Below are positions 1-39,434 of a stretch of 39,434 nt of DNA, one piece after another. This DNA is from Candidatus Nanoarchaeia archaeon (lineage in GTDB: Archaea > Nanobdellota > Nanobdellia > JAQUSD01), in assembly GCA_028715295.1 (NCBI GenBank), contig JAQUSD010000005.1:1-39434 (forward strand), given 5' to 3'. The translations under genes were made by a program, and so were the position numbers. The notes under the pieces are model-generated. The model did no database searches and had not been told where the DNA came from. It worked only from the letters and a program-made list of their open reading frames with translations. Numbering within the stretch: the stretch's first letter is position 1; each line of letters begins with the position of its first letter.

Positions 1-1138
1 TGTCTTCATAAGGATAAATCATGCCGATTACTCCTTTTTGTCCGTGCCTTGTTGCAAGCTTGTCTCCTATTTCAGGTATTTTTTCATTCCTCATTTTTAC
101 TCTTATGTATTTGTTTCCTTCTTCATTTTCAGTTATTATGACGCTGTCTACAACCCCTTCTTCTCCGTGCTTTATTGAAACAGAAGTGTCTCTTCTTCCC
201 TGATTTCCAAGTTTGTATTCTTCCATTGTTGAAAGGAATTTTGGAGGTGATGTTTTCCCGATAAGAACATCTTCTTCTCCAAGTTCAGCATCAGGATATA
301 CAATTCCGTCATCTTCAAGGAACCTGTAATTTTCTTCTGTTTTATACCCAGCAACTTCTTTATCAGGAGATTCAATTGCATCTACTTGGCCTCCAGGGTA
401 TCTTAATTCTTCTGCTTTGTATGGCCTGTAGTATGTTGAACGGTATATACCTCTTTCTATTGACGATTTGTTGAATATAATTGCGTCATCCATGTTGTAA
501 CCTTCAAATGAAGCAATTGCAAGAACAATGTTCTGTCCTACAGGATGCCTGTGGTAGTTTATTAAATCATACATTTGTGTACTTACAACAGGTTTCTGAG
601 GGTAATGTAGTGTTGAAACATCTGTGTCAACTCTTAACCTGTAGTTTGAACTGTAAAGTCCTAAAGCCTGCTTTACTGTTTTTGCACCTATAAGAACTCT
701 TACTGAAAGATTATGTTCAGCATAAGGAACCATGCCAGTCTGTATCCCAAATATTATTAATGGAGAAATTTCAAGGTGAGTGTGTTCTTTTGTTATGTCC
801 TTTTCCCAAAGAGCAATGTAAGAATCCTCTTCTTCTTCAGAATCAAGATATTCAATTATACCATTTTTGACTAAGTCACCCCATTTCATTTTATTTGCTT
901 TGAGCTTGTCAAGAATTTCTTTTGTAAGCTTTGATTTTCCGTCTTCAACAACAACAAGCGGACGTATTGCTCTTCCGTTTTCAGAAAGCATTATAATAAT
1001 ATCTTCTTCTTTTTTATATGAAATATTAAGTTCAGGAGAAACCTTTCCGCTTCTTCTCAGCTCCTTTACATTAGCAACGAACTTTTCAGGTTCTTTGCAT
1101 GTGCCAACATATTTTCCGTTTAAATGAACGTCAGTCAT
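1..1138 (-). CDS. rpoB1: DNA-directed RNA polymerase subunit B' (C-terminal half of RpoB; partial, runs off window start)
   Basis: Minus-strand open frame from CAT at 1136-1138 to the window edge: MTDVHLNGKYVGTCKEPEKF...GDKLATRHGQKGVIGMIYPYED, the RpoB GDKxxxRHGQKGVIG motif. Not in ORF track because truncated. Confidence 0.93.
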   Translation of the reverse strand, partial: MTDVHLNGKYVGTCKEPEKFVANVKELRRSGKVSPELNISYKKEEDIIIMLSENGRAIRPLVVVEDGKSKLTKEILDKLKANKMKWGDLVKNGIIEYLDSEEEEDSYIALWEKDITKEHTHLEISPLIIFGIQTGMVPYAEHNLSVRVLIGAKTVKQALGLYSSNYRLRVDTDVSTLHYPQKPVVSTQMYDLINYHRHPVGQNIVLAIASFEGYNMDDAIIFNKSSIERGIYRSTYYRPYKAEELRYPGGQVDAIESPDKEVAGYKTEENYRFLEDDGIVYPDAELGEEDVLIGKTSPPKFLSTMEEYKLGNQGRRDTSVSIKHGEEGVVDSVIITENEEGNKYIRVKMRNEKIPEIGDKLATRHGQKGVIGMIYPYED

Positions 1139-1142
1139 TTTT

Positions 1143-2657
1143 TCAACCTTCTATTTTTAATCCTGCTTTTTCAATTGATTTAAGCAGTGTTTTTTCACTT
1201 AATTCACTTATAGTAACTTCGCATGTTGAAGCGAGATTTTTTCTAAGCCCGATATTTTGTCCTTCAGGCGTTTCAGAGGTGCATAATTTACCCCAGTGTG
1301 TTGGGTGAAGATCTCTTGCTTCAAAGTTTTCTCTTGATGAACTTAAAAGTGATACCACTCTTCTCAGATGGGAGATAGTTGCAAAGTAGTTAAGCCTCTC
1401 AATGTGCTGTGATATCCCGTGCCTGTTACCTACCCATTCACCAGTTGCGAGTGCTGACCTTAGTCTTGATGTAAGGAGCTGTGAACGAGTCACTGCCTGG
1501 AATATAGGGTACTTCCCTCTTTTAACCAGCCTTTCAAAATTGTATTTTACATCTCCAACAAGCATTCTGAAAACAAATCTGAATAGTGATTCCATTAAAT
1601 CTCCTGAAAGTCTTAAACGCTTGTTTGCATAATGGTCTTTATCATCAATTTCAAGTTCATTGTATGAAATCAAAAGAAGTTTTTTGACTGCTTTTCCAAG
1701 GAAATGGGCTTTTAGTTCTCTGTCTTTTTTGCCGTTTCCGATATGGGGTAAAAGGAATCTGTCTATTATGTTTTTGATTCTTTTGATTCTTTTTTGCTTT
1801 TTATATGCAAGTTTAAGCTTGTTTGCAATGTATTCAAGAGCATCTTCCTGTGTTTTTACTTCTCTTCCTTCATGAAGATTGATGAATAAATCAGAAGAGA
1901 ATTTTTCATCAGCAGAAACTGCAGTTACAATATCCTTGTCTTTTGTAACACCCAATGCTTTCATGACAACTGCAAAAGGTATTTTCTTAACTCTTGTAAA
2001 TGAAACATAAACTCTTCCGTCTTTGTTCTTCTCAATAACATGCGGTATTCTGAATCTTCCATCTTCAGAAAATATTTTCCCAATGTATTCAACGGTCCTG
2101 CTTTTTGTGTCTTCTTCAACAAAAAGCTTGTTAGGCGCTAAGTCTTCAACTATAACAACCACACGCTCAGTCCCGTTGATTATAAAATACCCTCCTGGGT
2201 CATCAGGGTCTTCATTCATTTCTATTAGTTCTTTTCTTGATTTACCGTTTAAGTAGCAGTATTTTGATTTAAGCATGATTGGGAGATGTCCTATGTATAC
2301 GTTTTCCTTTTCTTTTTCAATTCCATTTTCAACCTTTATCATTTCAAGGTATACTGGAGCTTCATAAGTGATGCTTCTTGTTCTTGCTTCCATTGGGGCT
2401 ATATCTCTCATTGCTCCGTCAGAATCTTTGAATTTAGGTTTTTTAACCCATATCTTCCCAAGTTTTATTTTAAAATTTTCAAGAGAAGGAGGTATAATAT
2501 CAGGCTGGATTTCAACAACTTCATCAACAACCCTCTGGATTCCGCTATCAATAAATTTGTCAAAAGATTTTATGTGTAAATCAGAAACTGTGTTTTCTTC
2601 AAAATATTTCTGAAGAAGAACTTTTTGGTATTCATTATCGTATTTACTCATCAACAA
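1143..2657 (-). CDS. rpoB2: DNA-directed RNA polymerase subunit B'' (N-terminal half of RpoB)
   Basis: 504 aa ORF with RpoB N-terminal motifs (GYFIINGTERVVVIVEDLAPNK; HPTHWGKLCTSETPEGQNIGLRKNLA). Likely start MSKYDNEY. Confidence 0.95.
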   Translation of the reverse strand: MLMSKYDNEYQKVLLQKYFEENTVSDLHIKSFDKFIDSGIQRVVDEVVEIQPDIIPPSLENFKIKLGKIWVKKPKFKDSDGAMRDIAPMEARTRSITYEAPVYLEMIKVENGIEKEKENVYIGHLPIMLKSKYCYLNGKSRKELIEMNEDPDDPGGYFIINGTERVVVIVEDLAPNKLFVEEDTKSRTVEYIGKIFSEDGRFRIPHVIEKNKDGRVYVSFTRVKKIPFAVVMKALGVTKDKDIVTAVSADEKFSSDLFINLHEGREVKTQEDALEYIANKLKLAYKKQKRIKRIKNIIDRFLLPHIGNGKKDRELKAHFLGKAVKKLLLISYNELEIDDKDHYANKRLRLSGDLMESLFRFVFRMLVGDVKYNFERLVKRGKYPIFQAVTRSQLLTSRLRSALATGEWVGNRHGISQHIERLNYFATISHLRRVVSLLSSSRENFEARDLHPTHWGKLCTSETPEGQNIGLRKNLASTCEVTISELSEKTLLKSIEKAGLKIEG

Positions 2658-2913
2658 TCACCCTGTAATATACAGACTTGCCTGCTGTTTCGCTTTTTCT
2701 TGTTATTTCAACAACATCTCCTGCATTAACAGGAAGTTCATCCCCTTCCTTTGAATTCTTTTTTATCTGCTTTATTGCAGGGTCTTTTATTGATAGTTTA
2801 GGTAACTGATAGACTTTTATGTTGTATTTCTTAAGAAGTTCTGCCTTTTCCTTTTCTTTTAAAATTGTGTGTATAGGCACTAGCTGATGTTTAAAAATAT
2901 CGAATTCGGCCAC
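2644..2913 (-). CDS. rpoH: DNA-directed RNA polymerase subunit H (Rpb5 C-terminal-like)
   Basis: 89 aa; HQLVPIHTILKEKEKAELLKKYNIKVYQLPKLSIKDPAIK...GDVVEITRKSETAGKSVYYRVIV; immediately upstream of rpoB2; GTG start. Confidence 0.95.
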   Translation of the reverse strand: MAEFDIFKHQLVPIHTILKEKEKAELLKKYNIKVYQLPKLSIKDPAIKQIKKNSKEGDELPVNAGDVVEITRKSETAGKSVYYRVIVDE

Positions 2914-3059
2914 TGTACTTTCAAAGATGATAATAGTATAATTTATATACTTTTCTATCAGGATAAATCGGGTTTTTTATAACCCTTTACAAAATGATTA
3001 ATTAGGTATAGCAAACACCCATATTTAAATCATTCTAAAGTAATACAAAAAGGATTGTA

Positions 3060-3134
3060 TGGGCCTGACGGGATTTGAACCCGCAGCCTACTGGTTAAAA
3101 GCCAGCCGCTCTGCCAGGTTGAGCTACAGACCCA
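3060..3134 (-). tRNA. tRNA-Lys (anticodon UUU)
   Basis: Minus strand TGGGTCTGTAGCTCAACCTGGCAGAGCGGCTGGCTTTTAACCAGTAGGCTGCGGGTTCAAATCCCGTCAGGCCCA; cloverleaf with CTGG-CTTTTAA-CCAG anticodon arm. Confidence 0.95.
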
Positions 3135-3163
3135 TTATTCAAAAATGACTTTATTTTGATTAT

Positions 3164-3817
3164 TTAAACTTTTCCATCAGCTAAAAGTCCAATTAACTCA
3201 TTTAGTGTTTTAACTTTTAGAGTATGGTTGATGCTGTAATTTCCTCTTTCAACAATAATACACGGAATTCCTGCTGAAATAGATGCTTCAACATCTACAT
3301 GCGAGTCCCCAACATAAACTGCTTTTTTTGCATTCATCTTTTTCATTGCAAAGTGTATCATATCAGGGCTTGGCTTGAATTTGAGGCTTTCTGATTCAGT
3401 TGGGCTTATTTTAAAATCAAAAAATCTGTCAAGATCGTGAGCCTGAAGTATTGCATCCCTTCCAGAATGATTGTGATTTGTAATCAAACCCATCTTATAA
3501 TTCTTAGAAAGATTTTCAAGAACATCAACTGCTTCTTGGTAAGGTGTTATTTCATCACCTGCTTCAAGCCCTTTTTTAACAGCTTCATAACATTCATTGT
3601 TGAAACTTTCCCAGAACAAATTTTTTTCTTTTAATTTTTCCTCAGTGTATTTTATTATCTCGCTGAAATTTGTTTCTTCACTGTAATCAGGCAGAGTTTC
3701 TACAAAGGGCTTGCACGCCTTGTACACAACAGGATTCCAGAATCTCTTCCAGCCTTTTGTGTAATTTATTAAAGTTCCGTCCAGGTCAAAAAGAACTGTG
3801 TCTGTTTTAAAATTCAT
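3164..3817 (-). CDS. HAD-superfamily hydrolase (phosphoglycolate phosphatase-like)
   Basis: Motif I VLFDLDGTLINYT; motif II/III LITNHNHSG, KPSPDMIHFAM, VYVGDSHVDVEAS. Confidence 0.9.
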   Translation of the reverse strand: MNFKTDTVLFDLDGTLINYTKGWKRFWNPVVYKACKPFVETLPDYSEETNFSEIIKYTEEKLKEKNLFWESFNNECYEAVKKGLEAGDEITPYQEAVDVLENLSKNYKMGLITNHNHSGRDAILQAHDLDRFFDFKISPTESESLKFKPSPDMIHFAMKKMNAKKAVYVGDSHVDVEASISAGIPCIIVERGNYSINHTLKVKTLNELIGLLADGKV

Positions 3818-3869
3818 TTTTAATACTAATAAAGAAACCTTTTTAATTAATGTGGTTCAATAGGACAAT

Positions 3870-4160
3870 ATGAATATAATGAAAAGTATATCATGGAAGC
3901 CTTTTGTTGATGCTGAGAAGCAGGGATGGCTTAATATATCAATATCATATTCTGATGAGAAAATCGGACTTGGTTCAAAAGAAGAGCCTTGTGCAGTTGA
4001 CATGATGGTTCACGAGAATGTTATCAGAGATATACTTCCTAAGCTAGGACTCACTCTTGAACATGTTGAAAAGATAAAAAAGGGAGAACAAATCAAGCTT
4101 AGTAAAAAAGATATGGTAAAGGTTGAATCAGCAAATACAAGCGATTCAATGTTTGGTTAA
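3870..4160 (+). CDS. hypothetical protein, 96 aa
   Basis: Intact ORF in a strand-switch region; no family recognised. Confidence 0.6.
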   Translation: MNIMKSISWKPFVDAEKQGWLNISISYSDEKIGLGSKEEPCAVDMMVHENVIRDILPKLGLTLEHVEKIKKGEQIKLSKKDMVKVESANTSDSMFG

Positions 4161-4507
4161 GCCTTAATTATCCCTTTTGATTTTAGAATTTCTTTTGCTT
4201 TGTTTCTGTCAGGTATTTTATATCCTGCTTCTTTAGGTATCATTCTTTTAATCTGTTCACAGAACTTATCGTAGTTGTTTCCTGCGTTTTCATCCCATCT
4301 CCCTGATTTTTTCATTGAGGCTATCTGGGATGATGCGCTCAACATAAGTTCTGCAACTTTTCCTTCCTGCTGAGAGCCTAGTTCTTTTATTAAATCCCTG
4401 ATATGTTTTTTATTATCATTAAGATAGTTTATATCTCCTTCAGCCATTCTGAAAGCATGCTTTTCAAATTCCCTGATTAATTCTTCTTTTTCAGCCATAA
4501 CTACCAA
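4157..4507 (-). CDS. hypothetical protein, ~113 aa helical (likely start MAEKEEL)
   Basis: Intact ORF; no recognised family. Confidence 0.65.
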   Translation of the reverse strand: MVVMAEKEELIREFEKHAFRMAEGDINYLNDNKKHIRDLIKELGSQQEGKVAELMLSASSQIASMKKSGRWDENAGNNYDKFCEQIKRMIPKEAGYKIPDRNKAKEILKSKGIIKA

Positions 4508-4600
4508 TATTAGAATTGTTGATTAGTTTATTTAAGGATTTTCTTATCCCTTCTGCAGCATATATACAGTGCATATAATTAACCAGATAAAACAGTTTAT

Positions 4601-6772
4601 CTAAATCTTTTTATACTTCAGCAGAAGAGAATTTGTTACAACGCTTACTGAACTCATAGCCATTGCTCCTGCAGCAATCATGGGATTTAACAGCCATCCT
4701 GTTGCAAAATAAAACACGCCCGCAGCAACAGGGATTCCGATTATGTTATAAATTAAAGCCCAGAACATATTCTGCTTTATCTTATCCATTGTTGATTTGC
4801 TTAACTTTATTGCTCGTGGAACATCCATCAAGTCATTTTTCATCAGCACAATATCCCCAGTTTCTATTGCAACATCTGTTCCAGAACCCATTGCAATACC
4901 CACATCAGATTGTGCAATTGCAGGCGCATCATTAATGCCATCCCCCACCATTGCAACTTTTCCTTTTTTCTGTAGCTTTTTAACATAGAGTTCCTTGTCT
5001 TCAGGAAGAACTTCTGCAAAGAAATTGTTTATTCCTGTTTTTTCAGCAATTGCTTTTGCAGTTATTTTGTTGTCACCTGTAATCATATACACTTCAATGT
5101 TCATGTCTTTTAATTTCTTAATTGCTTCAGGCGAACTTTCCTTTATTGTATCCGCAACACCAATGACGCCAATGAGTTTTTTATTTTCTGCTATGAACAT
5201 CACTGTTTTACCTTCTCTTTCGAGCAGTTCAGCTTGTTTCTTTTCAGATAACTTCACATGATGTTTTTCCATTAGTTTAAGATTTCCTGCTAAATAGGAC
5301 TTTCTGTTGATTTTTGCTTCAATACCCTGCCCTGGAACAGCCTTAAAATGCGAAGCTCTTGAGAGTTTCACCCCCCCGGCCTTTCTTACAATTGCTTCTG
5401 CAAGAGGATGTTCAGAATTCTTCTCAATGCTCGCTGCTATGCAGAGAACGTAATTTTTCTTTTTTTTGTTTAAAGGTATAATATCAGTTACCTCAGGCTT
5501 TCCTTTTGTTATTGTTCCTGTTTTGTCGAGAATGATATATTTTATTTTATGTGCTGTTTCAAGTGATTCCCCTCCCCTGATTAATATCCCGTTCTGAGCA
5601 CCTTTTCCTGTTCCAACCATTATCGCAGTGGGGGTAGCCAACCCAAGGGCACACGGGCATGCAATTACCAAAACCGCAACAGCCACTATTATACTGAATG
5701 AAAGGCTTGCATTAAAAACAAACTGCCAGATAAGAAAGGTACTTAATGCAATTATAACCACTGCAGGAACAAAATATGATGAAACCTTGTCTGCAAATCT
5801 CTGTATTGGTGCTTTTGACAACTGAGCATCTTCTATTAATTTGATTATTCTTGCAAGTGTTGTTTCAGCACCCACCTTTGTTGCTTTGAATCTTATAAAT
5901 CCATTTTTATTTATTGTTCCTCCAATAACATAGTCTTCTTTTTTCTTTTCAACAGGAATGCTTTCCCCAGTTACCATACTTTCATCTATTGATGTTAACC
6001 CGCTTATTATCTTTCCATCAACAGGAACTTTTTCTCCAGGTTTTACAATTACAATATCTCCCTTTTTAACTTCATCAACAGTGATTCTAATCTCTTTTCC
6101 GTTTCTTATCACCATGGCCTTTTTTGCCCCAAGCATAAGAAGTTTCTTTATTGCTTCCGAAGTTTTTCCTTTTGCAATTTCTTCTAAGTATTCACCCAGC
6201 ATTACCAATGTAATCAGAACGGCAGATATTTCAAAATACTGGCTTTCCATGAGATTGAACAAAACCACATAGACACTGTAAAAATAAGCTGCGCTTGTTC
6301 CTATTGCAATTAAGGTTTCCATATTCGAGCTTTTATTCTTTAATGCAACCCACGCACCCTTATAGAACCTCATGCCAACATAGAACTGTATTGGGGTTGC
6401 AAGAGCCCATAAAATATACTCCATATAAGGTATATTTACATCCATAAAGAACATGCTTAAAATAAATATTGGAACTGCAAAAATAATACTGAATATTAAC
6501 TTGTTCCTCATACTCTTGAGTTCTTTCTTCTTTTTTTCTTCCTCTATTTCAAGCGATTTTGTGACAGAAGCATTGTATCCCATCTCCTGTATTATATCAA
6601 TTATCTTTTCAGAGCTGATTTCTTTGGGGTTGAATTCAACAGCAGCTTTTTCAGTTGCAAAATTAACATTGACTGATTTGATTCCGCTTGTTTTGCTTAA
6701 TGTTTTTGAGATAAGCGTTACACAGCTCTGGCAGTGCATTTTGTCTATTGTAAGATTGATCTTTTCAGTCAT
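4601..6772 (-). CDS. copA: Cu+-exporting P1B-type ATPase with N-terminal HMA domain
   Basis: MHCQSC HMA motif, TGES, CPCALGLATP, DKTGTITKGKPEV, GDGINDAPAIAQSDVGIAMG. Confidence 0.97.
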   Translation of the reverse strand: MTEKINLTIDKMHCQSCVTLISKTLSKTSGIKSVNVNFATEKAAVEFNPKEISSEKIIDIIQEMGYNASVTKSLEIEEEKKKKELKSMRNKLIFSIIFAVPIFILSMFFMDVNIPYMEYILWALATPIQFYVGMRFYKGAWVALKNKSSNMETLIAIGTSAAYFYSVYVVLFNLMESQYFEISAVLITLVMLGEYLEEIAKGKTSEAIKKLLMLGAKKAMVIRNGKEIRITVDEVKKGDIVIVKPGEKVPVDGKIISGLTSIDESMVTGESIPVEKKKEDYVIGGTINKNGFIRFKATKVGAETTLARIIKLIEDAQLSKAPIQRFADKVSSYFVPAVVIIALSTFLIWQFVFNASLSFSIIVAVAVLVIACPCALGLATPTAIMVGTGKGAQNGILIRGGESLETAHKIKYIILDKTGTITKGKPEVTDIIPLNKKKKNYVLCIAASIEKNSEHPLAEAIVRKAGGVKLSRASHFKAVPGQGIEAKINRKSYLAGNLKLMEKHHVKLSEKKQAELLEREGKTVMFIAENKKLIGVIGVADTIKESSPEAIKKLKDMNIEVYMITGDNKITAKAIAEKTGINNFFAEVLPEDKELYVKKLQKKGKVAMVGDGINDAPAIAQSDVGIAMGSGTDVAIETGDIVLMKNDLMDVPRAIKLSKSTMDKIKQNMFWALIYNIIGIPVAAGVFYFATGWLLNPMIAAGAMAMSSVSVVTNSLLLKYKKI

Positions 6773-6815
6773 TTTTCATATCTCCTTAATTTTTCAGTGC
6801 TTATTTAATTTATCA

Positions 6816-8309
6816 TTAACCAGAACATCCGCAAGTGCTTGTTCCGCATGCCCCCCCATAGCTTCCCTGCTTTGGCTGGGGGGCAGATGCAAGTTCTTTC
6901 TGAACCACTTCCTGGTTGGATAAATCCATATTATCCGTTATAATGAACGTTCCCGGTATCATACCCATCCAGCAGCTCCAAGGGATAATCCCGCTTTGAG
7001 TGGGGGTAAATTCAATAGTTTGTTCTCCGGTTTTTATGCTAAAATGCAGTCCAAGTTTAGGAACCTGTATTGCATTATTGCATCCATTGATTTCCTTTCC
7101 GTTTATTATCCACCTGATAGGAACGCCTGTTTTAAGCACAAACTTGTCAGGACTCCAGCCGTATCTTGTCACATCCATTCTTATTTCCTGATAACCATCA
7201 CTGGAAAGAGATACGGAATCAACAGCAGAACTATCTCCTGTTAATGTATTTGCATTTATTGCAGTTGCTATGCTCTGTATATCATAACCTGTTCCTGTTA
7301 ATGCAAGCCCGTTGTTGAGCATTATTAACCCAAGCACTATAACAATAACGCCTGAAAATTTCAGAATCTCATGGGTTAATTTTGAGGAGATTGCTCCTGT
7401 TATATAACCAAAGCCTAACATTGCAGGCAGAGTTCCCAGCGCAAAAAAGAACAGCATTTTTCCACCTTCAACAGCACTGCCAGTTCCTGCAGCCATAACA
7501 TACATTGCCTGAAGAGGGCCACATGCAAGCATCAGTCCATTAAGCAGTCCAATTACAAGAGGACTTGAGCTTTTTCCTCTTTGCTTGTTTACAAATCTTT
7601 CAAGAAACTTTGGAGTTGGTATTCTTATTCTTCTTAGTACAGGGATGATGTTAAGCATATTGATTCCATATACTAAAAGGAATATACCAGCAATTATTCC
7701 TGCAATTCCACGCATTAAAGGGGTAAATGTTATTGCAGAACCTATTAAACCAAACACAGCACCCATTAAAGTGTAGGAGATTAATTTACCTCCCGCATAT
7801 TTCAAATGTGAAATATTTGATTTTTTACCTTCTTTTGTGTCTTTTGCAGTATATGAAATAACAAACCCACCGCACATACCCACACAGTGAAGTCCGGTTA
7901 TAAATCCTGTAAGGAAAAGAAGTCCATAACTTGTATTTTTGTCAAGCACAGGCAATTCAACAGATTCACTTAGATTCAAAATGAAATAAATGAAAACAAG
8001 AGCTCCTATTGTCAGGAATATGTAACCAAAAAGTTTTTTTTTGGACAATTTAAGTGCATGCTTGGATTTTTCAGGCAGAATGGTTTCAGCATCACTTCTT
8101 GTTGTGGAGCATATGTATCCTTTTTCCTCTATTTTTGAAAGTATTTTTTCAATGCTTGTCCTGTGTTCATCATATACTACTTTTCCTTTTTGGGTTGCAT
8201 AATCAATCCAGCAGTCCTTAACACCTTCAATTCCAATCGCTGTGCTTCTTATCAGTTTTTCACAACTGTGGCAAGTCATGCCTTCTGCTTTGAATTCTAA
8301 TGTTTTCAT
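6816..8309 (-). CDS. HMA - SafE/TauE-like (UreH domain) transmembrane - cupredoxin-like fusion with Cys-rich C-terminus; copper handling
   Basis: N-term GMTCHSC HMA; GFITGLHCVGMCGGFVISY SafE motif; C-terminal GYSPDKF-like cupredoxin region (TRYGWSPDKFVLKTGVPIRWIING...SCWMGMIPGTFIITD); tail CGTSTCGCSG. Confidence 0.85.
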   Translation of the reverse strand: MKTLEFKAEGMTCHSCEKLIRSTAIGIEGVKDCWIDYATQKGKVVYDEHRTSIEKILSKIEEKGYICSTTRSDAETILPEKSKHALKLSKKKLFGYIFLTIGALVFIYFILNLSESVELPVLDKNTSYGLLFLTGFITGLHCVGMCGGFVISYTAKDTKEGKKSNISHLKYAGGKLISYTLMGAVFGLIGSAITFTPLMRGIAGIIAGIFLLVYGINMLNIIPVLRRIRIPTPKFLERFVNKQRGKSSSPLVIGLLNGLMLACGPLQAMYVMAAGTGSAVEGGKMLFFFALGTLPAMLGFGYITGAISSKLTHEILKFSGVIVIVLGLIMLNNGLALTGTGYDIQSIATAINANTLTGDSSAVDSVSLSSDGYQEIRMDVTRYGWSPDKFVLKTGVPIRWIINGKEINGCNNAIQVPKLGLHFSIKTGEQTIEFTPTQSGIIPWSCWMGMIPGTFIITDNMDLSNQEVVQKELASAPQPKQGSYGGACGTSTCGCSG

Positions 8310-8349
8310 TGAGCATTTCTGAAAATGAAACGCCTTATAAGAAATTGTT

Positions 8350-8375
8350 TGAAACTAGTTTCAGTGAAATTTCAC
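8350..8375. promoter_or_regulatory. Tandem perfect palindromes TGAAACTAGTTTCA and GTGAAATTTCAC, candidate operator of copper operon
   Basis: Two abutting perfect palindromes (8350-8363; 8364-8375) sharing a TGAAA half-site, upstream of a minus-strand TATA-like CTTATAAG (~8333-8341) and the start at 8309. Confidence 0.6.
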
Positions 8376-8857
8376 TTATTTTTGAGTATGACAACATTTG
8401 TCATGCCCCTTCTTTTTCTTTCAATAATCCCTTTTCCTTCAAGTTTGTCAAGAACTCTTGTCACTTTTACTTTGTTCATGTTTGTTTTCTCACTTAAATC
8501 TGACTGGAATATTGTCCCTTTGTCTTCTATTATTGCTTCAAGAACCTTTTTCCCTTCTTCGTCAAGCTCTTTCATAACCTCTTCGTAGCTCTTTTTTGAA
8601 ACCTCAATTTTGATTTGTTCAGGTTTTTTATCCTTTACAAAGAAAATTATGTACATACCTACAAGTATTATACCTGTCATTATTGAAAGGCTTACATTTG
8701 TCTGAAATGTTATTGTTCCCCACATAGGACAGGAGGTTCCGTGCTCGCATGAGGTGCTGACTATTTCTGTTAGAGCCAGATTGAACGAGTAGGTGATATA
8801 CCCTACAAGTGCGGATATCCCTATTATCAAAAAGCCTACTTGTCTGCTGTTCATCAT
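8372..8857 (-). CDS. membrane-anchored winged-helix (MarR-like) regulator, putative metal-responsive
   Basis: Two N-terminal TM segments flanking an exposed STSCEHGTSCPMWG loop, then wHTH (FQSDLSEKTNMNKVKVTRVLDKLEGKGIIERKRRGMTNVVIL). Confidence 0.8.
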   Translation of the reverse strand: MMNSRQVGFLIIGISALVGYITYSFNLALTEIVSTSCEHGTSCPMWGTITFQTNVSLSIMTGIILVGMYIIFFVKDKKPEQIKIEVSKKSYEEVMKELDEEGKKVLEAIIEDKGTIFQSDLSEKTNMNKVKVTRVLDKLEGKGIIERKRRGMTNVVILKNK

Positions 8858-8900
8858 TGATTATATCTTTGTGTCCATTATTTAAAACTTTTCAAAAACA

Positions 8901-8914
8901 TAAATTTTATAAAT
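8901..8914 (+). promoter_or_regulatory. TATA box for leader ORF / tRNA-Cys-cysS-cysK transcript
   Basis: taaattttataaat, centred ~28 nt upstream of ATG at 8937, as expected for an archaeal leaderless start. Confidence 0.6.
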
Positions 8915-8936
8915 CATCATTTGCACCTTTTCAAGT

Positions 8937-8978
8937 ATGAACTCTGCTACAACAAACGAATGTTGCTGTTGTTGTTAG
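8937..8978 (+). CDS. putative cysteine leader peptide MNSATTNECCCCC*
   Basis: ATG AAC TCT GCT ACA ACA AAC GAA TGT TGC TGT TGT TGT TAG, read directly; upstream of tRNA-Cys and cysS-cysK. Confidence 0.65.
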   Translation: MNSATTNECCCCC

Positions 8979-8981
8979 TAG

Positions 8982-9027
8982 AGGCAATACTCTTCTATTG
9001 CCTTCAATTACAAGCTAGATAGAAGAG
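8982..9027 (+). promoter_or_regulatory. candidate attenuator: alternative RNA hairpins between leader ORF and tRNA-Cys
   Basis: Hairpin B: AGGCAATA(8982-8989)/TATTGCCT(8996-9003), 6-nt loop. Competing helix C: CTCTTCTAT(8990-8998)/ATAGAAGAG(9019-9027). B and C share nucleotides. Confidence 0.55.
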
Positions 9028-9032
9028 GACAT

Positions 9033-9103
9033 GGAGAGGTGTCAGAACGGTTATGTGACCGGCTGCAACCCGGTTTAAGTGGGTTCAACTCCCACCCTCT
9101 CCT
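9033..9103 (+). tRNA. tRNA-Cys (anticodon GCA)
   Basis: GGAGAGG...ACCGG-CTGCAAC-CCGGT...GTGGGTTCAACTCCCAC-CCTCTCC-T cloverleaf. Confidence 0.95.
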
Positions 9104-9111
9104 TAACGACT

Positions 9112-10515
9112 ATGAAGCTTTATAACACGCTGACAAGAAAAAAACAGGAATTTAAGCCGGTTAAAGGGAATAATGTCAGTATTTACTCGTGCGGTCCGAC
9201 TGTTTATGGTTTGCCTCATATTGGGAATTATCTTAGTTTTTTCAGAGCTGATATCCTAAAAAGGTGGCTTGAATTTCGCGGTTACAAAGTTAAGCATGTG
9301 ATGAATGTTACTGATATTGATGATAAAACAATAAGAGACAGCAAGAAAGAGGGACTTTCACTAAAAGAATTTACCCAAAAATATGAAAAAGAATTTCTAA
9401 AAGGGCTTGAAAATCTTAATATTAAGAAGGCGAGCATTTACCCAAGAGCAACTGAAAATGTTCCTGAGATGATTGAGTTAATAAAAAAACTGCTTAAGAA
9501 AGGCATTGCTTACATTACTGAAGACGGGATTTATTTCAGCATTTCCAAGTTTAAGGACTACGGAAAACTTTCAAAGCTAAACAAGAAAGGAATTAAATCA
9601 GGGGCAAGGGTTAATGTTGATGAATACTCTAAAGAAAACCCGCAGGACTTTGCTTTGTGGAAATTCAGCACAAAAGATGAGATTGAAAGAAAAATTTATT
9701 TTGAAACACCCTGGGGCAAGGGACGTCCTGGATGGCATATTGAATGTTCAGCAATGGGTATGAAATACCTTGGGGAAAGCTTTGATATCCACACTGGTGG
9801 CGTTGATTTAATATTCCCTCATCATGAAAATGAAATTGCACAGAGTCAGGGTGCAACTGAAAAAAAATTCGTTAAGTATTGGGTGCATAATAATCATTTA
9901 ACAATGAATAAAAAGAAAATGTCAAAAAGCCAGGGAAACTATTTTACCCTTATTGATTTGCTTGAAAAATACAGTGCTGATACAATAAGATACTTCTTTC
10001 TCCAGAGCCATTACAGGGATAAAACAGATTACAGCGAGGAAAGCATAAAGATTGCTGAAGCAGGAGTTAAAAGACTTAGCACTGTTCTTCAGAATGCTGA
10101 TAATACCAAACCTCTTGTTAAAAAATCTGTTAAAGATGACATTTTTGTTAAAAAAGTTGAAAAACTGAAAAAAGAATTCATAAAAGCAATGGATGATGAT
10201 TTGAATACCCCTCTTGCTTTGAGAACACTGCACAGTATTGCAAATGAAATCAGAAGTTATATTTCTGATAATCGGAATAAAACTGCTCTTTCAAAAACCC
10301 TGAAAGTTTACAAAGGACTTCTTGGTGTTTTTGGATTGTTTGAGAAACAGCAGGAAATTGATGAGAAGCTAATTAAAAAAATGATTAATGAGAGGGAAGA
10401 AGCAAGAAAGAAAAAAGATTACAAGACTGCTGATAGCATCAGAGACAAGCTTAAAGAAATGAAGATAGAAATCAGCGATACAAAAGAAGGGGTTGCATGG
10501 AGGATTATAAAATGA
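9112..10515 (+). CDS. cysS: cysteinyl-tRNA synthetase
   Basis: [71 protein letters not shown]. Start [14 protein letters not shown] preferred over the ORF-track start, which lies inside tRNA-Cys. Confidence 0.97.
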
Positions 10516-11411
10516 AGGCATGCAGAACAGTTCTTGATGCAATAGGCAACACTCCTTTAATCAGGATAAACCATCTTAATCCAAACAAAAATGTTATTAT
10601 GCTTGCAAAGTTTGAAGGCATGAATCCGACAGGCAGCATAAAAGACAGAATTGCTTTGAAAATGATTGAACAGGCTGAAAAAGAGGGAGTTCTTAAAAAA
10701 GGAAAAACAATTATTGAACCAACATCAGGAAACACAGGCATAGGGCTGGCCATGATAGGGTGTGTAAAAGGTTATGATGTTGAAATTGTAATGAGCGAAG
10801 CAGTTTCTGTTGAAAGAGTAAAAATGATAAAGGCTTTTGGTGCAAAAGTAACTCACACACCTGCAAAAGAGGGGACAGACGGAGCAATAAAAAAAGCACG
10901 GGAACTTGTAAAGGAAAATCCTGAAAAATATTTTATGCCAGACCAATTCTCAAATAAATACAACAAAATAGCTCATTATCATACGACTGCAAAGGAAATC
11001 TGGAAGCAAACCAAAGGAAAGGTTGACTATATAGTTTCAGCACTTGGGACTTCAGGAACAATAATGGGTATTGCAAGTTATTTAAAGAAAAAAAATCCAA
11101 ATATCAAGGTTGTATGTGCCCAGCCAGTAAAGGGGCATTATATACAGGGATTAAAAAATATGGAAGAAGCCCTTGTCCCTTCATTATTTGATGCTTCAAA
11201 AATTGATATTATGGAGATGGTTGATACTGAAGAAGCTTTTGAAACAGCAAGACAGATTGCAAAAAAAGAAGGGATATTTGCAGGTATGAGCAGCGGAGCA
11301 GCAATGCTTGCAGCAATAAAAGTTGCAAAAAGAATTGACAAAGGGAACATGGTTGTAATATTCCCTGACAGAGGGGAAAAATACCTAAGCACTGAATTGT
11401 TCAAGGTTTAA
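10512..11411 (+). CDS. cysK: cysteine synthase / O-acetylserine (or O-phosphoserine) sulfhydrylase family, PLP-dependent
   Basis: [68 protein letters not shown] overlap with cysS stop. Confidence 0.92.
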   Translation: MKACRTVLDAIGNTPLIRINHLNPNKNVIMLAKFEGMNPTGSIKDRIALKMIEQAEKEGVLKKGKTIIEPTSGNTGIGLAMIGCVKGYDVEIVMSEAVSVERVKMIKAFGAKVTHTPAKEGTDGAIKKARELVKENPEKYFMPDQFSNKYNKIAHYHTTAKEIWKQTKGKVDYIVSALGTSGTIMGIASYLKKKNPNIKVVCAQPVKGHYIQGLKNMEEALVPSLFDASKIDIMEMVDTEEAFETARQIAKKEGIFAGMSSGAAMLAAIKVAKRIDKGNMVVIFPDRGEKYLSTELFKV

Positions 11412-11485
11412 TTTCTGTTATTTTTTATATTATATGCTTAAAAAAGAATTTATAAACCAGAAAAACTATTATTTAATTAATAGAG

Positions 11486-12046
11486 GTGGTTAATATTAAC
11501 ATTAAAGATAATCTTCTTGATATGAAGAACATGAGTGAACTGATGATGGATTTGTCATACAGTTCTCTGTTCCTTAATGACAAAAATCTGTCAAAACATG
11601 TAAAAGAACTTTTTGAAGATTTTGTCAGTATTGAAACTGAAACCCTGAAGCTGATGTTCAAGGTTAAAATAAATGATGCGGAAAGACTTGCACTTATGGA
11701 TTTTTTGGAATACATAAAAGACTATGCAAATGCAGCAATGAATGTAAGCAGGCTTGCTGGCAATTCACTGCCGTCTATAGTGAAGGAGATTCTTTCTGAA
11801 ACAGATGAAAGGGTTGTGGCTGTTACAATACCAAAAAATTCTTTTCTTGAAAATAAGACAATAGGAAGCGTCAAGGTAATGACAAATACTGGGTTGAAAA
11901 TAATCAGTGTCAAGAGAGGGAATAAATGGTTTTTTAACATAAATAAGAGTTTCAGATTTAAGAGCAATGATTTTATAATAGGTGCAGGAACTCTTGCTTC
12001 AAATGAACTTTTTAATAAAATGCTGAAAGGCCATCTTAAGATTTAA
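11486..12046 (+). CDS. PhoU-like helical domain + TrkA-C (RCK_C) domain protein
   Basis: Helical N-term and C-terminal FLENKTIGSVKVMTNTGLKIISVKRGNKWFFNINKSFRFKSNDFIIGAG RCK_C pattern; precedes two MgtE-like genes. Confidence 0.75.
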   Translation: MVNINIKDNLLDMKNMSELMMDLSYSSLFLNDKNLSKHVKELFEDFVSIETETLKLMFKVKINDAERLALMDFLEYIKDYANAAMNVSRLAGNSLPSIVKEILSETDERVVAVTIPKNSFLENKTIGSVKVMTNTGLKIISVKRGNKWFFNINKSFRFKSNDFIIGAGTLASNELFNKMLKGHLKI

Positions 12047-12047
12047 A

Positions 12048-12575
12048 ATGCGTGAATTTAACCAGATGCTCAGCGCTGAAATCATAGCAGTTACTGGAGG
12101 AATCCTAGCAGGAGGAATTCTGGCATTTTACAAAGGTGTTATAACTGCTGTTCCAGGACTTCTTGTTTTCCTTCCAGGTTTTCTTCAGTTAAGAGGAGCT
12201 TTAAGCGGAGCATTGTCAGCAAGAGTAAGCACAGCACTGCATCTTGGCACTGTAAAGCATTTGAAAAATTCTCCTATTATAAGAGGCAACTTTACTGCAA
12301 CAGTTATTCTTACAGTTATAGCAAGTGTTCTTTTAAGTTTTTTTGCATACTTTATCAGTTCGCTTTTAGGTTATAGTGATGCAACAATTATATTTGTAGG
12401 GATTACTGCAGGAATTATATCCGGAGCATTAATGATACCTATTACCTTTTTTCTGTGTTTTTATGTTTACAAAAAAGGATTAGACCCTGATAATGTTATT
12501 GGACCTTATATCAGTACAATAGGCGATGTAGTTTGTATGGCTAGCCTGATACTTGCAGTGGTGATTATAGCATGA
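12048..12575 (+). CDS. MgtE/SLC41-like divalent cation transporter membrane domain (half 1)
   Basis: Hydrophobic; PGLLVFLPGFLQLRGALSGALSARVSTALHLG and KKGLDPDNVIGPYISTIGDVVCMASLI. Confidence 0.85.
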   Translation: MREFNQMLSAEIIAVTGGILAGGILAFYKGVITAVPGLLVFLPGFLQLRGALSGALSARVSTALHLGTVKHLKNSPIIRGNFTATVILTVIASVLLSFFAYFISSLLGYSDATIIFVGITAGIISGALMIPITFFLCFYVYKKGLDPDNVIGPYISTIGDVVCMASLILAVVIIA

Positions 12576-13120
12576 AACTGAGTGTAAAAATCATAAAAGA
12601 GAGTCTTGTTGCGCTTGTAATTGTTTCTCTCATAAGTTCTATTGGAGGAATCGGACTTCAGGCTGTTGAAGAAAATCTTCTTGTTCTTGCTCCTTTGATT
12701 ATTATTTTTCCTGCAATGAATAATATGCTTGGTGGGTTGGGTTGCATTGTTTCTTCAAAATTTACAACACTTCTTTATCTTGGTAAAATAAAACCAAAAA
12801 ACTGGAAGTCTTCAAAAGATATTAAACAAATGATGGCGAGAATAATTGCAGTCAGTGTTGTTTCAGCAGTTTATCTTGTTGTACTCGCTTTTTTAATAAG
12901 TGCAGAATTCAGCCTTGGAGTTTTTATCAAAGTTTTTTTAATGATTTTAATAATTACAGTTGTTGTAACCTTATCTGTTTCAATTATTGCTGTAATTGGA
13001 GGTTTGTATATACATAAGAAAAATATGGACCCTGATAATTTCTTAATTCCAATATCAACAGCAACAGCAGATATGCTCAGTCTTTTAATGTTTTCAGTTA
13101 TGATTATTGTTTTCTTTTGA
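12572..13120 (+). CDS. MgtE/SLC41-like divalent cation transporter membrane domain (half 2)
   Basis: IIIFPAMNNMLGGLGCIVSSKFTTLLYLG and KKNMDPDNFLIPISTATADMLSLLMF, paralogous to preceding gene; ATGA overlap. Confidence 0.85.
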   Translation: MKLSVKIIKESLVALVIVSLISSIGGIGLQAVEENLLVLAPLIIIFPAMNNMLGGLGCIVSSKFTTLLYLGKIKPKNWKSSKDIKQMMARIIAVSVVSAVYLVVLAFLISAEFSLGVFIKVFLMILIITVVVTLSVSIIAVIGGLYIHKKNMDPDNFLIPISTATADMLSLLMFSVMIIVFF

Positions 13121-13161
13121 ATAGCACAATATTTTTAATTTAAAGATTTTGATAATAACAC

Positions 13162-13530
13162 ATGGGATTTGAGGATGCTGTTTCAAAAGCAGGATTAACC
13201 AAGGATAAAATTATTGATTGGAGACAAGGAAGGCTTCAGGAAGGCGGAGAAGACGGAGGTTTTTTCAAAGGATATGCCTTTTTAACCAAAGATTCTTTTA
13301 TTTTTGTAAAGGACAAACAGTTTCTTTCAGGAGCAAGAATTATGTTTAAAATACCTGTAAAAAAGATTAAAAGCATTAAAAAAACCTTGGGCATGGTTTA
13401 TTTAAGCGGTAATACTGCGGATAAGGATTCCAATATCCTGAAAAAAATTTTTAGTACAAAGTCAGCATTTATGAAATTAGATAATGCAGATTCTTTTATC
13501 ACTAAGATTAAAGAATTAATGGCAAAATAG
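13162..13530 (+). CDS. hypothetical protein, 122 aa (PH/GRAM-like beta-rich fold possible)
   Basis: Intact ORF; no confident family. Confidence 0.65.
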   Translation: MGFEDAVSKAGLTKDKIIDWRQGRLQEGGEDGGFFKGYAFLTKDSFIFVKDKQFLSGARIMFKIPVKKIKSIKKTLGMVYLSGNTADKDSNILKKIFSTKSAFMKLDNADSFITKIKELMAK

Positions 13531-13532
13531 TT

Positions 13533-13643
13533 TTATCCCCCCCATGCTATTGCAAAAAGAATCATAGATATAATGGCTAGTATTGTTAGTATAAACCCAA
13601 CAGTTCTTCTCTGTTTCAGTTTTTCCTTTTCTTTTTTATTCAC
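13533..13643 (-). CDS. small single-TM protein, 36 aa (GTG start)
   Basis: Minus strand VNKKEKEKLKQRRTVGFILTILAIISMILFAIAWGG*: basic N-terminus plus one TM helix; below the ORF-track cutoff. Confidence 0.4.
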   Translation of the reverse strand: MNKKEKEKLKQRRTVGFILTILAIISMILFAIAWGG

Positions 13644-13710
13644 AGCAATAAATATAATTTATCTGCTTTTAACCTTTTTCTTTAATTTTTAAATTTAATT
13701 AAGGATAAAA

Positions 13711-13968
13711 TTACTCATTGGTTTTTTTAACATAAATTTTTTCCAGAGGGCCTTTTCCTATTCCGTATGTGGTTTGCTGTCCTTTTACTTTTACCCTATA
13801 AGTACCAAAAGCAATAGCTTCAATCTTAACCTCAGCACCTTTGAGAAAACCCCACTCCATTAGCCTTTGCATACATCCGTACATCCTTGGAGGATTTTTG
13901 TCAAAACATATTATAATCCCTGATTCTCCCTCAACAAGTTCTGAAAGTTTTAGTTTTTTTTCTTCCAT
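13711..13968 (-). CDS. feoA: FeoA-like SH3 domain protein
   Basis: KLSELVEGESGIIICF...CMQRLMEWGFLKGAEVKIEAIAFGTYRVKVKGQQTTYGI. Confidence 0.75.
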   Translation of the reverse strand: MEEKKLKLSELVEGESGIIICFDKNPPRMYGCMQRLMEWGFLKGAEVKIEAIAFGTYRVKVKGQQTTYGIGKGPLEKIYVKKTNE

Positions 13969-14025
13969 GAAATTTATACCACCATATGTATTTATAAACC
14001 AATTTATGTTTATTATTTATCTTAA

Positions 14026-14394
14026 ATGAAAATTGAGGTTAAAGAAAGCAAACTTCATGGAAGGGGAATCTTTGCAACTCAAGACATTAATGAAGATGAA
14101 ATTATAGAAGACTGTCCTCTCATTATCTGCAATACAGCGGATGAAGAGCATTTTGATAAAACTGCACTTAAGGATTATTATTTTGACTGGGAAGAGGGCA
14201 AAACAATTGCAATTGCTCTTGGCTATGGTTCACTTTACAACCATTCTTACAATCCAAATGCAAAATTTAGCGAAAATTCACAAAACACCCTTATAATTTT
14301 GGCAATAAAGCCGATTAAAAAAGGAGAAGAAATAACAGTTAATTATAATGGACATAACTCAGATGAAAAAGTCTGGTTTGACTGTGAATCTTAA
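14026..14394 (+). CDS. SET domain protein (putative lysine methyltransferase)
   Basis: SKLHGRGIFATQDINEDEIIEDCP, GYGSLYNHSYNPNAKF, KPIKKGEEITVNYN. Confidence 0.9.
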   Translation: MKIEVKESKLHGRGIFATQDINEDEIIEDCPLIICNTADEEHFDKTALKDYYFDWEEGKTIAIALGYGSLYNHSYNPNAKFSENSQNTLIILAIKPIKKGEEITVNYNGHNSDEKVWFDCES

Positions 14395-14852
14395 TCCCTT
14401 GAGTATTTGCCAACTAAAGAGGTTTGGCTGAGTATATGTCCATTCATAGCTTCTAAAAGATTTTGTTTGTTTGAAGATGAAGCAAGATTTAATTCTGTGT
14501 TAAGAGCATATAGTTTGAAAATATACCTGTGGACGCCTGAAGGAGGACATGGAGGAAAATAATTGTTCTTTCTTCCGCTGTTTATACCTACAACTGCCCC
14601 TGCAGGAACAGAGTTCTCTTCTATTTTTGAAACAGGGGTTATGTTCCACATCACCCAATGGACAAAATCACCTGAAGGAGCATCTGGGTCATCCATGATT
14701 AAAGCTAGAGTTTTTGTATTAACAGGTATGACTTCTATGATTAGTTCAGGATTTATTTTTTCTCCGTCGCATGTGTATTTTTTAGGAATAATCCCGTTTT
14801 CCCTGAATGCAGGACTTGTTAATTTTAAACTTCCTTTCTGAACAAATTCCAT
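14391..14852 (-). CDS. YbhB/YbcL family PEBP (Raf kinase inhibitor-like)
   Basis: IPKKYTCDGEKINPEL, LIMDDPDAPSGDFVHWVMWNI, YFPPCPPSGVHRYIFKLYAL. Confidence 0.93.
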   Translation of the reverse strand: MEFVQKGSLKLTSPAFRENGIIPKKYTCDGEKINPELIIEVIPVNTKTLALIMDDPDAPSGDFVHWVMWNITPVSKIEENSVPAGAVVGINSGRKNNYFPPCPPSGVHRYIFKLYALNTELNLASSSNKQNLLEAMNGHILSQTSLVGKYSRD

Positions 14853-14899
14853 TTTATTATTTTAAATATTGTAAAATTTAAATTATTCGGAAGCTGTTA

Positions 14900-15352
14900 T
14901 CAAAGGTGATATGTTAAGTCATATTTTATTGGGGGGTTATTTACTTTATAATCTTCAATGCATATTGACATATGTTTTACCCCAAGATTTGCACCTATTC
15001 TTGCAAATATGTTAATTCTGTCTTCAAGAACAAGGTTATCCTCTTTTCCTTGGAGTATGTCTGTAAGAATTAATCTTCTTATTTTTTTGGTTTCTGCATA
15101 GCTCTTTAAACACTTAATTATTTGAGTTCCAATCCCGGCGTTCTGTTTTGTTAAGAAAATGTATGGAAGTTCAATATTGCCTTTTGTCCAGTTATAGTTT
15201 ATCTGGAACCACCCAATATGTTTTTTATTTTTATGAATTTCAACAACAAACTCATTTGTTAATCTTTCTTCTGCTTTGAATGAATATTCTTTGGATATTC
15301 CATCCACTGTTGCCTGTATTTCATGCTGTTCTGCAAAAAATGGAACTGACAT
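14900..15352 (-). CDS. GNAT-like acetyltransferase (tentative)
   Basis: IELPYIFLTKQNAGIGTQIIKCLKSYAETKKIRRLILTD resembles GNAT motif A. Confidence 0.5.
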   Translation of the reverse strand: MSVPFFAEQHEIQATVDGISKEYSFKAEERLTNEFVVEIHKNKKHIGWFQINYNWTKGNIELPYIFLTKQNAGIGTQIIKCLKSYAETKKIRRLILTDILQGKEDNLVLEDRINIFARIGANLGVKHMSICIEDYKVNNPPIKYDLTYHL

Positions 15353-15361
15353 ATTATTACC

Positions 15362-16633
15362 TCAGTCAAAAACCCTGCAAAAACCGTTTCTTCTTCCTGA
15401 ATTGTGCGTATTTCTATTGTGCGTATTTCTCCTGTTTTCTCCGAATCTGTTGCCTCTGCGCCCTCCCCTTTGAAATCTGTCCCTATTTTGGCATCTGTTG
15501 AATTCAACTTTTATTTTTTCAATCTGAGGAACTGTTTTTTCTTCAAGCTTGTCTTCATACACATCCAGTATTGAACACATGTTGTCTTCATCCTGCATTG
15601 CACAGAAAGAAATTGCAATTCCTTTTTTTCCGTTTCTTGCAGTTCTTCCTATACGGTGAGTATATGTTTCTGCAGTATTTGGAAGGTCATAATTGAAAAT
15701 GTGGGTAATGTCTTCAATGTGGAGCCCTCTTGCAGCAACATCAGTAGCGACAAGGACTCCGGTTCTCCCTGTTGCAAAATTCTTCATTACTTTTTCCCTC
15801 ATGTTCTGGCTCATGTCTCCGTTTATGCTTTCAGCACGGAAACCCTGTTTTTTAAGAATTGAAGCAATGAAATCTGTTTTTCTTTTTGTATTTGTAAAAA
15901 CAATTGTTTTTTCCCTATTTATATCTCTTAATAAATGAACAAGAAGGGATATTTTGTTATATTCTTTAACTGCATAATAATACTGTTTCAGAACCCCTTT
16001 TTTAAGTATGTTTTCAAGCAGAATTTTTTCAGGATTTTTAAGATAATTTTCTGCAAGACGTGAAATTTCCTTGTTTATGGTTGCACTGAACATAAGGCTT
16101 TGTTTCTGGTTTGGTAGATGGCTTATTATACGGTTTATATCATCAATAAATCCCATATCCATTAATCTGTCTGCTTCATCAAGTATGAAGTAATTTGTGT
16201 AAGTGAGATTAAGCATTCTTCTTTCAAGCAAATCAAGAAGCCTTCCAGGCGTTCCTACAACAATGTCCGCTGTTTTTATGTGGCGGAACTGTTCATTTAT
16301 TGAAACACCACCGTAGACAACAGATATATTAAGCCCTTTTTTCCTTGAAAATTTAACATATTCTTCAGAAACCTGTTTTGCAAGTTCTCTTGTCGGGGTG
16401 ACAACCAGCACCTGAACATTTTTAACAGGTTTAACCATGTCAATAGTCGGAACTGCAAAACCTATTGTTTTTCCGCTTCCTGTTTCAGATTGTATAAGAA
16501 CATCTTTTTTATTAAGGATTAGGGGTATTGATTTTATCTGAACTGTAGTTGGAACTACAATTCCGTGATTTTTTAATTCATCACTTAATCCTGAACTTAT
16601 TCCTAATTCTTTAAATTCCATTTGGTTTAACAA
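15362..16633 (-). CDS. DEAD-box RNA helicase (RhlE/DeaD-like) with basic RG-rich tail
   Basis: QSETGSGKTIGFA, PTRELAKQ, DEAD, SATI, HRIGRTAR; C-terminal RGGRRGNRFGENRRNTHNRNTHNSGRRNG. Confidence 0.96.
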   Translation of the reverse strand: MLNQMEFKELGISSGLSDELKNHGIVVPTTVQIKSIPLILNKKDVLIQSETGSGKTIGFAVPTIDMVKPVKNVQVLVVTPTRELAKQVSEEYVKFSRKKGLNISVVYGGVSINEQFRHIKTADIVVGTPGRLLDLLERRMLNLTYTNYFILDEADRLMDMGFIDDINRIISHLPNQKQSLMFSATINKEISRLAENYLKNPEKILLENILKKGVLKQYYYAVKEYNKISLLVHLLRDINREKTIVFTNTKRKTDFIASILKKQGFRAESINGDMSQNMREKVMKNFATGRTGVLVATDVAARGLHIEDITHIFNYDLPNTAETYTHRIGRTARNGKKGIAISFCAMQDEDNMCSILDVYEDKLEEKTVPQIEKIKVEFNRCQNRDRFQRGGRRGNRFGENRRNTHNRNTHNSGRRNGFCRVFD

Positions 16634-16652
16634 TATTCAGCCCTTTATAAGG

Positions 16653-17051
16653 TTATGCTATTTTTTTAAATTTAAACATCTTTAACCCAAGCAGAAGCCA
16701 GAAAGAATATGTTGCAAACAGAAGAATACTTACAAATAATATTGTTGGGTGGCTGGAAGGCCCTCCTTCAACATCAAAACTGAATACCCCTGAATTAATC
16801 ATGAAATTAAAACCTATATTTTCCTGATTTTCTCCCATGTAAACACCATTGTCCTGAAGCCAGTTTAAAAGAGGCATTGCAAAATCCAGATTTGCATACA
16901 TTGCTGCTGAAACTATGTAAAATAAAGCCAGTATTCCAATAAAGTAAGATGCTGTGAAGATTTTCCTGTGTTTCTGTTTTAATTTAGTGCTGACAAATGC
17001 TCCAAAAACTCCAAGAAGGATAAGCATCCACCAGTCAAGGAAAAAACTCAT
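16653..17051 (-). CDS. membrane protein, 132 aa, unknown function
   Basis: Four hydrophobic segments; no family recognised. Confidence 0.65.
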   Translation of the reverse strand: MSFFLDWWMLILLGVFGAFVSTKLKQKHRKIFTASYFIGILALFYIVSAAMYANLDFAMPLLNWLQDNGVYMGENQENIGFNFMINSGVFSFDVEGGPSSHPTILFVSILLFATYSFWLLLGLKMFKFKKIA

Positions 17052-17095
17052 AAGAATACTAAATGTGTTATATAATATAAGCTTTGCTTAGTTTT

Positions 17096-17785
17096 TTATA
17101 TTGGAGGACATCCGCATGGAATCCATCTGTCAAGAGTGTATAATATTCTTGTATGTCCGTATGTTTCAACATCTTTTCTGGTTATTTCATACATATAAAA
17201 CTCCATCATCTTTTCTATTCTTTTTACATCACCAAGCTCTGAAAAACCCACAAGAACCTGTCCATTTCTTGTTAAGTGGTGCTTTGCATCTTTAAGAAAT
17301 GCCTCCATCGCCTTGTAATCCTTGTCAAAAACAGCTCTTTCAAGGTTATCTTTTGGCTTTCTTGAAAAATAAGGGGCATTAAAGAATATTTTGCTGAATA
17401 ATTCGTCTTCTTTTACAATATCAAACATATTCCCTATTCTTAATTCTACATCCGCATTATTGATTTCAATGCTTTTCTTTACACTTTCAAGACAGTAGGG
17501 ATTTATGTCAGTTGCAATTACTTTCTTTGCAATGTCTGATGCAAATATTGCTAACACACCTGAGCCTGTCCCAACATCAAGAACAGTGTCATTTTCTTGT
17601 ATGTTCCAGTAATCCATGAAGAACTGAGGGGCATAACTGAATTTTGGGGACATTATATTTGGGGTTATATAAAATGTTTTTCCTTTTAACTCATAAAAAT
17701 ATGGTTTTTTATGCTGTCTTGATTTTTTCAGGAAGTCCTTGATGTCTGTTGTTACTTTAAAATTTTGATTTACCATTGTATCCAC
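17096..17785 (-). CDS. class I SAM-dependent methyltransferase (HemK/PrmA-like)
   Basis: VLDVGTGSGVLAIFASDIAKKVIATDINPYCLESVKKS...FSKIFFNAPYFSRK. Confidence 0.88.
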   Translation of the reverse strand: MDTMVNQNFKVTTDIKDFLKKSRQHKKPYFYELKGKTFYITPNIMSPKFSYAPQFFMDYWNIQENDTVLDVGTGSGVLAIFASDIAKKVIATDINPYCLESVKKSIEINNADVELRIGNMFDIVKEDELFSKIFFNAPYFSRKPKDNLERAVFDKDYKAMEAFLKDAKHHLTRNGQVLVGFSELGDVKRIEKMMEFYMYEITRKDVETYGHTRILYTLDRWIPCGCPPI

Positions 17786-17857
17786 TTTTTTGATAATATA
17801 TTTAAACCTGATGTTTTAGTTTGTTGTGTCTAAATATTGTTGCTCAAAAAAAACTGA

Positions 17858-18571
17858 TTACAGAATAACCTTTGAAGAAGTGAATTTCTTGCCGTCATGA
17901 CGCCTGACTATTTCAAGATATGTAATTCCTCCATTGTCAATATGCTTTAATGTAGTTATATTCTCAAGGAATATATTGTATCTTCTTAAGTCCTTTATTT
18001 TAACCCATTTGTTTGTCCTGTCTTTTGTTGTTTCCTTTAATTTACCTGTAAAGTTTTTGCAGTTGAATATAAAATGCAGATGCTGTGAAAGAATCTTTCT
18101 TCTATAGTATGTTTTTATTGAATATATTATTTTTAATTCTAAATCCTTTGGCGTATAACCTGTTCTTTCAATTGTCTGCCTGTAAGCACTTTCCTTTAAT
18201 CCTTCTCCTTCCTTTAATCTTCCAACAGCGCTTATTGCCCAGCAGTTTTTAAAAGGGCCTTTTTCAAGCCTTGATAATAAAATTTCATTATCTTTTCTTA
18301 GTGCAACAGCAACACTTGTAAACGGAGGCATATATATATCTGAACTTTCTGTGTCAAAATAAACAGCAATTTTATCTCCTTTTTTAGTCAATGAATACAG
18401 AAAATTTTCTTTTTTTATTATCCCTGCCTTGATAAGCTCTGAAAGATGATAATTGAAATGATTTGAACGCACTTTTTTATCCATTAACTGCGAGAAAGAA
18501 AGATTTTTCTTATACATCAACTTCCTGAAAATCTCCTTCCTTATAGGGTGTTTAAGCTCTTTGATATCCAT
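17858..18571 (-). CDS. winged-helix DNA-binding domain fused to Nudix-like domain (NrtR-like ligand-sensing regulator, tentative)
   Basis: N-term ArsR-like HTH (FSQLMDKKVRSNHFNYHLSELIKAGIIKKEN); Nudix box GRLKEGEGLKESAYRQTIERTGY with catalytic positions substituted. Confidence 0.75.
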   Translation of the reverse strand: MDIKELKHPIRKEIFRKLMYKKNLSFSQLMDKKVRSNHFNYHLSELIKAGIIKKENFLYSLTKKGDKIAVYFDTESSDIYMPPFTSVAVALRKDNEILLSRLEKGPFKNCWAISAVGRLKEGEGLKESAYRQTIERTGYTPKDLELKIIYSIKTYYRRKILSQHLHFIFNCKNFTGKLKETTKDRTNKWVKIKDLRRYNIFLENITTLKHIDNGGITYLEIVRRHDGKKFTSSKVIL

Positions 18572-18607
18572 ATGTGAACTCTTTTAATAAAACCTTAAAA
18601 GTTTTTC

Positions 18608-18662
18608 TTAAGGGTTTATAACTGCTTGATATTGGTTTGTTAAGCAACTCCAAAACCCTTAA
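18608..18662. promoter_or_regulatory. 10-bp inverted repeat TTAAGGGTTT ... AAACCCTTAA upstream of wHTH-Nudix gene
   Basis: 18608-18617 and 18653-18662 are perfect reverse complements; AAAACCTTAA variant at 18589-18598; proximal arm overlaps a minus-strand TTATAAAC TATA-like box. Confidence 0.5.
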
Positions 18663-18694
18663 TTGTATAAAGGAGGTTATGTTCCTAAAATCTG

Positions 18695-19261
18695 TTAACC
18701 GCTTATTATTGGATATAGATGATTTGTAAAGCAGAGAGAAACAATGGCTGTTCCGTATTTTTTCTTTGGTATGAAACTTTCTTTGATTATTTTTATGTCT
18801 TTTAATTCATATCTCTCGCAATAGCCATTTGTGTAAAGTTCATTAATACTTAATTTAAGTTTTTCTTTAATTTCTTCTTCAGTGTAGTTTCCGTTATGTT
18901 CACAGACAAGCCCGCCGTATTTTTCACCAGTGTTTTTGTTGTAAAGCCAGCCCAATATAATGCCTGCAGTAGCCCTCTCCCCTGAATTTGAGTTTGCAAC
19001 CGCCATTATTGATTCCATCACTTCTCCATGTGTTATCACTTCTGGTTTTTCAATTTCATTTGCAACAGCCGGAAGTATTGAAGAATAGGTTATAATATTG
19101 CACTTTTCTATGCCCGCATCTTTTAAAGCAAGATGGTATGAGCCTGCATGAATTGTTATGTCGCTCTCACCAGAACCTTTTGTTATAAAAAAATCTTTAG
19201 GGATCCTGTTGGCACAGGAAACATATTTCTGCAGTAAAATAACGCTTTGGGGGTTTTTCAT
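18695..19261 (-). CDS. pyruvoyl-dependent arginine decarboxylase
   Basis: NPQSVILLQKYVSC...GAGxSDxxxHAGSYHLALKDAGIEKCNIITYSSILPA (Ser-Ser self-cleavage region), HGEVMESIMAVAN. Confidence 0.92.
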   Translation of the reverse strand: MKNPQSVILLQKYVSCANRIPKDFFITKGSGESDITIHAGSYHLALKDAGIEKCNIITYSSILPAVANEIEKPEVITHGEVMESIMAVANSNSGERATAGIILGWLYNKNTGEKYGGLVCEHNGNYTEEEIKEKLKLSINELYTNGYCERYELKDIKIIKESFIPKKKYGTAIVSLCFTNHLYPIISG

Positions 19262-19351
19262 TTTCTTATTTTTAATATTTTATTTTTAATAATTACGCTT
19301 TGCTTATAAATTTTATGCCGTTTTTCTGTTAGAATTTTATTGTTTAAGTGA

Positions 19352-19801
19352 TTATTTTATGCCTTTGATAGCCTTTGTTATTGTTTTGTACTGGTTCTGG
19401 AATATGAGATACTGTTTTAATTCCTCCTTTTTTACCCATTTGACCTTTCTGATTTCATCTTTTTGTTTTTTAATATCCTTTTTATTCCCCATGAATTCAA
19501 CTATGTATATTTCTGCATGCTGTCCTTTCCATTTGTATTTTCTTCTTTCAATATTTTCCATGGGCCACATCCACTCATAAGTAATGTTTGATTTCTTTAT
19601 GATTTTGAATTTGTCTGTTCCTAATTCTTCTTTCATCTCCCTGAGAAGGGCTTTTTCACTTTTTTCACTTTTTTCAACACCCCCTCCTGGAACGCTCCAC
19701 TCATTGTCCTTATAGTACTGTTTCTGCACAATAAGAAATTCATCCCCTTTGAAAACAATCCCAAGAACATTCTTTCTAAGGGGAAGTTTTTCAGTGTTCA
19801 T
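19352..19801 (-). CDS. Nudix hydrolase
   Basis: Canonical Nudix box GGGVEKSEKSEKALLREMKEELG; start MNTEKLPLRK. Confidence 0.93.
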   Translation of the reverse strand: MNTEKLPLRKNVLGIVFKGDEFLIVQKQYYKDNEWSVPGGGVEKSEKSEKALLREMKEELGTDKFKIIKKSNITYEWMWPMENIERRKYKWKGQHAEIYIVEFMGNKKDIKKQKDEIRKVKWVKKEELKQYLIFQNQYKTITKAIKGIK

Positions 19802-19893
19802 AATTAATGTATAAGAAAAACTTATTAATAAATCATTTTGAAATAATGTTTGTTTACCCAACATTTAATAGTTCTAATATTTACATAATTTAT

Positions 19894-20247
19894 ATGGCAG
19901 CGTCTCTCAAGAAGTTTAATATTGCATATTCAATATTTCTGGAAAAATCTGATGAACTTGTCAGTAATTTAAATGAAGATATTGAAAATGCCAGGACAGA
20001 AGAAGAAAAACAGAGGCTGATTAAACTGCTGGATTTTGAAAAGAACAGAATAGATGAAGAAGATAAAATATGGATGGAAAAAAGAGCTAGAAAAATGGAT
20101 TTTCTTAAGAAGCAGAAGGAATACAGAAGTAAGTTTAATGAACAGAGAAAAGAACAGACGAAGAAGTATAATGAAGAGCATAAGGAAGAAAGAAAAGCAT
20201 ACAGGAAGAAGTTCATGGAAGAATTAAAGAAGAATAAAATCAGATAA
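19894..20247 (+). CDS. highly charged, coiled-coil hypothetical protein (117 aa)
   Basis: MAASLKKFNIAYSIFLEKSDELV... then long K/E/R helix; downstream in-frame ATG preferred. Confidence 0.6.
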   Translation: MAASLKKFNIAYSIFLEKSDELVSNLNEDIENARTEEEKQRLIKLLDFEKNRIDEEDKIWMEKRARKMDFLKKQKEYRSKFNEQRKEQTKKYNEEHKEERKAYRKKFMEELKKNKIR

Positions 20248-20256
20248 CTTTCCATA

Positions 20257-20817
20257 TTACTCAATTAAATCTTTTATTTTATTCACAAAATCTGCTGTTT
20301 GTACCTGAAGATGTTTAGCAAGTGATTTATTAAATGTTTCATCAACTCCATAACAAGCTCTTTCTCTTAAGTCCTTTGATTCGATTACAAAACTTATATC
20401 CTTTTCTTTAAGATTTATTTTTTCTATTAAGAAATTAATATCCTCTTCTTTTAATATATCATTTTTATGATAATAAAATAAAGTTACAGCTGTTAGTGTT
20501 GCAAAATGACTGTTTGATTTATACCCCAACTTTTCCAATAAGGCAAGACTTGTATGATAAATTGAGTAATAATATATTGTTATGCACCAGTCGTAATAAG
20601 TTCTGTTTGGAAGTTTTTCTTTTATAGAATGTTCGTGTTCTTCCAGCAGGTAATTAGCAAATTCAAGGTTAGATACTGCTTTTTTAATGTGTTTTTTGTA
20701 TTCTAGACTTGTTTTTCTTATTGCTTTTATTTTAATATAATACTTAAATAACTCTTCGCAGTATTTCTTGTCTTTTATTAACTTATTTGGTTCAAATTTC
20801 ATTTTTGGAACCTCCAT
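20257..20817 (-). CDS. HEPN domain protein (partner of adjacent MNT nucleotidyltransferase)
   Basis: Helical; ANYLLEEHEHSIKEKLPNRTYYDWCITIYYYSIYHTSLALLEKLGYKSNSH HEPN pattern; downstream of MNT gene. Confidence 0.8.
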   Translation of the reverse strand: MEVPKMKFEPNKLIKDKKYCEELFKYYIKIKAIRKTSLEYKKHIKKAVSNLEFANYLLEEHEHSIKEKLPNRTYYDWCITIYYYSIYHTSLALLEKLGYKSNSHFATLTAVTLFYYHKNDILKEEDINFLIEKINLKEKDISFVIESKDLRERACYGVDETFNKSLAKHLQVQTADFVNKIKDLIE

Positions 20818-21392
20818 AAAATATGGTAATAATATTCTACCCCAATTAATACAATAACATTTTTTCTTATTTCATTTGAGAAATCATGGTTTTTGTCCAT
20901 GAAGTTTTTCTCAAAATCAGAATAATTTACATAAACAGGACTTATCTTTGTATTTGTTCTCATGCTTACTCTTTTGGTAGTATTTTCTATGTTTGAAGAA
21001 TTATTTACTTTTTGGAATACTAACAGCAAATCAATATCTGAATTATTTGTATAGTTTCTTTTTGCATATGAACCGAATATTAAGGCTATTAATGGTTTTT
21101 CTTCAAGTTCGGAAAGAAATTCATTTATGGAATTAATTATCTTTTTTGGCAATGACAAAAAATTCTCTGTATGGACCTGTTTTAAGTATGCTGTTGTTAA
21201 TGGGGTGTCTGTTAGTTTTATCTTTATTAGGTTAGCATCCTTCTCTTCTTTTATGACATTTTCTTTTTTAAGTATTTTTATGTTTCGGCTAGTATTATTA
21301 TAACTAGTTTTAACAAGCCTTGCGAGTTCTCTAATGTGAACTCCTTCTTTGTTATTATCCAGCATATTAATAATTCTGAGTTTAGTTTCCAT
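20799..21392 (-). CDS. wHTH + MNT-type nucleotidyltransferase
   Basis: HIRELARLVKTSYNNTSRNIKILKKENVI; ALIFGSYAKRNYTNNSDIDLLLVF. Confidence 0.88.
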   Translation of the reverse strand: METKLRIINMLDNNKEGVHIRELARLVKTSYNNTSRNIKILKKENVIKEEKDANLIKIKLTDTPLTTAYLKQVHTENFLSLPKKIINSINEFLSELEEKPLIALIFGSYAKRNYTNNSDIDLLLVFQKVNNSSNIENTTKRVSMRTNTKISPVYVNYSDFEKNFMDKNHDFSNEIRKNVIVLIGVEYYYHILWRFQK

Positions 21393-21396
21393 TTTG

Positions 21397-21424
21397 GTAT
21401 CAATTGATACTATTTTAGTATCAA
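21397..21424. promoter_or_regulatory. operator: perfect palindrome GTATCAATTGATAC plus third half-site GTATCAA
   Basis: Palindrome 21397-21410; extra GTATCAA at 21418-21424, 21 bp from the first; between TATA-like sequence and ATG of the wHTH-MNT gene. Confidence 0.65.
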
Positions 21425-21489
21425 CTTATATTTAAGCTTTTCTTTTAGATATTCTGATATCTACGTATCTGTAAATTAACTTAAAAAGT

Positions 21490-21706
21490 ATGCGCTTCGT
21501 TGTCATAACTGTCCAATAATTTAAATCTTGCTCGTTCAGCTACAAGAGCTGCAGGACAAACAGTTGCAACCACACATGTTAAAATTCATTCTTATGGTGC
21601 TGCAGTGTACCCTCAACACGCAGATACAGAGCTACTAATTCTGATGAAGAAGTAAAAAAGAAAGAAGAAAGCAGTGGAAAGCTTAAGCCAAGTTCCTTAA
21701 ATTAAC
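21490..21706 (+). pseudogene. possible degraded coding remnant
   Basis: Start-less reading frame ARSATRAAGQTVATTHVKIHSYGAAVYPQHADTELL, then a shifted frame ATNSDEEVKKKEESSGKLKPSSLN*; no intact ORF. Confidence 0.25.
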
Positions 21707-22495
21707 TGCAAGCTCAATGTATCTCTCCTGTTTTTCCTTTAAATCTTCAATTGCATCACATATTGTTTTATTGAGTTCAGTATGTGTGCAGTATGCTCCT
21801 ATGCAAATATCTCTTTCAGGCTGTGGGAGTAATTCACAGATACTGACATCTTTGTCTGTTTTAGCCCTGTCTTTCATACAGCTTTCTATTTCAGGGTATT
21901 CATCACAGAAGGATATATCCTGTATGAAAAAGGTTAAGCAATGAGGGTTATTATTGCACATAGTAATGTTTCTTTCCTTTAATGCAAGACAGGTGTATTT
22001 GTCAGGAGTATCCAATTTATCACAGTATTCTGTTTTGATTTCTTCTGACTTATTCCATGAGTATAAGTTGCTCATAAAGTTAAAGTAGCACTGTTCTTTT
22101 TCATGCTGGCTGTAATCAATATCACTGCAGAATGATGCATTTTCACTGGATACAGCCAACTGATAATAACATACATGCCTTGATTCATCACTTAGCTGTT
22201 TGCAGTAGGAAGAGTCTTTATCTGCAAGAGCCATGCAGATTAAATATTCATTTTCTTCTCTTACTCCTTCACAGAACCTGTTATCATTGTTGATTAAAGC
22301 AAGGCAGTAGTATCTGTTGCCGTACGGGAGCTGTTCCGACAGGGGCAGTTGTTTACATAACTGATTTGATGGAGTATCAGGAACAGTAATATTCTCTAGT
22401 TCAGGAATTATCCCATCATCAGGTTCATAATTCATAGAGAAGAACACAATTAATAATAATGTTATAGCAATAATCAGCAACCATGTGCTTTTCAT
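21683..22495 (-). CDS. membrane-anchored extracellular protein with tandem two-Cys repeats
   Basis: N-terminal TM/signal anchor; repeated CxxAL...(D/N)xSxC units (CLALINNDNRFC, CMALADKDSSYC, CYYQLAVSSENASFC, CLALKERNITMC, CLTFFIQDISFC). Confidence 0.75.
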   Translation of the reverse strand: MKSTWLLIIAITLLLIVFFSMNYEPDDGIIPELENITVPDTPSNQLCKQLPLSEQLPYGNRYYCLALINNDNRFCEGVREENEYLICMALADKDSSYCKQLSDESRHVCYYQLAVSSENASFCSDIDYSQHEKEQCYFNFMSNLYSWNKSEEIKTEYCDKLDTPDKYTCLALKERNITMCNNNPHCLTFFIQDISFCDEYPEIESCMKDRAKTDKDVSICELLPQPERDICIGAYCTHTELNKTICDAIEDLKEKQERYIELAVNLRNLA

Positions 22496-22618
22496 ATCCT
22501 TAAGGATGTAAAAGAGAGTAATAAGAGTTTTGCTTTAAAAATAAAATCCAATAATTGATTGAATTTAATTTATCTACTTGGAAGACTTTATAAGTTTTTT
22601 AGATGATATATTTTTAAT

Positions 22619-23356
22619 ATGAAGAATAAAGTTAAGATTAATGTTCCTCAGATTATTCTTGAAGAAATCATAAATTCTGAAAAAAGATGGTATAATTCAA
22701 AGCAGTGGATTGAAGAGAATCTTAATTCTTTTGAAGATTTCCATAGGCTTGTTTCTGAAAGGCATGATGCAGGATATATCAGACATGAAGGGCTTTTTGA
22801 CATATTTGTACTTGACGGGAGATTCAAGCTGGATTGCTGTGGAAACCTTTTGGTTAAGAACAAAGAACAGGAATCATGCTATAATTTTGTATTTCCAGGA
22901 GAGTTTGTAACACCAGAAACTGCCTGTGAAGTTTGCAAAGAAAAATGGACTATTGACAATCTTGAAGATTTTGTTATGGACATATATGAGGAAGGAGTTG
23001 TTTTCCTGCATGAAGACTGCAACAGGCATTGTTTAAATGTAAAATATGAAAAAATTTTTAGGGATTTGTTTGAAAAATCAGGCTATAAAGATGTTAGTTT
23101 GTCAGCAGTGAAGAACCAATATTGTGGATGCAGTAAATGTGCTCCTTGGTATGAAGTTAATACTGAAGCAGGTAAATTCCTTATTGGATGGAGAAAAAGA
23201 GTAATTAACATTGACTGTTCAGAAATTAAAGGAATTAACCTTTACCTGCTTTTTAGAAAAGAAGAAACAACAAAGGGAAAGGATTATATCCACGCTTGGG
23301 GTTATGAAAAAGCAGAGGCTTACTTAAGCAAGATACATAATAAATTGAAATTGTAG
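22619..23356 (+). CDS. hypothetical protein, 245 aa, Cys clusters suggest metal binding
   Basis: Intact ORF with CC, CEVC, CGCSKC; no family recognised. Confidence 0.7.
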   Translation: MKNKVKINVPQIILEEIINSEKRWYNSKQWIEENLNSFEDFHRLVSERHDAGYIRHEGLFDIFVLDGRFKLDCCGNLLVKNKEQESCYNFVFPGEFVTPETACEVCKEKWTIDNLEDFVMDIYEEGVVFLHEDCNRHCLNVKYEKIFRDLFEKSGYKDVSLSAVKNQYCGCSKCAPWYEVNTEAGKFLIGWRKRVINIDCSEIKGINLYLLFRKEETTKGKDYIHAWGYEKAEAYLSKIHNKLKL

Positions 23357-23399
23357 AGAAATAAAGTTCAATACAATCAGCTTGTTTTTTTTGTTTCAA

Positions 23400-23813
23400 T
23401 TATGATTTACTATCCTTGATTGCTTTAATTAATTTTTTGCATTTTTCAATCGCCTGTTTTGCTGTTTCAAAATCCATTTTGCTACCATAATATGTTAAAG
23501 AATTCCTTTTATACCGTAAATCATCAAAAACAATGAATAAATCATCTCTTTTTAAAAAATCTTTAAGATAAAACCCAATACAGATGTGGTTTGAAATATT
23601 AAATCCATTCAAAAAGGCTGACGCCTGTAATAATTCCAACAATGAGGTGTAATAATCTTCAAAAACAAAATTGCAGTTTTTCTTGTTTATGTCTTTAATT
23701 AAGCTGATTCTTTCATCTGCTGTTTCAATCAGAGATTCTGCTCTTTTTTCATCTATTGAAACTTTTCTTGCTGATGAATTTTCCAAACAATCCTTAAAGT
23801 TAGATTCTTTCAT
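23400..23813 (-). CDS. HEPN domain protein (second MNT/HEPN module)
   Basis: Helical; FDDLRYKRNSLTYYGSKMDFETAKQAIEKCKKLI HEPN-like signature; overlaps MNT gene. Confidence 0.78.
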   Translation of the reverse strand: MKESNFKDCLENSSARKVSIDEKRAESLIETADERISLIKDINKKNCNFVFEDYYTSLLELLQASAFLNGFNISNHICIGFYLKDFLKRDDLFIVFDDLRYKRNSLTYYGSKMDFETAKQAIEKCKKLIKAIKDSKS

Positions 23814-24343
23814 TTGAAAACCTCAATGTAATTATTCAATGTGGTCCCGTTTATAATGTTATTTGCAAGATTTTTGTTTTTTATTTCACTTATCCCCTTA
23901 TGTCTGAATATTTGCATTCTTCTTGATAATTTTCCCTCAAAATCTGTTAGATTAAGCTCTTTATTTGAGGGGGTTTCAATGTATATGTCAATATCGCTTG
24001 TTTCTATGTCCTCACCTTTTGAGTATGAGCCGAAAACCACTACTGCCGGATTATTTAGCTCTTTTTTGATAAATTCAACTAATCCTGAAGAATAAAGTGA
24101 TTTTATGTTGTAAAGTTTTTTTTCAAGAAGATAATTACTGCTTGTTTTATCTGCTGTGTAAAAAATAACATTCCCCGTTTGTATTGTTGTTAAAATACCT
24201 TCTTTTTGTAGTTCTTTGCTGTATCTTATTACAGAAGGCAGGGGAAGTTTTAGTTTTTTTTCTATTCTCCTGACTCTTAATTTAGCATTAGGATTAACAA
24301 AAAAGAATTCTTTGATTGTTTCTTTGATATTTCTTCTTTTCAT
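23810..24343 (-). CDS. wHTH + MNT-type nucleotidyltransferase (second module)
   Basis: LPSVIRYSKELQKEGILTT; VVVFGSYSKGEDIETSDIDIYIET. Confidence 0.88.
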   Translation of the reverse strand: MKRRNIKETIKEFFFVNPNAKLRVRRIEKKLKLPLPSVIRYSKELQKEGILTTIQTGNVIFYTADKTSSNYLLEKKLYNIKSLYSSGLVEFIKKELNNPAVVVFGSYSKGEDIETSDIDIYIETPSNKELNLTDFEGKLSRRMQIFRHKGISEIKNKNLANNIINGTTLNNYIEVFK

Positions 24344-24371
24344 TTGATAATTATTAATATCAATTGATATT
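24344..24371. promoter_or_regulatory. operator: perfect palindrome AATATCAATTGATATT plus extra half-site TTGATA
   Basis: Palindrome 24356-24371; TTGATA at 24344-24349; directly upstream of second wHTH-MNT start. Confidence 0.6.
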
Positions 24372-24413
24372 TAAAGTTATCTATTATCTACTATTTAATA
24401 TTGTTAGAATAAA

Positions 24414-24599
24414 TTATAAAAAAAGCGTTGATTTAGCGTATCCCCAAACTATTATGCATGACCCGCACTGCTGAGCACCATGAAAATGAACTACTTCTAA
24501 ATAATCAACATTAGGGTTAATAACTGCATTCCCCCTCTTTCTGCTTCTTGTCTTCTGCTTAAAACCGCAATAATAACACTTCCCCAAACTGCCTTTCAT
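24414..24599 (-). CDS. small putative zinc-ribbon protein, 61 aa
   Basis: CYYCGFKQK ... CGSC paired Cys motifs. Confidence 0.45.
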   Translation of the reverse strand: MKGSLGKCYYCGFKQKTRSRKRGNAVINPNVDYLEVVHFHGAQQCGSCIIVWGYAKSTLFL

Positions 24600-24661
24600 G
24601 GTTAAACCTACATATTTTAAACACTTAGTGACGACCCTCGTAAGTTAAACCAAATAAGAAA

Positions 24662-24733
24662 CGCCCCCGCCGGGATTCGGACCCGGGTTATCGGCGTGAC
24701 AGGCCGATGTCCTAACCGCTAGACTACAGGGGC
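24662..24733 (-). tRNA. tRNA-Asp (anticodon GUC)
   Basis: GCCCCTGTAGTCTAGCGGTTAGGACATCGGCCTGTCACGCCGATAACCCGGGTCCGAATCCCGGCGGGGGC. Confidence 0.95.
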
Positions 24734-24833
24734 TTATTTCAATTTTCATTGGTAAAATTTCTTTATAAAGTTTTCTAATTAGAAAACTGTGCTTCTAAAA
24801 GGTTTATAAGTGTAATGCTTTTTAAGAATAATA

Positions 24834-25289
24834 ATGAATTTTGAAGACATTGATGACAAAGATATTGAAGATATTATTGCTTCTGTTGGTTGTTATGGGG
24901 AACGTGTTTCACCGAAAAAACTTATTCAACTTCTTAAGTTTAGGATTAACGAAGAGAGCAAAATTTTAGGAGCACATTCTTTAAGAATTGGTTCTAACTT
25001 ATTAAATACAAACTTAGGGGAAAATCTAAACAACAATGAACTTGTCAGAGATGCACAGGAGGATTTAGAACAGCTGTCAAAAGCATCAGCAAATCTTGAT
25101 TTTTATCTTAAACTTTTCATGGACTTATCAGAAGAACTTGAGTTTTATGAAGTTAGAAAATACAGAACTAAAAGTTCTGCAATTTATACTATTGCTGATA
25201 AAAGAGATGGAGTTATTTCTTATTTTAATATTTGCCCAGATGAAGATATCAACTGCAGGGATGATTCATTAAAAGGCATGTATATCTAA
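24834..25289 (+). CDS. hypothetical protein, 151 aa
   Basis: Intact acidic ORF downstream of archaeal-like promoter; no family recognised. Confidence 0.65.
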   Translation: MNFEDIDDKDIEDIIASVGCYGERVSPKKLIQLLKFRINEESKILGAHSLRIGSNLLNTNLGENLNNNELVRDAQEDLEQLSKASANLDFYLKLFMDLSEELEFYEVRKYRTKSSAIYTIADKRDGVISYFNICPDEDINCRDDSLKGMYI

Positions 25290-26293
25290 GTTTTAATTAT
25301 TTCAGTTGAAGCTTTTTTTAACCTGTTCATTAAACCCAAACCTAAACCTATTTCATCAACACCTTCAACAATGATGATATCTGTTTTCTTTAAGTCAAAA
25401 TCCCTGAACTTTGAAAATAATTTTTTAGTCATGTCTTTTTCAGTAACACAGATACAGTTATAGTCTGCAGAATAATATTCAAAACCAATAACAGCTGTTT
25501 TTAATTTTTCTTTTTTATAATTCTTTACAAGGGTTCTTATTTTTGCTTTTGATTTTTTTCCATAAACAAGAATAACTTTTGCATCAGGGGAATAATGCCT
25601 GTATTTCATCCCTGGAGCCATTGCTTTTGAAACTTTTTTTCCATAAACTGAAGCAGGAATTTCCAAAGAACCTAAAATCTTAATCAACTGTTCAGCAGTT
25701 ATTTTTCCTGGACGTAGAAGAACTGGTTTTTTAGAACTTAAATCAACAACAGTGGATTCAATTCCTATTTTAGTTTTTCCTCCGTCTATTATAAGAGGGA
25801 TTCTTCCTTTCATATCTTCATAAACATGTTTTGCTGTTGTAGGAGAAGCTTTACCTGATAAATTAGCGCTTGGGGCAGCTAGGGGATTTGATTTTTTAAT
25901 TAATTCAAGAGCTGTTTCGTTAGAGGGCATTCTTACAGCAACAGTATTTAAACCTCCAGTAGTAACAGAAGGAACTTTTTTCTTTTTCTTTAATATGATT
26001 GTTAAAGGTCCTGGCCAGAATTTCTTTATTAATTTATACGCTGATTCAGGAATGTATTCCACCAATAAGCCCAATTGCTTTTCATTAGCAATATGAACTA
26101 TTAAAGGGTTGTCAGCAGGACGCTTCTTTGCCTTAAATATTTTAAGAACTGCTTTTCTATTTAAGGCATCAGCACCCAATCCATAAACTGTTTCAGTTGG
26201 GAAAGCAACTACTTCACCTTTCTTTATAAGTCCAGACGCTTTCTTTATACCCTTTTTATCACTTGATTTAACAACCAATGTTTCCATTATCAA
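25286..26293 (-). CDS. sua5: threonylcarbamoyl-AMP synthase (Sua5/YrdC with C-terminal Sua5 domain)
   Basis: GEVVAFPTETVYGLGADALN, KRPADNPLIVHI, PLAAPSANLSGKASPTTA, IDGGKTKIGIESTVVDL, PGMKYRHYSPDAKV. Confidence 0.96.
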   Translation of the reverse strand: MIMETLVVKSSDKKGIKKASGLIKKGEVVAFPTETVYGLGADALNRKAVLKIFKAKKRPADNPLIVHIANEKQLGLLVEYIPESAYKLIKKFWPGPLTIILKKKKKVPSVTTGGLNTVAVRMPSNETALELIKKSNPLAAPSANLSGKASPTTAKHVYEDMKGRIPLIIDGGKTKIGIESTVVDLSSKKPVLLRPGKITAEQLIKILGSLEIPASVYGKKVSKAMAPGMKYRHYSPDAKVILVYGKKSKAKIRTLVKNYKKEKLKTAVIGFEYYSADYNCICVTEKDMTKKLFSKFRDFDLKKTDIIIVEGVDEIGLGLGLMNRLKKASTEIIKT

Positions 26294-26361
26294 AGAATAA
26301 CTCTCCCAGATTTTAATTAGTTTTGCAAAGACTTTTATTTTTATCCGGCATTATTTTTGTT

Positions 26362-26817
26362 ATGGCAGCAATATACTACCAGAATCTTGACAATAAGTTC
26401 GGAAAGCCTTTATTCCTTCTTGAACTTAAACTTAATCTTGACAAGACAAACTTTACTATCAAAGAGTTAAGAGATTATGGGGTTGCTGTTAAGTTTGCTG
26501 AAGAACATCTTACCCCTTCCTGCGTCACTGAAAAAGGCTATATCCTCAAAATTCACAGGGATAATGTAAGAATAGAACATGCACATTTACAGCTTGAAGA
26601 AAGCTTTGGTGATTTATTGAATCTTGAAGGACTGCTTAGTGACAGTATAATGAACCAGATTAAAGAAAATAAACCTGATTGGCATAAAAACCTTATTATC
26701 CATCCTGATAACGGAGATTGTGCTATTTTCACTGTTAAAACAGATGAGAACAGACAGCTTTACATAAAAGAGATAAATGATAATTATAAGGCAAACCACA
26801 GAAGAAAGCGCATTTAG
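26362..26817 (+). CDS. hypothetical protein, 151 aa
   Basis: MAAIYYQNLDNKFGKPLFLLELKLNLDK...; downstream ATG preferred. Confidence 0.6.
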   Translation: MAAIYYQNLDNKFGKPLFLLELKLNLDKTNFTIKELRDYGVAVKFAEEHLTPSCVTEKGYILKIHRDNVRIEHAHLQLEESFGDLLNLEGLLSDSIMNQIKENKPDWHKNLIIHPDNGDCAIFTVKTDENRQLYIKEINDNYKANHRRKRI

Positions 26818-26852
26818 ATACATTTAAAAGGAGTCTTCTTTAGAGTATTTTT

Positions 26853-27113
26853 ATGAGAGCATTGACTTTGAAGGAAATACTTGATAAAAAAGTGATAAGC
26901 GGGGTTAACAGCAGAAACTCTGATGAGTTAGCAAAGCTTTCAGAAGACGCGCTTGGAAAATTATTCTTTGCTTTACAGCAGAATTTCGGAGCTTCGCAGG
27001 ATGGTTATGTTATTCTTAATCCTGACAAAAAAACAGCTTATGAATTAATTTCATTCCTTGAAGGAACTTTTACAAAGAAATCAAGGTATAAGATGAAAAA
27101 GAGAAAATATTAA
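26853..27113 (+). CDS. hypothetical protein, 86 aa
   Basis: Intact ORF; no family recognised. Confidence 0.6.
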   Translation: MRALTLKEILDKKVISGVNSRNSDELAKLSEDALGKLFFALQQNFGASQDGYVILNPDKKTAYELISFLEGTFTKKSRYKMKKRKY

Positions 27114-27132
27114 CAACCAAACATTTATTAAT

Positions 27133-27170
27133 ACCATATTAATATAATATTAAGGTGATATTAATATGGT
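27133..27170. promoter_or_regulatory. 13-bp inverted repeat ACCATATTAATAT / ATATTAATATGGT over RelB-like start codon
   Basis: Arms 27133-27145 and 27158-27170 are perfect reverse complements; ATG at 27166-27168 lies in the right arm. Confidence 0.65.
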
Positions 27171-27402
27171 TCAAGCAATAGTTGATATTTCTGAAAGAAC
27201 TAACAGGATAATAAACATAATAAAGGCAAGATATGACTTAAAGGATAAGTCTGAGGCTATAGATAAAATGGCTGAGGAATATGAGATGGAAATTGCAGAG
27301 CCTGAACTTAGAACTGAATATATTGATAAACTTGAAAAGATAGAGAAAACTGCTAAATTTGTAGATTTAAATAATTTTGCAAGGGAGTTCGGTTTGGAAT
27401 GA
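27166..27402 (+). CDS. antitoxin (RelB / archaeal DUF2683-like)
   Basis: 78 aa upstream of and overlapping RelE-like toxin; IDISERTNRIINIIKARYDLKDKSEAIDKMAEEYE ribbon-helix-helix-like. Confidence 0.75.
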   Translation: MVQAIVDISERTNRIINIIKARYDLKDKSEAIDKMAEEYEMEIAEPELRTEYIDKLEKIEKTAKFVDLNNFAREFGLE

Positions 27403-27668
27403 GCTGTAAGCTTAAAATAGAACAAAGAGTTTTTAGCCTGTTTAAAAAATTTGAAAAAAAAGATAAAAGTCTGCTTGAAATCATTAACAGAAAAATTAAG
27501 AGAATACTTGAAAACCCAGAACAGTTTAAACCTCTGAGAGCACCTTTGCAAAATAAAAGAAGGGTTCATATAGGAAAATCTTTTGTTTTAGTGTATTCAT
27601 TTGATAAAAACTCAGAAACAGTATTTATACTTGATTTTGAACATCATGACAGGGTTTATAAAAAATAA
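27399..27668 (+). CDS. RelE/ParE-family toxin
   Basis: INRKIKRILENPEQFKPLRAPLQNKRRVHIGKSFVLVYSFDKNSETVFILDFEHHDRVYKK. Confidence 0.85.
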   Translation: MSCKLKIEQRVFSLFKKFEKKDKSLLEIINRKIKRILENPEQFKPLRAPLQNKRRVHIGKSFVLVYSFDKNSETVFILDFEHHDRVYKK

Positions 27669-27674
27669 AAGGAA

Positions 27675-27802
27675 TCCCGCTGGCCGGATTCGAACCAGCA
27701 ACCTCACGGTTACGGCTGATGGCATTTCACAGAAGGGCATGATATCCAAACCCCCTCCAGCCACATCTACAGCCGTGCGCTCTACCGTTGAGCTACAGCG
27801 GG
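27675..27802 (-). tRNA. tRNA-Tyr (anticodon GUA) with ~56-nt intron at position 37/38 (intron ~27711-27766)
   Basis: Exons CCCGCTGTAGCTCAACGGTAGAGCGCACGGCTGTAG + ACCGTGAGGTTGCTGGTTCGAATCCGGCCAGCGGG fold to a cloverleaf; intron end CAGCCG can pair with exon CGGCTG (BHB-type). Confidence 0.9.
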
Positions 27803-27842
27803 CTAAACCATTAACATAAAATTGAATTTATAAAGTTTGTCC

Positions 27843-29360
27843 TTAATTCTTATATTCCCCGATAAAGCTTATCTTGTTGGACTTTCTTGTTTTAAGCTTC
27901 CCTCTTGTGTTGTAAAATTTAATCTGGCTTGCAGGAAGCTTGATATTCCCAAGCAAACCTAATTTGGTTTTTACTTTATAAGTAAATATTCTTTCTTCCT
28001 TAGGGGTCATTTTGTCTATTTTCCAAACAAGTTCATGTCCACTTTTTATCTTTCTTATCTCAGGCTTTGCAGGACTGAAATCACCCACATGAGAAACAAA
28101 TTCAGGTATTTTCTCAATTACTTTAACATCCCTGAAAGGCTGTTTTGCAATGTTCTTAAACTTAACAACCATTTTACCTTCTGTTGCATGTTCTGCCTGT
28201 TTCTTTTCTGTAAGAGATTTTTCAATTACAACTCCTCTATTGCTCCACCAAAACATATACCCCAGTGCTGCAATAATGAAAGGAAGTATTAGAATAGGGA
28301 TAAATGTAACCTTGTAACCAACTTTTTTTGTTTCTCCTGAATCAAGCGGAACTTCCCATACAATTGCATTGCCTGTAATCTGGGCACCTTCAATGCTCCC
28401 AACTGTTAAAATCCTTTCAATGAAATTCATCGGTTTTTCAATAACTTTCACTCCTGTTGCTGTCCCTTCATTTTCGAGAGTGACTTCAACAGTTTTTCCG
28501 AAAATGCTTATGCTTTCAACTGAGTTTTCATTTATTTCCGAATATCCCGCTATATCAAAATAAATCTTTTTTGAAAGCACCACATTTGCGTTATGCATTA
28601 TCTTGATATCAAGATAATAAGCATCAGGTGAAAGGGTTTCCCCAAGATTTATTTCTTTAATATAAGTTGTTTTATCCACACCTTCTATGTTTAATTTATC
28701 AGTTATTTTCTGAACCAGCAGAGTGCCCCGCATTAATCTTATTTCAACATCTGTTTCAATCCTTTCCCTTAACTGATTGTCTATAATGAGAGTTAGTTCA
28801 GCAGGGTTTCTTGTATCAGAAATACTTATTGGAAAGGAAACTGAATAAAGAGAAACTTTAGAATAATCAATAGCAGTTTCAACAGGAACTTCAACAATAA
28901 TTGAAGGGAGTTCCCCCAGTATTCTTGCTGTTAACTGCAAATCTTCAATTGTCTTATGGTAGGTATCTTCGGCTATAATGCTGAATATTGTGTTTCTTTT
29001 TGAAACACCATAATCTGGAAAAGCTTGTTCAGGAACTCCAATTCTTACAAGAACTGACTGAGAACCCTTAAATGGTTCTACTGTGAATTTTGAAGGAGTT
29101 ATTGAACATGATGTGTATGACACTTCACCTTCAATCCCTGAAAAACGAGTTTTTAGAGGATCACATCTTAATACAATGTTCTGCTGAGGCCCTCTGTCAG
29201 CAGTAAATGTAATATTATAATACAAATCATTCCCAGCATATATTGTATTATTGATAACAGAAACTTCATATCTTAATGCTGATACAGCAGTAAAAGCAAC
29301 AAGAGATGCAAAAATCAATGCTAAATACCTGCCTTTCATCACTTTAAATAACATGCTCAA
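27843..29360 (-). CDS. secreted/membrane protein with beta-sandwich (DUF11/NEW3-like) domains
   Basis: Signal peptide MKGRYLALIFASLVAFTAVSA; beta-rich ectodomain; TM ILILPFIIAALGYMFWW; C-terminal DUF11-like region after the TM. Confidence 0.7.
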   Translation of the reverse strand: MSMLFKVMKGRYLALIFASLVAFTAVSALRYEVSVINNTIYAGNDLYYNITFTADRGPQQNIVLRCDPLKTRFSGIEGEVSYTSCSITPSKFTVEPFKGSQSVLVRIGVPEQAFPDYGVSKRNTIFSIIAEDTYHKTIEDLQLTARILGELPSIIVEVPVETAIDYSKVSLYSVSFPISISDTRNPAELTLIIDNQLRERIETDVEIRLMRGTLLVQKITDKLNIEGVDKTTYIKEINLGETLSPDAYYLDIKIMHNANVVLSKKIYFDIAGYSEINENSVESISIFGKTVEVTLENEGTATGVKVIEKPMNFIERILTVGSIEGAQITGNAIVWEVPLDSGETKKVGYKVTFIPILILPFIIAALGYMFWWSNRGVVIEKSLTEKKQAEHATEGKMVVKFKNIAKQPFRDVKVIEKIPEFVSHVGDFSPAKPEIRKIKSGHELVWKIDKMTPKEERIFTYKVKTKLGLLGNIKLPASQIKFYNTRGKLKTRKSNKISFIGEYKN

Positions 29361-29376
29361 AGTTTATATAATTTTT

Positions 29377-29937
29377 CTAAGCATAATCCAGCTCTAGCTG
29401 TTCCATAAGATCATCTATGTCTGCCTTAAGCTCGTTCATGTCTCCGTTATTGTCTAATGTATACTTTGCTCTCCTGAATGTTTCTTCAAGCTTGAAAAGC
29501 TTCCATTCAGTTCTTTCCTGTTTTTCAAATTCTTCAAGGGTTTTAGGAGCATCTTCTCTTGCTCTTGACTTCATCCTTTCAAATCTTATTTCAGGCTTTG
29601 CATCAACCAGTATTAAGATATATTCATCACCAAACCTTTCATGTAGAACATTATCATCAGATGGAAGTCTTATACCTGAAACAACTACTTTTTCCCACTC
29701 TTCTTTTTCTATTCTGTCTGCAACTTTTTCAAGCCAGTAGGTTTTTCCATGCTTATCTCTCATATCTTCTGAAACTTCTACAGAATTTTCCCTGCTTAAT
29801 TCCATACCTCTTCTTTTTGTTTCTTCCCTTACTAAGTCGCCAACAGTTATTTTCTTAAACTCATATTTTTTAACAAGATAATCAGCAACAGCATCTTTTC
29901 CTGCGCCGATTGTTCCTGCAAGTCCGAGAACTATCAT
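29377..29937 (-). CDS. P-loop nucleotide kinase (dephospho-CoA/adenylate kinase-like, UPF0200-type)
   Basis: MIVLGLAGTIGAGKDAVADYLVKKYEF Walker A; VVVSGIRLPSDD; RFERMKSRAREDAPKTLEEF. Confidence 0.82.
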   Translation of the reverse strand: MIVLGLAGTIGAGKDAVADYLVKKYEFKKITVGDLVREETKRRGMELSRENSVEVSEDMRDKHGKTYWLEKVADRIEKEEWEKVVVSGIRLPSDDNVLHERFGDEYILILVDAKPEIRFERMKSRAREDAPKTLEEFEKQERTEWKLFKLEETFRRAKYTLDNNGDMNELKADIDDLMEQLELDYA

Positions 29938-30015
29938 CTAACATTTAATGAATTGGTTAAATCTTATAAGATTTATTGTTTTTAAGATACTCTTAAATAA
30001 TACAGTATATTATTT

Positions 30016-30780
30016 ATGACTATGAAGATAGGTTTTCCAAACAATCCAAGGAAAAATATTCTTGAAGAGATAAAATGGATTGGGGAAAACGGCTTTGATT
30101 TTGTAGACTTGTTTCTGGAAGAAGATAAAGCAGTCCCTGAAAAAATAAATGTGCCTGCTGTAAGAAAAATGCTTGACAAGTATAAATTAGGTGCAGTAGG
30201 ACATACTGCATGGTATTTCCCTATAGGTTCTCCTGCTAAAGGACTTAGAAAAGCTGCTGTTGAAGAAGCAAAACGATATTTTAATGTTCTTCATAGATTA
30301 AATGTAAAATTAGTTACTATCCATGCCAACTGGGCGCCTGGCATGTTTAAGGCAGAAGAATCAATTGCATTTCAGACAGAAACACTAAAATCCCTTGTAA
30401 AGGAAGCAAAAAAATACAAACTTACTGTCATATACGAGCCTATTGACACTTCAAAAGATACTTTGGAAAATGTTTCTAAAATATTAAATAATGTCCCGGG
30501 TTTATACCTGCTTCTTGATTTTGGACATGCTAATTTGTTTGACAGAACACCTGAAGAATTCATCAGGAAGTTCCACAAAAAACTCAAACATGTACATATG
30601 CATGACAATAATGGAAGAGAAGACCAGCATCTGCCTTTGGGTATGGGAAATATGAACTTGGATAATGTGATTAAACTGTTAAAGAGATACTATGATGGAA
30701 CAATAACTCTGGAAATATTTTCAAGAGATAAAGATTATGTTTTATTAAGTAGAGATAAACTAAAAAAGTTGCTTAAATAA
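30016..30780 (+). CDS. sugar phosphate isomerase/epimerase (xylose isomerase-like TIM barrel)
   Basis: LVTIHANWAPG, VIYEPIDTS, LLLDFGHANLF, LKHVHMHDNNGREDQHLPLGMGNM, ITLEIFS. Confidence 0.88.
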   Translation: MTMKIGFPNNPRKNILEEIKWIGENGFDFVDLFLEEDKAVPEKINVPAVRKMLDKYKLGAVGHTAWYFPIGSPAKGLRKAAVEEAKRYFNVLHRLNVKLVTIHANWAPGMFKAEESIAFQTETLKSLVKEAKKYKLTVIYEPIDTSKDTLENVSKILNNVPGLYLLLDFGHANLFDRTPEEFIRKFHKKLKHVHMHDNNGREDQHLPLGMGNMNLDNVIKLLKRYYDGTITLEIFSRDKDYVLLSRDKLKKLLK

Positions 30781-30783
30781 TCC

Positions 30784-31020
30784 TTAAAGCCATTCTCCAG
30801 TTAATCCACGATGTGCAAGAATAAATCCTATAAAAGCTATTGCACTCGCAAATACCGCTCTTAAATAACCTAAAAGAGTTATTGAATTGTTTATAACAGC
30901 ATCATAAACTATTGGTTCAAATATTAATGGAAATGACACAGAAGTGAATATAATTCCTATAACCACATATGTAAAGTTTATAGCAACTTTGACTTCTTTT
31001 TCTTTCATTGTTTCATTCAC
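30784..31020 (-). CDS. small membrane protein, 78 aa (paralogue of 34387-34650)
   Basis: Multiple TM segments; C-term GFILAHRGLTGEWL. Confidence 0.65.
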   Translation of the reverse strand: MNETMKEKEVKVAINFTYVVIGIIFTSVSFPLIFEPIVYDAVINNSITLLGYLRAVFASAIAFIGFILAHRGLTGEWL

Positions 31021-31031
31021 GCCTTTAATTA

Positions 31032-31514
31032 TTATATTATTTTTCTTTTTATTTTTTTAAGCTCTTCATCTGTCTTTTTGTATTTAACTGCTAAATGTCC
31101 TGATATAACTGGCTCAAGACGGTATTTTGCAAAGAAAGGGTCTTTTTTATAAGCAGATTTTTTATTAAGATTTTTCAGGTTGATATTGTAAAAAGCGTCT
31201 TTTTTTCTGTTACTATACCTAGGCACAATATGACAGTGTATGTGTGGCTGGTAGTTACCTAGAATTTCATAATTCATGTGTACTGGCTTAAGGCTTTTTT
31301 GAAGTAGTTTAGCAACTTTTACAACACCATCCATAAACGCATCTCTTGTTTTTTTATCAAGCTCCATGAAATTTGTTTTATGCTGTTTGAGAGCAACTAT
31401 TGATTTTCCATATGTCTGCTGTGAATTTGAAAGAAAAGCATATACATATTCATCTTCATAAAGCGATATTTCAGATGATTTTTTTATTAAATCACACATT
31501 CTGCATTTTACCAT
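31032..31514 (-). CDS. HIT family hydrolase
   Basis: CRMCDLI; QPHIHCHIVPRY histidine triad. Confidence 0.92.
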   Translation of the reverse strand: MVKCRMCDLIKKSSEISLYEDEYVYAFLSNSQQTYGKSIVALKQHKTNFMELDKKTRDAFMDGVVKVAKLLQKSLKPVHMNYEILGNYQPHIHCHIVPRYSNRKKDAFYNINLKNLNKKSAYKKDPFFAKYRLEPVISGHLAVKYKKTDEELKKIKRKII

Positions 31515-32017
31515 TTTATCTCTTTTTCCATTTCATATATATTTTTAACTTCTTTAACATGGTTTATACTCTCTTTTAGTTCTGTGTGTAATGGTTTTGA
31601 TATTAATTCCTTAAGAACAAGAACCTCAACATCATCTTTTCTTAATCTTAAAAGTCCAAGTGTTGAGAACACACTTGCTGAAACCCCGAGAACAATTATT
31701 TTATTGCACCATTCTGAAAGTTTTTGATGCACTTCACTGAAGGATTTAGCCTCTGTTTTTTTATCAATCAAACTCTCATACTTAAATTCATAATTCTTTG
31801 GGCAGAAAACATGCACTTCCCCCCCAGAGTTTCTGTCATAGAGTTTTGCAACTTCAAGAGAAACTTCTTCCCCTGCAATTATCCCAAGTTCGCAGTGAGT
31901 ATTTGAAAGTAGTTTGGCCAGTCTTTTAATTATATGATTGATATCTTTTTTTTCAGCTTTTGAATGCTTGTATAATTGATTAAAGCTTTCAGAACTTATA
32001 ACAGCTATTTTTTCCAT
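31508..32017 (-). CDS. hypothetical protein, 169 aa, Rossmann-like (tentative SLOG-like)
   Basis: ELGIIAGEEVSLEVAKLY...GEVHVFCPKN...NKIIVLGVSASVFSTLGL. Confidence 0.55.
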   Translation of the reverse strand: MEKIAVISSESFNQLYKHSKAEKKDINHIIKRLAKLLSNTHCELGIIAGEEVSLEVAKLYDRNSGGEVHVFCPKNYEFKYESLIDKKTEAKSFSEVHQKLSEWCNKIIVLGVSASVFSTLGLLRLRKDDVEVLVLKELISKPLHTELKESINHVKEVKNIYEMEKEIKW

Positions 32018-32052
32018 ATATAAAAAAAGCCATCTTTCTTATTAATACTTTT

Positions 32053-32373
32053 TCATACAGAACTTAAAATTGCATTGATTAAGTCCTTGCCTTTTTCACT
32101 TGCCTTGAATTTTTCTCCTGATTTTTCTATAATTCCTGATTCAGTAAACTTACTCAAGGTTCTTTTCAGCCCTTCTTCTTCCATAGGTGTGGTGTTAAGG
32201 ATTTCTTCAAATGAATCCTGATTATTTTCAATAATGCATCTCATCACAAGAAACCTTTTGTAATTACCTAATAAAGAGATATCCCTTGTAAACTCTTTTT
32301 GATTATATCCATGCTTTACATAACAGTGTATTAATTGAACAGAAAGTTTGCTTAAAAAATACGCTTCTTCCAT
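32053..32373 (-). CDS. winged-helix-like protein, 106 aa
   Basis: FEEILNTTPMEEEGLKRTLSKFTESGIIEKSGEKFKASEKGKDLI. Confidence 0.6.
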   Translation of the reverse strand: MEEAYFLSKLSVQLIHCYVKHGYNQKEFTRDISLLGNYKRFLVMRCIIENNQDSFEEILNTTPMEEEGLKRTLSKFTESGIIEKSGEKFKASEKGKDLINAILSSV

Positions 32374-32415
32374 AATCTATATTTATTAGAACAAGTTTTT
32401 AAATTTTTTTAATTG

Positions 32416-32691
32416 CTAAAACTTAGTCTGTTGTTTCTGTGGCCTTGGATTGAAACCTACCCCTAATTTGTCAAGAAGTTCTTTCATAAGTTTTGCTCTT
32501 TTCTGAAGTTCTTCTTTGTTCTGGACTTCTTTGTTGTTTACAACCCACAGTATGCCTTCAAGTTTCTTGGAGACCAATGCTCCAATTTCTTTAATTTCGC
32601 TTTCTGTTAATTCAATGTTCATTTTAAGTAATTTAAAAAAGAAGTAGTATTTAAATAATATTGATAGATGTCCGATATTTCCGATAATCAT
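32416..32691 (-). CDS. hypothetical small protein (likely start MNIELTESEIKE, ~68 aa)
   Basis: Charged helical ORF with promoter-like upstream sequence. Confidence 0.55.
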   Translation of the reverse strand: MIIGNIGHLSILFKYYFFFKLLKMNIELTESEIKEIGALVSKKLEGILWVVNNKEVQNKEELQKRAKLMKELLDKLGVGFNPRPQKQQTKF

Positions 32692-32849
32692 TTATACTGG
32701 CAGTCTAAGAAATCTTTTTGGGCCTTTGACCATTTTTTATCTGGATTTTTTTTAATCCATTCAACATGTTTGTCTATGAAATCCATTCTATCTTTTAGAT
32801 TTTGTTCCTTTTCTTTTTCAAGCTGTTTAAGATTAATTTTTACATTCAT
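32688..32849 (-). CDS. 53-aa microprotein, partner of upstream nucleotidyltransferase
   Basis: MNVKINLKQLEKEKEQNLKDRMDFIDKHVEWIKKNPDKKWSKAQKDFLDCQYK*; ATGA overlap with stop of 32846..33433; below ORF-track cutoff. Confidence 0.7.
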   Translation of the reverse strand: MNVKINLKQLEKEKEQNLKDRMDFIDKHVEWIKKNPDKKWSKAQKDFLDCQYK

Positions 32850-33433
32850 TGTATTAACTTTAATTTGTGAGAAACTTTAAGCTTTTCTGTAAAATATTGT
32901 AGTTTTTCTTTGTCTAATTTGTCTTTGACTAACTGGTAAATATGTCTTGCATCTTCTATATCTTTTTGACTTCCTAAAAATAACTTAAATGGAATCTGTA
33001 AATGAAGAGGCGAAATTTTTATTTTGTAGTCCTTAATCTTTACCTCAAAAGAATTGTTTAAGGTGTACTCATCAAGTTCATTTTTGGAAAATTTAACTTC
33101 CATATTTGGTATAAAAACATCTTTTCTGAAAAATCTTATATTGGAGCCATTCTTTAAAGTTTCATAAGCTTCTTTAATATTAATAGTCATACATTCAAAT
33201 TCAGTTAAATTGTTCCACATATCTTCAAATTTATCAAACCCTAATCTAGGGATAAGAATATCAACATCTTCTGTAGCCCTGCTTCTGCCCAGTAAAATAG
33301 AAACATATCCAGATACAACTGAATAATTAATCTTTAATTTATCAAGTATTTTTGTAAAATCTATAACAAATTTATCCAGTTTGTTTATTTCTTTATCTAA
33401 AACAATGGCATTTTCGGATATTTCCATATACAT
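32846..33433 (-). CDS. nucleotidyltransferase-fold protein (AbiEii/DUF6036-like)
   Basis: INYSVVSGYVSILLGRSRATEDVDILI NTase core. Confidence 0.75.
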   Translation of the reverse strand: MYMEISENAIVLDKEINKLDKFVIDFTKILDKLKINYSVVSGYVSILLGRSRATEDVDILIPRLGFDKFEDMWNNLTEFECMTINIKEAYETLKNGSNIRFFRKDVFIPNMEVKFSKNELDEYTLNNSFEVKIKDYKIKISPLHLQIPFKLFLGSQKDIEDARHIYQLVKDKLDKEKLQYFTEKLKVSHKLKLIQ

Positions 33434-33497
33434 TAACTTCAGTTATAGATTAATATACTTTGAGATTTGGTGTTCGGTATTTCCCATAATCTAAAAA

Positions 33498-33755
33498 CTA
33501 GTATCTCTTAAAATAAATTTTTGCATCATAGGTTGCTGATACAATAGGCTTTTCTGTAAATACAGGCGCATCATTTAGGAAAATCAGGTTCAGTTTTTCC
33601 ATCTTTAAAAGAGACATTGCAAGCAAACTGTATTTCTCAAATTCGTTTTCTAATTCTGCAGTCTCTGCTATCTCCCTAAGTGATAACTTTTTATCGCCTT
33701 TTACTATTGCTTTAAGCACTTTTATATCGAATTTATTTAATTCAGTGTTTTCCAT
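33498..33755 (-). CDS. small wHTH-like protein, 85 aa
   Basis: NKFDIKVLKAIVKGDKKLSLREIAETAELENEF. Confidence 0.55.
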   Translation of the reverse strand: MENTELNKFDIKVLKAIVKGDKKLSLREIAETAELENEFEKYSLLAMSLLKMEKLNLIFLNDAPVFTEKPIVSATYDAKIYFKRY

Positions 33756-33819
33756 AAGAAAGCCTTAGAATATACTACTTTTAAGTGTTTTGGTGGTGGG
33801 GAACACTTACAAAATATGC

Positions 33820-34236
33820 CTACTGTTTTAAAATATACTTAATTATTCTGTCAAGGTGTTCTTTCTTTATCTCTCCCTGCTCTTTGTATTTCCCCTGAAT
33901 TTTGAAATATTTGATTCTCTTTTTTATACTCTGAGGGATTAAGAAATGCGTTAATTTGTCCCACCAGTTTCCTTCAGGAGCCATGCCCACGGCAATCAGA
34001 ATAATTTTCTTTTCTTTTAATTTATCCCAGTTGTTTTTAAGAAATCTAACTGCGGGCATTTTTGCCCCATACACCCCGGACATGACTATTAAGCTGGTAT
34101 AAACAGCAAGTTCTTCAGGCTTGACTTTGTCAATTTCAAAAACTATGTATTTCAATTCATTATGGAGCCATTCAGCATATTTTTTAGTTGAACCATAAAC
34201 AGAATTGTATACTATTGCAGTTTTTGACTTGTTCAT
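33820..34236 (-). CDS. flavodoxin-like domain protein
   Basis: TAIVYNSVYGSTKKYAEWL; LIVMSGVYGAKMPAVRFLKNNWDKLKEKKIILIAVG. Confidence 0.85.
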   Translation of the reverse strand: MNKSKTAIVYNSVYGSTKKYAEWLHNELKYIVFEIDKVKPEELAVYTSLIVMSGVYGAKMPAVRFLKNNWDKLKEKKIILIAVGMAPEGNWWDKLTHFLIPQSIKKRIKYFKIQGKYKEQGEIKKEHLDRIIKYILKQ

Positions 34237-34275
34237 AACACAGAATTATCTTTTCCCGCTTTTAAAAATTTCTTA

Positions 34276-34348
34276 AGCCTCAGGCGAGAGTCGAACTCGC
34301 GACCTCTGCCTTACCAAGGCAGCGCCACTACCACTGTGCTACTGAGGC
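34276..34348 (-). tRNA. tRNA-Thr (anticodon GGU)
   Basis: GCCTCAGTAGCACAGTGGTAGTGGCGCTGCCTTGGTAAGGCAGAGGTCGCGAGTTCGACTCTCGCCTGAGGC. Confidence 0.95.
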
Positions 34349-34386
34349 ATAAATTTTAGAGAATTATATTTTATTTATAAAGTTAT

Positions 34387-34650
34387 TTATATCCAATATT
34401 CAGTCACGCCTTTGTGCATTAAGCAGAAACCAAGCATGCCCATTGCACTTAAACCAACACAGGTTATGTAAGAATTTAATGGAAGCCTTGAACCATACGT
34501 TATTATATCAAAGATTATTATCTCAAACTGGTAAAGATATGAAAATGCAGATATCGTGCCTCCAAAAAATGTTAAGGGATAATTTCTTTTTCTTACCCCT
34601 TTAAGCGAATGATAATGTCTTACATTATGGAAAAATTCCTTGATTTTCAT
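34387..34650 (-). CDS. small membrane protein, ~87 aa (paralogue of 30784-31020)
   Basis: MKIKEFFHNVRHYHS... C-term AMGMLGFCLMHKGVTEYWI; shorter start than ORF track preferred. Confidence 0.65.
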   Translation of the reverse strand: MKIKEFFHNVRHYHSLKGVRKRNYPLTFFGGTISAFSYLYQFEIIIFDIITYGSRLPLNSYITCVGLSAMGMLGFCLMHKGVTEYWI

Positions 34651-34931
34651 TTCTTTTTTGCTCTGCCCCTGCCTTTTGTTGATTTGAATACCAGCTTTCT
34701 GCATTGTCCGCATTTTATTTTGTAAGGCCATTCAATTATTGCAGTAATCGGCCCATACTCATATGCGCAGTTTGGACATTTGTAAGCAACTGTTGTTTCT
34801 TCTTCCCCCTCCTTTCTGTATACAACTACTAAGTCGGGAGTGTAGGCATAAGAAGCGATCTTGCCTTCCATTCCCCACTTCTTTGCTTTTTCTGATTCAA
34901 ATTTTAACGATTCCATAATAGAAACACACAC
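34647..34931 (-). CDS. zinc-ribbon protein (likely start MESLKFES)
   Basis: YKCPNCAYEYGP...KIKCGQCRKLVFKSTKGRGRAKKK. Confidence 0.75.
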   Translation of the reverse strand: MCVSIMESLKFESEKAKKWGMEGKIASYAYTPDLVVVYRKEGEEETTVAYKCPNCAYEYGPITAIIEWPYKIKCGQCRKLVFKSTKGRGRAKKK

Positions 34932-35000
34932 ATCATAATTTAAAATGTTTATGGTAATATGAGATATATTTAAGAATAAGGAAATAATACATATAAACTA

Positions 35001-35333
35001 ATGAATAAGAAGGCTCAAGAACTTCCAATACAAACAATTGTAATACTTGCCATTGCAGTTCTTGTTGCTGTGGTGGTTGTAATATTCTTTGTTACTTCAC
35101 AGGCGCAGTCTGCAACAGGGTTAGGTCAGTTCCAGCAGGGAGCAACAGGAGACACGAATTTAGCTGGGAGAACAGCGGCCTGCAATATAGCGTGCGTAAC
35201 TTATAATTTTGTAGATACTACTGGAGATGGAACATGTGATAATTCAGATGTTTTCTGCGCAAATAACAGGTGTCCTTTAGGGTTTACATGTCCTACATCA
35301 TGTTCATTTACATGTCCAGAACCTGCTGAATAA
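35001..35333 (+). CDS. pilin-like N-terminus fused to Cys-rich, Ca-loop-like domain
   Basis: MNKKAQELPIQTIVILAIAVLVAVVVVIFF; CNIACVTYNFVDTTGDGTCDNSDVFCANNRCPLGFTCPTSCSFTC. Confidence 0.75.
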   Translation: MNKKAQELPIQTIVILAIAVLVAVVVVIFFVTSQAQSATGLGQFQQGATGDTNLAGRTAACNIACVTYNFVDTTGDGTCDNSDVFCANNRCPLGFTCPTSCSFTCPEPAE

Positions 35334-35372
35334 TCAGTTAATTTTATATTAAACATTTATTTTTAATATATA

Positions 35373-35654
35373 ATGAATAAAAGACTTGTTGTTTTAACCT
35401 CCATTATTGCTATTCTTGCAGTTATTATAGTGATAGTCCTGCCTTCGCAGAATATTCCAGGATTTAATTTTGACAGGGATGTAGAAGTTATTGATGAAAA
35501 ATGTTCTGCTGAATGTTCAAGATATAATTTTCTTGATTTTGACGAAGATGGAATATGTGACAACACTCCGGATTTCTGCTTTATAAATGAATGCAAATCT
35601 GGTTTTAAGTGTCCCGATACCCTTGAATGTGTATGGGGAACGATAACCTGCTAA
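35373..35654 (+). CDS. membrane-anchored Cys-rich, Ca-loop-like protein (paralogue of preceding gene)
   Basis: MNKRLVVLTSIIAILAVIIVIVL; CSAECSRYNFLDFDEDGICDNTPDFCFINECKSGFKCP. Confidence 0.75.
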   Translation: MNKRLVVLTSIIAILAVIIVIVLPSQNIPGFNFDRDVEVIDEKCSAECSRYNFLDFDEDGICDNTPDFCFINECKSGFKCPDTLECVWGTITC

Positions 35655-36682
35655 TCAATAATAACTGTTTCTAATTTAGGAAGATTGCAGAAATCAGTTG
35701 AATAAGTATAAGCCCCTGCATTAAGAAAAACCAATTTATCCCCTATTTTTGGATTTTCAAGAAAAACCTTGTATCTGAAGATATCCATTGAATCAGGAGT
35801 GCATCCTTTTATTGTATATGGTGTTCCTGTTTCTTTTTCGTTCTCAACTAAAAGCCTTATATTTGCAACAAAAGTATCCATTGCTGAGTTGTAAACTGAA
35901 CAGTTGATTATAATGTTATTATCATATATGTTTTTTATTTCAGCGATTAATTTAACAGCAGAAGCAACAATATATCTTCCAGGTTCGATTATCATTTTTA
36001 TGTTATTTTCATCAAGCCATTCTTTTAGTTCTTTTATTTTTTCAAAAACCAAATTCTTTATTTCAGGCCTGTAATTTTTATACTCAGCAGGGATTCCCCC
36101 ACCAATATTTACAACATCAAGGCATTTTACAGTTTCTTCAGTTAATATGCTTTTAAGTTCTTCCTTAAGATTCCATTCACCAATATTCTGGGTTTTCCTG
36201 TGAAAATGAATGCCTACCTTTTCTATGTTGCTGTTGTTTCTTAATTCAGGTATGAGTCTGTTGATATGATGAGAATACATGCCATAGACAAAATATTTGC
36301 CTGTATGAACTGTTTTTTCCTTTAATCTCATTCTTAAAAGCAGGCTTATATTCTTTTTATTTTCTTTAATATACTCCAGTAAAACTTCCAAATCCATTTC
36401 ATTGTCAACTATAAACTTATTAACTCCTTCTTTGAATATTGAATCAAGCTCTTCTTTGTTCCATGCCTGTGCTATAAACCATATCTTGTCTTTTTTATGG
36501 AGTTTTTTTATCGAATCTATAAAATGTACGCTGAACCAGCTGTCTGTTTCCTGTTCAAGTATTTCAGCTGCCTTATTATTTGTTTTAAAAGAATAGGAAA
36601 CAGCATCACACATGGATTTGATTTCATTATAATTCTCAATGATTTTTGATTTGCTCATCTCAAAATGTGCTTTATCCATCAT
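35651..36682 (-). CDS. PLP-dependent decarboxylase, fold III (ornithine/lysine/carboxynorspermidine decarboxylase family)
   Basis: YSFKTNNK PLP lysine; VVNIGGGIPAEY; IIEPGRYIVASA; CTPDSMDIF; FLNAGAYTYS. Confidence 0.88.
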   Translation of the reverse strand: MMDKAHFEMSKSKIIENYNEIKSMCDAVSYSFKTNNKAAEILEQETDSWFSVHFIDSIKKLHKKDKIWFIAQAWNKEELDSIFKEGVNKFIVDNEMDLEVLLEYIKENKKNISLLLRMRLKEKTVHTGKYFVYGMYSHHINRLIPELRNNSNIEKVGIHFHRKTQNIGEWNLKEELKSILTEETVKCLDVVNIGGGIPAEYKNYRPEIKNLVFEKIKELKEWLDENNIKMIIEPGRYIVASAVKLIAEIKNIYDNNIIINCSVYNSAMDTFVANIRLLVENEKETGTPYTIKGCTPDSMDIFRYKVFLENPKIGDKLVFLNAGAYTYSTDFCNLPKLETVIID

Positions 36683-37626
36683 TTTAATAAGCCCTCATTT
36701 TCAAGAGTTTCAAGAACCTTTATCATAATCAGTGGGAACACAACAGTTGCTTCCCCTACAACAGTTGAAGCGTCTGAATCATCTTTTATTTTACCCCAAC
36801 TTTTTGCTTCATCAGTTGTTGCACCGCTTAAACTTCCGGATTCGCTCTTTGACATAGTGATATATACAGCATAGTCAATCCCACCATTAAGAAGGCATGA
36901 AAGAAGTGCATAATGCTTTGAAACTCCTCCACCAACAGCTATAAGCCCTTTTTTATCATCGTGAGTTACGCTGAAAAGACTGTTCGAAAAGTCTTTTACT
37001 ACATCAACATTAAAATCAGGGTGCTCACTTTGGAACATAAACAGATGAAATCCCAATGCACCATCAGTTATGGCTGGACAGAATATAGGTATATTATTCC
37101 TTGAAGCCTGATACAATATTGAGTCTTCATCATTTAGCATTAACCCAAATTCATGTATCATTTCAGAAACGGCCCATACTTTCTTTTTTTCATATAATTT
37201 TTTCAGCATAAATGTTATTTTATCCTCAAATTTTTCATAGCTTTCATTTTTTATAAACAGATTTCCAACACGGTTCATGCCTTTTTCATAAAGTTCAATG
37301 TCATCAGGTTTCTGTTGTCCAAGCATAAAGTCTTCACCCATGGATTTCATAATGTCTTCTTCAATACTGCCCACAGCAGTAACTATTACATCAGGTATTC
37401 TGTATTTTATAATCTGGCTGAAAAAACCTCTTAAACCAGAAGTCACCATGTTTGCTGTAAATGTAAGAAATGTTTTAGCTCCTGATTTTTTCATTTTTAG
37501 AATTATATCTGCTGACTTGCTTATTTCCACGCTCTGGAAACCAATAGAAGTATACCCTTCTACAAGCTCACTTACTGTCATGCCTTTTTTCCATTTAAAA
37601 TCATTGACTTTCTGCATTTTAAACAC
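36679..37626 (-). CDS. dys: deoxyhypusine synthase
   Basis: FLTFTANMVTSGLRG, VTAVGSIEEDIMK, CPAITDGALGF, SESGSLSGATTDEAKSWGKI; SD GAGGTG upstream. Confidence 0.95.
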   Translation of the reverse strand: MFKMQKVNDFKWKKGMTVSELVEGYTSIGFQSVEISKSADIILKMKKSGAKTFLTFTANMVTSGLRGFFSQIIKYRIPDVIVTAVGSIEEDIMKSMGEDFMLGQQKPDDIELYEKGMNRVGNLFIKNESYEKFEDKITFMLKKLYEKKKVWAVSEMIHEFGLMLNDEDSILYQASRNNIPIFCPAITDGALGFHLFMFQSEHPDFNVDVVKDFSNSLFSVTHDDKKGLIAVGGGVSKHYALLSCLLNGGIDYAVYITMSKSESGSLSGATTDEAKSWGKIKDDSDASTVVGEATVVFPLIMIKVLETLENEGLLK

Positions 37627-37819
37627 CTCAAAAAATGATTTGAAACAACTCTAAAATACTCTTTTAGAACGCTTTTTATCTGCTGTCTCTTATTATTGTC
37701 ATTATCTGAACTTTTTTCATGTATATCAAATTTAAATCTTTCTATTTTTACTGTATTACACATAACTTTATAAACAGTATAACTATAACAATATTAACCT
37801 TAAATACGAGGTAATCAAA

Positions 37820-37951
37820 GTGAAATTCGAAGTTGAAAATCAGGAAAAATTCGTTGCTGAAGACGACGATAGTGACTTTTCGGAGGAAGACGACGACGTT
37901 GAGGAAGACGACGACGTTGAGGAAGACGAAGACGACGAATGGGACGACTAA
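37820..37951 (+). CDS. ultra-acidic 43-aa microprotein (GTG start)
   Basis: MKFEVENQEKFVAEDDDSDFSEEDDDVEEDDDVEEDEDDEWDD*; SD-like GAGGT at 37809-37813; TATA-like TTTATAAA ~50 nt upstream; missed by ORF track. Confidence 0.7.
   Translation: MKFEVENQEKFVAEDDDSDFSEEDDDVEEDDDVEEDEDDEWDD
37890..37925 (+). repeat. tandem 18-bp coding repeat (GAGGAAGACGACGACGTT) in acidic microprotein
   Basis: Direct reading: two exact adjacent copies followed by a diverged GAGGAAGACGAAGACGAC. Confidence 0.8.
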
Positions 37952-38029
37952 TTAAATTATTTAAAATTTATTTTTTTTAATTAATTTTTTTAATTAATTT
38001 TCTAAAATATAAAAAGTATAAAAACAAAA

Positions 38030-38548
38030 TTACTGCTTCTCAATTTTGACAACTGTTATTTCAAAATTAAGCGATTTTCCTGCAAGAGGAGGGTTCATAT
38101 CAAGAACAACTGTTTCTTCCTTTACTTCTTTTATTGATGCTATAAAAATCTGTCCGTAATTGTTAGTTAGAGGAACCTCTTCACCTACTCCAAAATAAAA
38201 GTCTTCTGGAAAAAGATTTTTTTCAAGCTCAAGCTCTAAAGTTTCATCCCTGTATCCATAAGCTTCTTCTGGTTCTAAATGGATTGTTTTCTTTTCATTA
38301 AGCCTCATACCAAGAACCGCGTCATCAAATCCTTTAATCATCTGTCCTACTCCAGCAATAAATTCCAAAGGGTTTCCTGCAGACTGGTCAAAAACTTCAC
38401 TATTGTCAAGTGTTCCTATATATTCTACACTTACAATATCCCCTGTTTCAACAACACCCTGCATTTTATTCACTGTGTTCCCTGTTGTGCATCCCATTAG
38501 AAATAAAGGCATAAGAACCATTAAACCGATAAGTGCTTTTGAATTCAT
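38030..38548 (-). CDS. exported lipoprotein FKBP-type peptidyl-prolyl isomerase (SlyD-like)
   Basis: Lipobox LFLMGC; GDIVSVEYIGTLDNSEVFDQS, PLEFIAGVGQMIKGFDDAVLGM, EPEEAYGYRD. Confidence 0.93.
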   Translation of the reverse strand: MNSKALIGLMVLMPLFLMGCTTGNTVNKMQGVVETGDIVSVEYIGTLDNSEVFDQSAGNPLEFIAGVGQMIKGFDDAVLGMRLNEKKTIHLEPEEAYGYRDETLELELEKNLFPEDFYFGVGEEVPLTNNYGQIFIASIKEVKEETVVLDMNPPLAGKSLNFEITVVKIEKQ

Positions 38549-38598
38549 GATTTTAAATAATAAATCCTGATATATTATTAATGTTTTGATTAATAGTC

Positions 38599-39434
38599 TT
38601 AAAGCATTTTGTATTTTTTAATATAAGGGATTAAATGCTTGTAATTGAATTTTTTATGTCCTGCAATTTCTATTTCCCCTTTTTCAGCTCTGTTCTTGAT
38701 TTCTATCATCCTTGCCAGAGTGCTTTTCTGTTTATGCTCATAAGACATACTACATAGTGCAAATGCTTTTGCCTTGATTATTTCCTCATCCCATGTAGTT
38801 GTCATATCAGGTAAAAGTGTACTGATTTTTTCCTGAAGGTTTTTTGTTCCTGAATTCAGCGGTACTGCTGTAACAAAAGACGCAAGCATTCTTATTTCAT
38901 TATAATTAAAGTTTGAAGGCTTAAACTCCTTTCTCCCATACCTCTTCATTAAACCCCCAATAGAGTCTTCATTAAAATAGCCATAGTATTCAGAAAAACT
39001 GTTTTCGAGTCCTGCCTGTTCTCTGGCTTTTTTAACAATATCAGCGTCTACAAATGAACGCCTGTTTTTACTTTCTCTATCCAGATAAACTGTAACTAGA
39101 AAAGGTTGTATATTTTCAGTCATCATCAATACTTCAGGAAGAGGGGTATGTTCAGCGAAAACAATTGCATCTTTTTCCGAGTTTTCAGAAAATATCCTGC
39201 TGAATTCCCTGTATTTCTTAAGGTATTTAACTGCATATTTTGTTACAGGGTAAACCTTAATCTGCTCAAGAAGCTGTTCCACTTTGTTTATTTTATAGTC
39301 AATATATGGTTTGCTGAAAATACGCGGTGATTCCGCTATTGTTTTATTCTTTAATATTCTCTGTTTTTTGTTTCTGACTACAGACTCTCTTCCTAAAAGG
39401 GATTGGATGGTGACAAAAAGGATGAAAATACTGC
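38599..39434 (-). CDS. hypothetical protein, probably extending beyond window end
   Basis: ORF 38599-39282 stays open upstream in frame (...SIFILFVTIQSLLGRESVVRNKKQRILKNKTIAESPRIFSKPYIDYKINK-VEQLLEQ...) to the window edge. Confidence 0.6.
   Translation of the reverse strand, partial: SIFILFVTIQSLLGRESVVRNKKQRILKNKTIAESPRIFSKPYIDYKINKVEQLLEQIKVYPVTKYAVKYLKKYREFSRIFSENSEKDAIVFAEHTPLPEVLMMTENIQPFLVTVYLDRESKNRRSFVDADIVKKAREQAGLENSFSEYYGYFNEDSIGGLMKRYGRKEFKPSNFNYNEIRMLASFVTAVPLNSGTKNLQEKISTLLPDMTTTWDEEIIKAKAFALCSMSYEHKQKSTLARMIEIKNRAEKGEIEIAGHKKFNYKHLIPYIKKYKML

Follow-up and report, generated by a model that had tools for sequence, protein, structure and literature searches.

A predicted leader-peptide attenuator ending in cysteine codons at the tRNA-Cys, cysS and cysK operon of an archaeon

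A short open reading frame (ORF) that closes with a run of Cys codons stands between the promoter and the cysteine operon of an archaeon, and very probably serves as an attenuator of that operon. Judged from the sequences compared, the conserved unit is the promoter, the leader ORF with its Cys run adjoining the stop codon, and then the Cys operon, not the RNA helices found in the window (the whole 39,434-nt stretch of DNA analysed here). The proposal that a Cys leader controls the tRNA-Cys operon by way of a ribosome, which was part of the original prediction, is strongly supported by 27 comparative cases. Since the Cys codons form a run that ends the leader, a stalling ribosome probably senses cysteine shortage.

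Organization of the locus

The host is an archaeon with a 777 kb assembly, whose small size points to DPANN, encoding deoxyhypusine synthase and a pyruvoyl arginine decarboxylase, and the nearest relatives found by genome comparison belong to the same class, none of them closer. The relevant features, all on the forward strand, are as follows.

8906..8913, +, TATA box TTTATAAA, 31 nt upstream of the leader ATG (sequence)
8937..8978, +, leader ORF MNSATTNECCCCC and stop, 13 codons, predicted leaderless (ORF call; 26 further leaders tabulated)
8961..8975, +, control codons, five Cys (TGT TGC TGT TGT TGT), adjoining the stop (sequence)
8985..8986, +, CA dinucleotide, +10 relative to the final Cys codon, candidate site for cleavage of single-stranded RNA (CA-position test)
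8990..9009, +, weak match to the family post-stop element (CTCTTCTATTGCCTTCAATT; p=0.15 by the leave-out model, short of significance for the window by itself)
8942..8983, +, helix A (minimum-energy fold, 8942-8955 with 8967-8983; not kept in relatives)
8982..9003, +, helix B, 8 bp without mismatch, engages the CA in pairing (a perfect helix of this length or more in 1.7% of shuffles)
8990..9027, +, helix C, 9 bp without mismatch, incompatible with B (a perfect helix of this length or more in 0.27% of shuffles)
9033..9103, +, tRNA-Cys (GCA) (ARAGORN; Rfam RF00005, 53.3 bits)
9112..10515, +, cysS, cysteinyl-tRNA synthetase (NCBIfam TIGR00435, 505.4 bits, cut-off 340)
10497..11411, +, cysK/cysM, cysteine synthase, overlapping cysS (NCBIfam TIGR01136, 380.2 bits, cut-off 344)

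Genes for a heavy-metal P-type ATPase, an HMA-DsbD fusion and a MarR-like regulator (4601-8857, reverse strand) are divergent from the Cys operon, and just past cysK two adjacent MgtE half-proteins lie behind a TrkA_C protein (12048-13120, forward strand). An Rfam tRNA match elsewhere in the window extends over 128 nt (27675-27802, reverse strand) and was missed by plain ARAGORN, so that it is probably an intron-containing tRNA.

A family of Cys leaders

ORFs with at least three Cys codons were found upstream of cysS in 15 of 106 regions, compared with about 7 in shuffled sequences, so that the mere presence of Cys in an upstream ORF proves little, and in many genomes of the class the same scan of 106 regions found no such leader at cysS. 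One leader that stood out (MNKALNCECYSEECACACCS and stop, in G023) precedes tRNA-Cys and cysS. Tracing operons upstream revealed another (MFKALKCCGCNCSCSQCCCCK and stop, in G010) before tRNA-Cys, cysK and cysS, with further Cys leaders in G086, G233, G102 and G236. A context-blind search of 384 genomes for a pattern made up of TATA box, spacing, ATG and four Cys codons returned seven matches that were in frame, short and correctly spaced, six of them before tRNA-Cys, cysS, cysK or cysE. Wider searches brought the number of tabulated leaders to 27, belonging to about 17 families of one archaeal class (18 when the later G520 is included). All but one of these 27 head tRNA-Cys, cysS, cysK or cysE operons, 25 of them on their own contig; for the G536 leader the contig ends, and a second copy, on a different contig, is followed by cysK and cysS, while the G506 leader reaches a contig end. 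In 24 of the 27 a Cys codon immediately precedes the stop, and the run persists among relatives whose N-terminal leader residues vary freely.

The distance from the TTTAWA motif to the ATG is regular. Among the matches listed, 93 untruncated ones were evaluated and yielded 27 in-frame CCC-stop ORFs, 19 of which have a spacing of 30-31 nt; in-frame ORFs among these also occur in G519, G389, G501 and G212, with a second one in G311. This spacing is approximately that between an archaeal TATA box and the transcription start site, so that the ATG probably lies at +1 and the leader mRNA is probably leaderless, with transcription starting on the ATG or immediately beside it.

As a class, these leaders are not chance ORFs. 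Although short ORFs with three or more Cys codons are expected fortuitously at the rate given above, chance does not account for 26 of the 27 tabulated leaders preceding Cys genes. By comparison, of 80 mostly bacterial CysRS loci only 1 has an ORF with a terminal CCC no more than 600 nt from cysS. Chance is also at odds with a control search for His runs, in which 4 of 17 matches were in frame and the one examined preceded a CBS-domain gene rather than a His gene, so that His-run leaders were rejected. Chance as the source of the window leader can be given negligible weight. Other candidates were also set aside, namely 'MDCACNCNYNC...' upstream of cysS in L018, which lies off-frame of a real small protein, and the Cys-rich or poly-Cys ORFs of L202, L234, L242, G150 and G503, which do not precede Cys genes and were treated as chance occurrences.

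Some of the loci have features of separate interest. The leader-headed operon in G475 and G482 (L274, L321) holds a PIG-L/LmbE-type deacetylase together with cysS, a pairing that recalls low-molecular-weight thiol synthesis. In G102, one Cys leader (L264) precedes cysK followed by TusA-like and ThiI-like genes, and a second precedes cysS (L324). In L263 (G086) and L314 (G495) tRNA genes that seem to be interrupted by introns lie just after the leader stop and before cysK; ARAGORN assigns that of L263 to tRNA-Lys, although its anticodon is more likely GCA. In G050 (contig C145, 1573-3033) a reading frame for CysRS contains 15 TGA codons in frame, which probably marks that contig as a contaminant from an organism reading TGA as an amino acid.

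A shared post-stop element and leaders for other amino acids

Twelve core members have in common the element UAR-(A)AUUCUUKCAUUGUUUUAG, each reaching p<0.01 against a model built without it. The family post-stop motif scores 363 bits compared with 225±8 in shuffled tails, a figure inflated by sequence relatedness. Within this region the most constant feature examined is the position of a CA dinucleotide. Counted from the last control codon, it lies at +9 to +13 in all but two of 31 leaders (G404 and G520 have no CA in this stretch), that is 29, compared with 8.3±2.3 in dinucleotide shuffles that keep the number of CAs, none of 2000 reaching 29. The window has its CA at +10 (8985-8986), but the remainder of its match to the element is weak. 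Tracts of four U residues after the stop were no more frequent than composition predicts (22 of 27 leaders, 18.4 expected; none in the window), and the U-tract was accordingly discarded as evidence of termination.

Searching for the post-stop element itself led to leaders with other codon runs. A Leu leader (MKTTILLLLL and stop; L341, reverse strand, 1025) directly precedes an archaeal leuS, of whose product the available 350 residues match archaeal LeuRS models, and a Trp leader (...SSLWTWC and stop; L327, forward strand, 417) directly precedes trpE, trpG and trpD, both being followed by the same element. MFMPHKEEIAVL and stop, located before an aminotransferase (L348, forward strand, 1524), has the element as well and is a weaker case, and MIDAICCR and stop in G520 precedes a tRNA, cysE and cysS. 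Matches to a Trp-run codon pattern were swamped by Gly codons. The codon run changes with the operon whereas the element does not, and this is the best evidence that the ribosomes reading the run are the sensor. Metals are bound by Cys runs in general, and the poly-Cys peptide might itself act in metal or thiol sensing, or a protein might bind the UGY repeats in the RNA; yet the free variation of the N-terminal residues beside a persistent run is unfavourable to a functional peptide, and Leu and Trp leaders bearing the same element before leuS and trpEGD would be left unexplained, making either version highly improbable.

RNA helices in the window

The letters and coordinates of the three helices in the original prediction all agree with the sequence. 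Helix A joins CTACAACAA (8947-8955) to TTGTTGTTAG (8969-8978), helix B joins AGGCAATA (8982-8989) to TATTGCCT (8996-9003) around a CTCTTC loop, and helix C joins CTCTTCTAT (8990-8998) to ATAGAAGAG (9019-9027), ending 5 nt short of the tRNA-Cys at 9033. In the minimum-energy fold helix A is longer than proposed, pairing 8942-8955 with 8967-8983, and positions 8982-8983 are common to A and B. The expected competition between B and C is borne out, since the two overlap and are thus mutually exclusive. The complementarity exceeds that of shuffled sequences. The fold of 8932-9032 has a z-score of -3.25, with 1 of 200 shuffles equally good, and the leader with its post-stop stretch reaches -3.85. 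Among dinucleotide shuffles of the post-stop stretch 1.7% contain a perfect helix of at least 8 bp and 0.27% one of at least 9 bp, and a B/C-like overlapping pair appeared in none of 3000. The free RNA is predicted to fold as A+C (-28.7 kcal/mol), with pairing probabilities of 0.999 for C and 0.0003 for B. A ribosome on the Cys codons had been expected to favour C, and this holds for the last Cys codons or the stop (C, -12.2), whereas after a stall on the first Cys codons the RNA is accessible from about 8974 onward and B is the favoured helix (-12.3).

These helices invite an explanation by classical hairpin attenuation, with C as a terminator or processing hairpin, because they are non-random and A+C versus B follows the logic of 1:2/3:4 versus 2:3 pairing. 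However, no U-run follows C, and the structure is not conserved in relatives, which makes this explanation improbable. The doubt already expressed about classical intrinsic termination was justified, for downstream of the leader stop the window has no more than 2 consecutive U residues and an intrinsic terminator hairpin with a U-run was not found there. Exclusive antiterminator and terminator helices are present in the window but not conserved, the mean structure z-score over 27 leaders being 0.01, with only the leaders of the window (G000) and of G010 (-2.05) below -2. A covariation-style permutation test of pairing between leader and tail was likewise negative (p=0.06 overall, 0.28 in the core set), and on this result a pairing of the leader 5' half with the post-stop element that appeared by eye to covary in G424, G506 and G311 was rejected. 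Thus, mutually exclusive helices are not supported as a general switch, compensatory conservation being absent in relatives. With no family-wide excess of structure and a negative permutation test, the system works without helices. Those of the window, non-random in this one genome, could be a local addition to the switch, and that they are functional is possible, though somewhat less likely than not.

Possible mechanism

We infer the course of regulation, including translation of the leader, stalling, the identity of FttA/aCPSF1 as the factor, termination rather than decay, and the regulatory direction. Transcription would begin at or next to the leader AUG, as the TATA spacing suggests. When Cys-tRNA is plentiful, the ribosome would complete the ORF and depart, exposing a single-stranded CA stretch about 10 nt past the Cys run, which would be cleaved by a factor, most likely FttA/aCPSF1, so that the transcript would end before tRNA-Cys, cysS and cysK. 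When Cys-tRNA is short, the ribosome would stall on the Cys codons and cover the CA stretch, and RNA polymerase would read on. With its A site on the last Cys codon, a ribosome would presumably cover roughly the next 10 nt, up to the CA, as estimated from ribosome footprints in general. Within the window, the A+C fold would, without a stalled ribosome, leave 8984-8989 (GCAATA, including the CA) as a single-stranded linker. Were the ribosome to stall early, on the first Cys codons, B could form and bury the CA in pairing; were it to stall late, on the last ones, C would persist and the CA would lie beneath or next to the ribosome, so that, hypothetically, all starved states would protect the CA.

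That the post-stop element is a site of termination or cleavage which the ribosome occludes is slightly more likely than not, and that FttA is the factor responsible we regard as about evenly balanced. FttA-dependent control had been named among the alternatives in the original prediction, and is the one that fits best. The genome of the window encodes aCPSF1 (TIGR03675, 899 bits, cut-off 580; G000, contig C25), and five relatives also score above the curated cut-off. In PMC4048286, where the Pyrococcus abyssi enzyme is cited, aCPSF1 is described as preferring and cleaving single-stranded CA. It also binds U-tracts (PMC8716108), and FttA cleaves nascent RNA near the polymerase; its steric exclusion by a ribosome has been hypothesised (PMC11616081).

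Alternatively, the Cys codons may control translation or RNA decay and leave transcription termination aside, the stalled ribosome either freeing the next ribosome-binding site, as in mycobacteria, or shielding the 5' end and the post-stop site from nuclease. The next ORF begins 48-75 nt past the leader stop in G233, G236, G102, G424 and G167, several having a Shine-Dalgarno sequence, and aCPSF1 also has endonuclease and 5'-3' exonuclease activity (PMC4048286), which would suit decay. Nevertheless, at least 8 loci have a tRNA as the gene next after the leader, so that hiding of a ribosome-binding site cannot be the general answer, and the 27 leaders have no excess structure in which a site could be hidden. 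Control of translation or decay thus keeps a real but minority share of the probability. Returning to cleavage at an occluded site, its extension to an archaea-wide, hairpin-free attenuation by amino acids, combining a leaderless mini-ORF (Cys, Leu, Trp, perhaps Ile/Val/Leu) with an FttA site at a fixed distance that the stalled ribosome covers, is about as likely to be right as wrong. If true, ribosome-stalling control arose separately in archaea, with an unrelated termination factor.

Comparison with known systems

Leader-peptide attenuation is a textbook bacterial mechanism. No report of an archaeal leader-peptide attenuator was found in a full-text search confined mostly to the open literature, which does not prove priority. 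Two marks of a ribosome-mediated attenuator in the broad sense are found here, namely a short leader ORF between promoter and operon, and control codons cognate to the downstream genes in the Cys, Leu and Trp cases. The cognate codons are shared with bacterial trp/his-type attenuators, as is the 1:2/3:4 versus 2:3 helix logic in the window; unlike these, the archaeal leaders have no intrinsic terminator, their helices are not conserved, and their control codons adjoin the stop. As with bacterial T-box leaders of aminoacyl-tRNA synthetase genes, amino-acid supply would control genes of tRNA charging, but neither the T-box nor any other Rfam family apart from tRNA was matched in the window and 18 leader loci, where only tRNAs reach gathering thresholds.

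The closest parallels lie in mycobacteria, whose cys operons were predicted to be preceded by leader ORFs that have a Cys run close to the stop, with no terminator conserved (PMC1262725), and whose polycysteine leaderless ORFs are attenuators according to Canestrari et al. 2020 (doi 10.1111/mmi.14498), as described in PMC9031893. In both systems a short ORF, probably leaderless in our case, stands ahead of cysteine genes and has its Cys codons close to the stop, and both do without a conserved terminator hairpin. The present leaders differ in their archaeal host and promoter, in tRNA-Cys often being the first gene, in the CA element at a fixed distance, in having no structure that sequesters the ribosome-binding site of the next gene, and in the existence of Leu and Trp versions with the same element. 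FttA/aCPSF1-dependent terminators (PMC8716108, PMC11616081, PMC10450193) resemble them in single-stranded CA, mostly U-rich RNA and an encoded factor. Known ones act at gene ends and operon-internal sites, whereas the site proposed here is controlled by a leader and, in the window, has no U4; no leader-controlled FttA/aCPSF1 site was found in the literature examined. The leaders would also mean that functional ORFs of 7-23 codons are missed by archaeal annotations, and they apparently represent a familiar principle in a new place, a leader-peptide attenuator that recurs in one archaeal class for at least Cys, Leu and Trp and operates free of hairpins.
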